From an uncultured Flavobacteriaceae bacterium (GTDB lineage Bacteria; Bacteroidota; Bacteroidia; Flavobacteriales; Flavobacteriaceae), in the NCBI GenBank assembly GCA_937929935.1, contig CALFUL010000023.1, positions 62,001-126,000 on the forward strand: a stretch of 64,000 nucleotides of DNA, read 5' to 3'. Positions within the stretch are counted from its first letter, which is position 1. Every line of letters starts with the position of its first letter. Made by a program: the position numbers and the translations under genes. The notes beneath the pieces were generated by a model. The model ran no database searches, was not told where the DNA came from, and saw nothing but the letters and a program-made list of their open reading frames with translations. Shown in pieces: positions 1-64,000 of this stretch.

Positions 1-7
1 GCCATTC

Positions 8-559
8 TTATTTCTTTTTAAAAGGTAACCCTAACTCAGTTAATAATGATTTTGCTTCTTTATCAGTACCAGCAGAGGTTACAAAAGTTATATCCATTCC
101 GTTGATTCTATTGATTTTATCAATATTAATTTCAGGAAATATGATTTGCTCTGTTACCCCTAAGCTGTAATTTCCTCTACCATCAAAACCTGTTGCTTTG
201 ATACCTTGAAAATCACGAACCCTTGGCAAAGCACTTGTTACAAGTCTGTCTAAAAACTCATACATATTTGCTCCTCTAAGTGTAACTTTAGCACCTATTG
301 GCATACCCTTACGCAGTTTAAATGCAGCAACATCTTTCTTTGACATTGTTGGGATCGCCTTTTGGCCTGTAATCATAGTCATCTCGTCAACTGCATGCTC
401 GATTAATTTCTTATCTGCAACTGCTGCACCAACTCCTCTACTGACTACAATTTTTTGAAGTTTTGGTACTTGCATGATATTGCTATATCCAAATTCTTCT
501 TTTAGGGCACCTACGATGCGCTCTTGATAGTCCTTTTTTAATCTTGAAACGTAAGCCAT
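8..559 (-). CDS. rplE: 50S ribosomal protein L5 (uL5)
   Basis: ORF with L5 signature ([12 protein letters not shown]..., [27 protein letters not shown]); position in S10/spc cluster. Confidence 0.97.
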
Positions 560-561
560 AA

Positions 562-876
562 TTAAATTACTTCATTCGATTTTTTGGAAAACCTTACTTT
601 TTTTCCTTCTCTTACTTCAAATCCCACTCTAGTTGAATCACCTGATTTAGCATCAATCAACGCTAAATTAGAGATATGAATTGGAGCTTCTTTTTTTACT
701 ATACCACCTTGAGGATTTTTAGCGCTTGGCTTTTCATGCTTAGAAACCATATTAGCTCCTTCTACAATAGCCCGGTTTTTTATCTTATCAACACTTAAAA
801 TTTTACCTTCTGTGTTTTTGTGATCCCCGGCAATAATCCTTACGGTATCTCCTGTTTTAATTTTCAATTTACTCAT
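562..876 (-). CDS. rplX: 50S ribosomal protein L24 (uL24)
   Basis: KOW motif ([24 protein letters not shown]); cluster position. Confidence 0.97.
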
Positions 877-888
877 CTCTATATAAAA

Positions 889-1257
889 TTATAGCACCTC
901 AGGAGCCAATGAAACTATTTTCATGAATTGCTTATCTCTCAGCTCTCTAGCAACAGGACCGAATACACGGGTTCCTCTCATTTCACCAGTCGGATTCAAT
1001 AATACGCAAGCATTATCATCAAAACGGATATAAGACCCATCAGGTCTTCTCACCTCTTTTTTGGTTCTAACTACAACCGCAGTTGAAACAGCTCCTTTTT
1101 TGATTCCTCCGTTTGGTGTCGCCTCTTTTACTGAAACAACAATTTTATCACCAATGGAAGCATATCTTCTTTTAGTACCACCTAATACTCGAATGGTCAA
1201 AACTTCTTTTGCCCCCGTATTATCAGCTACCTTTAATCTTGATTCTTGTTGTAACAT
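889..1257 (-). CDS. rplN: 50S ribosomal protein L14 (uL14)
   Basis: [27 protein letters not shown] signature. Confidence 0.98.
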
Positions 1258-1259
1258 AA

Positions 1260-1520
1260 TTATTTAGCTCTTTCTAAGATTTCTACTAATCTCCAACATT
1301 TTCTTTTGCTCAAAGGCCTGGTCTCCATAATCTTGACCGTATCACCTTCTTTGCAATCGTTCTTTTCGTCATGGGCAACGTACTTCTTCGTCTTTAATAC
1401 GAATTTACCGTACATAGGGTGCTTAACACGTTTTACTTCAGCAACAACTATAGATTTCTCCATTTTGTTACTAGTAACAACCCCGATTCTTTCTTTTCTT
1501 AAATTTCGTTTTTCTTCCAT
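1260..1520 (-). CDS. rpsQ: 30S ribosomal protein S17 (uS17)
   Basis: S17 motifs ([27 protein letters not shown]); ATG at 1520 ([13 protein letters not shown]) preferred to the upstream TTG at 1529. Confidence 0.95.
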
Positions 1521-1533
1521 AAAGCACAACCAA

Positions 1534-1725
1534 TTATTGGTTTTCCCTAATAGTTAATTCTGTTGCTATTCTTGCAACCGTTCTTCTAACCTTTCTGATT
1601 TGCATTGGGTTTTCTAAAGGCGTAACAAAATGTGCCATTTTCAAATCAGCATGTTGTTTCTTGAACTCTCCTAATTTAGAAGTAAGCTCTTCAACAGACA
1701 TTTCTTTGACTTCTTGTTTTTTCAT
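1534..1725 (-). CDS. rpmC: 50S ribosomal protein L29 (uL29)
   Basis: Short ORF between rplP and rps[16 protein letters not shown] motif. Confidence 0.95.
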
Positions 1726-1736
1726 AATAACCTTAA

Positions 1737-2162
1737 TTAATCTTGAACGGTATAATCTCTAGCAACAATAAATTTTGTTTTTACTGGTAACTTCTGAGCT
1801 GCTAAACGTAATGCTTCTTTTGCAACTTCAATTGGCACCCCAGCAACTTCGAACATAATTCTTCCAGGCAGTACACGAGCAACAAAGTACTCAGGTGCAC
1901 CCTTACCCTTACCCATACGTACCTCTAAAGGTTTTTTGGTAATAGGCTTGTCTGGAAATATTTTTATCCAAAGCTGACCTTCTCTTTTCATAAATCTTGT
2001 CGCTGCAATACGCGCAGCTTCAATTTGTCTCGCAGTTATGAATTTAGAATCCAAAGATTTCAATCCGAACATGCCGTTTGAAAGCAGATGACCACGACCG
2101 GATATACCTTTCATTCGGCCCTTCTGCATCTTACGAAACTTCTGTCTTTTCGGTTGTAACAT
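1737..2162 (-). CDS. rplP: 50S ribosomal protein L16 (uL16)
   Basis: [19 protein letters not shown]..., [18 protein letters not shown]. Confidence 0.98.
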
Positions 2163-2182
2163 TTTACTACTTCTTTATATAA

Positions 2183-2899
2183 TTACTTTCTACGACGTTG
2201 TTTTCCACCACGGTCTTTCTTACCGCCTTTATCACCACCTTTAGTCATACCTACTAACGGAGACAACTCTCTTTTTCCGTATACCTCACCCTTCATGATC
2301 CAAACTTTGATACCCAATTTACCATAGGTAGTTTGCGCTTCATGTAAGGCATAATCAATATCAGCTCTAAAAGTTGATAGCGGAATACGACCATCTTTAT
2401 ACGATTCAGACCTTGCCATTTCAGCACCATTTAAACGTCCTGAAATTTGAATTTTAATACCCTCAGCGTTCATTCTCATTGCAGCAGCAATAGCCATTTT
2501 AATAGCTCTTCTAAATGAAATTCTGCTTTCAATTTGACGTGCAACACTAGCTGCTACCAAATTAGCATCTACTTCAGGTCTTTTAATTTCGTAAATATTT
2601 ATCTGAACTTCTTTACCTGTAATCTTTTTAAGCTCTTCTTTTAGCTTGTCAACTTCTTGACCACCCTTACCAATGATAATTCCGGGTCTAGCTGTTGTAA
2701 CTGTTACAGTTATTAATTTTAAAGTACGTTCAATAATAACTCTTGATACACTTGCCTTTGATAAACGAGCGTGTATGTACTTCCGAATTTTACTATCTTC
2801 TGCTAGCTTGTCGCCATAATCATTTCCACCATACCAGTTAGATTCCCAACCTCTGATAATTCCAAGACGATTTCCTATCGGATTTGTTTTCTGTCCCAT
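2183..2899 (-). CDS. rpsC: 30S ribosomal protein S3 (uS3)
   Basis: [24 protein letters not shown] motif [12 protein letters not shown]. Confidence 0.98.
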
Positions 2900-2900
2900 A

Positions 2901-3308
2901 CTAGCTCTCTATATTATTTTTTGAAGCCACAACCATTGTAACATGATTTGAACGCTTTCTAATTCTATGTGCTCTACCTTGTGGAGCCGTTCTTAGTCTT
3001 TTCAACATTGAACCACTATCAACTTTAATTTCTTTAATAAAAAGATCTGCATCTTCAATACTTGCATCTTCATTCTTGGCTTGCCAATTAGCTATAGCTG
3101 ACAATAACAACTTCTCTAATTTACGTGAAGCCTCTTTTGGATTGAATCTCAATATTGCCAAAGCACTTTCAGCCTGCTTACCTCTTACCAAATCTGCAAC
3201 TAAACGCATTTTTCTTGGTGACGTTGGGCATTTATTCAATTTAGCGAAAGCTAAATCCTTTTTTTCTGCCTTGATTCTTTCGGCCATTTGTTTTTTTCTA
3301 ACTCCCAT
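2901..3308 (-). CDS. rplV: 50S ribosomal protein L22 (uL22)
   Basis: [15 protein letters not shown]...; [16 protein letters not shown]. Confidence 0.97.
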
Positions 3309-3311
3309 AGC

Positions 3312-3590
3312 TTACTTTTTACCCTTATTCTTTGCTCCTGCATGACCTCTAAAAGACCGCGTAGGGCTAAATTCTCCTAGTTTGTGACCAACCATATTCT
3401 CTGTAACAAATACTGGTACAAATTGACGACCATTATGAACCGCAATTGTTAAACCAACAAAATCAGGAGTAATCATTGATGCTCTCGACCATGTCTTTAT
3501 TACTGATTTCTTACCAGATGCTGCCATTAGTTGGATTTTCTTATCCAAGCTATAGTGAACGTAAGGTCCTTTTTTTAGTGAACGTGCCAT
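3312..3590 (-). CDS. rpsS: 30S ribosomal protein S19 (uS19)
   Basis: [42 protein letters not shown]. Confidence 0.98.
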
Positions 3591-3601
3591 TTTTTATTCT
3601 T

Positions 3602-4426
3602 TTATTTCTTTCTACGTTCTATGATATACTTATTCGTATTCTTAGTTTTTTGACGGGTTCTAAATCCTTTTGCAGGAATACCGTTTCTTGATCTTGGATG
3701 ACCACCTGAAGCTCTACCTTCACCACCTCCCATTGGGTGATCAACAGGGTTCATAGCTACTGGCCTTGTTCTTGGTCTTCTTCCTAACCATCTACTACGC
3801 CCAGCCTTACCTGAAACTAATAACTGATGATCAGAGTTTGATATAGCACCTATTGTGGCTAAGCAACCAGAAAGAATCAATCTTGTTTCTCCTGACGGCA
3901 TCTTCACAGTAGAAAACTTACCATCTTTTGCCATTAACTGCGCAAAAGTACCAGCACTTCTTGCCATTACTGCACCTTGTCCAGGTCGTAACTCAATACA
4001 AGAAATTATTGATCCTAAAGGAATTTCGCTTAATGGTAATGCATTTCCAATTTCTGGGGCTGCAGTTTTACCTGAAGAAAGTTTTTGACCAACTTTCAAT
4101 CCATTTTGAGCGATTATATATCTTTTTTCGCCATCAGTATATTCTAATAAAGCGATAAAAGCCGTTCTATTTGGATCATACTGAATTGATTTTACCGAGG
4201 CATCAACATCTTGCTTGTTTCTCTTAAAATCAATAATACGATATCTTCTTTTGTGTCCGCCACCTCTATGACGCATAGTCATTTTACCATGACTATTTCT
4301 ACCACCAGATTTCTTAATCGGAGCAAGTAAGCTCTTCTCAGGCTTATCAGTAGTAATAGCATCAAAGCCATTAACAACTCTGAATCGCTGTCCTGGTGTA
4401 ACCGGTTTTAATTTTCTAACTGACAT
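3602..4426 (-). CDS. rplB: 50S ribosomal protein L2 (uL2)
   Basis: [39 protein letters not shown]-type motif. Confidence 0.98.
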
Positions 4427-4435
4427 CTCTAGTCT

Positions 4436-4726
4436 TTATAGATTGCTGTAAAAATCAATGATATCTCCTTCGGCAATGTCAACAATTGCTTTTTTAATAG
4501 CATTTGTCTTACCTCTTTGAATACCTGTTTTTGTGTATCTCATTTTTCTAGACGGACCATAATTCATGGTACGCACTTTCTTAACAGAAACTCCATAAGT
4601 TGACTCAACTGCATCCTTAATTTGAATTTTGTTGGCATTAGGGTTTACAATGAAACCATAACGGTTGTTCAACTCGCTATCAGCGGTCATCTTTTCCGTA
4701 ATTATTGGTTTTATTAACACACTCAT
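4436..4726 (-). CDS. rplW: 50S ribosomal protein L23 (uL23)
   Basis: IKPIITEKMTADSE...; cluster position. Confidence 0.97.
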   Translation of the reverse strand: MSVLIKPIITEKMTADSELNNRYGFIVNPNANKIQIKDAVESTYGVSVKKVRTMNYGPSRKMRYTKTGIQRGKTNAIKKAIVDIAEGDIIDFYSNL

Positions 4727-4733
4727 GTTTTCT

Positions 4734-5363
4734 CTATTTTTTTAAGTTGGCTTCAATTCCTTCTAAGGCTCCCTCCAACAGTACTATATTATTTGCGTTT
4801 ATAATCTTGTAAGTGCTTAACTCTGAGTTAGTTATAACCTGAGTGCGCTTCAAATTACGCGAAGACAAATATACACCATTATTTGAATCGCCCAACACAA
4901 ACAAAGACTTTTTGTTTTCAAGCCCTAATGACTTTAAAATTTGAACAAAATCTTTAGTTTTTGGAGCGTCAAAATCAAAGTCTTCTACTACTAAAATTGC
5001 TTTCTCCTTTGACTTAATACTCAAGGCAGATTTTCTAGCTAATCGCTTAACATTTTTATTTAGCTTTTGCGTATAATCTTTAGGTCTTGGACCAAAAATT
5101 CTACCACCACCTCTAAAAATAGGCGACTTAATACTACCAGCACGTGCGGTACCTGTACCTTTCTGTTTTTTAATCTTTCTTGTACTACCCGCAATCTCTC
5201 CTCTTTCCTTTGCCTTATGCGTACCTTGCCTTTGATGTGCTAAATATTGCTTAACATCTAAGTAAACCGCTTGGTTATTTGGCTCTATTGCAAAAACATC
5301 ATCAGAAAGGTCTGCCTTTCTGCCTGTTTCTTTTCCTTTAATATCTAAAACTGCTACCTTCAT
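4734..5363 (-). CDS. rplD: 50S ribosomal protein L4 (uL4)
   Basis: KKQKGTGTARAGSIKSPIFRGGGRIFGPRPKDYTQKLNKN. Confidence 0.98.
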   Translation of the reverse strand: MKVAVLDIKGKETGRKADLSDDVFAIEPNNQAVYLDVKQYLAHQRQGTHKAKERGEIAGSTRKIKKQKGTGTARAGSIKSPIFRGGGRIFGPRPKDYTQKLNKNVKRLARKSALSIKSKEKAILVVEDFDFDAPKTKDFVQILKSLGLENKKSLFVLGDSNNGVYLSSRNLKRTQVITNSELSTYKIINANNIVLLEGALEGIEANLKK

Positions 5364-5980
5364 TATTTCTCAATGGTTACGTAAGCATTCTTGTGACCAG
5401 GTACACATCCTTTTACTACTAAAAGGTTTTTCTCTGATACTACTTTTAAAACTTTAAGATTCTGAACCGTGACTCTCTCACCACCCATTCTACCAGCCAT
5501 TCTCATTCCTTTAAATACTCTTGCAGGATAAGAAGCTGCACCAATAGAACCAGGCGCTCTTAATCTATTATGCTGACCATGCGTGGCTTGACCAACACCG
5601 GCAAAACCGTGTCTTTTAACCACACCTTGAAAGCCTTTACCTTTTGACGTACCAGCTACATCAACAAACTCTCCTTCCACAAAAAGATCAACACCAATGA
5701 TGTCACCCAATTTATGTTCTCCTTCAAAATCTTGAAATTCAATGACTCTCTTTTTTGGCAAAGAACCTGCTTTACTAAAATGACCAATTTCGGCCTTGTT
5801 CGCACGTTTCTCTGCCTTGTCATCGAAACCAAGTTGAAGGGCACTATACCCGTCTACCTCTTCGGTTCTGACTTGGGTAACTACACACGGACCTGCTTGA
5901 ATGACAGTACACGGAATGTTTTTTCCGTTCTCATCAAAAATGCTTGTCATGCCTACTTTCTTTCCTATTAACCCAGACAT
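5363..5980 (-). CDS. rplC: 50S ribosomal protein L3 (uL3)
   Basis: [48 protein letters not shown]. Confidence 0.98.
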
Positions 5981-6057
5981 TTGATTTTAGATTATAGATA
6001 GCAACCTTCAATTGAAAGCATTTATCTGTTTATATTACTATTTAATTATTCACTTAT

Positions 6058-6088
6058 AAAAAAACAGGGCAAAAATTCAACCCTGTTT
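6058..6088 (-). terminator. Putative intrinsic terminator/attenuator between rpsJ and rplC
   Basis: Minus strand AAACAGGG-ttgaatttttg-CCCTGTTTTTTT: 8-bp stem followed by a T run. Confidence 0.65.
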
Positions 6089-6235
6089 GAATTTTATCCG
6101 TTTTTCCTTCGCTCGCAGCTTAGGACATGTATATTCTGAACTTATTTCAGAATCTGATTAACATTTAACAAACACTTCGACTACTCTCAGTGTTTGCTAG
6201 GCTAGCGATTCTCTAAAAAAGAAAATCGTGTTTAT

Positions 6236-6541
6236 CTAAACCTTAATCTCTACTTCTACACCACTTGGAAGCTCTAATTTCATTAAAGCATCAATAGTTT
6301 TTGAAGAAGAACTATAAATATCTAAAAGTCTTTTGTAAGAACTTAATTGAAACTGTTCTCTCGACTTTTTATTTACGTGCGGTGAACGCAAAACTGTAAA
6401 TATCTTCTTGTGTGTTGGTAAAGGAATTGGACCAGTTACTACCGCCCCGGTGGTCTTTACCGTCTTTACGATTTTTTCGGCAGACTTGTCTACCAAATTA
6501 TGGTCGTAAGATTTAAGTTTTATTCTAATTTTTTGACTCAT
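6236..6541 (-). CDS. rpsJ: 30S ribosomal protein S10 (uS10)
   Basis: [49 protein letters not shown]. Confidence 0.98.
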
Positions 6542-6551
6542 TTTCTTAAAA

Positions 6552-8684
6552 TTAAGCGGTTACTCCTTTTGCGGCCTTTATTACTTCTTCTGATATATTC
6601 GAAGGTGTTTCTGCATAGTGCGAAAATTCCATCGTTGATGTTGCTCTACCAGAAGATAAAGTTCTTAATGAAGTAACATACCCAAACATTTCTGAAAGCG
6701 GCACCGTACCCTTAACTACTTTAGCACCTGCTCTATCACTCATATCACTTATAGTACCACGTCTTCTGTTTAAATCTCCAACAATATCACCCATGTTTTC
6801 TTCAGGTGTAATCACCTCAATTTTCATGATTGGTTCCATTATCACAGCACCAGCAGCTTTACCAGCAGCTTTGTAGCCCATTTTTGCAGCTAACTCGAAA
6901 GAAAGCGCATCAGAATCGACAGGGTGGAAAGATCCATCTAACAATACTACTTTCATAGTATCCATTTCAAAACCAGCCAATGGGCCGTTCTGCATAGCAG
7001 ATTTAAAACCTTTCTCTACAGATGGTATAAATTCTTTTGGAATACGGCCCCCTTTAATTTTATCTTCAAACTGAAGTCCAGAACCTTCGAAATCATCATC
7101 AGCAGGGCTCATTTCAAAAGAAATATCACCAAATTTACCACGACCACCAGATTGCTTTTTATAAGTTTCTCTGTGCGCAGCCATTTTAGTAAGCGCTTCT
7201 TTATATTCAACTTGAGGCTGACCTTGATTTACTTCAACTTTGAACTCACGTTTTAATCTGTCAACAATAATATCTAAGTGAAGCTCACCCATACCAGAAA
7301 TAATGGTTTGACCTGAAGCTTCATCAGTTTTTACTTGGAACGTTGGATCCTCTTCAGCCAATTTAGCCAAAGCCATACCCAGTTTATCAACATCTGCCTT
7401 TGTTTTTGGCTCAACTGCAATACCAATTACTGGATCAGGAAAGTCCATACTTTCGAGAATTATAGGATGCTTTTCAGCAGACATAGTGTCTCCAGTCTTA
7501 ATGTCTTTAAAGCCAACTGCTGCTCCAATATCTCCTGCTTCGATAAAATCGATAGCATTTTGCTTATTAGAGTGCATTTGATAAATACGAGAGATACGTT
7601 CTTTCTTACCTGAACGATTGTTCAAAATATAAGACCCCGCATCTAAACGACCCGAGTAGGTTCTAAAAAATGCTAAACGACCAACAAAAGGATCCGTTGC
7701 AATTTTAAATGCTAAAGCCGCGAAAGGCTCATTTACATCAGGTTTTCTACTAATTTCTTCACCAGAATCTGGATCGATACCTATAATAGCATCCTTATCA
7801 ACAGGTGAAGGCAAATATCTACAAACAGCATCCAAAAGAAACTGAACACCTTTATTCTTAAATGATGAACCACAAATCATTGGAATGATTGCCCTATCCA
7901 TAACCGCAGCTCTTAAAGCAGCATGCACCTCTTCTTCTGTAATAGAGTCTTCATCCTCGAAGAACTTCTCCATCAACTCTTCATCATATTCAGCAACAGC
8001 TTCAATCAATCCAGCTCTGTATTCTTTTACTTCAGCCTTCATTTCATCAGGAATATCAACAACGTCAAACGTTGAACCATATCCTTCTTCATGCCAAACT
8101 ATAGCTCTATTCTTTGCTAAATCAACGATCCCTTTGAAATCTCCTTCTTCACCTATTGGCAAAACAATTGGAACTGCCTTAGAACCTAACATCTCTCTGA
8201 CTTGCTTACAAACCATTAAGAAATTAGAACCTTGACGATCCATTTTGTTAACAAAACCAATACGTGGTACTTTATAATTATCAGCTAATCGCCAGTTAGT
8301 TTCTGATTGAGGCTCAACACCGTCAACAGCACTAAAAAGAAAAACTAAACCATCAAGAACACGTAAAGATCTGTTTACTTCAACAGTAAAATCAACGTGA
8401 CCAGGAGTATCAATAATGTTAAAGTGATATCCTTTAGCATCAGCCGTTGGCTCACCATTTTCTGTTGGAAACTTCCATTCACAGGTAGTTGCCGCAGAGG
8501 TTATTGTAATTCCACGCTCTTGCTCTTGCTCCATCCAATCCATAGTAGCAGCTCCATCATGAACCTCTCCTATTTTATGACTTACACCTGTATAGAACAA
8601 TATACGCTCGGTAGTAGTGGTTTTTCCAGCATCAATATGCGCTGCAATACCTATATTTCTTGTATATCTTAAGTCTCTTGCCAT
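6552..8684 (-). CDS. fusA: Translation elongation factor G
   Basis: [35 protein letters not shown]; 710 aa. Confidence 0.98.
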
Positions 8685-8690
8685 TTCTGA

Positions 8691-9167
8691 TTAAAATCTA
8701 AAGTGAGAGAATGCTTTATTGGCCTCAGCCATTTTGTGAGTATCAACTCGTTTTTTGACTGCAGCACCTTCTTCTTTTGAAGCGGCTAAAACTTCAGCAG
8801 CCAATTTTTGAGCCATTCCTTTTTCATTTCGCTTTCTAGCAAAAGAAATCAACCATTTCATAGCAGTTGAAATTTTACGGTCTGGTCTAATTTGCATTGG
8901 TATTTGAAAAGTTGCTCCACCCACTCTTCTACTTCTTACTTCAACATGTGGCATTACGTTCGATAACGCATCTTTCCAAAGCTCCAAGGCTGTTTTTTCT
9001 TCGTCAGTTTTCTTTTCTTCTACAATGTCAATTGCATCATAGAAAACACTAAAAGCGACTGATTTTTTTCCATCCCACATCATCATGTTCACAAATCTTG
9101 TGACCAATTGATCGTTAAATCGCGGATCTGGTAATAAAGGTCTCTTTTTTGCCTGTTTTTTTCTCAT
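8691..9167 (-). CDS. rpsG: 30S ribosomal protein S7 (uS7)
   Basis: [48 protein letters not shown]. Confidence 0.98.
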
Positions 9168-9190
9168 TACTTCTTTTTAAAAAAGTTTAA

Positions 9191-9565
9191 TTACTTCTTT
9201 GGGCGTTTTGCACCGTATTTGGATCTTCGCTGAGTTCTACCCGCAACACCTGCTGTGTCAAGAGCTCCTCTAACAATATGATACCTTACACCTGGCAAAT
9301 CTTTTACCCTTCCTCCTCTTGCTAATACTATCGAGTGCTCTTGTAAATTGTGACCCTCTCCTGGAATGTATGCGTTTACCTCCTTACCATTTGTCAACCT
9401 AACCCTAGCTACTTTTCTCATAGCAGAATTTGGTTTCTTTGGCGTTGTTGTATAAACACGTGTGCAAACACCCCGTCTTTGTGGGCACGAATCTAAAGCA
9501 GCCGATTTACTCTTCTTAGTAATGGTGACCCTTCCTTTTCGTACTAATTGTGAAATTGTTGGCAT
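9191..9565 (-). CDS. rpsL: 30S ribosomal protein S12 (uS12)
   Basis: [53 protein letters not shown]. Confidence 0.98.
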
Positions 9566-9610
9566 ACTATTTTATTATTATCTAAAAATAACCCCTTGTT
9601 TAAGGGCTGG

Positions 9611-9641
9611 CAAATGTAATACTATTTCATTATAATTCAAA
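9611..9641 (-). promoter_or_regulatory. Bacteroidota-type promoter for rpsL operon
   Basis: Minus strand TTTG (9641-9638), 19-nt spacer, TACATTTG (9618-9611), matching the -33 TTTG / -7 TAnnTTTG consensus. Confidence 0.7.
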
Positions 9642-10141
9642 CGATGAAACAGTAATTTTTTTATTTTTTTATTTGAAATGTAAAAAATACAATCTATTAA
9701 GTATTGCACTCTAATTATCTAAACATTACAATTGTAAAAATTACTTTATTCTATTCCACACTTACCATAACAAATTTTAAATTCCTTTTTTAATGATTGC
9801 CTCTCTTTTGAAGTTTAAATCTTTTATACCATTATTGACAAAAACATTATATTATTTAAAAAAACGAAAATTTACTTACCCTCGATCTTCTTTGCTATTC
9901 TTAATAACTGACAGTTTTACAATTTTCGATGATATATATATAAGGAATAAGGTGAAACTGTAGGAAAAGGTTGCTATTCGTCTTTAAAAAGGTACAGTTT
10001 AACTATACTACTCACATTAAAATAATAGTTCAGCTCAACTTAAAAAACGTGAAAACCCTATCGTTTAATATACTTTCAAGAACATCTCCCTAAACTATAC
10101 TGTTAAAATAAGAGAGAACCTTAAAGTTTTATTAATATTCC

Positions 10142-10173
10142 TTTGGATAATTAACATGAAATTATGATTTTTG
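10142..10173 (+). promoter_or_regulatory. Possible susC promoter
   Basis: TTTG (10142-10145), 20-nt spacer, GATTTTTG (10166-10173): one mismatch to TAnnTTTG; 27 nt upstream of the ATG. Confidence 0.35.
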
Positions 10174-10200
10174 CGATTAGCTAATTCAAATAATTAAAAA

Positions 10201-13200
10201 ATGAGAACAAAATTAAATGGAATCTTAACGCTGCTATTAGCGTTTGTTGTGCATTTATCTTTTGCACAAGACAAAACGATTACCGGTACGGTAACAGACC
10301 AAGATGGTCTACCCTTACCTGGTGTTAACATCGTTGTCGAAGGTACAACCAACGGTACCCAAACTGATTTTGATGGAAACTACGCTATTAATGGTAGCGA
10401 AGGTCAATCACTTCTTTTCTCCTATATAGGCCAAAAAGATGTTAGACAAACTATCGGCGGTGGAAGTACTATTAATGTACAAATGGAGGAGGACGCACAA
10501 GCTCTAGAAGAGGTTGTTGTAACTGCTCAAGGTATTAAGAGAGAGAAAAAAGCTCTTGGTTACGCCGTAACAACTGTAGGCTCAGAAGACTTAGAGTCTA
10601 AAGCTGAAGGTGATGTTGCCAGAGTATTAACTGGTAAAGCGGCTGGTGTTAATATTACAAGTGCTGGAGGTGCATCGGGATCTGCAACCAATGTTGTAAT
10701 TAGAGGTTTAAACTCTTTTAGTGGTAACAACCAAGCTTTATTTATTGTTGATGGTGTGCCTTTTAGTAATGACACTAACCAACAAGGTAGTTTCATTGGT
10801 GGTAACACGGGTGGTTCACGATTCTTGGATCTTGATCCTAACAATATCGCTAGTATCGAAGTACTTAAAGGTTTATCAGCTGCAACATTATATGGTACGC
10901 AAGGTCGTAATGGGGTAATTCTTGTTACTACTAAAGCTGCTTCTGCAACTGCAGGCCCTAAGAAAACTGAAATTACTTTAAATCAATCTTATTTCACGAA
11001 TGAAATGGCTTCATTACCTGAATACCAAAAACAATTTGGTAATGGTTTTGATCAGTCTTTTGGTTGGTTCTTTAGTAACTGGGGTCCTAGTTTTGATGAA
11101 GGTGGAACTGCAGGTTGGGGTGCCCAATCAGCTATTGATGCTAATGGTACATTAGCTCACCCATATTCTACAGCATCTGCAGCCACTGGAATTCCACAAG
11201 CTTTTCCTGAATTTGCAGGAGCAAGATATGATTGGAGACCTTATGACTCAGTTAAAAACTTTTTCAGTCCTGGAAATGTGGTGAACACTTCATTGAACAT
11301 TGCAGGAAGCACCCAAGATGGTAAAGCTTCTTTTAATGCCAATGTTGGTTACTTAGATGACGAAGGTTTTACACCTGGTAATACATTTACAAGAACTAAC
11401 ATTTCTTTAGGGGGTGTTGCTAAACTAAGTAATAAATTTACTGTTCGTGGTACTATGAACTACGCTAGATCAGATAACAAAACGCCACCAATTGCTTCAA
11501 GTAGAGGTAACGGTACAGATGGTTTATCTATTTATGGTAACGTATTCTTTACACCCTTAAGTGTTGATTTACTGGGTCTACCGTTTGAAAACCCAATTGA
11601 TGGTTCTAGTGTATACTACAGACAAAACAATAGTATCATTAACCCAAGATGGACGGCTAAGAATGTTCAATACAGACAGTTAACGAATCGTTTCTTCTGG
11701 AACTTATCTGCAGGTTACGAAATCAATGAAAACTTGAATTTAAACTGGAGATCTGGTCTTGATTTTTACAATGAAAGAAACATCAACAGTTCTAACAAAG
11801 GAGGTATTAATTTCAACAGTGCAATTTTTGGTTTCTTACAAACCTATGATAACAATAACACCATTTGGGATCATTTCGCCTCGATTAATGGTGATTATGA
11901 TTTATCTGAAAAAGTTGGTTTATCATTTACTGCTGGCGCAACGGCTCGTTCAGATTTCTATGATCGTTCAGGTGTAGGAAGTACGGGTCAATTAGTTTTT
12001 GGCGTTAAAAGACATTTTAACTATCAAAATCAAACTCCTATTCAATTCTCTAGAAAACGAAACATTGTTGGGGTTTTAGGACAAGCTACTATAGACTACG
12101 ATGATTTCTTATTCTTTAACGTAAGTGCTCGTAAAGATTGGGTATCTAACTTCCAACGCGCTAATAGATCTATTACGTATCCTGGAGCTAGTTTATCTTT
12201 TCTTCCAACGAACGCAATTCCTGGTTTAAAATCAGAAAACGGATTGAACTTCTTAAAATTAAGAGCAAGTTATGGTACTTCAGCAAACTTTGACGCTGAT
12301 GCCTCATATCCAACTGTTGGAACTGTGGATCAAAATACTCAGATATTTAATGCACAAGGCACATCTATAACTACCAACCAAATTTCTTCGGTTAGACCTA
12401 ATCCAGATTTAAAGCCGGAATTATTAGAAGAAATTGAACTAGGTTTTGAATCTAAATTGTTGAAAAATAGAGTATCACTTGATTTTACCTATTTCCACAA
12501 AACTACTAATGACTTAATAGTTGGGCAACCTTTACCTCCATCAACAGGGTTTTCAATAACCACAACCAATATTGGAGAAATTACGAATAAAGGTTTTGAA
12601 CTTGATTTTGGAGTTGACATATTTAAAGGAGAGAACTTCTCTTGGAATTCAAGAATGAACTTCTTTGCAAATGATCAGATTGTTACTGAACAAGAGGAAG
12701 ATGCTATATTTTATGCAGGTTCACTTGCTGAAGGTGGTGGTTTATTCAGAGGTTCGAATGCTGCGATTAAAGGTGAATCTTTAGGTACTATTGTTGGTAC
12801 AGCTATTGCCCGTGATGCAAATGGGGACTTTTTAGTCAATAGTGCTGGTTCATATGAAGTTGCTGAACAAGATGCTGATGGTAATGTGCCAATTATAGGT
12901 GATGCCATTGCTGATTATACAATGAACTTCATTAACTCGCTACGTTACAAAAACTTGAGTTTTAATTTCCAAATTAATCACACTAAAGGTGGTGACATGC
13001 TTTCAAGTACTGTTGCAACTTTATTAGGTAGAGGATTAATTGTAGAAACTCAAGATCGTGAGAACACATACGTTCTACCTGGTGTAAATGCTAATGGTGA
13101 TGTTAACAGAACTCAAATAAACAACTCAACATATTTCTTTAGTAACTTGTTATTTGGCCCTACTGAAACACGTATCTATGATGCCTCTGTTCTTAGATTA

Positions 13201-13437
13201 CAAGAAGTTTCTCTGGCTTACAGCTTACCCGCTAAAGCTTTAGAGAGAACTCCTTTTGGTTCTTTAGTATTCACCGTGCAAGGTTTTAACCTATGGTATG
13301 ATGCTTACAATACACCAGATGGTGCTAATTTCGACCCTAACGTTCAAGGAGCTGGTGTTGGTAACGGTCAAGGATTTGATTTCTTAAACGGACCTAGCTC
13401 AAGAAGGTACGGAATCAGTTTAAAGGCGTCATTCTAA
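10201..13437 (+). CDS. SusC/RagA-type TonB-linked outer membrane protein
   Basis: Signal peptide, CarboxypepD_reg (ITGTVTDQDGLPLPGVNIVVEGTTNGT), ALEEVVVTAQG, TonB plug and beta-barrel; 1078 aa. Confidence 0.95.
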   Translation: MRTKLNGILTLLLAFVVHLSFAQDKTITGTVTDQDGLPLPGVNIVVEGTTNGTQTDFDGNYAINGSEGQSLLFSYIGQKDVRQTIGGGSTINVQMEEDAQALEEVVVTAQGIKREKKALGYAVTTVGSEDLESKAEGDVARVLTGKAAGVNITSAGGASGSATNVVIRGLNSFSGNNQALFIVDGVPFSNDTNQQGSFIGGNTGGSRFLDLDPNNIASIEVLKGLSAATLYGTQGRNGVILVTTKAASATAGPKKTEITLNQSYFTNEMASLPEYQKQFGNGFDQSFGWFFSNWGPSFDEGGTAGWGAQSAIDANGTLAHPYSTASAATGIPQAFPEFAGARYDWRPYDSVKNFFSPGNVVNTSLNIAGSTQDGKASFNANVGYLDDEGFTPGNTFTRTNISLGGVAKLSNKFTVRGTMNYARSDNKTPPIASSRGNGTDGLSIYGNVFFTPLSVDLLGLPFENPIDGSSVYYRQNNSIINPRWTAKNVQYRQLTNRFFWNLSAGYEINENLNLNWRSGLDFYNERNINSSNKGGINFNSAIFGFLQTYDNNNTIWDHFASINGDYDLSEKVGLSFTAGATARSDFYDRSGVGSTGQLVFGVKRHFNYQNQTPIQFSRKRNIVGVLGQATIDYDDFLFFNVSARKDWVSNFQRANRSITYPGASLSFLPTNAIPGLKSENGLNFLKLRASYGTSANFDADASYPTVGTVDQNTQIFNAQGTSITTNQISSVRPNPDLKPELLEEIELGFESKLLKNRVSLDFTYFHKTTNDLIVGQPLPPSTGFSITTTNIGEITNKGFELDFGVDIFKGENFSWNSRMNFFANDQIVTEQEEDAIFYAGSLAEGGGLFRGSNAAIKGESLGTIVGTAIARDANGDFLVNSAGSYEVAEQDADGNVPIIGDAIADYTMNFINSLRYKNLSFNFQINHTKGGDMLSSTVATLLGRGLIVETQDRENTYVLPGVNANGDVNRTQINNSTYFFSNLLFGPTETRIYDASVLRLQEVSLAYSLPAKALERTPFGSLVFTVQGFNLWYDAYNTPDGANFDPNVQGAGVGNGQGFDFLNGPSSRRYGISLKASF

Positions 13438-13463
13438 ATTAAAATTTTAAATTAATAAGAGAT

Positions 13464-15182
13464 ATGAAAAAAATTATTAAATATATTTCAATAGTTTTCG
13501 CAGCAGCGGTACTTGTTACCGGTTGCGAAACAAATGAGCTGGACTTAACAGTAAGTCCTAATGCGCTCTCGCCTACTCAGGCAGATCCAAATTTGTTGCT
13601 CAATTCAATACAATTGGCTTATGCAACTAATCAGACTGATTTTAACGATTTGGGTGCTCAATTAACACGTATTGACTACTTCGGAGGTAGGAATTATTTC
13701 AATGCATTAGATGGAGCAACTATGAACGGTATATGGTCTAGAACATACGCCTCTGGTGGAAATGGCCCAGGAGACTTTGCTAATGTAGGTATTCAAACTA
13801 ACCTACAAGCTTTAGAACAAATTGACGCCGAAAGTGAAACTGATTATTCTTTTCATGTTGCTATAGCAAAAACAATGTATGCACACTGTCTATTTCAATT
13901 GGTTGATATGTTAGGAGAAGCTGCTTATTCGCAAGCTGGAAATGCTGCAGAATTTCCTGCTCCTCTTTTAGATTCAGGTCAAGATGTATACGCTTCGGCT
14001 TTTACCTTACTTTCTGAAGCAGAAAATTTATTAGCATCAAATCCTGGCACCCAAGGTGCTATTGATTTCTTTTACAATGGAAATGTTGACAATTGGATAA
14101 AAGTTATTAATTCGATTCGTTTAAGATCGTACAAAAACACTGGTAACAAATCTGCTTTTGATGCTATTATTACAGGTGGAGATTATATCGCATCTAGTGC
14201 TGATGATTTAGAACTTCAATACGGGGTAAGCGAATTACAACCTGATGATAGGCATCCTGATTTTGCTGCTGGATACACACCAAGTGGTTCTGGACCTTAC
14301 CGTTCAAATTGGTTGATGAATTTAATGTTGCAAAATGATGACCCAAGAATACGTTACTATTTCTATCGTCAAGCTAATGGTACACCAGGTGCAATAGATA
14401 CTAATGGTAATGCTGTTCCACCGAATGAAGAAACTATTTCATGTTCTTTATTTGTACCTCCTGCACATTATGCTGGTTTTGTTTATTGTAGTGTTGATAA
14501 CGGATATTGGGGTAGATCTCACGGTAACGATGAAGGTGGCCCACCAGATGGATTCTTAAAAGCAGCTCCAGGTGTTTACCCTGCAGCAGGACGATTTGAT
14601 GATAGCCAATTTGGCCCAGTTGACGCAATTACAGGTGTATTGTTAGCACCAGGTGTAGGTCTTGGTCAAGGTGGCGGTGGTGCTGGTATCGAGCCAATTA
14701 TTCTTTCTTCTTATGTTGATTTTTGGATTGGTGAAATGGCTGCTACAGATGCTGAAAGAGCTACTGCTTTAGAAAATGGTTTAACAAAATCTATGGCTAA
14801 AGTTCAAAGTTTCGGTGGATTAGATGGTTCTGCAGATTTATCTTTTGAACCTTCAGCTGCTGAAGTAACTACTTACATCGCTGACAAAATTGCAGCTTTT
14901 AATGCTGCTACTGGTGATGATAAGGAGAACATCTATGCTAATCAATACTATACTAGCCTTTACGGTGGTAGTTTTGAAGCATATAACTATTATAGAAAGA
15001 ATGGATATCCTACGACCTTATTCCCTAACTGGGAACCAGATCCGGGACCATTCCCAAGAACTTTCTTATTGCCACAAAATGAGGTGTTAAACAACCCTAA
15101 TTTGACGCAAAGAACTGATTTAACAACTCAAGTATTTTGGGATACAAATCCAGCGAGCCCAACGTTCCCAGTTGCTAACTAA
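13464..15182 (+). CDS. SusD/RagB-like nutrient-binding lipoprotein
   Basis: Lipobox (LVTGC), directly downstream of SusC, SusD-like helical composition. Confidence 0.9.
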   Translation: MKKIIKYISIVFAAAVLVTGCETNELDLTVSPNALSPTQADPNLLLNSIQLAYATNQTDFNDLGAQLTRIDYFGGRNYFNALDGATMNGIWSRTYASGGNGPGDFANVGIQTNLQALEQIDAESETDYSFHVAIAKTMYAHCLFQLVDMLGEAAYSQAGNAAEFPAPLLDSGQDVYASAFTLLSEAENLLASNPGTQGAIDFFYNGNVDNWIKVINSIRLRSYKNTGNKSAFDAIITGGDYIASSADDLELQYGVSELQPDDRHPDFAAGYTPSGSGPYRSNWLMNLMLQNDDPRIRYYFYRQANGTPGAIDTNGNAVPPNEETISCSLFVPPAHYAGFVYCSVDNGYWGRSHGNDEGGPPDGFLKAAPGVYPAAGRFDDSQFGPVDAITGVLLAPGVGLGQGGGGAGIEPIILSSYVDFWIGEMAATDAERATALENGLTKSMAKVQSFGGLDGSADLSFEPSAAEVTTYIADKIAAFNAATGDDKENIYANQYYTSLYGGSFEAYNYYRKNGYPTTLFPNWEPDPGPFPRTFLLPQNEVLNNPNLTQRTDLTTQVFWDTNPASPTFPVAN

Positions 15183-15195
15183 AACACAAAACAAG

Positions 15196-16143
15196 ATGAA
15201 AAAATATATAACAAACTATTTTTCGATTGTAGCAACTGGTTTAGTACTTCTATTTTCTGCTTGTGAAGAAGGAGATAAAGTATTCGATCAAATTGTTGAA
15301 GCTGAGCAAAGAGGAGCTGTTCTTAGAACTGTTAATTTAGTTTCTAATGAACTACCTATTGGTCAATCTGATGGCGCTTTCTCTGTTGAACTTGAAATTC
15401 AAGATCAAGAGAATGGTACTTTAGTTAATGGTGTTGAAGTCTATGTAGGTTTTAATGATTTAACTGAAGAGGTAGGCTTAGGAACTAACGTTACTGAGGC
15501 TCTATTTGAAACTGTAAGTACATCAGCTTTTTCAATAGGTGAATTTGGTCTTCCTAGATTCTCATATTCAATCACTCTTCCTGAGTTATTGAGTTTTGTA
15601 GGTAGATCTGAGGCTGATATTACGGGTGGGGATCAATTTCCAATTCGCTTTGAACTTGTTTTAACTGATGGTCGCAGATTTTCTGCTGGTCAAAACTCAG
15701 GAACATTAACAGGTTCATATTTCAGTTCTCCTTTTGTATATAATCCGACAGTAATTTGTCCAATCGCAGAAGGCGCTTTTACCGGTACTTACTTACTTAC
15801 TCAACTTAATGATGGACCATTAGGAACTACTTTTGAAAGTGTTAATGTTGAAATTACTGCCACTGGTGGAACCTCTAGATCAATAGCTGTGAATGCATAT
15901 CCTCAATTTGGAGGTTTCGCGAGAAACTTTCTTTTCGACTTGATATGTGATAATATAGCAGTTCAAGATGTTGATACCGGATTAGCATGTGTAGGTGGAG
16001 GAGCTCCTGTTGAATACACGGCAGCGGCAACGACAACAACTTATGATCAAACCGATGATTCAGTAATTGATATTATTTTTACTGAAATTGGTGGTAGTTG
16101 TGGTGCTGATGTCGATGTTAGCTTTACGCTAACAAAACAATAA
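15196..16143 (+). CDS. Outer-membrane lipoprotein, SusCD-associated (paralogue A)
   Basis: ATG at 15196 gives MKKYITNYFSIVATGLVLLFSAC lipobox; N-terminal ~190 aa closely matches the next ORF. Confidence 0.8.
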   Translation: MKKYITNYFSIVATGLVLLFSACEEGDKVFDQIVEAEQRGAVLRTVNLVSNELPIGQSDGAFSVELEIQDQENGTLVNGVEVYVGFNDLTEEVGLGTNVTEALFETVSTSAFSIGEFGLPRFSYSITLPELLSFVGRSEADITGGDQFPIRFELVLTDGRRFSAGQNSGTLTGSYFSSPFVYNPTVICPIAEGAFTGTYLLTQLNDGPLGTTFESVNVEITATGGTSRSIAVNAYPQFGGFARNFLFDLICDNIAVQDVDTGLACVGGGAPVEYTAAATTTTYDQTDDSVIDIIFTEIGGSCGADVDVSFTLTKQ

Positions 16144-16152
16144 AAACACAAT

Positions 16153-17094
16153 ATGAATATGAAAAAGTTTAATAATTCTTATTTATCTGTCGCCATTTTT
16201 GGGTTAGTACTTTTATTTACCGCTTGTGAAGATGGTGATAAAGTTTTTGACCAGATAGTTGCAGATGAACAGAGAGGAGCTGTATTACGTACTTTAAGCA
16301 TTAACTCTAATGAACTTCCAATTGGAGTTTCAGAAGGATTCTTCGGAGTTGATTTAGAAGTTCAAGATCAAGAAAACGGTGCCCTATCTCAGAGTATTGA
16401 GGTTTACGGAAGTTTTGTTGATAACACTCCAGATAACGGAAGAGGTGCTTCAACTGAAGATGCACTTATTGAAACTCTTGATGTATCATCTTTCTCAATA
16501 GGAGACAACGGGTTACCTATTACTTCTTATGCTGTTACCTTACCTTCTTTGCTTAGTGCAACAGGGGTAAATGAAGCTGACATAGATGGTGGTGATCAAT
16601 TCGCAGTTCGATTTGAATTGGTGATGATTGATGGAAGAAGATTTTCAAGCGGTCAAAATTCTGGTACGCTGACGGGTTCTTATTTCAGCTCTCCATTCAG
16701 ATATGCTGCAACTATTGTTTGTCCTCCAGTACCACCAACAGTTGGTACATGGACGGTAAACATGCAAGATTCTTACGGTGATGGCTGGCAGTCAACTACT
16801 AGTGATGGTGGTGGACCTGGTTTAGTTGTTACCTTAAGTGATGGCACAGTCTATGAAATTGGTCTTTGTACTCCATACGAAGCTCCAGGTTACGCATGTA
16901 CGGCTGGTGTTAGTGAAGGAACTGCTACTTTTGAAGTTCCGGCAGGTCAAACTGCGGCTGCAATATTTGATTTTAAAGGAGATTTTTGGGGCGAAATGTC
17001 GTTTCAAATAATAACGCCTAATGGCAATGTTGTTGGAGATTTTCCAACAGGTACGGCTGCAGGTGAAGTTCCTATCAACTATTGTGTGAACTAA
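16153..17094 (+). CDS. Outer-membrane lipoprotein, SusCD-associated (paralogue B)
   Basis: Lipobox LLFTAC; shares N-terminal module with preceding gene; different C-terminal domain (DSYGDGWQS...). Confidence 0.8.
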   Translation: MNMKKFNNSYLSVAIFGLVLLFTACEDGDKVFDQIVADEQRGAVLRTLSINSNELPIGVSEGFFGVDLEVQDQENGALSQSIEVYGSFVDNTPDNGRGASTEDALIETLDVSSFSIGDNGLPITSYAVTLPSLLSATGVNEADIDGGDQFAVRFELVMIDGRRFSSGQNSGTLTGSYFSSPFRYAATIVCPPVPPTVGTWTVNMQDSYGDGWQSTTSDGGGPGLVVTLSDGTVYEIGLCTPYEAPGYACTAGVSEGTATFEVPAGQTAAAIFDFKGDFWGEMSFQIITPNGNVVGDFPTGTAAGEVPINYCVN

Positions 17095-17113
17095 TCAATT
17101 TTATTTAAATATT

Positions 17114-17146
17114 AAAAAGTCACTTCTTCATAGAAGTGACTTTTTT
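17114..17146 (+). terminator. Intrinsic terminator after SusCD-lipoprotein cluster
   Basis: AAAAAGTCACTTCT-TCAT-AGAAGTGACTTTTTT. Confidence 0.85.
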
Positions 17147-17204
17147 ATTTATATTAACACCTGAATTGATTTTTATTATTTTTCTTAAAAATATTTAGAC
17201 TATT

Positions 17205-18509
17205 ATGAAATTGCATTCTAAACTTCTCATATTATTTATTTTAACAAACTTCTTACTTTTTCTTTTTTCCTGTGATAAACTCGCTGAGGCTAAATTTCCG
17301 GATGAATCTGTTGAGGAAGAAATTATTTTTCCTGAAATTGAAGGTCTTGAAGTTTTTAACGCTGAAAAAATCGATACTAATTACATCTTGGTAAATGATG
17401 CATCAACCAATCGTGTTTATTTAATGGATAAAACCACAGAGGTTAAACATGAATGGAATTTAAATGGGAAAAGACTAGGTAACAATGCCTTTTTGCTTCC
17501 AAATGGTACGCTTTTGGCAATGCTTGAATCAGAATCACCAGAAATTACATTAGGCGGTTTTGGCGGCCTTATTTCAATTTTAGATAAAGATGGTACGATT
17601 GAATGGTCATATGAATACTCAAATGACAAACATATAGCACATCATGACGCTATTCAACTTCCAAATGGCAATATTCTATTTCTATCGTGGGAGAAAAAAT
17701 CAATGGAAGAAGCAAATGCAATTGGTTTTTCTGCAGGAACTCAAATTATTTATGATGCAGTACTTGAAATAAATCCTGCAACTGATGAAATTGTTTGGTC
17801 TTGGCATTTATGGGACCATTTAATTCAAGATGTTGACGGCTCAAAAGAAAAATTTGGTGACGTAGCTGAAAATCCTCAGCGTATTGATGTAAATTATCTT
17901 GAAGTACCCAATGATGATGGTGATCTTAGTCATGCTAATGGTATTGCCTATGATTCAGAAAAAGACATTATTTTTATAAGCGCAAATTTTTACAGTGAAA
18001 TTTGGGTTATTGATCATAGCACTACAACTCAAGAAGCGCGATCAAATTCTGGGGGTAATTTTGATAAAGGAGGTGATTTAATTTATCGCTTTGGAAACCC
18101 TCGTGCCTATAAAAATGATTTAGGTACAAGAAGGTTTGATCGTAACCACCACCCTAACCTACTCTCTGGAAATAAAAAAGGAAATATGTTGGTTTTCGCC
18201 AATGGTTTCTCAAATGAACAATCTGAAGCATTAGAGTTTGATGTTTCACCATTATTACCCTTAACACCAAACACGGATAATGAACCACCCGTGGTTTGGA
18301 ATTTTACCGATACAGATTTATATTCAGGCAGGGTTTCAGGAGTTGACCTACTATCGAACGGAAATAGACTCATCACAGAGGGTGACTTTGGTTTTTGGGA
18401 AGTTACTGAAGAAGGAGAAATAGTTTGGAAATTTCAAACCTCCGGATTTTTCTGGCGAGGATACCATTATGATAAAGATGCACCAGAAATACTTTTGCTT
18501 GATTTATAA
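17205..18509 (+). CDS. Arylsulfotransferase (ASST)-like beta-propeller lipoprotein
   Basis: Lipobox (LFSC); ASST-type repeats (HHDAIQLPNGNILFLSWE, DRNHHPNLL, SHANGIAYD). Confidence 0.7.
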   Translation: MKLHSKLLILFILTNFLLFLFSCDKLAEAKFPDESVEEEIIFPEIEGLEVFNAEKIDTNYILVNDASTNRVYLMDKTTEVKHEWNLNGKRLGNNAFLLPNGTLLAMLESESPEITLGGFGGLISILDKDGTIEWSYEYSNDKHIAHHDAIQLPNGNILFLSWEKKSMEEANAIGFSAGTQIIYDAVLEINPATDEIVWSWHLWDHLIQDVDGSKEKFGDVAENPQRIDVNYLEVPNDDGDLSHANGIAYDSEKDIIFISANFYSEIWVIDHSTTTQEARSNSGGNFDKGGDLIYRFGNPRAYKNDLGTRRFDRNHHPNLLSGNKKGNMLVFANGFSNEQSEALEFDVSPLLPLTPNTDNEPPVVWNFTDTDLYSGRVSGVDLLSNGNRLITEGDFGFWEVTEEGEIVWKFQTSGFFWRGYHYDKDAPEILLLDL

Positions 18510-18575
18510 ATTCAAATATAAATTTGCTTTGCAAAAACATATTTTAATCTGATAATACTTTGTTTAAGAATACAC

Positions 18576-21500
18576 ATGAACAAGATTTTATTAAAAATAT
18601 TTTTAATTTGTTTACTATTCCATTCCTGTAAACAAAAGAACGAATCAACTAAAGTAAATTCGCCTCAAGACTCAAATATTGAGCAAAAAATATTTAAAAA
18701 GGTCAAAACCCAACACTCAAAACTACTTTTTCAAAACTCAATTTCTGAAAATCTAGAAACAAAAGAAAACCTTTTTAATTACGACTATTTTTATAACGGT
18801 GCAGGGGTTGGCGTTGAAGACCTTGATAATGACGGTCTTTTAGACGTATTCTTTTGCGGTAATCAAATGGAAAACAAGATTTTCAAAAATTTGGGAAATC
18901 TTCAATTTGAAGATGTTTCGAGTCGTGCACATATTAATAATGGCAAATCTTGGGCAAACGGTATAACCTTTGTAGATATTAATAATGATAATCTTCTTGA
19001 TATTTATGTCTCGCAAGGTGGACCTTTTGAACGTGAAAAGAGAAAAAATCGCCTTTACATTAATAAAGGAAATCTAATTTTTGAAGAAAAAGCAGAATTT
19101 TATGGCTTAGCAGATCAAGGTATTTCAACCCAATCAGTTTTTTTTGATTTTGACAATGATGGTGACCTAGATTGCTTGGTCATGAATGAAAATGAACTTT
19201 ATGGCTATGACCCGATTAGCTTGTCAAAAATGGTTGCTAAAAATCGTGAAAATCAAAAATATAATTCGTCACACCTTTACCGCAATGATAAAGGTTCTTT
19301 CATAGATGTTACCAAAATAAGCGGTGTTGAAAAACCCATTTTCGGCTTGGGGCTTACCGTTTCAGATTTCAACAATGATGGCTGGTTAGATTTTTATATT
19401 GCAAGTGATTACTACATACCCGATGCCCTTTTTATAAATAATCAAGATGGTACTTTTAAAGATAAAATTAAAACATATACCAATCAAGTATCTTTTTATG
19501 GTATGGGGCTCGATGTCGCTGACATCAACAATGATAACTTACAAGATATATTTGTTCTTGACATGGCCGCAAATGATCATATAAGGTCTAAAACCTTAAT
19601 GGCATCAATGAATACTAAAAGGTTTGATTATCTGATTAATGAAGCTAACTACCATTATCAATATATGTACAATTCTTTACAGCTTAACACGGGGGCTGGT
19701 AAATATTCAAACATTGCACAATCAACAGGCATGGCAAATACAGATTGGAGTTGGTCTGTTTTAATGTCTGATTTTGACCACGATGAAGATAAAGACGTAT
19801 ACGTGACCAACGGCTATCGTAGATATGCCCTTGACAATGATTTGCAAAAAAAAGTATTTAATGCAAAAGTTCAGTATAAAAATCAAGTTCCCCTTGAGGT
19901 CAAGAAAAGACTCTATAATGAAATGCCATCTGAAAAACTACCCAACATACTGTTTGAAAACAAAGGAGCACTTAATTTTGAAGAAAGAGCTTCAGATTGG
20001 GGTTTAGCAGACCATTCATTTAGTAACGGTAGTGCTGTAGGTGATTTAGACAATGATGGTGATTTAGACATTGTGGTCAATAATATTGATGAGAATTGTT
20101 TCTTATATCAAAACATGACTATAGAAAATAATCTAGGTAATTATCTTAAGGTTAAAACAAAATCTGAAATTTCTGAATCTTTTCCGAAGGTCACGATTCA
20201 TTATCAAGATAAAAGTCAGTTTATTGAAACAAGACGAGTTCGTGGTTATAGATCCGCACATGAAAAAGCAGCTCATTTTGGTCTTGGTAAAACAGAAAAA
20301 ATTGATTCCTTAATGATTGAATGGCCTGATGGTCAAATTATTACAAAATTTGATATCAAAACCAATACTACCATAGTGGTTGACAAAAAAGATGCCCAAT
20401 TAAAGACTAGCTCTTCAATAAAAAATATAGCAACGGCTTTTAAAGGAATAAACCCTCAGAATATTGGAATCAACTTTTTGCATAAAGAAAATAACTATGA
20501 TGATTTCGAAAAAGAAATTTTACTACCCTATAAACAAAGTACACTTGGACCATTTATTAGCAAAGGAGATTTTAATGGGGATACATTAGATGATTTCTTT
20601 ATTGGTGGTGCATCAGGTCAATCAGGTGCTATTTACATTCAACAAGCATCCGGAAAGTTTATTAAAAAAGAAAATAGCGCATTCAACCAAGATAAACTAT
20701 CAGAGGATATGGAAGCTGCAATTTTTGATTTTGATAATGACAATGATCTTGACCTTTATGTGGTCAGTGGGGGCAATGAATTTGCCAATCATTCTTCTTA
20801 CTATGCTGATCGATTATACCTGAATGACGGTAATGGTAACATGACTAAAATTGAGAGTGCCGAATTACAAAAATTTCCAAAAAGTGGTAAATCAGTTACC
20901 GCCATCGATTTTGATAATGACGGGGATCAAGACCTATTGGTAGGTAATAGAATAGTGTCCAATAAATATCCGGTTCCTAGTTCTTCTATCCTGTATGAAA
21001 ACAGAAACGGTCAACTTTTAGACGTTACAGAAAGTAAGGCTCCTCAATTAAAAGATTTTGGTATTATCAATAGTATAATTGCGACTAATATCGATAATGA
21101 TGATTATGTTGATTTCATTGCCGTAGGTGAGTGGTCTGAAATAGGAATTTTCGGTAATAACAAAGGTGTTTTTAAAAGACTTGAAAACAATGAGACATTA
21201 CCTAAAGGATGGTGGTTTTCAATTCAAGAAACCGATATCAATAATGATGGCTTACCAGATTATTTAGTAGGCAACGTGGGCACCAACATTAAATTTACGG
21301 CAAGTGCAGAAAAGCCATTTAAAGTGTTTGCCAGTGATTTTGACGGTAATGGCACTCAAGATATTGTTTTAAGTAAAAAATACAAAGGTGCCTACGTACC
21401 TGTGCGAGGTCGTGAATGTTCATCACAACAAATGCCCTTTATTAAGCAAAAATTTAAAAGCTATTCAGATTTTGCAAATGCTGATTTAGATGATATTTAT

Positions 21501-21911
21501 GGCGAAGGACTAGAAACCTCCTACTCGGCGGAGGTCACAGAATTCAAATCAATTATCATGATAAACATGGGTGAAGGTAAATTCAGATATGAATACTTGC
21601 CCAATGAAGCGCAATTCACACCTATTATGGCAAGTAGTTTTATTGATCTTAATGATGACGGTTTTGAAGATGTGATTATTGCTGGAAACATATACAATAC
21701 TGAAGTTGAAACCCCAAGATTAGATGCCACTTCAGGTTTGGTTTTGATTTCTAATAGAAAAAATAACTATACCCCTATGAATTGGAAAACTTCGGCTTTA
21801 CTTCTTAATGGAAACATTAAAGATATTGAGATTATTAAAAGAAGTAAAGATATGCTCATAATGGCTGTACAAAATGATGGGCCTGTTTTAACCTTTTTAC
21901 GAAATAATTAA
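18576..21911 (+). CDS. FG-GAP/VCBS repeat lipoprotein with ASPIC/UnbV domain
   Basis: Lipobox (LLFHSC), repeated DxDNDGxxD motifs, RVRGYRSAHEKAAHFGLGKTEKIDSLMIEWPDGQ. Confidence 0.9.
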   Translation: MNKILLKIFLICLLFHSCKQKNESTKVNSPQDSNIEQKIFKKVKTQHSKLLFQNSISENLETKENLFNYDYFYNGAGVGVEDLDNDGLLDVFFCGNQMENKIFKNLGNLQFEDVSSRAHINNGKSWANGITFVDINNDNLLDIYVSQGGPFEREKRKNRLYINKGNLIFEEKAEFYGLADQGISTQSVFFDFDNDGDLDCLVMNENELYGYDPISLSKMVAKNRENQKYNSSHLYRNDKGSFIDVTKISGVEKPIFGLGLTVSDFNNDGWLDFYIASDYYIPDALFINNQDGTFKDKIKTYTNQVSFYGMGLDVADINNDNLQDIFVLDMAANDHIRSKTLMASMNTKRFDYLINEANYHYQYMYNSLQLNTGAGKYSNIAQSTGMANTDWSWSVLMSDFDHDEDKDVYVTNGYRRYALDNDLQKKVFNAKVQYKNQVPLEVKKRLYNEMPSEKLPNILFENKGALNFEERASDWGLADHSFSNGSAVGDLDNDGDLDIVVNNIDENCFLYQNMTIENNLGNYLKVKTKSEISESFPKVTIHYQDKSQFIETRRVRGYRSAHEKAAHFGLGKTEKIDSLMIEWPDGQIITKFDIKTNTTIVVDKKDAQLKTSSSIKNIATAFKGINPQNIGINFLHKENNYDDFEKEILLPYKQSTLGPFISKGDFNGDTLDDFFIGGASGQSGAIYIQQASGKFIKKENSAFNQDKLSEDMEAAIFDFDNDNDLDLYVVSGGNEFANHSSYYADRLYLNDGNGNMTKIESAELQKFPKSGKSVTAIDFDNDGDQDLLVGNRIVSNKYPVPSSSILYENRNGQLLDVTESKAPQLKDFGIINSIIATNIDNDDYVDFIAVGEWSEIGIFGNNKGVFKRLENNETLPKGWWFSIQETDINNDGLPDYLVGNVGTNIKFTASAEKPFKVFASDFDGNGTQDIVLSKKYKGAYVPVRGRECSSQQMPFIKQKFKSYSDFANADLDDIYGEGLETSYSAEVTEFKSIIMINMGEGKFRYEYLPNEAQFTPIMASSFIDLNDDGFEDVIIAGNIYNTEVETPRLDATSGLVLISNRKNNYTPMNWKTSALLLNGNIKDIEIIKRSKDMLIMAVQNDGPVLTFLRNN

Positions 21912-22076
21912 TTTTCAAAAATTGCTTTGGCATGAAACTTGAATTGTTAAAATTCATATTAACTTTAAATCATTAATTAAAAGTGAATTACCCAGTTTAT
22001 AGAACCAATTAATTAACAATTAAATCTATAATTCACTTTACTATTTTTATTATTTTAGCTGTCTTAAAAAAATAAC

Positions 22077-22814
22077 ATGAAAAATATCTTAATAACTCTT
22101 ATCCTCATTTTTACTTTCAGTTCTTCTTTTGCTCAAACGGCAGGAACCATTCATAATGTGGGCGGTATTGGTGGCACAAGTGCTGAATTAAATTATTTAC
22201 TTGGACCCTTAAATCAGAAAAAAGAAAAATTATCTGAAAAAGAATTGGGCATTATTGGTTCAGCATACACCAGCGAAGTATTTTTACCAGGTAAATTATT
22301 TTATGGTGATGAATTTGAAGGCAATGTATTTTATAGATACAACGCATACAATGAAGAAATCGAGGTATCTGACGTTAATTTACCAGGAGCAACCACAAGA
22401 ACCTTAAATAGAGACAAGAAAATAAAATTGATTTCTGTAAACGGTAATTCCATTCAATTTAAAACTTTTATTGATGGTAAGAGGTTAACTCAAAACGGTT
22501 ATTTAACCCAATTAAGAGCTGGTAAATACAATGTATTTAAAAGAGTAGATGTTAAGTATACGCAGAGTCAAAGTGCACAAAATTCATTCATTCCTGCTAA
22601 ACCAGCGCGTTTTACGAAATTCACACAATATTACTTAGAAGTTGAAGGAAAGAACAGGCTTGAAGAATTAGAATTAAGCAAAAGAAAGCTTTTGAAATTA
22701 TTACCACCAGAAGTTGTTGATGATGTTAAGGCCTTTATAAAAGAAAATAATATTGACGTCAAAAATGAGTATGGCGTTTTCAAAATAATCGAGTATTTAA
22801 ACGGAAAAGCATAA
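22077..22814 (+). CDS. Secreted protein of unknown function (tandem paralogue 1)
   Basis: Signal peptide; shares FYGDE...G..(F/Y)YRYNAYNEE(I/L)E, ..FKTF......T.NGYLT.LR.G.Y with the next gene. Confidence 0.75.
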   Translation: MKNILITLILIFTFSSSFAQTAGTIHNVGGIGGTSAELNYLLGPLNQKKEKLSEKELGIIGSAYTSEVFLPGKLFYGDEFEGNVFYRYNAYNEEIEVSDVNLPGATTRTLNRDKKIKLISVNGNSIQFKTFIDGKRLTQNGYLTQLRAGKYNVFKRVDVKYTQSQSAQNSFIPAKPARFTKFTQYYLEVEGKNRLEELELSKRKLLKLLPPEVVDDVKAFIKENNIDVKNEYGVFKIIEYLNGKA

Positions 22815-22832
22815 ATATATTTCAAGACCATT

Positions 22833-22868
22833 AAAAAAGGGTTGGCACTTATGCCAACCCTTTTTTTT
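22833..22868 (+). terminator. Intrinsic terminator
   Basis: AAAAAAGGGTTGGCA-CTTA-TGCCAACCCTTTTTTTT. Confidence 0.9.
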
Positions 22869-22935
22869 GTTAAAATATTTTAAAGTTTGTAAGAAATTAA
22901 AACAAAATGCTTAACTTAATAAAAAACGTACTGAT

Positions 22936-23670
22936 ATGAAAAATATAGCAACAATTCTTAGTCTATTTTTGTGTTCAACTTTTGGCTTTGCTCAACTAGC
23001 GGGTCAACCACAAAATTACTCTGCCAGTGGCAACCAAACTGAAGCACTTTACCAATATGCTCTCGGTACAATTGATGAATCAAACAAAAAAACAAATTTT
23101 GTAGATGAAACAATTGAAGGTTCACCATATTTATCAAATGATTTTGCAGCTACAACGCTCTTTTACGGTGACGAAAATCAAGGCACCATTTACTATCGTT
23201 ACAATGCCTACAATGAAGAGTTAGAAATAAAAGAACAAAACCTTGAGTCAGAGCCAATCAGAGCGCTTTCTAAGGATAAGAGAATTAAAATTTTGGTAAA
23301 AGGCAGACCTATGAGTTTTAAAACTTTTACCAGCAAAAAAGGATTCACGAAAAACGGTTATTTGACACTTTTAAGAGATGGTAACTATAAACTATACCAT
23401 CATTTAGGCGTTACTTTTAAAGATGTAAAAAAGGCAGCAAATTCTTTTGATAAAGGAAGACCAGCAAGGTTTAACCAATTTGATGAATACTATCTTGAAA
23501 ATAAAAGTGGAAAAAAACTAGGAGAAGTTGAATTCTCTAATTCTAAAATTTTAGACATGATTGAGGGTAGCGAAAGAGACGCAGCTGCTTCTTTTTTGAA
23601 GAAAAACAAAATCAAAATTAAATCAATCACTGAATTATATCGTTTTGTTGACCATTTAAACGGACTTTAA
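22936..23670 (+). CDS. Secreted protein of unknown function (tandem paralogue 2)
   Basis: Signal peptide; paralogous to 22077-22814. Confidence 0.75.
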   Translation: MKNIATILSLFLCSTFGFAQLAGQPQNYSASGNQTEALYQYALGTIDESNKKTNFVDETIEGSPYLSNDFAATTLFYGDENQGTIYYRYNAYNEELEIKEQNLESEPIRALSKDKRIKILVKGRPMSFKTFTSKKGFTKNGYLTLLRDGNYKLYHHLGVTFKDVKKAANSFDKGRPARFNQFDEYYLENKSGKKLGEVEFSNSKILDMIEGSERDAAASFLKKNKIKIKSITELYRFVDHLNGL

Positions 23671-23710
23671 TTTTTAAGCCCTCGAGGCCAATTTAATATA
23701 ACTTTTTTTG

Positions 23711-23747
23711 AAAGCCATCTTGAATCTTTTTCAAGGTGGTTTTTCTT
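23711..23747 (+). terminator. Possible intrinsic terminator overlapping next promoter region
   Basis: CCATCTTGA...TCAAGGTGG stem followed by TTTTTCTTT. Confidence 0.55.
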
Positions 23748-23755
23748 TACCTTTG
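23748..23755 (+). promoter_or_regulatory. TAnnTTTG -7 element of trmH/rlmB-like gene
   Basis: TACCTTTG exact match, 5 nt before the ATG at 23761. Confidence 0.55.
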
Positions 23756-23760
23756 CGGCA

Positions 23761-24516
23761 ATGCAGAAAACTACTCAAATTTACGGTATACGAACTATTA
23801 TAGAGGCTATTAATTCAAATGAACCTATTGATAAGGTTTTTATTCAAAGAGGACTGAAAGGCTCTTTAATTAAAGAATTAGAACATCTACTTAGAAAAAA
23901 TCAAATATCAAATTCATATGTGCCCATTGAAAAGCTTGATCGATTAACCAAAAACAATCATCAAGGGGTGGTAGCTAATATTTCGCCTATAGCTTTTCAT
24001 AACATCAATGAAAAGGTTGAAGAAATTATGTTGAATAAAAAACAGCCGCTATTTCTTTTGCTTGATCAGCTTTCAGATGTTCGTAATTTTGGCGCGATAA
24101 TTCGAACAGCAGAATGCACAGGTGTAGATGCCATTATTATTCAAACAAAAGGGGCTGCTCCTGTTACCGCTGACACCATAAAAACCTCAGCTGGCGCAGC
24201 TTTCAAGGTTCCTATTATAAAAGTTGATCACATTAAAGATGCCATTTTTCATCTACAAGCCTCAGGCATTAAAGTGATTGCCGCCACTGAAAAAACAAAT
24301 CAATCAGTTTATGATATTTCTTTTGATGAAGGTTGTGCCATTGTTATGGGGTCAGAGGGTAGCGGTATTTCGCCTTCTATTTTGAAAGCATCAGATCACT
24401 TAGCCAAACTTCCTTTATTAGGCGACATTGAATCTCTAAATGTATCTGTGGCTTGCGGAGTCTTTTTATATGAAGCAGTACGGCAGCGTTTGAACAGTTT
24501 AAATGAGACTAGTTAG
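23761..24516 (+). CDS. rlmB: TrmH/SpoU-family 23S rRNA (guanosine-2'-O-)-methyltransferase
   Basis: LLDQLSDVRNFGAIIRTAECTGVDAI, MGSEGSGIS, LNVSVACGVFLYEAVRQR motifs. Confidence 0.9.
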   Translation: MQKTTQIYGIRTIIEAINSNEPIDKVFIQRGLKGSLIKELEHLLRKNQISNSYVPIEKLDRLTKNNHQGVVANISPIAFHNINEKVEEIMLNKKQPLFLLLDQLSDVRNFGAIIRTAECTGVDAIIIQTKGAAPVTADTIKTSAGAAFKVPIIKVDHIKDAIFHLQASGIKVIAATEKTNQSVYDISFDEGCAIVMGSEGSGISPSILKASDHLAKLPLLGDIESLNVSVACGVFLYEAVRQRLNSLNETS

Positions 24517-25256
24517 TCAACTGAATCATCTGATTTCTTTTTAAAATTATAAATTATTTTTAAGGATTCACTTTCAGGCTCAACCTCATCTTTTGGTGTT
24601 TCAATAAAATTTCCGTCTGCATCAAAATGTTGTAAAAAGACATCATCTTCATCATTAAAATCTTCCTTTTCCCATGGATACTTTTTAGTTGACGGAATTT
24701 TTGATTTTAGTACTGCAGCCAATAACAAACCGCATAGAAATCCCCCTAAATGACCTTCCCAAGAAATTTCATCCTTGACCGGAAATATATACCAAAGCAA
24801 ACCACCGTAAACAAATACTACCATTAATGATAGGGCCACCAAACGGTAGTACGTAGTAATCACACCTTTAAAGAAAATAAAACTTGCTAAAAGATAAATT
24901 ACACCGCTAGCACCAATGTGAAAAGATGGTCTACCAATTATCCATGTAAATAAACCTGCCCCAAAAACTCCTATAACTAGTACCTTGAAGGCAACCTCTT
25001 TATAAAAATAAAAAAGAGAAGCGGTAAGAATTGCTAGCGGAATAGTGTTGTTGTACAAATGCTGTAACGAACCGTGTATGAACGGACTCAGCACTATTCC
25101 GCGTAATCCTAGAAAAGACCTTGGATAAATACCTAAATCATTTAAATTAATTTGAAATTTTAATTCAAACCAATAAACAGTCCAAATCGAAAGAACAGCC
25201 AATAAAGGAGCTACGAGTACCGAATTAGAAAACTTAAAATATTGCTGTTCAATCAT
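24513..25256 (-). CDS. Rhomboid-family intramembrane serine protease
   Basis: HGSLQHLYNN, GASGVIYLL (catalytic Ser), GHLGGFLCGLLL (catalytic His). Confidence 0.92.
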   Translation of the reverse strand: MIEQQYFKFSNSVLVAPLLAVLSIWTVYWFELKFQINLNDLGIYPRSFLGLRGIVLSPFIHGSLQHLYNNTIPLAILTASLFYFYKEVAFKVLVIGVFGAGLFTWIIGRPSFHIGASGVIYLLASFIFFKGVITTYYRLVALSLMVVFVYGGLLWYIFPVKDEISWEGHLGGFLCGLLLAAVLKSKIPSTKKYPWEKEDFNDEDDVFLQHFDADGNFIETPKDEVEPESESLKIIYNFKKKSDDSVD

Positions 25257-25334
25257 TATATAAAATTAATATAAACACTACTAAAGGTAGTAACATATTT
25301 AATTGTCATTTATTTTATTCATTACATTTACGGC

Positions 25335-26612
25335 ATGAATCAACCGTTAGCTGAAAGGGTTCGCCCCAAAAACCTGAAAGAATATATAAGCCAAAATCAT
25401 TTAGTTGGCGAAAATGGTTCATTAACGGCTCAAATTACGCGCGGCACCATTCCTTCTCTAATTTTATGGGGACCCCCAGGCACCGGAAAAACTACCTTAG
25501 CAACCATTATTGCTAATGAAAGCAAAAGACCTTTTTACACGCTGAGCGCCATAAATAGTGGCGTTAAAGACATTCGCGAGGTAATTAACAAGGCCAAAGA
25601 AGGTGGCGGATTATTTACCACCAAAAACCCCATTTTATTTATTGATGAAATTCATAGGTTCAGTAAATCTCAACAAGATTCACTTTTGGGTGCGGTTGAA
25701 AAAGGATGGGTAACCTTAATAGGTACCACCACTGAAAACCCAAGTTTTGAAGTCATACCTGCCCTTCTTTCTAGATGTCAAGTATATATTTTAAATGCTT
25801 TTGGTAAAGAAGATTTAGAAGCACTACTAAAACGTGCTATTAAACAAGATAGCTTGCTGAAAGCCAAAAAAATAAAACTTAAAGAAACTGAAGCCTTATT
25901 GCGTTTTTCAGGCGGCGATGGCAGAAAACTTTTAAATATTTTTGAGTTGGTCATTAATTCTGAAGATAGCAATACCATAACCATTACTGATGATTTGGTC
26001 ATGTCAAAGGTGCAAAAAAATACGGTGCTTTATGATAAAACAGGCGAACAACATTATGATATTATTTCAGCTTTTATAAAATCAATACGAGGCAGTGACC
26101 CTAATGGTGCAGTGTATTGGCTTGCTCGAATGATTGAAGGTGGTGAAGATGTGAAATTTATTGCAAGAAGAATGTTAATTTCTGCTTCTGAAGATATTGG
26201 CCTTGCTAACCCCACCGCCCTAGTTATTGCAAATTCAACCTTTCAGGCAGTAACCACCATTGGGTACCCTGAAGCACGTATTATTCTTAGTCAATGTGCC
26301 ATTTATATGGCCACTTCACCTAAAAGTAATGCTAGTTATATGGCTATTGGTAAAGCGCAGCAATTAGTCAAACAAACTGGTGATCTTTCAGTACCGCTAC
26401 CCCTAAGAAATGCCCCTACTAAATTGATGAAAGATTTAGGATATGGTGAAGCGTACAAGTATGCTCATAACTATGAAAACAATTTTATTGAAGAAGAATT
26501 TTTACCTGAAGAAATCAAGGGTACTACTTTATACCAACCAGGAAATAATCAACGTGAAAAAGCGATAACAGATTTTCTACAAAACCGTTGGAAAAATAAA
26601 TATAATCTCTAG
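25335..26612 (+). CDS. rarA: Replication-associated recombination protein A (AAA ATPase)
   Basis: [42 protein letters not shown]. Confidence 0.95.
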
Positions 26613-27556
26613 AATTTAATATTCAATTCTTTTGAGATTAATTCATCTTGAAAATAGTACTCAAAAATCCATTTTCCAGCTTGAGAGAACACCACCCCGT
26701 TCAGCTTATCTGTTGATGCAAAGAAAACATTAGGCGATGAACTTTTTCGCAGTTTCATTCTAACTTTTGGTGTGCTGTCAACTAGTTGAAATCCGTTTGA
26801 GATTTCTTGTGCATACAAGGTTCCAAAATCTTTTATCATGACCATATCACTGACATTGTTTGAACTACTGCTCTGTTGTGGTGTAGCCGGCGAAACGGGT
26901 TGTTGTGGTGTTTCTTGCTTTAAAACTTCATTCTCATCTTCATTGACCGTTGCCTTTTTAAAGTTTGATGAAACGGGCGTATTATCTTCATAATATTGTG
27001 TTTCTTCAGTAGCAACTTGCTTAATCATTTTATCTTGTTTCTGATCAACATTAGGTTTTTCTTCTAATGACTTCACATCATTTTTGAAATTTAAGGTTAC
27101 CGTTTCTTTTTGAGGTGTTTTATCAACGAAGTTATGTGACTTTCCTTTAAATGCCTTAAAAGCTTCTCTAATGGCTTCAGAAAATGACGCTTTGTAATCT
27201 TTTTTCTTACTTCTGCCTTGATGGCTAGAAAAAAGCACTTGACCATTACAATCTTTCATAACCAAAGTAGTCTTGGTTGTAAACATCGTAGATTCATCAT
27301 TCAAGCCAACATAAAGGCCTAAACATCTATTTTTTAATAAATCATCAGGTAGTTGACTCTCGTGCACTGTATTAAAACCTTGGTCATTGAACAAATTTTT
27401 AACCAATGAACTTGTTTGGTGCTGATTGTTACTATCAAAGCTTTCGAATTTAAAAGGCACCACAACATACTTGTAGTTGTCAAATTGCGCTTGAACTTCT
27501 TGCAGCATACTTACCAGTACAACAATTGTGAGGATATAGTGTTTCACTTGATTCAT
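26609..27556 (-). CDS. Secreted hypothetical protein with Q/P/S-rich linker
   Basis: N-terminal signal peptide-like sequence; intact 315-aa ORF. Confidence 0.65.
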   Translation of the reverse strand: MNQVKHYILTIVVLVSMLQEVQAQFDNYKYVVVPFKFESFDSNNQHQTSSLVKNLFNDQGFNTVHESQLPDDLLKNRCLGLYVGLNDESTMFTTKTTLVMKDCNGQVLFSSHQGRSKKKDYKASFSEAIREAFKAFKGKSHNFVDKTPQKETVTLNFKNDVKSLEEKPNVDQKQDKMIKQVATEETQYYEDNTPVSSNFKKATVNEDENEVLKQETPQQPVSPATPQQSSSSNNVSDMVMIKDFGTLYAQEISNGFQLVDSTPKVRMKLRKSSSPNVFFASTDKLNGVVFSQAGKWIFEYYFQDELISKELNIKF

Positions 27557-27632
27557 TTTTCAGTTATAGTATAGCACATGAAAAAAACGTGCCAAATGAA
27601 GCAAAAATACATCAAAATATGATTTAAACGTT

Positions 27633-29060
27633 CTATTGCTTACTGCCCCAAGATATGATATTTAATCCTAACTGAAAAGACACATAATTTGTATCTAGTG
27701 CATTTTGATAAGCAAACAGGTTATCAGCCATGAAGTACATATTTACAGGCCCTGCTTGTACATTGACTCCTAAGCCAACATTGGTTTGAGAAAACTTATC
27801 AACTGTATACGTTGTTTTTATTGCACCCAGTTTACCAATTCTTCTAGAATAAAACGCTGTCAAGGCAGTTTGAGGACCTCGCGGACGGTTTATTGCATAC
27901 AATTGAGCTCCGATACCATTTGCGTATTTAGGTGGCGCCGAATTTGCTGTAGCATAAGGGCCACAGTTACAATCAATCTCGCGTTCAATTTGTTCGCCAA
28001 AATTATACCGTATTGATGCATTTAGTTTAGTAGGTCTAAATGCGAAATATGAATCTAAATTTTCTTCAAAAGGAGCTAATTCTTCAATGCCATCAATCAG
28101 TCTTTGATAAAAATCTTCATCAGGATTGAGTAAGTCAGCTGGTAATATTATTTCTACACCTTCACTTGATGCGCTACCGTTGATAGTCCAGTTTTTAGGA
28201 TCAGATGAATGATAAATAAAACCTAAATCTAAGAGACTTGCTGTAAATACTAGTTGATCATTTATTTGATGGGTAAGGCCGAAATCAAAACCAACTCCTA
28301 AATCTCCACCAAAGAGTGCTCTTTTAGTAATTAAACTCGCTAATTCTTCTTCTTCAGCAGCTCTTAATACATTAAGACCAGAGGTGCGCATTTCTAAATC
28401 AGCATCAAGTGTTGTTCTCAATAAATTGTTTTCGCCTACGGTATTTTGCAGATATCCCTTATTTTGAGTTGAGCTAAAGTCAACAATTGAAGAATATATT
28501 TTTGCTCTTGCCCCTAGTAACAATTCATTGCTTATTCTTTTATTCACCCCAAAATGATACACTGCAACTACTCCGCCTCTAGTTTTTAAATGACCTAAAT
28601 CAAATCTTCTAAACGTATCTGCATTGCCATCAAAAGCTAATAGCGCATAATCTTTGAACCAATACCCAATAGCATCGCCTTCTAAATAAACACCTAAAGA
28701 ATAAAAATTGTTATTGTTTTTACCACGCCAACCAAAATTTAGAATTTCAGTCTGAAAATTACCGCTTAACTCATCTGATATTTTCATAGAATTTAAGACT
28801 CTTTCTCGAACCTTAGTATTGAAATCAACACCATCATTGGCTAACAAATCATATACTGAAACACCACTTGAACCAAAATAAAATGATTGACCTGAAAGCA
28901 TTGGTAAACCACCAAACCATTTAAAATCAACATCAGTTGCAGGATTCATAAGTAATGACTGCGGAATATCTGAAAAATCATATAGCAGCTGCTTATTTTG
29001 CCCCTTGACAAAAAGGCATGCAAAAAGAAGAAAGATAAAAATTAGGGGGCGGGTTTTCAT
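27633..29060 (-). CDS. DUF5723-like outer-membrane beta-barrel protein
   Basis: Signal peptide; MNPA motif as in PorP/DUF5723-type proteins; alternating beta-strand pattern. Confidence 0.65.
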   Translation of the reverse strand: MKTRPLIFIFLLFACLFVKGQNKQLLYDFSDIPQSLLMNPATDVDFKWFGGLPMLSGQSFYFGSSGVSVYDLLANDGVDFNTKVRERVLNSMKISDELSGNFQTEILNFGWRGKNNNNFYSLGVYLEGDAIGYWFKDYALLAFDGNADTFRRFDLGHLKTRGGVVAVYHFGVNKRISNELLLGARAKIYSSIVDFSSTQNKGYLQNTVGENNLLRTTLDADLEMRTSGLNVLRAAEEEELASLITKRALFGGDLGVGFDFGLTHQINDQLVFTASLLDLGFIYHSSDPKNWTINGSASSEGVEIILPADLLNPDEDFYQRLIDGIEELAPFEENLDSYFAFRPTKLNASIRYNFGEQIEREIDCNCGPYATANSAPPKYANGIGAQLYAINRPRGPQTALTAFYSRRIGKLGAIKTTYTVDKFSQTNVGLGVNVQAGPVNMYFMADNLFAYQNALDTNYVSFQLGLNIISWGSKQ

Positions 29061-29599
29061 CTTACTCGAACTCTGAATTTAGCGCTAGATTGTAATTTAA
29101 TTAAAGGGTCATTCTCAATTGAAGTACTTGTTGTACCACTCAAATTAACAGCAGTAACTCTTATTTCTGTAAGGTTTCGAATGATATCAAGATTTCTTCC
29201 TGATGGGCCATAAAATATTTCTCTTTTAATAACGGTAGACGGAGCAGCTTGAATGTTAAAAAATTCAGTGTCTATTAGATTTAAAGTTGCATCTAAAAAC
29301 TCAACTTCAATTTCAAGATCTTTACTAGTGGTATTTGTGATTACATAGGTAATTGAACCATCAATTACACGCTCAGCAAATAATTCATTGCTAAAAGCAT
29401 CAAAATTAAATTCATTACTAAAAACATTTGTATCAGTAGAACTGTTAATTACATTCTCTGAAGCTTCAACAAATAAAAGACTAGCTTCTAAAGTAGGTGT
29501 GACACTTAAATCTTCGACCTGTGCGCTATCTACGGGTTCAGTGCATGAAAAAAAAACCAAACTAGCCGCAATTGCATATATAACCGCAAAACTTTTCAT
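29057..29599 (-). CDS. Putative lipoprotein, translationally coupled to DUF5723-like gene
   Basis: Lipobox (VFFSC); 4-nt overlap with downstream gene. Confidence 0.7.
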   Translation of the reverse strand: MKSFAVIYAIAASLVFFSCTEPVDSAQVEDLSVTPTLEASLLFVEASENVINSSTDTNVFSNEFNFDAFSNELFAERVIDGSITYVITNTTSKDLEIEVEFLDATLNLIDTEFFNIQAAPSTVIKREIFYGPSGRNLDIIRNLTEIRVTAVNLSGTTSTSIENDPLIKLQSSAKFRVRVR

Positions 29600-29658
29600 A
29601 AAACTTTTCTTATTATATGAAACTCTTTAAAATGGTTCAAAGCGTTATTAATATAACT

Positions 29659-30348
29659 CTATAAAAAGTTTTTTATTTCCTCTAATTCATGAATGATAGG
29701 ACAAATTTCATGGGGCAGATCATTATGTGCATTGAAATGAATTACCTTAAAACCTAAGTTCTTGGCACCCAATATATCAGCTTCTATACTATCGCCAATC
29801 ATTATTGACTTTGCCGCAGTTGTATTGGCTTTTTCTAGTGCCAATTCAAAAATGATTGGATTTGGCTTTTTTACCCCTGCCATTTCAGAATTGATTATCT
29901 GATCAAAAAAATCAAATATTGCTGCATTTTTCATCTTTTTGTTCTGAACCTCCTCAAAACCATTGGTTATGATATGTAACTTATATTTTGATTGTAAATA
30001 CGTTAGTATTTCAATGGTATACGGAAACAAATGATTGTAGCTCGATAAATACTGAATATATTGTTCTGATAAGGTATGTATCAATTCATCTGACGTGCGG
30101 TAACTCAACGTATCAAAAACAGACTTCAATCTTTGATATCTCAGGGCTTCTTTGGTTATTTTTTCTTCACGATATAATTTCCAAAAGGCTAGATTCGCAG
30201 GTATATATACATCCAGAAAATCTTGAAGTGGTAACGCTACTTGATTTAATTTTAAAATTTTATCAAAGGTTAAAGCAGAGTTCTTTTCAAAATTCCAAAG
30301 GGTATGATCTAAATCAAAAAATACATCGGTTATACCTTTATTTATCAT
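29659..30348 (-). CDS. HAD-superfamily hydrolase (YjjG-like noncanonical pyrimidine nucleotidase)
   Basis: VFFDLDHTLWNFEKNS, HIITNGF, KPNPIIFELAL, MIGDSIEADILGAKNLG. Confidence 0.9.
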   Translation of the reverse strand: MINKGITDVFFDLDHTLWNFEKNSALTFDKILKLNQVALPLQDFLDVYIPANLAFWKLYREEKITKEALRYQRLKSVFDTLSYRTSDELIHTLSEQYIQYLSSYNHLFPYTIEILTYLQSKYKLHIITNGFEEVQNKKMKNAAIFDFFDQIINSEMAGVKKPNPIIFELALEKANTTAAKSIMIGDSIEADILGAKNLGFKVIHFNAHNDLPHEICPIIHELEEIKNFL

Positions 30349-31588
30349 TGAAGTTTTTTAAAACTGAGGCATATAATTCTTTCCAATCAACTGGGCCATC
30401 GCCCCCTAATAATTCATTTGAAAAAACACTTATCATAGTACCCTTTACATTTTTCACTTCATTAAACACACTGGTCATCTCTGTCAAAATCACTTGACTA
30501 CGGGTGTAGTTATAAAAAGCATAATCATGAAAAGCAAATGGATGCACTCTAATAGGCTGTTTCAATTCTAGATTAATATCATAAAAATAAAAAGGTGTAC
30601 ATGTACCCGCCCTAAAACCAATAGTGTGGGTATACCCCATGGTAAAATCATCAGTAAACTCAGCAGCAATTAGGTTTTGATAGGTAGTTGGCACGTCAAC
30701 TCTGTTGTAACGCATTCGTGAATGATTTACAGGCCTATGCACAACTGAAGTTAAATTTTTCTTTTCTTGTTTCAAAAGCTCATTATTATAAAAAGAACTG
30801 TATGAGGCTACAAGCGCAACCTTACTGTAATCAGCTATTGACTTAATTAGAAAACGAAATTTGTTATTACTTGGCGTGATATTTTTATCATAAGAAGAGT
30901 ATCTCGCAAATTGAAAAAAGAATTTGCTCTTAACACTTAATTCATTATGTAAATCAACTAGAAATTTAAAATTGTTATAAGGATCTTTATTTGGGTTAAA
31001 CCATACTTTAATTCGCGTAAAAACTCTTTTAAAGCTTAATTTTCCGATATCTAAACACAAGCCTCCAAGACTGCGAACAAAACTTCTATGTGCAAAACTA
31101 TGAGAGGTAGTTACATCGATTATTGAGTTATAGGTATAGGTTCTTTCTTTCGCCTTAAGATCCGGAAATTTTAACTTTAATTCTTTTAAAAGCATGAACG
31201 CCCAAATATCAACCACAGGTTTTCTTATGAAACCTTTTTGAAATGCTAAACTTTCTTTAGCCGGAAACCTTCCGTGTTCATCTTTCACATGCGGTAAATA
31301 CTCCTCATACCTACTCAACAAATAAAAACTTGCTGAAAAAATATCAAACGGAATGCTGCCTTGCTCATTAGATGAAAAAAAGCAAGGTATACCTTGCCAT
31401 TCACCCATATCTATTTGAATATCATTTATACCCTGTTCTGAAAGTAAGCCATTACTTCTTATGAAAAACTCATTTTGAAGAGGCTTTTTTGTGTAGGTAA
31501 TTTTAGCGCCACTATGCTTGATGAAATCTTCGACCTTAGTAGTAAAACCTATTTCAACACCTAAAATTCGCGTAAAAACCTGAGTCAT
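30338..31588 (-). CDS. DUF7033/polysaccharide-deacetylase-like protein
   Basis: Start at MTQVFTRILGVEIGF (31588) or ATG at 31636; SASFYLLSRYEEYLPHVKDEHGRFPAKES; C-terminal RAGTCTPFYFYD. Confidence 0.65.
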   Translation of the reverse strand: MTQVFTRILGVEIGFTTKVEDFIKHSGAKITYTKKPLQNEFFIRSNGLLSEQGINDIQIDMGEWQGIPCFFSSNEQGSIPFDIFSASFYLLSRYEEYLPHVKDEHGRFPAKESLAFQKGFIRKPVVDIWAFMLLKELKLKFPDLKAKERTYTYNSIIDVTTSHSFAHRSFVRSLGGLCLDIGKLSFKRVFTRIKVWFNPNKDPYNNFKFLVDLHNELSVKSKFFFQFARYSSYDKNITPSNNKFRFLIKSIADYSKVALVASYSSFYNNELLKQEKKNLTSVVHRPVNHSRMRYNRVDVPTTYQNLIAAEFTDDFTMGYTHTIGFRAGTCTPFYFYDINLELKQPIRVHPFAFHDYAFYNYTRSQVILTEMTSVFNEVKNVKGTMISVFSNELLGGDGPVDWKELYASVLKNFNDK

Positions 31589-31667
31589 TATATAACTAAA
31601 ACGCGTTGTTATTTTGTGGGTGTATATCAGTAGCATGAATCATCAAAAATACAAATTTGAAAATAGG

Positions 31668-32366
31668 TTATAGCAAACCCTCATCAGCAAAACTGAAATA
31701 TGCCATTTGTGTAATTATTAAATGATCTAAAACTTTAATGTCAAGAGCTGATGCCGCCGTTTTTAATTTTTGCGTTATTTGTTTATCAGCTTGACTGGGC
31801 TTTAGTGTTCCTGAAGGGTGGTTATGCGCCAAAATCAACCCTATGGCACCAATTACTAAAGCTTCTTTCATAACCAACCTTACATCTACTAAAGTTCCTG
31901 TGATGCCCCCTTTACTGAGTTGCGAAGTTTGTAAAACTTTGCTTGAATTATTCAAATAAACAATCCAAAATTCTTCATGCTGTAAATCTCCTAATTTTGG
32001 TTGCAGCAATTCAAATACACTTGTACTACTTGAAATTTTAGCTACTTTCTTAGCATCTTCTCCTCTTCTACGCCTACCAATTTCAAGGGCTGCGGCAATG
32101 GTTACAGCTTTAGCTTCGCCAATACCTTTGAATTGCATTAACTGTTTTATACTAAGTCTACCTAACTCATTAAGGCTATTATTTGTTGACGCCAAAATTC
32201 TTTTAGAAAGTTCTACAGCACTTTCATTTCTACTACCTGAACCTATTAGAATAGCCAATAACTCAGCATCAGAGAGCATAGCTCGCCCTTTGTGTATCAA
32301 TTTTTCACGGGGCTTGTCATCATCTGACCAAAGCTTAATAGATAAAATAATTGGCTTAACCTGCAT
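31668..32366 (-). CDS. radC: RadC-like JAB-domain DNA repair protein
   Basis: REKLIHKGRAMLSDAELLAILIGSG; HNHPSGTLKPSQAD metalloprotease motif. Confidence 0.95.
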   Translation of the reverse strand: MQVKPIILSIKLWSDDDKPREKLIHKGRAMLSDAELLAILIGSGSRNESAVELSKRILASTNNSLNELGRLSIKQLMQFKGIGEAKAVTIAAALEIGRRRRGEDAKKVAKISSSTSVFELLQPKLGDLQHEEFWIVYLNNSSKVLQTSQLSKGGITGTLVDVRLVMKEALVIGAIGLILAHNHPSGTLKPSQADKQITQKLKTAASALDIKVLDHLIITQMAYFSFADEGLL

Positions 32367-32416
32367 GCGTTAAAAATAAGATAAATCTTACAATTAAAAT
32401 ATTCTTCATTTAACCC

Positions 32417-32424
32417 TATTTTTG
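32417..32424 (+). promoter_or_regulatory. TAnnTTTG -7 element upstream of DUF1569 gene
   Basis: TATTTTTG exact match; the track's TTG start (32422) lies inside it. Confidence 0.5.
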
Positions 32425-32442
32425 TTTCTCAATAGTATACTT

Positions 32443-32883
32443 ATGAAATCTTTATTTGAAGAAAGCGTCTATACTGAAATTCTTGAAAGAATTGATTTAT
32501 TACATGAAAATTCAGAAAGACAATGGGGTAAAATGACCATGGGCCAAATGGCGTGGCACTGTCAATTTCCGCTGGCTATTGGCATTAAAAACAAGGATAA
32601 GGGCAACGGAAATTTTTTTGTTAAACTGTTTTTTAAAAAGCAAATGTATAATGAGAAGCCCTTTCGAAAAAACTTACCTACAGCACCTAATTTAAAAGCA
32701 ACAGTGCCAAAAGATGTAACAGTTGAAAAAGCAAAACTTAAAGAGTTAGTGTGCCAGTTCTATGAATGTAGAAGTAGAACAAGTTGGAATCCGCATCCGC
32801 TATTTGGAAAATTTACCCATCAACAATGGGGGCAAGTTCAATACAAACACCTTGACCACCACCTCAAACAGTTTGGTGTTTAA
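32443..32883 (+). CDS. DUF1569 (DinB-like) protein
   Basis: MTMGQMAWHCQFPLAIG, HPLFGKFTHQQWGQVQYKHLDHHLKQFG; ATG 32443 preferred to TTG 32422. Confidence 0.85.
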   Translation: MKSLFEESVYTEILERIDLLHENSERQWGKMTMGQMAWHCQFPLAIGIKNKDKGNGNFFVKLFFKKQMYNEKPFRKNLPTAPNLKATVPKDVTVEKAKLKELVCQFYECRSRTSWNPHPLFGKFTHQQWGQVQYKHLDHHLKQFGV

Positions 32884-33059
32884 TCATCTTCAGACTGCAA
32901 CTCTTGGTATTCGATTTTAGCTCGTGTATCATTAACTGACCGCTCTTCTTCGAGAATTACATTTGACATACCCAGCATAAAGGCCGTCATTAGAATCGAC
33001 AGCTTTCTTCTAAAAAAACGAGCCAAGATTTTTGAAAAAGTGCGTTGTTTTGATTTCAT
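32880..33059 (-). CDS. 59-aa small protein with hydrophobic centre (not in ORF track)
   Basis: Read directly: MKSKQRTFSKILARFFRRKLSILMTAFMLGMSNVILEEERSVNDTRAKIEYQELQSEDD*; basic N-terminus, hydrophobic stretch, acidic tail. Confidence 0.65.
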   Translation of the reverse strand: MKSKQRTFSKILARFFRRKLSILMTAFMLGMSNVILEEERSVNDTRAKIEYQELQSEDD

Positions 33060-33130
33060 TCTGTTTATTTGAATGCAAAACCTTATCCAAAAAGCATCAA
33101 CCTGACAGATTTACAGTTCTTTAGCAAAAA

Positions 33131-34489
33131 TCAACTGATTACTTTTTGTTTAAGTTGGTCTAAATCAAGTCCGCCATAATTACCAGAGCTCATTAACAGC
33201 AGTGTCGAGTTGTCAAAATCTTGATTAAAAACATACTTTTTAAACTGATCTGCATTGGTATAGATAACTAAATCTTCACGCTGAAAAGCATCTTTAATTT
33301 GTTGCTCACTAACGGCTTCTAGCTTTTTAATGGCAACAGATTCTGGTAAATAGAATACTACAGCAACATCAGCAGGATCTAAAGCTCCTTTGTATTCTTT
33401 TAAAAATTCAGGATTAAAACTACTATAGGTATGTAACTCTAAACAAGCTATTAATTTTCTTTCAGGATATTGTTCTTTAACTGCTTTTGTGGTAGCTGCT
33501 ACTTTACTGGGGGAATGTGCAAAATCTTTAAAGGCGATACTTGAAGGTCCTTCAGCAATTTTTTCTAATCGTTTAGATGCGCCTTTAAAAGTGGCAATCG
33601 CCTCATAAAAATCAGCCTCATCAACGCCCATGTTTTGGCAAATCCATTTGGCACCAGCGAGATTACTCAAATTATGTTTGCCAAAAACTTCAATTGGCAT
33701 TGACCCCTCAGGAGTTTCTAAAAGCGTAGCTCCATTTTCAACTACATATTCTGGCGTAGCATACGGCATTTTGCGAATGGCATTTTCAGACGCCTCTACC
33801 ACATTTTTTACTTCAATATCTTCAACATTATAGGTAATGCTTCCGCCCTTGACAATACTTTTTACAAAAATTTGAAACTGTTCTACGTAATTTTCAAAAG
33901 TAGGAAACACATTAATATGATCCCAAGCTATTCCGCTTAACAAAGCAATATTAGGCTGATACAAATGAAATTTAGGTCTTCGATCAATAGGAGAAGAAAG
34001 GTATTCATCGCCTTCTAAAACAATAAAATCATTTTCTTCAGTCAAGTGCACCATGCAGTCAAAACCATCTAACTGCGCCCCTACCATGTAATCAACGGCA
34101 ATATCATGATAATTTAAAACATGTAAAATCATTGACGTAATGGTAGTCTTACCGTGACTACCCCCAATAACTACCCTAGTTTTATCTTTTGATTGCTCAT
34201 ATAAAAACTCAGGATAAGAATATATTTTAAGACCTAACTCTTGTGCTTTTAGTAATTCTGGGTTATCAAGCTTCGCGTGCATCCCCAAAATAATGGCATC
34301 TAAATTTTCATTTATTTTATCAGGAAACCACCCAAAATGTGCAGGTAATAATCCTTTTTCTTCTAAACGACCTTTTGAAGGTTCAAAAATGACATCGTCA
34401 CTTCCGGTTATAGAATATCCTTTATGATTGAGTGCTAAGGCCAAATTGTGCATGGCACTTCCGCCTATGGCGATAAAATGAATTTGCAT
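33131..34489 (-). CDS. mpl: Mur ligase family, UDP-N-acetylmuramate:L-Ala-gamma-D-Glu-meso-DAP ligase-like
   Basis: HFIAIGGSAMHNLALALNHKGYSITGSDD; GGSHGKTTITSMI; HNLSNLAGA. Confidence 0.88.
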   Translation of the reverse strand: MQIHFIAIGGSAMHNLALALNHKGYSITGSDDVIFEPSKGRLEEKGLLPAHFGWFPDKINENLDAIILGMHAKLDNPELLKAQELGLKIYSYPEFLYEQSKDKTRVVIGGSHGKTTITSMILHVLNYHDIAVDYMVGAQLDGFDCMVHLTEENDFIVLEGDEYLSSPIDRRPKFHLYQPNIALLSGIAWDHINVFPTFENYVEQFQIFVKSIVKGGSITYNVEDIEVKNVVEASENAIRKMPYATPEYVVENGATLLETPEGSMPIEVFGKHNLSNLAGAKWICQNMGVDEADFYEAIATFKGASKRLEKIAEGPSSIAFKDFAHSPSKVAATTKAVKEQYPERKLIACLELHTYSSFNPEFLKEYKGALDPADVAVVFYLPESVAIKKLEAVSEQQIKDAFQREDLVIYTNADQFKKYVFNQDFDNSTLLLMSSGNYGGLDLDQLKQKVIS

Positions 34490-34579
34490 CTAATAAAAAT
34501 TAAAATGTAAAGATAGGAATTGAAATTCGCTCTTTAAACCAAGACATTATAATTATCTTAGTATTAAAATTAAAACGTA

Positions 34580-34897
34580 ATGAGCCTTAATTTAACCACT
34601 ATTCCTTCAAAAGAAATCATGCCAGGTTATCACGGCAAATTGGTTCATACCAAAACTATGAGTTTGGTTTTTTGGGATGTTCAAAAGGATGCCGTTGTAC
34701 CCGAACATCATCATGTTCACGAACAAATCATGCATGTCATTGAAGGAGAATTTCAGTTTACTTTAGATGGTATTACGAAGGTGTATTACACGGGCGATAT
34801 TGTACCCATACCATCAAACGCTCCTCATGGGGGAAAAGCGTTAACACCCTGTAAATTAATGGATGTTTTTAGCCCGGCTAGAGAGGAGTATAAATAG
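34580..34897 (+). CDS. Cupin-domain protein
   Basis: PEHHHVHEQIMHVIEGEFQFTLDG ... PSNAPHGGKAL metal-binding cupin motifs. Confidence 0.9.
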   Translation: MSLNLTTIPSKEIMPGYHGKLVHTKTMSLVFWDVQKDAVVPEHHHVHEQIMHVIEGEFQFTLDGITKVYYTGDIVPIPSNAPHGGKALTPCKLMDVFSPAREEYK

Positions 34898-34927
34898 GAG
34901 TTGGATTGTTGAAAGCAAAAAAAAGTG

Positions 34928-34989
34928 CTTGAACTTGAAGTTGAAGTTGAACTTGAACTTGAACTTGAGCTTGAGCTTGACACTTGAAC
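34928..34989. repeat. Hexameric CTTGAA-type imperfect tandem repeat
   Basis: cttgaacttgaagttgaagttgaacttgaacttgaacttgagcttgagcttgacacttgaac. Confidence 0.9.
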
Positions 34990-35008
34990 TTTAAAGAATT
35001 AAGAAAAA

Positions 35009-35794
35009 ATGAACATAACATTAGAAGGAAAAAAAGCGCTAGTTGGCGGCAGTAGCGCAGGTATAGGCAAAGCTATTGCCATACAATTGGCGAAAAGTGG
35101 AGCTAGCGTAACCTTAATGTCGCGAAGTGAAGATAAATTAAAAGCCATTGTTGCTGATTTACCTACCGCTAATGGTCAAAAACATCAGTATCTGAAAGTT
35201 GATTTCACTAACTTCAATAGTTTTAAAAACATCATCTCTGAGTATTTCAAAAGCAATTCAGTTGATATTCTCGTCAACAATACGCAGGGGCCACCTGCTG
35301 GTAGTGCATTAGACAAATCTATTGATGATTATCAAGCTGCTTTTGACCTGCTTTTTAAAACCGTGGTGTATACCACTGAACTGGCTTTAGAAAACATGCG
35401 TGCCAACAAATTTGGTAGAATTATCAATGTTTCTTCAGTTTCAGTGAAAGAACCTTTATCCTACTTGGTTTTATCTAATTCTATCAGATCTGCAGTTACT
35501 GCTTGGGCAAAGTCTTTAACTATGGATGTAGGCCCGTATAACATCACAATCAACAATACCTTAACAGGTTATTTTAATACCGAACGTATTGAAGAAATTA
35601 TTCGAAGAAAGTCGGCTAAAACAGGTGTTTCAGAAGCTGATGTTAGAGAAAATATGGAGTCGGAAGTATCTGTAAAACGTATGGGTGACCCAGAAGAATA
35701 TGCAAATCTAGTTACCTTTTTAGCATCAGATAAAGCAGGGTACATTAGCGGCATTAACATACCTATTGATGGTGGTAGGCTAAAATCACTTTAA
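35009..35794 (+). CDS. SDR-family oxidoreductase
   Basis: GKKALVGGSSAGIGKAIAIQLAKSGASV, VNNTQGP, IDGGRL C-terminus. Confidence 0.92.
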   Translation: MNITLEGKKALVGGSSAGIGKAIAIQLAKSGASVTLMSRSEDKLKAIVADLPTANGQKHQYLKVDFTNFNSFKNIISEYFKSNSVDILVNNTQGPPAGSALDKSIDDYQAAFDLLFKTVVYTTELALENMRANKFGRIINVSSVSVKEPLSYLVLSNSIRSAVTAWAKSLTMDVGPYNITINNTLTGYFNTERIEEIIRRKSAKTGVSEADVRENMESEVSVKRMGDPEEYANLVTFLASDKAGYISGINIPIDGGRLKSL

Positions 35795-35893
35795 AAGCAA
35801 GAACGGCCTAGTTACCTCAATCAAAAGGACACTTTACTCAAAATTGGTTGTGAGCTATTGCTTTTCAACTCACTTTTGAAGTTTAAACCTATC

Positions 35894-38800
35894 ATGATGA
35901 AAAAATTAGCACTTTTAATTAGTATTGTTCTTTTGACCCAGTTCGTACAAGCGCAAGAAGCTTCACGAGAATATGAAACACTTTGGACCAAAGTTGAGAA
36001 CTACGAACTCAATGATTTGCCAAAATCAGCATTAGCATTGGTTGATTCAATTACTTCGAAAGCCAAAAAAGAAAAGAACAGTACACAAATAGTAAAAGCG
36101 CTTTTATATACTTCTAAATTTTCTTTAGTCTTAGAAGAAGATGCCCAATTAAAGATTGTAAATGATTTTAAAACTGAAATCGCCCAAGCTGAATTTCCAA
36201 CCAAAAACATTCTTGAAAATTATTTGGCCAAGCTCTATTGGCAGTATTATCAGCAAAATAGATATCGTTTTTACGATCGCACTAAAACAGATGCAAAAGT
36301 TGATTCTGTTGATTTTAGAACTTGGGATCTAAATACCCTTTTCAATGAAATAAATGCTCGCTTTGATAATTCTTTAGCTCGAGAAACTGAACTACAAAAG
36401 TTTCCTGTTTCTGAATTTGAATTGTTATTGCATAAAAAAGCTGATTCAGAAAAACACCGCCCTACCCTCTTTGATGTATTAGCACATTCAGCGCTTGATT
36501 TTTATAAGACTTCTGAAAATAGCATAACCAGACCCGCTGATAAATTTGAAATTAATCAGCCTGATTATATGTGTGAGGCTGCTCAATTTTCGCAACAAAA
36601 AATTAAAACCACTGATACCTCCTCTTTACAAGCGAAAGCTTTAATCATTTATCAAAAACTAATTGATTTTCATTTGAAAAACAATGCTACTGAAGCTATT
36701 GTTGAAATTGACTTAGAACGCTTAAAATTTATTCGTAACAACGCCGTATTTTCAGATAAAGACAAACAATTTCTTGAAGTTCTAAAAAATTCTGCTTCAA
36801 GTTTAAAACAAAAAGAACATGCCGCACTTTATCAGTATGAAATGGCGCTTTTACACCAAAATAAAGGACAGTCATATGACCCAAAAAGCAATGACAAATA
36901 TCGTTGGAAACTAAAACAGGCTCTTGAAATTTGTAATGCCATTATTGAAAAACATCCGAAAAGTAGGGCGGCAAAAAAATGTGCTTCTCTAAAATCACAA
37001 TTATTAAAAACTGAGCTTCAATTGACCGCTGAAGAGCACATCCCCATAAACACTATTTCAAGAGTACTCGTAAACTATAAAAATATCGACTCACTGAATT
37101 TTAGAGCGCTAAAGGTTACTGATTCTAAATTAAAAGCTTTTAACAAAATATATGAGCGTGATAAAAAGCTTGAATTTTTAAACAAATTAAAGGTTGCCAA
37201 AGCATGGTCATCGTCATTAAAAAATGAAAAAGATTATCAAACGCATAGTTCAGAAGTTAGTATACCTGTACTACCTGGGGGCACTTATTTACTTTTTGTA
37301 GAAACTGCTGATGATAAAAACACCTTTGCGTATAGTGAACTGCAAGTAACCAATATTGCCCTTACTGAACTAAGTACTGATAACCAACATATTTATCAGG
37401 TGGTTAATAGAAATGATGGCAGCCCCGTACCTAACGCGCAAGTAAAAATATCTTATAGTCGTAATTACAATCGCCCAAGACATACCATTACAAAAACTAC
37501 AAATCAATTAGGACAAGTTTTTATAGAGAAAAAATCAGCACGTTGGTCAAATGTTCAGGTTGCCATTACGCACCTTAAAGACAGCGCTACTTTTGGCGAT
37601 TATTATATTACTAATAAAAGAAAAGAAAGTATAGAAGAAGTGACCTCAAAAGCCTTTGTTTTTAATGATCGAAGTATTTACAGACCTGGCCAAACAGTAT
37701 ATTTTAAAGGTATTTTGGTTGAAACCTTCAAAAAAAAATCAACCCTATTGACTGATGAGTTAGTTGATGTGATTCTCTATGATGTTAATGATGACGAGGT
37801 CGCCGAGTTAGAATATAAGACCAATGAATATGGTTCTTTTTCTGGAGAAATCGTGCTACCTAACAACGGACTCACAGGGCAATATTACCTCGAAGTAGAT
37901 TATGATTCTGCTGATGATTATACGGAACACTACTTTTCAGTTGAAGAGTATAAAAGACCAAAATTTGAAACCTCATTTAAACCCGTTACTGAAACCTACA
38001 AAGTCAATGATAGCATTTTAGTTCAAGGCACCGCCACCGCTTATGCTGGCAGTAGTATTTCTGATGCAAAAGTGAGTTATCGGGTTAAAAGAATGGTGCA
38101 ATACCCGAGATGGTATTATTGGTACCGACCATATTTCAGTAGTGAGGCACAAGAAATTACGCATGGCGAAACAACTACCGATGACTCGGGTTTGTATAAA
38201 ATCAATTTTAAAGCCATACCCGATGCCAGTGTTGATGCGAAAAATCTTCCTGTTTTTAGGTATGAAGTTACTGCTGATGTCACTGACATCAACGGCGAAA
38301 CACATAGCACTAGCACTATAGTTTCTGTGGGCTATCACGCAGTAACGGCAAACCTAAGTATCAATACTAAAATTGATAAAGACCTTAAAGACAATAGTAT
38401 TGCTATCTCAACCCTAAACCTCAACGGGCAGCCCATTGACAATAAGGGTGTATTAAAAATGTACAAGCTTCAAGCACCCGAACATGTCTTGCGCGACCGC
38501 CCGTGGAAAGCACCTGACTATGACGGATTTACCCAATCAGAATTTAAAAAATTATACCCTCATGATGCCTTTAAAAACGAGCATGATTATTTTACATGGG
38601 AAAAAGGCAAATTGGTTTGGGAAGCTAATTATGACACCTCAAAATCAAAAGAGATTGAACTGGGCAGAACCAAAAAATGGACTTCTGGTAAATACATTAT
38701 TGAACTAGAAACCAAAGATAAATTTGGACAACTAGTAAAGGATATCGCATACACTACTTTGTCTAGCACAAAAGACAAAATGCTACCTGACCATCAACTT

Positions 38801-41800
38801 TTTGAAATAAAGACAGACAAACTTAAGTACAAACCTGGTGATGATGTGACTGTTTTATTAAGTACAGCGGCAGAAAACCTGAATGTGATGGTCTATGTTG
38901 AAAAAAAAGGTAAGCTCATTGATCGTAGGTTAGTGCGATTGAACCAAAACACCAAAAGTTTTAAAATACCGGTAACTACTGATGATTATGGCGGGTTTTC
39001 TGTTTCTTACGGGTTTACAGCTTTTAATTCTTTTAAATCTGGCGCTATAAATATTAGGGTGCCATATCCTAAAAAAGAATTAGAAATTGAAACGGCAACT
39101 TTTCGCGATAAATTACAACCCGGTATTGATGAAACTTGGGCTTTTAAAATCAAAGGTGCAAAAGGCGAAAAGGTAACTGCAGAATTGTTGGCAAATATGT
39201 ATGATGCCTCACTTGATGCTTTTAAAGGGCATTGGTGGAATTTCAATCCGTTATCACGGCCCTTGTATTACCCACAAATTCGCAATAGCGCAAGCCAGAG
39301 CTTTGGCACTTCAAATTTTAATGTGCAAACAATTTATCATCATAACCCTTTAGTTAATGATTATAGTTATGATAGTATTAAGTGGTTCGGGCTTTCACTA
39401 GGGAATAACTATTATCAACGAAGAAAATATCTTGCGAGTATCAGAGAAAGTAGATCCTCCTTATTTTTTTATAAGGATGATGTGCCTGAAGGATATGTAA
39501 ACGGAGAAATTAATGACCAAGACGGACTTCCCTTGCCTGGTGTAAACATAATGGTAAAAGGAACAACAAATGGTACAACCTCCGATTTTGATGGTAACTT
39601 CTCAATTCAAGTCAAAGAGGGTCAGACTTTGGTATTTAGCTTTATAGGACTTCTTGATATTGAGAAAAAAGTCAGCAATAATAATTTCTTTAAAATTTAT
39701 ATGGAAGAAAATTCCGATGCCTTAGAAGAAGTTGTGGTGGTTGGTTATGGCTCTACCACCAAAAAAAGCGTCACAGGGTCTGTTACAAGGGTTGCTTCAG
39801 AAGATTTAGAAGTCGATCAATTACTTGAAGGTAAAGTAGCTGGGGTTAATATTAGCTCCAATAAAGATAGTGCAGTTCCGCCACCAAGTGCACCCAATAA
39901 TAAACTAACAGATTTCACAGATGTCAAAATCCGTAAAAATCTGCAAGAAAATGCCTTTTTCTTTCCGCATTTAAAAACAGATGCTGAGGGCAATGTGAAT
40001 TTTAGTTTCACTACCCCTGAAGCCTTAACCAAATGGAATGTGCAATTATTAGCACACACCAAAAACCTAGAAAGTTCAATCATGAACCTTCAAACCGTTA
40101 CTCAAAAAGAGTTGATGGTCATACCCAATGCCCCCAGATTTCTACGTGAGGGCGATGAAATTATCATCAGCACTAAAATCGCCAACCTCACTAAGAAAGC
40201 ACTTGCAGGCCAAGCCAAACTTGAATTGGTTGATGCTGTAACAGGTCAAGACATCTCAAAAAAACTAATGCTTTCTCCCCCCTCGGGGGAGATGCCGAAG
40301 GCAGAGGGGGATTTTGAAGTTGATTCATTAGGCAATACCCAAGTATCATGGAAACTTTCAATTCCTGATGGTATTCAAGCTGTTCAATATAAAGTGATTG
40401 CCAAGGCAGGCGACTTTAGTGACGGCGAGCAAAATATGCTTCCGGTCTTGACAAATAGAATGTTGGTTACTGAAACCCTACCTATGTGGGTTCGCAGCAA
40501 TCAAACCAAAACCTTCACTTTAGATAAATTGAAGACAACGAAGTCGACAACGCTGAAACACCATAAGCTAACTTTAGAGATGACCAGCAATCCTGCGTGG
40601 TATGCTGTGCAGGCACTCCCCTATTTGATGGAGTACCCGTATGAATGTAACGAGCAAACCTTTTCAAGATACTATGCAAATACTTTAGCAAGTCATATCG
40701 CGAATAGCAATCCTAGAATTCAAGAGGTATTTAATCAATGGGCGAATTCAGATGCGTTGTTAAGTAATTTAGAAAAGAATCAAGAATTGAAATCCCTTTT
40801 AATTCAAGAAACCCCTTGGTTACGTGATGCGCAATCAGAAACGGAGCAGAAAAAGCGAATCGCATTACTATTCAATTTAAATAAAATGAATAGCGAACAA
40901 GCCAGGGCTTTGAAAAAGTTGCAGCAAAACCAAAAAGGTTCAGGTGCGTGGTCGTGGTTTAAAGGCGGAAGAGAAAATAGATATATCACGCAGCATATCG
41001 CAACTGGTTTTGGTCATTTAAAACACCTTTCTGTCACATCGAGCGGAGTCGAGATGCAATCGGCAATAAAAAAAGCAGTTGCTTATTTAGACAGCGAATT
41101 TGTAAAAGAGTACAACCAAATGAAAAAGTACGCTGATGATTTAAATGATGACCATTTGAGTAGAACACAAATTCATTACTTGTACATGCGTAGTTTTTTT
41201 AAGGATATTAAAACTTCTAAAAAGGTAGATGAATTAACTGCTTATTATCATGGCCAAGCACGTAATTATTGGAAAAACAACAACCTGTATACGCGTGGCA
41301 TGTTGGCTTTGATTATGCATCGAGCTGATGATTCTAAAACAGCAGAAAAGATACTTCGTGCTTTAGAAGAAAACAGTATAACTTCAGAAGAATTGGGCAT
41401 GTACTGGAAATCTAACACTAGCTCCTGGTATTGGTATCAAGCCCCAATTGAAACGCAAGCTTTATTAATTGAGACGTTTTCAGAAATTAATCCTGATGAT
41501 ATTACAACCATTGATAATCTTAAAATCTGGTTATTAAAGAATAAACAAACCAGTCAATGGAAAACAACAAAAGCAACTACTGAAGCCGTGTATGCTTTAT
41601 TACTTCAAGGTAATGATTGGTTATCAGTTACTGATGCCGTTGAAGTTTTGGTTGGAGGCGAAAAAATAGAACCCTCCAAATTAGAAAATGTAAAAGTTGA
41701 AGCAGGTACAGGATATTATAAAACTGCTTGGAATGGTTCGGAGGTACAACCCAAAATGGCAGAAGTACAAATTGCTAAAAAAGGAGATGGTATCGCTTGG

Positions 41801-42277
41801 GGAGCATTGTACTGGCAATATTTTGAAGATTTAGATAAAATTACTTCAGCAGAAACGCCTTTGAAACTGAAAAAGAAACTATTCTTGAAAAAGAATACCG
41901 ATACCGGAGAAGAAATTTCAGAAATCACACCTGACACCAGTTTAAAGGTTGGAGATTTGGTACGTGTGCGTATTGAATTAAAAGCTGACCGCGCGATGGA
42001 ATTTGTTCATATGAAAGATATGCGTGCCGCAAGTTTTGAGCCTATCAATGTTATTTCTAGATACAAATGGCAAGATGGTTTAGGGTATTACGAAGCCACC
42101 AAAGATGCGAGCACCAATTTCTTCTTTGATTATTTACCCAAAGGCGTTTATGTATTTGAGTATGACTTAAGAGTTAATAATGCCGGTAATTTTAGTAATG
42201 GTATTACAACCATTCAAAGCATGTATGCCCCTGAGTTTTCAAGTCATTCTGAAGGGGTTCGAGTGAATGTAAACTAA
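35894..42277 (+). CDS. Alpha-2-macroglobulin-like (MG/A2M, thioester) protein with inserted SusC-type CarboxypepD_reg + plug segment
   Basis: Signal peptide MMKKLALLISIVLLTQFVQAQ; SIYRPGQTVYFKGILVE (MG2), A2M segment ENAFFFPHLKTDAEGNVNFSFTTPEALTKWNV, CNEQ thioester motif; ATG 35894/35897 preferred over TTG 35858. Confidence 0.9.
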   Translation: MMKKLALLISIVLLTQFVQAQEASREYETLWTKVENYELNDLPKSALALVDSITSKAKKEKNSTQIVKALLYTSKFSLVLEEDAQLKIVNDFKTEIAQAEFPTKNILENYLAKLYWQYYQQNRYRFYDRTKTDAKVDSVDFRTWDLNTLFNEINARFDNSLARETELQKFPVSEFELLLHKKADSEKHRPTLFDVLAHSALDFYKTSENSITRPADKFEINQPDYMCEAAQFSQQKIKTTDTSSLQAKALIIYQKLIDFHLKNNATEAIVEIDLERLKFIRNNAVFSDKDKQFLEVLKNSASSLKQKEHAALYQYEMALLHQNKGQSYDPKSNDKYRWKLKQALEICNAIIEKHPKSRAAKKCASLKSQLLKTELQLTAEEHIPINTISRVLVNYKNIDSLNFRALKVTDSKLKAFNKIYERDKKLEFLNKLKVAKAWSSSLKNEKDYQTHSSEVSIPVLPGGTYLLFVETADDKNTFAYSELQVTNIALTELSTDNQHIYQVVNRNDGSPVPNAQVKISYSRNYNRPRHTITKTTNQLGQVFIEKKSARWSNVQVAITHLKDSATFGDYYITNKRKESIEEVTSKAFVFNDRSIYRPGQTVYFKGILVETFKKKSTLLTDELVDVILYDVNDDEVAELEYKTNEYGSFSGEIVLPNNGLTGQYYLEVDYDSADDYTEHYFSVEEYKRPKFETSFKPVTETYKVNDSILVQGTATAYAGSSISDAKVSYRVKRMVQYPRWYYWYRPYFSSEAQEITHGETTTDDSGLYKINFKAIPDASVDAKNLPVFRYEVTADVTDINGETHSTSTIVSVGYHAVTANLSINTKIDKDLKDNSIAISTLNLNGQPIDNKGVLKMYKLQAPEHVLRDRPWKAPDYDGFTQSEFKKLYPHDAFKNEHDYFTWEKGKLVWEANYDTSKSKEIELGRTKKWTSGKYIIELETKDKFGQLVKDIAYTTLSSTKDKMLPDHQLFEIKTDKLKYKPGDDVTVLLSTAAENLNVMVYVEKKGKLIDRRLVRLNQNTKSFKIPVTTDDYGGFSVSYGFTAFNSFKSGAINIRVPYPKKELEIETATFRDKLQPGIDETWAFKIKGAKGEKVTAELLANMYDASLDAFKGHWWNFNPLSRPLYYPQIRNSASQSFGTSNFNVQTIYHHNPLVNDYSYDSIKWFGLSLGNNYYQRRKYLASIRESRSSLFFYKDDVPEGYVNGEINDQDGLPLPGVNIMVKGTTNGTTSDFDGNFSIQVKEGQTLVFSFIGLLDIEKKVSNNNFFKIYMEENSDALEEVVVVGYGSTTKKSVTGSVTRVASEDLEVDQLLEGKVAGVNISSNKDSAVPPPSAPNNKLTDFTDVKIRKNLQENAFFFPHLKTDAEGNVNFSFTTPEALTKWNVQLLAHTKNLESSIMNLQTVTQKELMVIPNAPRFLREGDEIIISTKIANLTKKALAGQAKLELVDAVTGQDISKKLMLSPPSGEMPKAEGDFEVDSLGNTQVSWKLSIPDGIQAVQYKVIAKAGDFSDGEQNMLPVLTNRMLVTETLPMWVRSNQTKTFTLDKLKTTKSTTLKHHKLTLEMTSNPAWYAVQALPYLMEYPYECNEQTFSRYYANTLASHIANSNPRIQEVFNQWANSDALLSNLEKNQELKSLLIQETPWLRDAQSETEQKKRIALLFNLNKMNSEQARALKKLQQNQKGSGAWSWFKGGRENRYITQHIATGFGHLKHLSVTSSGVEMQSAIKKAVAYLDSEFVKEYNQMKKYADDLNDDHLSRTQIHYLYMRSFFKDIKTSKKVDELTAYYHGQARNYWKNNNLYTRGMLALIMHRADDSKTAEKILRALEENSITSEELGMYWKSNTSSWYWYQAPIETQALLIETFSEINPDDITTIDNLKIWLLKNKQTSQWKTTKATTEAVYALLLQGNDWLSVTDAVEVLVGGEKIEPSKLENVKVEAGTGYYKTAWNGSEVQPKMAEVQIAKKGDGIAWGALYWQYFEDLDKITSAETPLKLKKKLFLKKNTDTGEEISEITPDTSLKVGDLVRVRIELKADRAMEFVHMKDMRAASFEPINVISRYKWQDGLGYYEATKDASTNFFFDYLPKGVYVFEYDLRVNNAGNFSNGITTIQSMYAPEFSSHSEGVRVNVN
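39491..39905 (+). other. In-frame SusC-like CarboxypepD_reg/TonB-plug-like segment inside A2M gene
   Basis: YVNGEINDQDGLPLPGVNIMVKGTTNGTTSDFDGNFSI...SDALEEVVVVGYGSTTKKSVTGSVTRVASEDLEVDQLLEGKVAGVNISS aligns to the SusC N-terminus at 10270-10670. Confidence 0.9.
40273..40312. repeat. GC-rich double-hairpin palindromic element translated in frame
   Basis: tctcccccctcgggggagatgccgaaggcagaggggga: CTCCCC/GGGGAG and TGCC/GGCA hairpins in an AT-rich genome; encodes LSPPSGEMPKAEGD. Confidence 0.7.
40646..40657 (+). other. Codons for CxEQ thioester motif (CNEQ)
   Basis: TGT AAC GAG CAA within YPYECNEQTFSRYYA. Confidence 0.8.
41031..41056. repeat. Flavobacterial intergenic-repeat-like element translated in frame
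   Basis: ctgtcacatcgagcggagtcgagatg; encodes SVTSSGVEM. Confidence 0.55.
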
Positions 42278-42414
42278 GAAATTCTTAAATTTAATAATGA
42301 GTTAAACTTTTTAGAATAGTTCATTCACGCATTAAAAAGTAGTTTACACTCAATGGTCGTTTTAAACCATCCTTAAAAAACATAGTTTAGGGTAAACTTT
42401 AAAACCATAAGATT

Positions 42415-42855
42415 ATGAAAAATGTATTTAAAATCTCAGTAAAAACAGTTTGCTCAATTTTCCTTTTTGTCATTTTTAATGGGCAGGCACAAGAAGCAAC
42501 TAGCACAGACAATACAGCTAAAACCTATGCCATTGCAGGAACAGTTCTTGAAGATGATAGTTTTCCCTTAGAAGGTGTAAACATTATTCTAAAAGATAGT
42601 AAAGAAGGTGTAGTAACCAATGAGAATGGTAAATTCAAGTTCACTAGAAAGCTAGCCCTTGGCGATGTATTAGTATTCAGCTTTATTGGCTTTCAGCCTC
42701 AAGAGTATGTTATTAGTGCTGATGATATGGCCAATCAAAACATTGCTATCTCTTTTGACTCTTCAAATATAACACTCATGGGTGCTTTAGAAGTTGACGG
42801 CGTTTATCATTCTAAACGAAACATTTTTCAAAAATTCGTAGGCCTTTTCAAATGA
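42415..42855 (+). CDS. Secreted stand-alone CarboxypepD_reg-like protein
   Basis: YAIAGTVLEDDSFPLEGVNIILKDSKEGVVTNENGKFKF...VFSFIGFQPQE. Confidence 0.85.
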   Translation: MKNVFKISVKTVCSIFLFVIFNGQAQEATSTDNTAKTYAIAGTVLEDDSFPLEGVNIILKDSKEGVVTNENGKFKFTRKLALGDVLVFSFIGFQPQEYVISADDMANQNIAISFDSSNITLMGALEVDGVYHSKRNIFQKFVGLFK

Positions 42856-43865
42856 AAAAGTACTATCTAATAATTATTTTCTTAATCGGAACGTTTTCTT
42901 TCGGACAACGTTCCGATTTTGAATCTATTAGTTTTAAAAAAGCAGACAGTATTGCACTAAAATATTCAGGGGCAAGTCTTGAAAATTTACCCGTTCTTAC
43001 CTATCATTTAACTTCTGATTTAAATACAGATGTCGAAAAATTTAGAGCCATATATACCTGGGTATGCACAAACATTAAAAACGATTATTCATCATACCAA
43101 AAAACCATTCGAAAGCGTAAAAAATTTGCTGAAGATCAGGTAGCCTTAGCAGCATGGAATTCTAAAGAACTACCAAAAGTTTTTGAAAATCTTATCAAAC
43201 ACAAAAAAACAGCCTGTACTGGCTACGCATATTTACTGCGTGAAATGGCAAGTTTAGCCGATCTACATTGCAAAATTGTAAATGGGTATGGCAGAACATC
43301 GACAACCTTACTCGATGAAAAAAGTATACCCAACCATTCTTGGAACACCGTTGAATTAAATAAAAAACTATACTTGTGTGACCCCACTTGGTCAGCAGGA
43401 AGAATTTATATTGACGAAGACGGGGCGCGTTTTGAAGCTGATTATTTCGATGGCTATTTTTTGGCTGAACCTGAACTATTTATCAAAAATCATTATCCTC
43501 TTGAAATAAAAGCTGCTCTATTAAAAAAACCACCAACTTTAAAGCAGTTTATTGAAGGGCCAATAATTTATAAGGAAGCTTTTCAATTAAATATATTTCC
43601 GGTTGCACCACTCAAAATGAACCTTACTATTCAGAAAAATGAACGTTTAGAATTTACCCTAGGTTCTTCTACAAATCTTTTGGATACAAAAATGAATCTC
43701 GCCATTTTTAATGGTAAAAGCACTGAGGATTTTGCCTTAGATGTACAAAAAATAAAGAACACCTATACCATACAACATGGGTTCGCTAAAACCGGCCAAT
43801 TTGATGTGCATTTAAAAGTTAATGAAACGCTAGTAGCCACCTATGTTGTTCGTGTCAAGCGTTAG
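42852..43865 (+). CDS. Secreted transglutaminase-like (papain-fold) protein
   Basis: FRAIYTWVCTNIKNDY, KTACTGYAYLLREMA (Cys), NHSWNTVELNKKLYLCDPTWSAG (His/Asp); 4-nt overlap with upstream gene. Confidence 0.85.
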   Translation: MKKYYLIIIFLIGTFSFGQRSDFESISFKKADSIALKYSGASLENLPVLTYHLTSDLNTDVEKFRAIYTWVCTNIKNDYSSYQKTIRKRKKFAEDQVALAAWNSKELPKVFENLIKHKKTACTGYAYLLREMASLADLHCKIVNGYGRTSTTLLDEKSIPNHSWNTVELNKKLYLCDPTWSAGRIYIDEDGARFEADYFDGYFLAEPELFIKNHYPLEIKAALLKKPPTLKQFIEGPIIYKEAFQLNIFPVAPLKMNLTIQKNERLEFTLGSSTNLLDTKMNLAIFNGKSTEDFALDVQKIKNTYTIQHGFAKTGQFDVHLKVNETLVATYVVRVKR

Positions 43866-43973
43866 TTTTGTAAGCTTGATAATTTTCTGCACAATTTCGC
43901 TTCTTTTTAGATTAACCCTAATGGCAATATTATAAGAGGTTTCACGTTTGGTTTACACCAATTTACCAACCAA

Positions 43974-46424
43974 ATGAGACCCCTACTTATTGTGCTTTTT
44001 TGCATATTGGCTTCCAATTTAGTTCATGCTCAAGTTTCCCCTGCTGAAAGAACAGCCTTAATTGCTTTATACAATGCAACCGATGGCCCCAATTGGAACA
44101 ATAATACCAACTGGAATACGGCCTCCACAGTAGATACTTGGTACGGCATTACAGTTGTAGGTAGTCATGTTACAGCAATTGATATTCAAGGAAACAATTT
44201 AACAGGAATGATTCCTGCCGAGATTAGCGACCTACAATGGTTACAAGAATTGGTATTATCGCGAAACAAAATGTCGGGTAACATACCTAACGAACTGTAT
44301 ACCATTTTAAGTCTTGAAGTAATTGCCTTAAACTCCAATCAAAATATTTCAGGAATAATTGATACCACCATTAGTAACCTGACTAATTTAAAGAACTTTT
44401 CAATACATGAAAATAAAATAACAGGGCCTATTCCGCTATCGATTACAACCTTACCTAACTTAGAGGTTCTTTCACTTTATAAGAACAACTTAACAGGTAC
44501 CATACTTCCAGAACTAAGCAATTTAACCACCTTGACCCGCTTGCAAATTGGTGATAATAATTATGACCCAGCACCCATTCCGCCTGAATTAGGATTATTA
44601 GTAAACCTTACCATGTTATGGATTGATAAAAGCAACCGAACAGGTAATTTACCGCCCGAATTGGGTAAGCTCGTGCTGCTCTCCTCTTTTTATATGCATA
44701 GCAATGAGTTAACAGGGCCCATACCTCCTGAATATGGTAATTTTACAAATGCCAACTGGTTTTTATGGTCTGATAATCAATTTACGGGCGGTTTGCTTCC
44801 CGAATTTGGCAACTGGACAAAGTGTCGCTTCTTTTATTTAAATGGAAATGAATTTAGTGGGACTATTCCTCCTGAATTGGGTAATATGACAGCCCTCAAA
44901 CAATTGAATTTATCTGATAATCAATTGACCGGTAATATTCCTGTTGAATTCTCACTTCTCCAAAATCTAACAAATTTATATGTCACTGATAATCAATTAA
45001 CGGGTGTATTACCTCCTTTACTTGCTACACTGCCAAAGATTAGGTCACTCTATGTAAATGGCAATCAACTCAGCGGTGCTTTTCCTGATTTTTCAATGAA
45101 CACATCTCTTTCTCAGTTAAATTTTGACAATAACGAATTTCACTTTGGCGATTTTGAAAATGAGTTTTTGGCCTATGAAAGCGGACTTATAATTTTTGAC
45201 GATAATCCTCAGGCGAAGCTTGATTCGCCAGTGAATTTGGATGAAAATATTGGCAATAATGTGGTATTGGCTACTACAATTCCTCGAGGAACACAATTGC
45301 ACTATACTTGGTATAAAAATAATGTACCTATTGCGGGCGCTCCTGATAGTCACATTTTAACCATAAATAATATACAAATGGCTGATGCTGGTATTTATCA
45401 TGTGCGAATCACAAGTGACATTGTAACTGATCTTACTTTATTTCGCCATGATATTACCATCAACCTAAATGTCAGTACATGTCATGCAGATAACCCAGTA
45501 CCTATTATAGAATGTAGCAGTTATACATTACCAGCCCTTAGTTCTGATAACAACTACTATACAGCAAGAAATGGTAGCGGCACCCTATTAAATGCTGGCG
45601 ATGTAATTAGCACTACACAAAGGCTCTTTATTTTTATGGATACCAGTTCATGTACAGATGAAAATATTTTTGATGTAACCATTACAGGAAATCCTATCGT
45701 TGATAATCCTTCAAATGTCACAGCTTGTGACTTCTATATACTGCCCAAACTAACGGCAGGTAATAATTACTATACTGAAGAGAATGCAGGCGGTTCACTA
45801 TTAAATGAAGGGGAAGTCATTACTAAAACTCAAACCCTCTTAATTTATACCGAAACTGGTACTCCACCAAACCTTTGTTCAGATGAACATTCATTTACGG
45901 TTACTATTACAAAAAAACCGATTGCCGACACGCTGGATGATGTTCCATTTTGCGACAGCTATATCTTACCCCAACTTAACCCAGGGAACAATTATTACAC
46001 AGATTCTGGTGCTTCAGGTGCCTTATTGTTTGCAGGAGAAACCTTAACCACATCGCAAAAAATTTTTATATATAATGGTTCAAGCACTTGTTTTGATGAG
46101 AGCAGTTTTAGCATAAACATAGATTCAAATTCTTGTGAAGCGCCAACACCTGATTCATGTGAAGTTGAATTTCCTACATTCATTACACCAAACGGCGATG
46201 GCATTAATGATCGCTTTGGTGTGCTTAAAAATGCTTGCAATCATAACGGCGAGCTCAGTATTTATGATAGATACGGCAAATTAATTTTTCAAACCAATAA
46301 TATTACTCAAAGTTGGAATGGAAACTTTAATGGTACTTCTTTACCATCATCTGACTACTGGTACCAATTTATTGATAAAACTACAGGTGATATAGTTCAA
46401 AAACACTTCGCTTTAAAACGATAA
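43974..46424 (+). CDS. Secreted LRR protein with Ig-like segment, three tandem repeats and CHU_C-type gliding/T9SS C-terminal domain
   Basis: Plant-type LRRs (GxIPPELGNLTxL), tandem C(D/S)xYxLPxLxxxNNYYT repeats, C-terminal FPTFITPNGDGINDRFGV...SIYDRYGKLIFQ. Confidence 0.88.
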   Translation: MRPLLIVLFCILASNLVHAQVSPAERTALIALYNATDGPNWNNNTNWNTASTVDTWYGITVVGSHVTAIDIQGNNLTGMIPAEISDLQWLQELVLSRNKMSGNIPNELYTILSLEVIALNSNQNISGIIDTTISNLTNLKNFSIHENKITGPIPLSITTLPNLEVLSLYKNNLTGTILPELSNLTTLTRLQIGDNNYDPAPIPPELGLLVNLTMLWIDKSNRTGNLPPELGKLVLLSSFYMHSNELTGPIPPEYGNFTNANWFLWSDNQFTGGLLPEFGNWTKCRFFYLNGNEFSGTIPPELGNMTALKQLNLSDNQLTGNIPVEFSLLQNLTNLYVTDNQLTGVLPPLLATLPKIRSLYVNGNQLSGAFPDFSMNTSLSQLNFDNNEFHFGDFENEFLAYESGLIIFDDNPQAKLDSPVNLDENIGNNVVLATTIPRGTQLHYTWYKNNVPIAGAPDSHILTINNIQMADAGIYHVRITSDIVTDLTLFRHDITINLNVSTCHADNPVPIIECSSYTLPALSSDNNYYTARNGSGTLLNAGDVISTTQRLFIFMDTSSCTDENIFDVTITGNPIVDNPSNVTACDFYILPKLTAGNNYYTEENAGGSLLNEGEVITKTQTLLIYTETGTPPNLCSDEHSFTVTITKKPIADTLDDVPFCDSYILPQLNPGNNYYTDSGASGALLFAGETLTTSQKIFIYNGSSTCFDESSFSINIDSNSCEAPTPDSCEVEFPTFITPNGDGINDRFGVLKNACNHNGELSIYDRYGKLIFQTNNITQSWNGNFNGTSLPSSDYWYQFIDKTTGDIVQKHFALKR
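45501..46130 (+). repeat. Three tandem ~65-70-aa protein repeats
   Basis: IECSSYTLPALSSDNNYYTARNGSGTLLNAGD / TACDFYILPKLTAGNNYYTEENAGGSLLNEGE / PFCDSYILPQLNPGNNYYTDSGASGALLFAGE. Confidence 0.85.
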
Positions 46425-46482
46425 GAAATTTGATGAAAGAGAATAGTTACTTGGCATATTTGACTAGCAATAAATCTATTTC

Positions 46483-47484
46483 CTATTTATTCAACATTGC
46501 CCAAAGGCGGTCTTTCAACTTTTGAATACCTTGCTGTGCCACTGATGATATAAACATATAGGGTACGTCTTTTAAATCTGTATCAAGTTCTACACGCATT
46601 TCATTCATCAATTCTTCATCAAGCATATCGCTTTTAGAAATAGCAACCAATCTTTCTTTATCTAATAACTCAGGGTTATACCTTCGCAGTTCATCTAATA
46701 AAATTTCATATTCTTTACTGATATCGTTACTATCAGCCGGAATTAAAAAAAGTAAGGTGGCATTACGCTCAATATGTCTTAAAAAATAATGTCCTAAACC
46801 TTTACCTTCAGCAGCACCTTCAATAATACCTGGTATATCAGCCATTACAAAACTTTGATAATCGCGATGCTCTACAATACCTAAATTAGGTTTTAAAGTA
46901 GTAAACTCATAATCAGCAATTTTAGGTTTTGCTGAAGTAATTACTGAAAGCAAGGTAGATTTTCCTGCATTCGGAAAACCAACAAGCCCCACATCAGCTA
47001 ATATCTTTAGTTCAAGAACAAACTCTCCTTCTTTGCCGTCAACACCTGGTTGTGCATATCGAGGTGTTTGGTTAGTAGGCGACTTAAAATGCCAGTTTCC
47101 TCTGCCACCCATTCCGCCTTTTAAGATAATTCTTTCTTCACCATGCTCGGTTATTTCAAAAATAATCTCATTTGTCTCAGCATCGCGTATAACGGTGCCT
47201 AGTGGTACATCTAAATACACATCATCACCATCAGCACCTGAACTTCGGTTTTTACTCCCGTTGCCACCATGACCTGATTTAAAGTGTTTTTTGAATTTGA
47301 ACGTAACAAGTGTCCATAAATTTTGATTACCCCTTATGATAACATGACCTCCTCTACCACCATCGCCGCCATCAGGGCCGCCTTTGGTAATAAATTTTTC
47401 ACGATGTAAATGCACCGATCCTTTTCCTCCCTTACCAGAAGTCAGAAATACTTTTACATAATCAACAAAATTGCCCTCAGTCAT
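46483..47484 (-). CDS. obgE: GTPase ObgE/CgtA
   Basis: Gly-rich Obg fold; [34 protein letters not shown]. Confidence 0.96.
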
Positions 47485-47591
47485 TTTTTAAAAGTTTTAC
47501 TCGATAATCGAGATTTAAAATAATCTGACGCTTGCGTCGAAATCAAAGTTACTTTTACTTTTAATACCTCTTGAGCTTGCCCCAAGGTTAT

Positions 47592-47735
47592 TTACTGTGA
47601 TGGTATTGAATCATCAAGAAAGAATATATAAATAAGATATCCTGCTGCTGCAAGAACAAAGAGTAAAAAAGCAATTCCACAGGTAAAAAGACATCCTTTC
47701 AAACCAGTTTTGGTATCAATTACTTTTTCTCCCAT
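47592..47735 (-). CDS. 47-aa single-pass membrane protein (not in ORF track)
   Basis: Read directly: MGEKVIDTKTGLKGCLFTCGIAFLLFVLAAAGYLIYIFFLDDSIPSQ*; one clear TM segment. Confidence 0.65.
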   Translation of the reverse strand: MGEKVIDTKTGLKGCLFTCGIAFLLFVLAAAGYLIYIFFLDDSIPSQ

Positions 47736-47745
47736 TATTCTTTAA

Positions 47746-48264
47746 TTAAAAAGGTTGGGTCACAGCAAAAGTTATGGTCTCATTGGTTGGTCTTAACCAA
47801 CTCGCACTACTTTCCTCTAACTTTTTACCTCCAATTTTTGCCATTGCCTTTTGAGAACGATAATTATTTACGTGTACATGAAAAACTACCATCTTATAAC
47901 TCTTTAAAGCATGATTTACCATTAAAGTTTTGAATGCTTTGTTGTACTGACCACCCCATACTGAACGATCTAAAAAAGACCATCCTATTTCAATAACACC
48001 CTCTTTTTCATGAATGACTTTATACCTTGAGCTTCCTAGTATTTGATTCGTTTTTTTATCACAAATGGCAAAGGCACTTTTACCTTCAATTCCTTGATCA
48101 AAAAACAACCTAAACTCTTCAAGTGTGTAGCGATCACTATTTTGATGTTGTTCCCATATTAATGGGTCTGAGGCAATGGCATATAGTTTGTCAAAATCTT
48201 CTTTTACCAAAGGCCTGACACGTACTAAATCTGATTCAAGCGTAGGTTGAAGGTTCATAATCAA
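47746..48264 (-). CDS. GNAT-family N-acetyltransferase (RimJ/RimL-like)
   Basis: VRPLVKEDFDKLYAIASDPLIWEQH, IEIGWSFLDRSVWGGQYNKAFK. Confidence 0.88.
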   Translation of the reverse strand: MIMNLQPTLESDLVRVRPLVKEDFDKLYAIASDPLIWEQHQNSDRYTLEEFRLFFDQGIEGKSAFAICDKKTNQILGSSRYKVIHEKEGVIEIGWSFLDRSVWGGQYNKAFKTLMVNHALKSYKMVVFHVHVNNYRSQKAMAKIGGKKLEESSASWLRPTNETITFAVTQPF

Positions 48265-48267
48265 TGC

Positions 48268-49377
48268 TTATAGTTCTTCAATTACTTTTGCCAATCTTTG
48301 CGTGATTTCATCAATAGCCCCAATACCGTTTACGCTATGAAACTTATCTTGATTTTCGTAAAAATCTTTTAACGGCGCTGTTTTTTGATTGTACTCATCA
48401 AAACGATTTCTGATTTTATTTTCATCTTGATCGTCAGTTCTACCGCTTACTTTTCCTCTTTCTAAAAGACGTTGAATCAAAATCTCATCATTAGCTTCTA
48501 AAGCAATGGTGGCATCAATTTTCATTCCTTTACTTTCAAGAAAAGTATCTAAAGCTTCTGCTTGAGCCGTGGTTCTCGGAAAACCGTCAAAAATGAATCC
48601 GCTTGCATCCGGACTCTTATCAACCGCATCTTCTAACATTTTAATGGTTACCTCATCAGGTACTAAATCTCCTTTATCAATATAAGATTTAGCTAATTGC
48701 CCAAGTTCAGTATCGTTCTTCATATTGTAACGAAACAAATCTCCGGTTGAAATATGTTTCAAATTATATTTTTCTTTCAAAAACTCAGCTTGAGTACCTT
48801 TTCCGGCACCCGGTTTTCCAAAAAGAACTAAATTAATCATGTGTGGTTCGTTAAGTTGGTAAATTGATCTTAGATTTCTTCCTAACTCTTTATAATCTAA
48901 ACCGTAGCCTACAATAAATTTATCCGGAATTTCCATTCCAAAATAATCAATAGTATACTCGCCTGTGTAAATTTCAGATTTATAGAATAAGGTAGCAATT
49001 TTAAACTCTTTAATGTTGATGTTCGAAAACATATGAATGAGCTCTTTCAATGTTCGCCCCGTATCAACTATATCTTCTAGAATGATAACACTTTTTTCTT
49101 CAATATCTTCTGACACATCAAGTAAAGTCTCAACAATACCAGTTGATGTTAAGCCCTCATAAGAACTCATTTTAACAAAAGATACTTCGCAGGGGTGTTG
49201 GTATACTTTTAAAAAATCAGCAACGAACATAAAACTACCATTCAATACCCCAACAAAAATTGGAGTTTCATCTTTATAGTCTTCGGCAACAGCATCAGCT
49301 ACTTTTTTAACCGCAGCCATCACTTGATCTTCTGTCAAATAAGGCCTAAAATGTTTGTCATACAGTTGCATTTTCAT
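48268..49377 (-). CDS. adk: Hypoxanthine phosphoribosyltransferase - adenylate kinase fusion
   Basis: N-terminus VIILEDIVDTGRTL (PRTase motif); C-terminus INLVLFGKPGAGKGTQAEFL and FDGFPRTTAQAEAL (Adk). Confidence 0.93.
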   Translation of the reverse strand: MKMQLYDKHFRPYLTEDQVMAAVKKVADAVAEDYKDETPIFVGVLNGSFMFVADFLKVYQHPCEVSFVKMSSYEGLTSTGIVETLLDVSEDIEEKSVIILEDIVDTGRTLKELIHMFSNINIKEFKIATLFYKSEIYTGEYTIDYFGMEIPDKFIVGYGLDYKELGRNLRSIYQLNEPHMINLVLFGKPGAGKGTQAEFLKEKYNLKHISTGDLFRYNMKNDTELGQLAKSYIDKGDLVPDEVTIKMLEDAVDKSPDASGFIFDGFPRTTAQAEALDTFLESKGMKIDATIALEANDEILIQRLLERGKVSGRTDDQDENKIRNRFDEYNQKTAPLKDFYENQDKFHSVNGIGAIDEITQRLAKVIEEL

Positions 49378-49393
49378 TGCTTTTAGCAGGTGG

Positions 49394-49401
49394 CAAATAT
49401 A
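49394..49401 (-). promoter_or_regulatory. TAnnTTTG -7 element for hpt-adk
   Basis: Minus strand TATATTTG, 16 nt before the start codon at 49377. Confidence 0.45.
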
Positions 49402-49454
49402 GGGTTTTGATTTCTCTTTTTTATCCGCTTAGCTATGGTTTTAAGAATTCGGTG

Positions 49455-49462
49455 TATTTTTG
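49455..49462 (+). promoter_or_regulatory. TAnnTTTG -7 element for purK
   Basis: TATTTTTG upstream of ATG 49491. Confidence 0.45.
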
Positions 49463-49490
49463 TGACATTCTATAAACATCGTACACAAAG

Positions 49491-50663
49491 ATGCCCAATA
49501 ACAATTCAAAAAACTACTTTTCATCTGACTTCAAACTAGGTATTTTAGGAGGCGGACAACTAGGCAAAATGATGCTGTATGAAACTCGAAAATTTGATAT
49601 TCATACAATGGTTCTTGAAGCATCAAATGATGCGCCCTGCCGCATTGCTTGTGATGAATTTGTATTAGGTAGTTTAATGGATTTTGATGCCGTGTATAAT
49701 TTTGGCAAACAGGTTGATGTATTGACCATTGAAATTGAGAATGTAAATATAGATGCACTTGAAAAGCTTGAGAATGAAGGCATAAAAGTATTTCCACCAA
49801 CTAAGGCGCTTAGAACAATTCAAAACAAGGCGACTCAAAAACTGTTTTATACTGATAATAACATTCCTACGGCCGAGTTTTCTAGGTTTGCTTACGCCAG
49901 TGAAATAAAAGATGCGGTTGAGAATGGCGGACTAAATTTTCCGTTTGTATGGAAAGCAACACAATTTGGGTATGACGGTCAAGGTGTAAAAGTGGTTCGT
50001 TCTATGGATGATGTTGACGGATTGCCTGCCGGAGAGTGTATTGCTGAAAAAATGATTCCGTTTAAGAATGAATTGGCAGTCATTGTAGTAAGAAATCCTA
50101 GCGGACAAGTAGTTACCTACCCTGTAGTTGAAATGGAGTTTCACCCGGAAGCTAATCAAGTAGAGTATGTGATTTGTCCCGCTCGTATTGACCCTGTTGT
50201 TGCTAAAAAGGCGCAAGAAATTGCTTTGAAAGTGTCTGAAAAAATTGGACATGTTGGCATTCTAGCCGTTGAAATGTTTCAAACACAAGAAGATGAAATT
50301 TTGGTAAACGAGGTTGCACCAAGACCACATAATAGTGGGCACTATAGTATTGAAGCCAGTTATACCAATCAATTTGAGCAGCATATAAGAGCTATTTTAG
50401 ATTTACCTTTAGGAAAAACAGACAGCAAAGTTGCTGGTATAATGGTCAACCTAGTTGGTGCAGAAGGATATACCGGAGATGTGGTGTATGAAAACATTGC
50501 AGAAATCATGGCGATGAATGGCGTTACACCTCACATTTACGGTAAAAAACAAACGCGCCCTTTTCGAAAGATGGGTCATGTAACTATTGTGAATGAAGAT
50601 GTTGATGAAGCAAGAAGGGTTGCACAGCAAGTAAAAGAACGAATTAAAGTAATTTGTAAATAA
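49491..50663 (+). CDS. purK: N5-carboxyaminoimidazole ribonucleotide synthase
   Basis: LGILGGGQLGKMMLYETRKF; ATP-grasp; NEVAPRPHNSGHYSIEA. Confidence 0.96.
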   Translation: MPNNNSKNYFSSDFKLGILGGGQLGKMMLYETRKFDIHTMVLEASNDAPCRIACDEFVLGSLMDFDAVYNFGKQVDVLTIEIENVNIDALEKLENEGIKVFPPTKALRTIQNKATQKLFYTDNNIPTAEFSRFAYASEIKDAVENGGLNFPFVWKATQFGYDGQGVKVVRSMDDVDGLPAGECIAEKMIPFKNELAVIVVRNPSGQVVTYPVVEMEFHPEANQVEYVICPARIDPVVAKKAQEIALKVSEKIGHVGILAVEMFQTQEDEILVNEVAPRPHNSGHYSIEASYTNQFEQHIRAILDLPLGKTDSKVAGIMVNLVGAEGYTGDVVYENIAEIMAMNGVTPHIYGKKQTRPFRKMGHVTIVNEDVDEARRVAQQVKERIKVICK

Positions 50664-50735
50664 AGCACAAAAACCAAGTCTCAAATTCCAAAAATCAAGT
50701 CTTGGAATTTGAAATTTATAATTTGGAATTTCATG
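50661..50735. repeat. Degenerate inverted-repeat island between purK and purE
   Basis: CAAATTCCAA (50682-50691) / TTGGAATTTG (50702-50711) perfect IR plus a further TTTGGAATTT copy. Confidence 0.75.
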
Positions 50736-51221
50736 AATAAAGTAGCCGTAGTAATGGGAAGCACCAGCGACCTGCCCGTAATGCAGGAAGCTATAGATAT
50801 TTTAAAAGGTTTTGATATCGAAGTAGATGTTGATATCGTTTCTGCCCACCGAACACCTGAAAAACTTTTCGAGTTTAGCAAAAACGCTCACACCAATGGT
50901 TATGCAGTAGTTATTGCAGGTGCAGGCGGTGCAGCGCATTTACCCGGCATGGTAGCATCAATGTCGCCGTTACCTGTGATTGGTGTTCCTGTAAAAAGTA
51001 GCAACTCAATTGATGGTTGGGACTCTGTTCTTTCTATTCTTCAAATGCCAGGCGGAGTACCTGTAGCCACCGTTGCTTTAAACGGAGCTAAAAATGCAGG
51101 AATATTAGCAGCGCAGATAATAGGGTCTTCAGATAAATGTGTGTTAGATAAGATTATTCTTTACAAAGAAGGCTTAAAACAAAAGGTTATTGATGGCGCG
51201 AAATCAGTAAATAAAAAATAA
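50733..51221 (+). CDS. purE: 5-(carboxyamino)imidazole ribonucleotide mutase
   Basis: VAVVMGSTSDLPVMQEA, SAHRTPEKL, AGAGGAAHLPGM; ATG 50733 preferred over TTG 50709. Confidence 0.96.
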   Translation: MNKVAVVMGSTSDLPVMQEAIDILKGFDIEVDVDIVSAHRTPEKLFEFSKNAHTNGYAVVIAGAGGAAHLPGMVASMSPLPVIGVPVKSSNSIDGWDSVLSILQMPGGVPVATVALNGAKNAGILAAQIIGSSDKCVLDKIILYKEGLKQKVIDGAKSVNKK

Positions 51222-51224
51222 TTA

Positions 51225-51285
51225 TTCGTTGATTCGTTTATTTGTTGAAGTCTTCGAATAAACAAATTACCAAATAAACAAATCT
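51225..51285. repeat. Degenerate inverted-repeat island after purE
   Basis: gattcgtttatttg (51231-51244) / caaataaacaaatc (51271-51284), 13/14 complementary, with extra internal copies. Confidence 0.75.
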
Positions 51286-51291
51286 AAGAGA

Positions 51292-51319
51292 GACTGTCCG
51301 TTCGAGCGCAGTCTAGAAC
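51292..51319. repeat. Flavobacterial short palindromic-repeat-like element
   Basis: gactgtccgttcgagcgcagtctagaac. Confidence 0.45.
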
Positions 51320-51337
51320 TAATTTCTAAGAGCTATA

Positions 51338-53368
51338 ATGAATAATCCTCTTTTACAAAAATTCGATACAGCACCTTTTTCAAAAATAAAAAACGAGCAT
51401 TTCAAACCTGCTTTTTTAGAAGCAATGGACGATGCTCGGTCAGAAATTGATGCGATTACGGCTAATACTGAAAATGCCACTTTTGAGAATACCATCGAAA
51501 CTTTAGAGTTTTCAGGGCAACAGCTAGATCGAATTTCAAGTGTGTTCTTCAACTTAAATTCTGCTGAAACCAATGAAGAGATTCAAAAGATAGCGCAAGA
51601 AGTTTCTCCGCTACTTTCAGAATTTGGCAATGATATTACACTGAATGAAGATTTATTTAAACGGATTAAATCTGTTTACGAACAGAAAGCTAGTTTGACA
51701 CTTTCTGTTGAACAAAAAACCCTTTTAGAGAAACGCTATAAAAGCTTTAGTAGAAACGGAGCCAATCTATCTGAAGAAAAAAAATCACGCCTTCGCGAAA
51801 TTGATGCTCAATCTTCTAAACTAAAATTAGCGTTTGGAGAAAACATTTTAGCAGAAACCAATAAATACCAAAAGCACATTACCAATGAAGCTGACTTAGA
51901 AGGATTACCTGAAGGAGCTAAAGAAGCTGCTGCTCAGCTGGCCAAATCAAAAGGCAAAAAATCTGGATGGATGCTTACTCTCGATTATCCCAGCTACATT
52001 CCTTTTATGAAATACGCTAAGAACAGGGAGCTGCGTAAAGAACTTTCTTTGGCTTTCGGAAGCAAATCATTTAAAGGCGATGAACTAGACAATCAAGAAA
52101 TCGTTCTGAAAATTGCCAATTTACGCCACGAAAGAGCAAATCTTTTGGGTTACAAAACTCATGCGCATTTTGTTTTAGAAGAACGTATGGCCGAAACTCC
52201 GGAGAAAGTTCATTCGTTTTTGAATGAACTCCTTGAAAAAGCAAAGCCAGCAGCAGAACGAGAATTCAAAGAATTGGAAGACTTTGCAAAAGAATTAGAT
52301 GATATTGACCAATTACAAAAATGGGATAGCAGCTACTATTCTGAAAAATTGAAACAAAAATTGTTCAGTTTAGATGATGAACAATTGAAACCCTATTTCA
52401 AATTAGAAAATGTCATCGATGGTGTTTTCGAAATAGCTGAAAAATTATTCGGTTTACAATTTGAAGAAGTAACTGATATCGACAAATACCACCAAGAAGT
52501 AAAAACCTATCGGGTTTATGATTCAGAAAAAAACTTTATTTCAGTCTTTTATGCTGATTTTCACCCTAGAGCCGGAAAACGTGGCGGTGCTTGGATGACT
52601 TCCTTCAAATCACAATGGAAAAAAGACGGAGAAAATGTGCGTCCGCATATATCTAACGTATGCAATTTCACACCGTCTACGGATACAAAACCATCCCTCT
52701 TAACTTTTAATGAAGTAACTACTTTGTTTCATGAATTTGGTCATGGTCTGCACGGCATGTTAGCAAACACCACCTACCCTAGCCTATCGGGCACTTCAGT
52801 TTATTGGGATTTTGTAGAGCTGCCTTCGCAGGTACTTGAAAACTGGTGCTACGAAAAAGAGGCTTTAGAATTGTTCGCTAAGCATTACGAAACAGGAGAA
52901 GTAATTCCGATGGAATTGGTTAAAAAAATTAAAGAATCGGCGACCTTTCAAGAAGGTATGGCAACTATGCGTCAGTTGAGTTTTGGACTCTTAGATATGT
53001 CATGGCACGGTGCAGACCCTTCTCAAATTACAAATGTAAAAGCGCATGAAACAAAAGCATTTGAAGGCACTAATTTACATCCTGACACTCCAGAAACATG
53101 CATGAGCACTGCTTTCGCTCACATCTTTCAAGGCGGTTATTCTTCAGGGTATTACAGTTACAAATGGGCCGAAGTTCTTGATGCCGATGCCTTCGCATAT
53201 TTCAAAGAAAAAGGTATCTTCAACAAAGAAGTTGCTACCAAGTTCAAAGAGCATGTACTTTCAAAAGGCGGTACTGAAAATCCAATGGTACTTTATAAAA
53301 GATTCAGAGGAGCAGAACCTAAGGTAGAAGCATTATTAGAAAGAGCAGGGTTATTAAATATTAGTTAA
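51338..53368 (+). CDS. M3-family metallopeptidase (oligopeptidase A/Dcp-like)
   Basis: TLFHEFGHGLHGML zinc-binding motif; M3 architecture, 676 aa. Confidence 0.95.
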   Translation: MNNPLLQKFDTAPFSKIKNEHFKPAFLEAMDDARSEIDAITANTENATFENTIETLEFSGQQLDRISSVFFNLNSAETNEEIQKIAQEVSPLLSEFGNDITLNEDLFKRIKSVYEQKASLTLSVEQKTLLEKRYKSFSRNGANLSEEKKSRLREIDAQSSKLKLAFGENILAETNKYQKHITNEADLEGLPEGAKEAAAQLAKSKGKKSGWMLTLDYPSYIPFMKYAKNRELRKELSLAFGSKSFKGDELDNQEIVLKIANLRHERANLLGYKTHAHFVLEERMAETPEKVHSFLNELLEKAKPAAEREFKELEDFAKELDDIDQLQKWDSSYYSEKLKQKLFSLDDEQLKPYFKLENVIDGVFEIAEKLFGLQFEEVTDIDKYHQEVKTYRVYDSEKNFISVFYADFHPRAGKRGGAWMTSFKSQWKKDGENVRPHISNVCNFTPSTDTKPSLLTFNEVTTLFHEFGHGLHGMLANTTYPSLSGTSVYWDFVELPSQVLENWCYEKEALELFAKHYETGEVIPMELVKKIKESATFQEGMATMRQLSFGLLDMSWHGADPSQITNVKAHETKAFEGTNLHPDTPETCMSTAFAHIFQGGYSSGYYSYKWAEVLDADAFAYFKEKGIFNKEVATKFKEHVLSKGGTENPMVLYKRFRGAEPKVEALLERAGLLNIS

Positions 53369-53605
53369 TACCTATTCATTTTAAAATGTATGTGCGTAAC
53401 CAAAAAAAAAGAAAATACTTCAAAAACAAACACTATTAGCAGTGACTTTTAAAGTTTAACAGCTACCTGTTAAGCCTAAATTATTAACTTTATTTGACTG
53501 ATTTTGTGATACTTCTGTGATAGCTTTTTATTTATTTTGAGCAAAGTCCATTATCAAAAGTAAGTAAGCTAATGGTTAAATAAAGTTTAACTTAAAGAGA
53601 CTGTT

Positions 53606-54247
53606 ATGACCGCATTAAAATTCAGTGAATCAAAGAAAAATATCAAAGTAATTAAATTAAATACTGTTACTTTTGATAATGATTCAAAAAAAATGGCTTC
53701 ACACCAACTAAATCCTGACAACTGGGTAGATCAATACGCTGACTACCTGTTCAATTTTGCGGTTTCACGCGTTAGTAATTCAGAAATTGCTAAAGATTTA
53801 GTACAAGAAACTTTTTTTGCCGGACTAAAATCTGCAAAAAACTACAAAGGAGAAGCTGCTGAACGTACTTGGCTAATAGCAATTTTAAAGCGTAAAGTCA
53901 TTGACCATTACCGAAAAATAAATTCTAATAAAGGGAAAGCTGAAGTACGTATGTCTTATAGTTCGGCTAGTGATGCTGAAGGAGATTGGTTAGAAGAACA
54001 AGTTGCAGACCCTTTTAGTAAATTAGAAAATAATCCTATTGAGAATGAAGAATTGGGTATAGCAATTCAAGATTGCATTTCAAAATTACCTAAAAAACAA
54101 GCCTTAGTCTTCAAGATGAAAACCATTCAGCGAATAAGCACTGAAGATATTTGTAATGAACTCGGCATTAATCCGTCAAACCTATGGGTAATGATACACC
54201 GTTCAAGAACGGCATTGATGGGTTGCCTTAACAAAAACTGGTTTTAA
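53606..54247 (+). CDS. ECF-type RNA polymerase sigma factor
   Basis: YLFNFAVSRVSNSEIAKDLVQETFFAGLKS; FKMKTIQRISTEDICNELGINPSNLWVMIHRSRTAL; alternative start ATG 53693 (MASHQLNPDNW). Confidence 0.92.
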   Translation: MTALKFSESKKNIKVIKLNTVTFDNDSKKMASHQLNPDNWVDQYADYLFNFAVSRVSNSEIAKDLVQETFFAGLKSAKNYKGEAAERTWLIAILKRKVIDHYRKINSNKGKAEVRMSYSSASDAEGDWLEEQVADPFSKLENNPIENEELGIAIQDCISKLPKKQALVFKMKTIQRISTEDICNELGINPSNLWVMIHRSRTALMGCLNKNWF

Positions 54248-54249
54248 AA

Positions 54250-54477
54250 ATGATTTCCTGCGAAAAAGCTGCAATAATTTGCAACAAAACCCAATATAAA
54301 GAGGCTTCTTTTATAGAGAAATTGAAGCTTCAATTTCATTTTTTAATGTGCAAAACATGTTCAGCTTTCACAAAAAAAAATACTGAATTCACTACACTCT
54401 GTGAAAAAGCGAACCTGCAAAGTCTTTCTGAAAAAGAAAAACTTAAAATGAAAGAGCTAGTTCAGACTAAGCGGTAA
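54250..54477 (+). CDS. 75-aa soluble ZAS/zf-HC2-like anti-sigma candidate
   Basis: Immediately follows ECF sigma (2-nt gap); H30-x3-C34-x2-C37 motif (HFLMCKTC) plus upstream C4/C11; no TM segment. Confidence 0.7.
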   Translation: MISCEKAAIICNKTQYKEASFIEKLKLQFHFLMCKTCSAFTKKNTEFTTLCEKANLQSLSEKEKLKMKELVQTKR

Positions 54478-54478
54478 T

Positions 54479-55297
54479 CTATTTAGCAAGCAAAATTGCT
54501 AAAGCACACCCAAAAACAGGGATAGACTCTACCCAAAAAGCAGCAAAATATTTTGATTGATTTCTTTTTGTAATTCTTAAAACTAAAAGAAGTACAAGGC
54601 TTAAAAATAGTTTTAATAAAAGCTCTTGATTGGTATAATCATCTTTAAAAAAGATTAAGAAAAAGAACAAACCCGTTAAAACAACTCCTATCCATTTAGT
54701 CGTTTTAATTCCGTAACGTTGGGGTAACGTTTTCAAATCAACACTGTCGAATGCTAAATCTCTAATTTCGAAAGGTAAGAGTAAGATTAAAACTAATAGA
54801 AAACGCTGTACGGTTTCTACCCAAACATCCCACGAAAGTGATTTCTCTTCTAAAAGAATAGGTAAAACAACTGTTGTTCCTGCCCACACTAAAGCCACAA
54901 TAAAAATTTTCAAACCTCCCCAACTTCTTAAGTTTTTAACTTTAGGAAGCAAAGGCAATGCATACAATCCTATTAAAAGAATTAAAACAGCGATACCAAT
55001 GTACGTGTTCACATTCATGAAATGCGCATGGTAAAGTGCGATTGCCATACAAATCAAACTGAAAATCTGAATACTTTTATGATACTTATTAGCAACAATG
55101 ACATACTTTTTAGCTTCAACGCCGTATTTTATAAAATTATAACAGCCTACAGAGCCAAAAAATATGAACAAGGTTAAATGAAAATCAAGTGAAATGTTTA
55201 ATGTTAGGCTTGTTATGACCATTAGTGAAACTACAGCCAAAGAAACATGTACACTAGCATCAAGGTAAAAATCAAAAAGCCTAACAAACCACTTCAT
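54479..55297 (-). CDS. Polytopic membrane protein, UbiA-prenyltransferase-like
   Basis: Multiple TM helices; FEIRDLAFDSVDLKTLPQRYGIKTTK resembles the second Asp-rich UbiA motif; first motif not evident. Confidence 0.55.
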   Translation of the reverse strand: MKWFVRLFDFYLDASVHVSLAVVSLMVITSLTLNISLDFHLTLFIFFGSVGCYNFIKYGVEAKKYVIVANKYHKSIQIFSLICMAIALYHAHFMNVNTYIGIAVLILLIGLYALPLLPKVKNLRSWGGLKIFIVALVWAGTTVVLPILLEEKSLSWDVWVETVQRFLLVLILLLPFEIRDLAFDSVDLKTLPQRYGIKTTKWIGVVLTGLFFFLIFFKDDYTNQELLLKLFLSLVLLLVLRITKRNQSKYFAAFWVESIPVFGCALAILLAK

Positions 55298-55429
55298 TAA
55301 ACAAAAATATGCAAAGTGTTTATAACTCCATTTTTTGGTTAAAAACTTTCATTCAGTTCATCGATTCTTAGGCAATTTTGAGACATATAATACTTAATTT
55401 AGTGCGATAAAATTTTGATTCTTAAAAAA

Positions 55430-58288
55430 ATGAAAACTGACCAATTTTCTTCACGCCACATAGGTGTTCGGCCTCATGATGAAGCCCAAATGTTGAAACG
55501 TATTAATGTTTCTAGTTTAGAACAACTGATTGAAGAAACAATACCTAATGAGATACGACTTGAAAATCCGTTAAAACTAGACAATCCTTTAAGTGAGCAT
55601 GAATTTTTAGGGCATATTGAAGCTTTAGGCGCTAAGAACAAAGTATTTAAATCTTTTATTGGCTTGGGTTATCACGAAAGTTTGGTGCCTTCAGTTATCA
55701 AAAGAAATATACTTGAAAATCCGGGTTGGTATACCGCTTACACTCCTTATCAGGCAGAAATAGCACAAGGTAGACTTGAAGCGTTATTGAATTTTCAAAC
55801 TATGGTTTGCGATTTGACCGGAATGGAATTGGCAAATGCATCGCTCCTAGATGAAAGCACGGCTGCAGCTGAGGCTATGACTATGCTATTTGATGTTAGA
55901 AGTAGAGCTCAAAAGAAAGCGGATGTCTTAAAATTCTTTGTTTCAGAAGAAATTTTACCACAAACTTTATCACTTTTAAAAACACGATCAGTACCCTTAC
56001 ATATTGAATTAGTTATTGGTAATCATGAAGATTTTGAATGTACCAATGAGTACTTTGGTGCCTTATTGCAATACCCGGGCAAACATGGCCAAGTTCATGA
56101 TTACGCAAATTTTGTAGCTAAAGCGAATGAGCATGAAATGAAAGTTGCCGTTGCCGCTGATATAATGAGTTTAGTGGTATTGAAAGCACCAGGCGAATTT
56201 GGCGTTGATGTTGTGGTTGGAACCACGCAACGCTTTGGCATTCCGTTAGGATATGGCGGACCCCATGCCGCCTTTTTTGCTACAAAAGAAACATACAAAA
56301 GAAGTATTCCTGGTCGAATCATTGGGGTCACCAAAGATACTGACGGCAACCGTGCTTTAAGAATGGCACTACAAACTAGAGAGCAACATATCAAACGCGA
56401 TAAAGCAACTTCAAATATTTGTACGGCTCAAGTTTTATTAGCTGTTATGGCGGGTATGTATGGCGTGTATCACGGACCAAAAGGACTACAATACATCGCT
56501 ACAAAAATTCACAACAAAACCAAGGTTTTAGCTGGGCTTCTTGAAAATTCAGGATTAAAACAACACAATTCAGTGTACTTTGACACGATCAAAGTTGGTG
56601 TTGAAAATGCCAGCACCATAAAATTTGCTGCTGAAAAAGAGTACATTAATTTAAACTACATTGACGAAAAGAATATTTCAATATCAATTAACGAGGCCAC
56701 ATCATTTAAAGATATTGAGGCCATTGCTTCTATATTTGGAACTTCAAAAACGGGTATAAATGATAACGACTTAAACGACGTTGATTCATCTAAAATAATT
56801 TCAGATAATGTTAAAAGAACAAGTCCGTTTTTAGAAAATGAAGTTTTCAATTCTTACCATTCAGAAACTGAATTGATGCGCTATATCAAAAAGCTTGAGC
56901 GAAAAGACTTGGCATTAAATCATTCTATGATTTCATTAGGTAGTTGTACCATGAAACTCAATGCTGCCTCTGAAATGTTGGCTTTAAGCATGAGTAATTG
57001 GGGTAATATTCATCCTTTTGTGCCCATCAATCAAGCCGAAGGTTATCAAATAATGCTAAAAGAATTAGCAGATGACCTTTCAGAAATAACTGGCTTTGCT
57101 GCCACTTCATTGCAACCTAATTCAGGGGCGCAGGGTGAATATGCAGGCTTAATGGTCATTCGCGCGTTTCATGAATCAAATAATGAAGGGCATCGCAATA
57201 TTTGTATTATTCCTGCTTCAGCTCATGGCACCAATCCTGCATCAGCAGTTATGGCCGGCATGAAAGTAGTAGTGACTAAAACTGATGAAAAAGGAAATAT
57301 TGATGTAATTGATTTAGAAGAAAAAGTAATTGAACATTCAGAAGATCTTGCGGCATTAATGGTAACATACCCTTCAACACATGGGGTCTTTGAATCTTCA
57401 ATTAAGAAGATTACAAAATTGATTCATGACCATGGCGGACAGGTATATATGGATGGCGCAAATATGAACGCCCAAGTTGGCTTGACCAATCCAGGCATGA
57501 TTGGTGCTGATGTTTGTCACTTAAACTTACACAAGACTTTTGCGATTCCGCATGGTGGCGGCGGACCCGGTGTAGGACCCATTTGTGTGGCTTCGCAATT
57601 AGCACCCTTTCTGCCAGGAAATCCGCTTATAAAAACGGGTGGAGAAAAAGCAATTACGGCAATTTCAGGAGCACCCTGGGGAAGCTCACTAGCCTGTTTG
57701 ATTTCTTACGGTTATATCAAAATGCTTGGTGAGTACGGTTTAAAAAAATCTACTCAAATTGCAATTCTTAATGCCAATTATATTAAAGAAAGACTTGAAG
57801 GTAAGTTTGATGTACTCTATACAGGCGAACAAGGTAGAGCGGCACATGAAATGATTATTGATTGTCGCCCTTTCAAACAAAACGGAATAGAAGTTACTGA
57901 TATCGCCAAGCGATTGATGGACTACGGTTTTCACGCACCAACCGTTTCTTTTCCGGTAGCAGGAACCATGATGATTGAACCCACTGAAAGTGAAAGCGTA
58001 GCTGAATTAGACCGTTTTTGTGATGCCATGATTGCCATCAGAGAAGAAATTGATACTGCAAGCGCAGATGAACCAAATAATGTTTTAAAAAATTCACCGC
58101 ACACCATGACGATGGTTACAAACGATACTTGGAATTTTCCTTATAGCAGAGAAAAAGCGGCTTTTCCGTTAGCTTATATCGCAGAAAATAAGTTTTGGCC
58201 TAGTGTTAGGCGTGTTGATGATGCCTATGGCGATCGTAATTTAATTTGCACATGTGCACCCATTGAAGCGTACATTGAAAATTCGTGA
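55430..58288 (+). CDS. gcvP: Glycine dehydrogenase (decarboxylating), P protein
   Basis: FSSRHIGVRPHDEAQML; NLHKTFAIPHGGGGPGVGPI PLP site; ATG 55430 preferred over TTG 55415. Confidence 0.97.
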   Translation: MKTDQFSSRHIGVRPHDEAQMLKRINVSSLEQLIEETIPNEIRLENPLKLDNPLSEHEFLGHIEALGAKNKVFKSFIGLGYHESLVPSVIKRNILENPGWYTAYTPYQAEIAQGRLEALLNFQTMVCDLTGMELANASLLDESTAAAEAMTMLFDVRSRAQKKADVLKFFVSEEILPQTLSLLKTRSVPLHIELVIGNHEDFECTNEYFGALLQYPGKHGQVHDYANFVAKANEHEMKVAVAADIMSLVVLKAPGEFGVDVVVGTTQRFGIPLGYGGPHAAFFATKETYKRSIPGRIIGVTKDTDGNRALRMALQTREQHIKRDKATSNICTAQVLLAVMAGMYGVYHGPKGLQYIATKIHNKTKVLAGLLENSGLKQHNSVYFDTIKVGVENASTIKFAAEKEYINLNYIDEKNISISINEATSFKDIEAIASIFGTSKTGINDNDLNDVDSSKIISDNVKRTSPFLENEVFNSYHSETELMRYIKKLERKDLALNHSMISLGSCTMKLNAASEMLALSMSNWGNIHPFVPINQAEGYQIMLKELADDLSEITGFAATSLQPNSGAQGEYAGLMVIRAFHESNNEGHRNICIIPASAHGTNPASAVMAGMKVVVTKTDEKGNIDVIDLEEKVIEHSEDLAALMVTYPSTHGVFESSIKKITKLIHDHGGQVYMDGANMNAQVGLTNPGMIGADVCHLNLHKTFAIPHGGGGPGVGPICVASQLAPFLPGNPLIKTGGEKAITAISGAPWGSSLACLISYGYIKMLGEYGLKKSTQIAILNANYIKERLEGKFDVLYTGEQGRAAHEMIIDCRPFKQNGIEVTDIAKRLMDYGFHAPTVSFPVAGTMMIEPTESESVAELDRFCDAMIAIREEIDTASADEPNNVLKNSPHTMTMVTNDTWNFPYSREKAAFPLAYIAENKFWPSVRRVDDAYGDRNLICTCAPIEAYIENS

Positions 58289-58308
58289 ATTCAGTAATTG
58301 CAAGACCT

Positions 58309-58347
58309 AACAGCCTTTTTATGTAAATATTAAGGCTGTTTTTTTGT
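58309..58347 (+). terminator. Intrinsic terminator of gcvP
   Basis: AACAGCCTT...AAGGCTGTTTTTTTG. Confidence 0.8.
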
Positions 58348-58383
58348 TTTAAAACGTAGCAAGTTATTCTTGAACATCGTAAC

Positions 58384-58407
58384 AATTATTATGCATGCAT
58401 AATAATT
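58384..58407. promoter_or_regulatory. Perfect 24-bp palindrome upstream of KASIII-like gene
   Basis: AATTATTATGCA|TGCATAATAATT, zero mismatches, zero spacer. Confidence 0.75.
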
Positions 58408-58454
58408 TAAAATAATTAATGGTACTTTCAAACATACTATTTCAAATTAATGAC

Positions 58455-59510
58455 ATGAAAATTGCGATTACAGGTACCGGAAGCTATATACCCTCTAAAG
58501 TCATTACAAACAAAGATTTTGAAGAGCATCACTTTTTAAATGTAGATGGCTCTTCAATAAAACATGAAAACACCGTCATTATTGACAAGTTTCGTGCTAT
58601 AACAGGTATTGAAGAAAGACGCTACGCTGACAAAAACCTAAAAACCTCTGACATGGCCTTTTTAGCAGCAGAAAAAGCCATAGCAAATGCTGGTATTGAT
58701 AAAGAAGAACTTGATTACATCATTTTTGCTCATAATTTTGGCGATGTAACCTATGGTCAAACACAAAGTGACTTACTACCAAGTTTAGCAACTCGTGTAA
58801 AACATCATTTACGTATAAAAAATCCGAGATGTGTAGCCTATGATATAATTTTCGGTTGCCCAGGATGGGTTGAAGGTGTTATTCAAGCGAATGCTTTTAT
58901 CAAAAGCGGGCTTGCAAAAAAATGCTTGGTTATTGGTGCTGACACCCTTTCAAGAATTACAGATCGCAATGATCGCGATTCAATGATTTATGCAGATGGC
59001 GCTGGCGCTACCGTGGTTGAAGCAAAAAAGGATGGTGGTCAAATTTTAGCTCACGCTACAGCTACCTATTCTTTTGATGAAGCATTTTTTCTTTTTTATG
59101 GCGAAACCTATAACCAAAAAAAAGAAGATACCAAGTACATTAAAATGCACGGTAGAAAAATATATGAATTCGCATTGACCAAAGTGCCCGAGGCAATGAA
59201 ACAATGTTTAGAAGAAAGCAATGTTGAAATTAGTAAGCTTAAAAAAATATTCATTCATCAAGCTAATGAAAAAATGGATGAAGCTATTATTCAAAGGTTT
59301 TACAAGCTTCATCAACTTGAAGTACCTGAGGGCGTTATGCCCATGAATATTTCTAAATTTGGCAATAGCTCGGTGGCCACAATACCTACCTTATTTGATA
59401 TGGTACGTAACGGAAAATTAAAAGATCATCGAATTCAAACGGGAGATGTTATTATCTTTGCAAGTGTAGGTGCTGGCATGAATGTTAACGCCATAGTATA
59501 TCAAGTTTAA
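58455..59510 (+). CDS. 3-oxoacyl-ACP synthase III-like (KASIII family)
   Basis: ITGTGSYIPSKVITN; active-site FGCPGWVEG (Cys), FIHQANEKM (His), KFGNSSVATIP (Asn). Confidence 0.9.
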   Translation: MKIAITGTGSYIPSKVITNKDFEEHHFLNVDGSSIKHENTVIIDKFRAITGIEERRYADKNLKTSDMAFLAAEKAIANAGIDKEELDYIIFAHNFGDVTYGQTQSDLLPSLATRVKHHLRIKNPRCVAYDIIFGCPGWVEGVIQANAFIKSGLAKKCLVIGADTLSRITDRNDRDSMIYADGAGATVVEAKKDGGQILAHATATYSFDEAFFLFYGETYNQKKEDTKYIKMHGRKIYEFALTKVPEAMKQCLEESNVEISKLKKIFIHQANEKMDEAIIQRFYKLHQLEVPEGVMPMNISKFGNSSVATIPTLFDMVRNGKLKDHRIQTGDVIIFASVGAGMNVNAIVYQV

Positions 59511-59512
59511 TT

Positions 59513-59577
59513 GTTTCAAGTTTTAAGTTTCAGGTTTTTTAACTAGAAACCAGAAACTATGAAAACCCGAAACTAAA
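59513..59577. repeat. Degenerate inverted-repeat island (GTTTCAAG/CTTGAAAC-type words)
   Basis: agtttcaggtttt ... gaaaacccgaaact near-complementary arms with intervening gaaacc/agaaact copies. Confidence 0.7.
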
Positions 59578-59579
59578 TT

Positions 59580-60113
59580 ATGTACGAAAAAACATTTCCG
59601 AATAAACGCTTTAAGCATACTTTATCGTTTCTTCAAAAGCATATCAACCCTTCTGAATCAATCTTAGATTTGGGTGTTGAAAATCCTTTTTCAAAAATTA
59701 TGCTTGATGAAGGGTATAAGGTCGAAAACACTAAAGGAGAAGACCTAGATGTTGATTTTACTACAGTGCAAAATTCAACCACAGATGTGGTTACAGCCTT
59801 TGAAATCTTTGAACACCTATTGTCGCCTTTCTCCGTTTTAAAAGAAATAAAGGCTGATAAATTGGTCGCAAGCGTTCCTATGAGACTTTGGTTCGCAAAA
59901 TCTTATCAGAGTAAAACAGACCCTTGGGACCGGCATTACCACGAGTTTGAAGATTGGCAATTTAATTGGCTTTTAGAAAAATCTGGTTGGATAATTAAAG
60001 ACTCGGCTAAATGGACCAACCCAGTTAACAAATTAGGGTTTCGACCCTTACTTAGGCGGTTTACGCCAAGGTACTATATTGTATATGCTGAACGTATAAA
60101 AACTCAAGACTAA
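59580..60113 (+). CDS. Class I SAM-dependent methyltransferase-like protein
   Basis: SILDLGVENPFSKIMLDEGY, FEIFEHLLSPFSVLKEIKADKLVASVPM. Confidence 0.8.
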   Translation: MYEKTFPNKRFKHTLSFLQKHINPSESILDLGVENPFSKIMLDEGYKVENTKGEDLDVDFTTVQNSTTDVVTAFEIFEHLLSPFSVLKEIKADKLVASVPMRLWFAKSYQSKTDPWDRHYHEFEDWQFNWLLEKSGWIIKDSAKWTNPVNKLGFRPLLRRFTPRYYIVYAERIKTQD

Positions 60114-60130
60114 AACTTGGTGCTTTTAAC

Positions 60131-60982
60131 ATGAAATATTACGTCATCATTCCGGCTCATAATGAGGATGCTTTTATAGCAGACACCTTAAACTCAATTG
60201 TAGCCCAAAGCCTCAAACCAAACAAGGTGGTGGTGGTGAATGACCATTCAACAGATAATACAGAAGGCGTTGTAGCAACCTTTGTAAATAATCATTCTTA
60301 TTTCACGCTACTTAATATTACATCATCAGACATTCATATGCCTGGCAGCAAAGTTATTAATGCTTTTAATCGAGGCTTAGCCACTGTTGATGATGACTAT
60401 GATTTTATTGTAAAACTTGATGCCGATACCATTTTACCTGAAAACTATTTTGAGCGAATAGCCTATGTTTTTAAAGGAAACCCTAAAGTTGGTATCGCTG
60501 GTGGTTTTATTTATGAAAAGGATGAAACTGATAGTTGGATACTAAACCACCCTATGAACAAAAATCATGTTAGGGGTGCTTTTAAAGCCTATTCAAAAAA
60601 CTGCTTTCAGGCCATTGGCGGACTCAAAAATGCCATGGGATGGGATACTCTAGATGAGCTACTAGCACAGTACCATGGTTATGATCTTTTTACAGATGAT
60701 ACCCTCAAAGTAAAGCATTTGAGACCCACGGGAAAAGATTATAATCAAAGAGCCAAAACGCTGCAAGGAAAAGCAATGTATACCATGCGATACGGTTTTG
60801 TAATTAGTTGTATTGCTTCTTTAAAAATGGCATTGAAACAAAAAAATAAAAGCACTTTTTTTGATAATATGTATGGCTATATGTTAGCTAAAAAGGAAGG
60901 AGAAGAATTCTTGGTTTCTAAAAAAGAAGGACAATTTATTAGAAAATTACGTTGGCGTAACATGCGTCGCAAACTGGTATAA
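60131..60982 (+). CDS. Family 2 glycosyltransferase
   Basis: YVIIPAHNEDAFIADTLNSIVAQSLKPNKVVVVNDHSTDNT; VKLDADTILP. Confidence 0.93.
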   Translation: MKYYVIIPAHNEDAFIADTLNSIVAQSLKPNKVVVVNDHSTDNTEGVVATFVNNHSYFTLLNITSSDIHMPGSKVINAFNRGLATVDDDYDFIVKLDADTILPENYFERIAYVFKGNPKVGIAGGFIYEKDETDSWILNHPMNKNHVRGAFKAYSKNCFQAIGGLKNAMGWDTLDELLAQYHGYDLFTDDTLKVKHLRPTGKDYNQRAKTLQGKAMYTMRYGFVISCIASLKMALKQKNKSTFFDNMYGYMLAKKEGEEFLVSKKEGQFIRKLRWRNMRRKLV

Positions 60983-60984
60983 AT

Positions 60985-61016
60985 AAAAAAATCTCGCAAC
61001 TTGCGAGATTTTTTTA
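60985..61016. terminator. Bidirectional intrinsic terminator between convergent genes
   Basis: AAAAAAATCTCGCAA-CTTGCGAGATTTTTTT. Confidence 0.9.
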
Positions 61017-61033
61017 TTTATTTTGAAAAGACT

Positions 61034-61543
61034 TTAGAAACCTAATTCAACTTTTACTTCAGATAAAATGTCTTTACCTTTTGCAACAATTAAGCCTCCA
61101 CCAGCTTGTGCGTCAATTACGTAGTCAAAACCTAATTGCGCTGCTACTTTTTCAATGGCCATTTTTGCTTTTTCAGAAATAGGTCCAAATAAATCAGCTT
61201 GTTTCTTTTGTAATTCTTGTTGTGCATTCTGTTGCGCTTCACCAATATTTTTCTCTTGGCCTTGCAACTCTAAAGCTCTTTTGTCATTTTCTTCTTTAGT
61301 TTTGCTTGCTGCTTCACTTTGATACTGCTCATATTTATTTCTTAACTCAGTTGCTGCAGCTTGTATATCAGCTTGATATGTTTCACTCAATTTCTTCAAC
61401 TCAGCCTCAGCAGACTTCATTTCAGGCATATCAGCAAGTAGTTTTTGAACATCAATATGAGCTACTTTACTTTGCGCGTTTACAAAACTAGATGCCGCAA
61501 CAAAAAGTAAAAATACAACGGCGATTTTTTTAAAATTTTTCAT
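61034..61543 (-). CDS. OmpH/Skp-family periplasmic chaperone
   Basis: Signal peptide; KVAHIDVQKLLADMPEMKSAEAEL; coiled-coil; C-terminal LGFDYVIDAQAGGGLIVAKGKDI. Confidence 0.9.
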   Translation of the reverse strand: MKNFKKIAVVFLLFVAASSFVNAQSKVAHIDVQKLLADMPEMKSAEAELKKLSETYQADIQAAATELRNKYEQYQSEAASKTKEENDKRALELQGQEKNIGEAQQNAQQELQKKQADLFGPISEKAKMAIEKVAAQLGFDYVIDAQAGGGLIVAKGKDILSEVKVELGF

Positions 61544-61586
61544 GATTCTTAAGTTTATTCTTATTTGAGAGTTAATTAATTTATTA

Positions 61587-62423
61587 TTATTTATTTGAAC
61601 TACCTTGTTCTTTTGCTTTCTTTCTTGCTTCTCGCTCTTCTAAGAGTTTCTTTCTTCTTTCTTCGTAAGCCTTTTTACGATCTTCACGCAATTTTAATTG
61701 CTCTGCTCTCTTTTCATCTGCCGTTTTAGATCTAGCGTCTTCAGCTTGCTTTGCCTTTTCTTGACGCTCTTTAAGTGCATCACTTATCTCTTCAACTTCT
61801 TGCTCATTCTGCAGTTCTTCAATTCTACGATCTTTTTTCTTTTTAGGAGGACTGGTTTTTCTAGTTCTTCCTATCGCCCTCAACACTATATCACTAATAT
61901 CGTGCCGTTTTTGGGAATACAACATTACAACATCCGCAGATTTATCAAAAATAAAATCATATTTTTTATTTGTTCCTATTTTTTGTACTTCATTGAAAAC
62001 CTGATCCTGAATGGGTTGTATCAACAACCTTTTTTGTAAAACCAAATCACCTTGAGGTCCGAAACGATTTTGTTGATACTCGATCATCTCTTTCTCTAAA
62101 ATCTGAATTTCTTCTTCTCTTTCTTCAATCAGCTCATCAGTTAACAGCACTTTCTCTGCCATTAAATCTTTCTTCATCTGCTCAATAGTACGTTGCTCTT
62201 GTTCTATTTCAACTTTCCATTTTTCAACCTTCGCTGCTAATTGTTCAGTAGCATCTCTGTACTCTTCTACATTTTCTAAAATGTATTCCATATCTACATA
62301 AGCCATCCGAATACCTCTTTGTGCATTTACACACACTGAGAAAAATCCTAAAGCAAAAACTAAAAGAACTTTTGCAACTACCCTTTGAGTAGTCATTTTT
62401 GAATTTGATTCTGTAATCATCAC
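61587..62423 (-). CDS. OmpH/Skp-family protein with extended charged C-terminal tail
   Basis: RMAYVDMEYILENVEEYRDATEQLAAK; ...KKYDFIFDKSADVVMLYSQKRHDIS; K/E/R-rich C-terminus. Confidence 0.9.
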   Translation of the reverse strand: MMITESNSKMTTQRVVAKVLLVFALGFFSVCVNAQRGIRMAYVDMEYILENVEEYRDATEQLAAKVEKWKVEIEQEQRTIEQMKKDLMAEKVLLTDELIEEREEEIQILEKEMIEYQQNRFGPQGDLVLQKRLLIQPIQDQVFNEVQKIGTNKKYDFIFDKSADVVMLYSQKRHDISDIVLRAIGRTRKTSPPKKKKDRRIEELQNEQEVEEISDALKERQEKAKQAEDARSKTADEKRAEQLKLREDRKKAYEERRKKLLEEREARKKAKEQGSSNK

Positions 62424-62512
62424 AATTTCGTTTTATCCATTAGAAAATACCGTGCCAAAAATACTAAAACTTTTAAAATCAATGCTTTAGCTTTTTAGAC
62501 GGTTGTTTAATT

Positions 62513-64000
62513 TTAAAACTGCTGACCAATTATGAAGTGCGTTTGCCAACCACTAGGCCCATTACCTATCGATTGAATTCTGAGATCTTCATCAAACCCA
62601 TACCCAAAATCGATACCTAATAAACCAAATGCAGGCATAAAGATGCGTAGCCCCACACCAGCCGAACGTTTTAATTCAAACGGATTAAATTCTTGAAAAT
62701 TGTTAAAAGCATTGCCGCCTTCTAAAAAAGCTAAGCCATAAATTGAAGCTGACGGTTTTAAGGTAAGAGGGTAGCGCAGCTCCATTGAAAATTTATTGTA
62801 GATAAGGCCACCTTCTGGTTGTTGAGTAATAGGGTCAATTGGGGTAAGCGATTGATTTTCATAACCTCTTAATTGTACTACATCTCTACCATCAAGCGTA
62901 AAGTTACCCAAACCATCACCCCCTACAAAAAAGCGCTCAAATGGCACATTACCAACATCATTATTATAATTACCCAAAAAACCAAACTCGGCATTGGTAC
63001 GCAATACCAATGATTTATCAGCACTACCCACTAAGGTTGTAAACCAATCACCTTTAAACTTAAGTTTATAGTATTCTAGCCATTTGAAACGTTCTTGGTC
63101 AATACCTTCAAGTTCTGTGGCATCATCTTGAGTCAAACCATTATTAGTAATTCGCTGCAATGTTAATTCTTCACTTCTATCACGAAGGGTCTCAAAATCT
63201 TTACTAGAAAAGAGTGAATAAGGCGGAGTAACTTTAGCAGAAATTTCAAAATTTGACCCTCCTCTAGGAAAAATTCTACCACCTGAAGTAGCATTTCTTG
63301 CAATACCAAAAGTGTATGTTAAGGCATTTGACTTACCGTTACCAAAGTTAAATAACCCATTATTAAAATTCTGAAAATTATATAGTTGATATCCTACACC
63401 GTGTGAAATGGTAAAGTAATCATCAGGCCAACGAACTCTTTTGGCAATACCAGCACTAATACCTGTAATGGCGAACTGTTGATCTTTATCAACTTCTACA
63501 TTACCGTCTCTACTAAAAGAGGCTTGAAACTGTTGTGTTCTTGACAAAGAAAGATTAAAGCGTACTGGTTTTTTACCTCCTAACCAAGGCTCTGAAAAAT
63601 TTAGACTATATACTCTAAAGGTTCTACTCGCTTGTAAGCGTAAGGCAAAAGTTTGACCATCACCCATAGGCACTGGTTTGTATTCTTCGCCATTAAATAT
63701 ATTTCTTAGCGAGAAGTTACTAAAAGAAAGACCTAAGGTGCCAATAAAACCACCACCACCAAAGCCACCTTGCAATTCAATTTGACTTGAACCAGCTTCA
63801 ACTAAGCTATACCCCAAATCAACAGTACCAGAATTAGGATCTGGGTTTTGAATATCAGGAGTAACTCGCTCAGCATCAAAAAACCCTAACTGACCTAGTT
63901 CACGAATACTTCTAATGATATTTGACTTATCATACTTTTGACCCGGTCTTGTTCGCAGTTCACGAAATATAACATGGTCATTTGTTCTATCATTACCGTT
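62513..64000 (-). CDS. bamA: BamA outer-membrane assembly factor (5' part outside window)
   Basis: C-terminal barrel FGLLGIDFGYGFDED...; frame stays open past the track's start (63817) to the window edge: ...NDRTNDHVIFRELRTRPGQKYDKSNIIRSIRELGQLGFFDAERVTPDIQ (POTRA). Confidence 0.93.
   Translation of the reverse strand, partial: NGNDRTNDHVIFRELRTRPGQKYDKSNIIRSIRELGQLGFFDAERVTPDIQNPDPNSGTVDLGYSLVEAGSSQIELQGGFGGGGFIGTLGLSFSNFSLRNIFNGEEYKPVPMGDGQTFALRLQASRTFRVYSLNFSEPWLGGKKPVRFNLSLSRTQQFQASFSRDGNVEVDKDQQFAITGISAGIAKRVRWPDDYFTISHGVGYQLYNFQNFNNGLFNFGNGKSNALTYTFGIARNATSGGRIFPRGGSNFEISAKVTPPYSLFSSKDFETLRDRSEELTLQRITNNGLTQDDATELEGIDQERFKWLEYYKLKFKGDWFTTLVGSADKSLVLRTNAEFGFLGNYNNDVGNVPFERFFVGGDGLGNFTLDGRDVVQLRGYENQSLTPIDPITQQPEGGLIYNKFSMELRYPLTLKPSASIYGLAFLEGGNAFNNFQEFNPFELKRSAGVGLRIFMPAFGLLGIDFGYGFDEDLRIQSIGNGPSGWQTHFIIGQQF

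What the first reader, a model, noticed from the sequence alone, without database searches (positions are those of the whole stretch)
39491..39905. Alpha-2-macroglobulin with a SusC-type CarboxypepD_reg/TonB-plug segment in the bait-region position
Seen: the 2.1-kaa A2M-like ORF contains YVNGEINDQDGLPLPGVNIMVKGTTNGTTSDFDGNFSIQVKEGQTLVFSFIG...MEENSDALEEVVVVGYGSTTKKSVTGSVTRVASEDLEVDQLLEGKVAGVNISS. This is nearly colinear with the N-terminus of the SusC at 10201 in the same window. No barrel follows; the A2M segment (ENAFFFPHLKTDAEGNVNFSFTTPEALTKWNV) and CNEQ thioester follow directly. Knowledge: in A2Ms the protease-cleaved bait region lies just before the PF00207 segment. Inference: protease cleavage or thioester activation could release or expose a plug/TonB-box-like element, coupling protease sensing to envelope transport or signalling.
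Basis: partly seen in the sequence, partly recalled or inferred. Interest (0 to 1): 0.75.

Follow-up and report, generated by a model that had tools for sequence, protein, structure and literature searches.

The report
Protease trap baited with transporter fragment
A bacterial protease-trapping protein (alpha-2-macroglobulin) carries, exactly where proteases must cut it, a piece copied from the front end of the bacterium's own outer-membrane nutrient transporters; many relatives show the same swap in intact, truncated or shuffled form, which suggests the trap is baited with a look-alike of the cell's own transporters.

Summary
The window's alpha-2-macroglobulin (A2M; ATG 35894 to 42277, +) has, between its bait-region domain and PF00207, a SusC-type N-terminal domain (NTE, PF13715), a TonB box (LEEVVVVGYG) and about 36 residues of plug start. 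There is no barrel and no PF07715 hit. A 24-residue linker joins it to the conserved Arg of the alpha'NT strand, so it occupies the bait/anaphylatoxin position. It is not an isolated oddity. Of about 220 Bacteroidota A2Ms examined, 37 carry the NTE, 31 the C-terminal half of a plug, and 100 of 220 loops carry at least one SusC motif. All 63 SusC-profile hits of 20 bits or more lie in the bait position. NTE presence needs at least 19 changes on the A2M tree. Some loops hold the motifs in permuted order, and one lineage carries an Oar-type transporter's TonB-box segment instead. AlphaFold gives a folded NTE and a disordered strand that starts at the TonB box and runs into the alpha'NT. Best explanation: a folded spacer plus a cleavable TonB-box/plug strand forms the bait. 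I found no paper describing this.

The parts
35894..42277 (+). alpha-2-macroglobulin family gene (2127 aa from first ATG; ORF open from TTG 35858)
   Evidence: MG2, A2M_BRD, A2M, bMG10 Pfam domains all above gathering score
35894..35956 (+). likely Sec signal peptide (MMKKLALLISIVLLTQFVQAQ), no lipobox Cys
   Evidence: read from sequence; inference, no predictor run
37649..37942 (+). MG2 domain PF01835
38804..39175 (+). A2M bait-region domain PF07703
39497..39739 (+). SusC-type NTE (PF13715, transthyretin-like) inserted in the bait position; Pfam boundary overlaps the start of the TonB box
   Evidence: AF2 pLDDT mostly >90; homologous model (L240) matches PDB 9hfj SusC NTE, TMt 0.84
39722..39751 (+). 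TonB box LEEVVVVGYG
   Evidence: TIGR04056 match; corresponds to the VDEVVV box needed for function in Bt1763 (PMC7782687)
39752..39859 (+). first ~36 residues of a SusC plug (STTKKSVTGSVTRVASEDLEVDQLLEGKVAGVNISS); truncated, predicted disordered
   Evidence: no PF07715 hit; pLDDT 30-42
39860..39931 (+). 24-residue Pro/Ser/Asn-rich linker to the alpha'NT
   Evidence: sequence, pLDDT <50
39932..39961 (+). alpha'NT-like strand RKNLQENAFF; Arg >=90% invariant over 140 A2Ms
   Evidence: R322; equated by inference with the human A2M R732/F735 plug-in-channel strand (PMC9352918)
39953..40213 (+). A2M domain PF00207
   Evidence: profile of this segment matches complement C5
40646..40657 (+). thioester motif CNEQ
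41861..42235 (+). bMG10 domain PF17973

Best explanation
It is a thioester-containing (Type I-like) periplasmic protease-trapping A2M whose bait loop was built from the N-terminus of a SusC-type TonB-dependent transporter. The folded NTE sits in the bait/anaphylatoxin position as a compact spacer. A disordered strand of about 70-80 residues (TonB box, plug start, linker) runs from it into the alpha'NT strand. Cleavage anywhere in that strand breaks the tether, lets the alpha'NT retract, collapses the ring and exposes the thioester to capture the protease. The transporter-derived sequence most likely persists because it is a good, substrate-like bait: in the cell the same strand is an exposed, flexible periplasmic part of many transporters. 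The loop is evolutionarily labile, with intact, truncated, permuted and decayed versions across Bacteroidota. Shown here: position, homology, lability, donor bias, predicted fold and disorder. Inferred: cleavage, trapping, localisation and the bait-mimicry reason.
For: Domain order and position. Insert-less orthologues have a shorter loop in the same place. AF2: NTE pLDDT mostly >90, strand from the TonB box to the alpha'NT <50; NTE fold confirmed by Foldseek on the L240 model. 63/63 SusC-profile hits in the bait window. Motif scan: 100/220 loops carry a SusC motif, about 0.2 per motif expected at that threshold. Donor bias: tallies of 140 bait segments list SusC NTE, SusC signature and Plug among the leading non-A2M families. 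Oar-type TonB-box segment in L056, 53% identical over 51 aa to a TBDT-like ORF. Purifying selection on the insert, dN/dS 0.09-0.30 where calculable. Literature: E. coli bait region is disordered and lies in MG8 (PMC4498604); human A2M works with a Gly/Ser bait, and continuity and length matter (PMC9352918).
Against: No biochemical evidence. Bait sequence is known to be freely replaceable, so no special reason for transporter sequence is required. Many orthologues do without it. The thioester motif is absent in several insert-bearing relatives (L125, L121, L123, L140, L141, L238), so in those covalent trapping cannot be the reason for keeping it. Purifying selection on a folded NTE could also mean a binding role.
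Confidence: 0.5

Rival explanations
1. Neutral passenger: the bait loop tolerates almost any sequence, SusC genes are abundant, so a fragment was captured, is inherited and erodes without a function of its own.
For: Bait sequence is replaceable in human A2M (PMC9352918); graded decay series within one genus; one origin of SusC-type inserts not rejected (p-AU 0.84); many transporter genes per genome.
Against: Purifying selection (insert dN/dS 0.09-0.30); folded NTE kept at long distance; donor bias to TBDT N-termini and an Oar-type example.
Confidence: 0.2
2. TonB-coupled sensor: the TonB box in the bait binds the TonB C-terminal domain, so the A2M docks at the TonB/ExbBD machinery, and protease cleavage releases or exposes the NTE-TonB-box element (as C5a is released from C5), signalling to or competing with transporters.
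For: TonB box as intact in A2M inserts as in real SusCs; low dN/dS across the insert; barrel-less NTE + EEVVV proteins and an M56-TonB_C-Plug protein elsewhere in the same genome; a different TBDT family's TonB-box segment also found in a bait.
Against: Box lost or degraded in most close orthologues and often broken in other families; permuted and remnant loops would not present a correctly spaced box; no partner or binding evidence.
Confidence: 0.15
3. Fold spacer only: the transthyretin-like NTE matters as a mechanical or steric spacer like the anaphylatoxin domain, and the TonB box came along with it.
For: NTE well folded; extending the human bait by 10-20 unstructured residues favours collapse (PMC9352918), so a long insert should need a folded element; several A2Ms (L087, L079, L051) hold only a transthyretin-like domain there.
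Against: Many loops keep TonB-box or plug motifs and no NTE.
Confidence: 0.15

Closest known systems
E. coli / Salmonella Type I A2M (YfhM/ECAM, SaA2M)
   Same: MG-domain architecture, bait region before PF00207, CxEQ thioester, PF07703/PF00207/bMG10
   Different: their bait is a short disordered loop; here it contains a SusC NTE, TonB box and plug start
Complement C3/C4/C5
   Same: a folded domain (anaphylatoxin) inserted at the corresponding point before the alpha'NT; the post-insert profile matches C5
   Different: inserted domain is transthyretin-like and transporter-derived, not a helical anaphylatoxin
SusC/RagA TonB-dependent transporters (TIGR04056), e.g. Bt1763
   Same: NTE, TonB box and plug start in the same order, about 50% identity to the window SusC
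   Different: no complete plug, no barrel, embedded in an A2M
Pseudomonas MagD (Type II A2M)
   Same: reported to trap proteases through its bait (PMC5764988); insert-bearing relatives that lack CxEQ resemble Type II in that respect
   Different: the window protein keeps CNEQ; no mag-type operon was recognised among the scanned neighbours

Membership tests
alpha-2-macroglobulin family, Type I bacterial | MG2, bait-region domain, PF00207 and C-terminal MG10 in order | tested here: met
   all four above gathering score
alpha-2-macroglobulin family, Type I bacterial | CxEQ thioester motif | tested here: met
   CNEQ at 40646-40657
alpha-2-macroglobulin family, Type I bacterial | bait cleavage triggers covalent protease trapping | not testable with these tools
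   needs biochemistry
alpha-2-macroglobulin family, Type I bacterial | gene pairing with pbpC | not tested
   scanned window neighbours are SDR, NTE-only protein, transglutaminase, LRR; no dedicated pbpC search made
SusC/RagA TonB-dependent transporter | beta-barrel | tested here: not met
   no PF00593; TIGR04056 matches only positions 3-131 of 981, 142.6 bits vs cut-off 368
SusC/RagA TonB-dependent transporter | complete plug domain PF07715 | tested here: not met
   no hit in the window protein; hit in relatives such as L145, L149
SusC/RagA TonB-dependent transporter | NTE followed by TonB box | tested here: met

The most novel reading that the evidence does not exclude
Bacteroidota A2Ms recruit the TonB-box/plug strand of TonB-dependent transporters as bait because it is functionally read: the A2M is tied to the TonB machinery, and cleavage by an invading protease both fires the trap and frees a TonB-binding, transporter-mimicking element that changes outer-membrane transport, a bacterial analogue of anaphylatoxin release.
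Probability: 0.12. Interest if true: 0.88.

Novelty: new variant of a known kind. Interest (0 to 1): 0.62.

Why it matters
Bait regions decide which proteases an A2M catches, and the natural targets of bacterial A2Ms are poorly known. A bait made from the cell's own transporter N-terminus points to a concrete, testable target: proteases that attack TonB-dependent transporters. It also gives a natural series of intact, truncated, permuted and lost baits in close orthologues, and a bacterial parallel to the anaphylatoxin domain of complement.

Tried and rejected
(1) Isolated oddity or assembly chimera: rejected, seen in two other species of the genus and many genera. (2) Complete plug in the window protein: rejected, no PF07715. 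(3) Repeated independent SusC captures: the quick tree suggested at least two origins (L148 among SusCs), but the AU test does not reject one origin (p 0.84; the second test did not finish), so I do not claim it; only the Oar-type bait (L056) looks separately derived. (4) Recombinational exchange of the bait cassette: lower silent divergence in the insert of Tenacibaculum L229/L230 turned out to be one of several low-divergence tracts along the gene and is absent in L121/L123; not claimed. (5) Strict TonB-box conservation as proof of TonB function: rejected by the survey of the genus and of a second family, f5. (7) Literature searches linking A2M with TonB or plug returned nothing relevant. 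(8) The first two runs of the profile script failed on a regex; one search is the valid one.

Full report
Observation. The + strand ORF 35858(TTG)/35894(ATG)-42277 encodes an A2M. Residue numbers below count from nt 35891. Pfam finds MG2 587-684, A2M_BRD PF07703 972-1095, CarbopepD_reg_2 PF13715 1203-1283 (E 6e-17), A2M PF00207 1355-1441 and bMG10 1991-2115, and no Plug. NCBIfam aligns TIGR04056 (SusC/RagA) positions 3-131 of 981 to 1203-1325, E 1.7e-41, far below the family cut-off because the barrel is missing. Solved SusC/RagA chains match the same stretch. The segment is 50% identical to the SusC at 10201 over about 131 residues. So the segment is NTE + TonB box (LEEVVVVGYG, 1278-1287) + the first ~36 residues of a plug.

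Position. The insert lies between PF07703 and PF00207. A 24-residue linker separates it from an Arg (1348) that is at least 90% invariant over 140 Bacteroidota A2Ms. A profile of the following 440 residues matches complement C5; from my knowledge of C5 numbering the aligned start lies shortly after C5a. In human A2M the strand after the bait carries R732 and F735 and threads a channel (PMC9352918); equating RKNL with it is my inference. The E. coli bait region lies within MG8 and is largely disordered (PMC4498604). The insert therefore occupies the bait/anaphylatoxin position.

Model. AlphaFold2 on residues 960-1480 with 64 sequences (mean pLDDT 66.8, pTM 0.42, so domain packing is not reliable) gives an NTE mostly above 90 and values under 50 from residue 1278, the first residue of the TonB box, to about 1358. 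For the full-plug relative L240 (pTM 0.34) the NTE is 85-95, the TonB-box/plug-start strand 30-44, and the C-terminal half of the plug about 58-84. Foldseek of the L240 model puts the SusC NTE 9hfj first (TMt 0.84), followed by complement structures.

Survey. PF00207 occurs in 167 of 396 sampled genomes of the phylum. Of 140 bait segments, 31 match TIGR04056, 18 TIGR04057, 30 PF13715 and 18 PF07715 at E <= 0.01. With 80 further named loci, mostly Flavobacteriaceae, I examined 220 A2Ms. A profile made from SusC N-termini has 63 hits of 20 bits or more in the bait window and none elsewhere. A motif scan calibrated on shuffled loops finds TonB box 66, plug signature 60, IRG 41, DG 28 and plug C-end 32, against about 0.2 expected for each; 100 loops have at least one. 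About 17 loops have the order permuted, with the plug signature or IRG motif before the TonB box. The sample is not phylogenetically independent.

Lability and origin. On a tree of the post-insert core, NTE presence (37 tips) needs at least 19 changes, plug C-half 14, any SusC motif 36. In the window's genus 3 of 14 long A2Ms keep the NTE; others keep remnants such as LEESVQDALAGRVAGVSL. A tree of 36 inserts and 91 SusCs put 31 of the A2M inserts in one moderately supported cluster that also holds 5 SusCs; an AU test on a subset does not reject a single origin. One bait (L056) instead carries SERPLIEKSSTNTTRIV, 53% identical over 51 residues to the corresponding segment of a 999-aa TBDT-like ORF in another genome, so a separate recruitment is likely; L041 and L037 look similar but were not tested as fully.

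Selection. In pairs where it could be calculated, dN/dS is 0.09-0.30 in the insert and 0.05-0.37 in the NTE, against 0.05-0.16 in the core regions. dS is near saturation in several pairs, so values are rough. TonB boxes are as well formed in A2M inserts as in SusCs (strict 20/36 vs 39/91). Against a general TonB requirement, most insert-less orthologues lack an intact box, and the CxEQ motif is missing by regex in 76 of 220 A2Ms, including some with full inserts.

Interpretation. Known A2M mechanics say that continuity of the bait matters, sequence does not, and unstructured extension by 10-20 residues favours collapse in human A2M (PMC9352918). A 120-residue insert is easiest to accommodate as a folded domain plus one flexible strand, which is what the model shows. 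I therefore favour a bait built from transporter sequence, cut in the TonB-box/plug strand. Why transporter sequence is favoured over others is inference: substrate mimicry is my first choice, then neutral inheritance, a spacer role, and TonB coupling. In a SusC (Bt1763) the TonB box is required for uptake, while the NTE is important but its role is unknown (PMC7782687).

Knowledge status. Searches of the held open-access library for A2M with TonB, plug or Bacteroidetes bait found no description. Most subscription papers and all preprints were not searchable, so prior description is possible.

Noticed in passing
window 42415-43865 +: Directly downstream: a 146-aa NTE-only (PF13715) protein and a transglutaminase-like protein; found near the A2M in about 5 of 80 related loci, e.g. 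L174, L177, L217.
   Followed up: partly
L414 (G000:C10:65000-74500), L415, L416, L417, L418: The same genome holds several barrel-less NTE + EEVVV-type proteins, a plug-only 211-aa ORF next to an M24-type peptidase ORF, and an M56 peptidase-TonB_C-Plug protein.
   Followed up: partly
L131, L151, L189, L191, L201, L222 (bait loops): SusC motifs in permuted order (plug signature or IRG before the TonB box), perhaps from tandem duplication and partial deletion.
   Followed up: partly
L056, L041, L037: A2M baits with Oar-type TonB-box or TTR-plug segments (SERPLIEK / DERPMIQR) rather than SusC type.
   Followed up: partly
L125, L121, L123, L140, L141, L238: A2Ms with an NTE-plus-plug insert but no CxEQ thioester motif.
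   Followed up: no
L229 vs L230 (Tenacibaculum): Silent divergence along the A2M gene is patchy (0.06 to 0.41), suggesting mosaic recombination in several tracts including the bait.
   Followed up: partly
G000:C11:146621-146863 (L166): A second A2M paralogue (1852-aa ORF) in the same genome; my Bacteroidota A2M profile did not match it and its bait was not examined.
   Followed up: no
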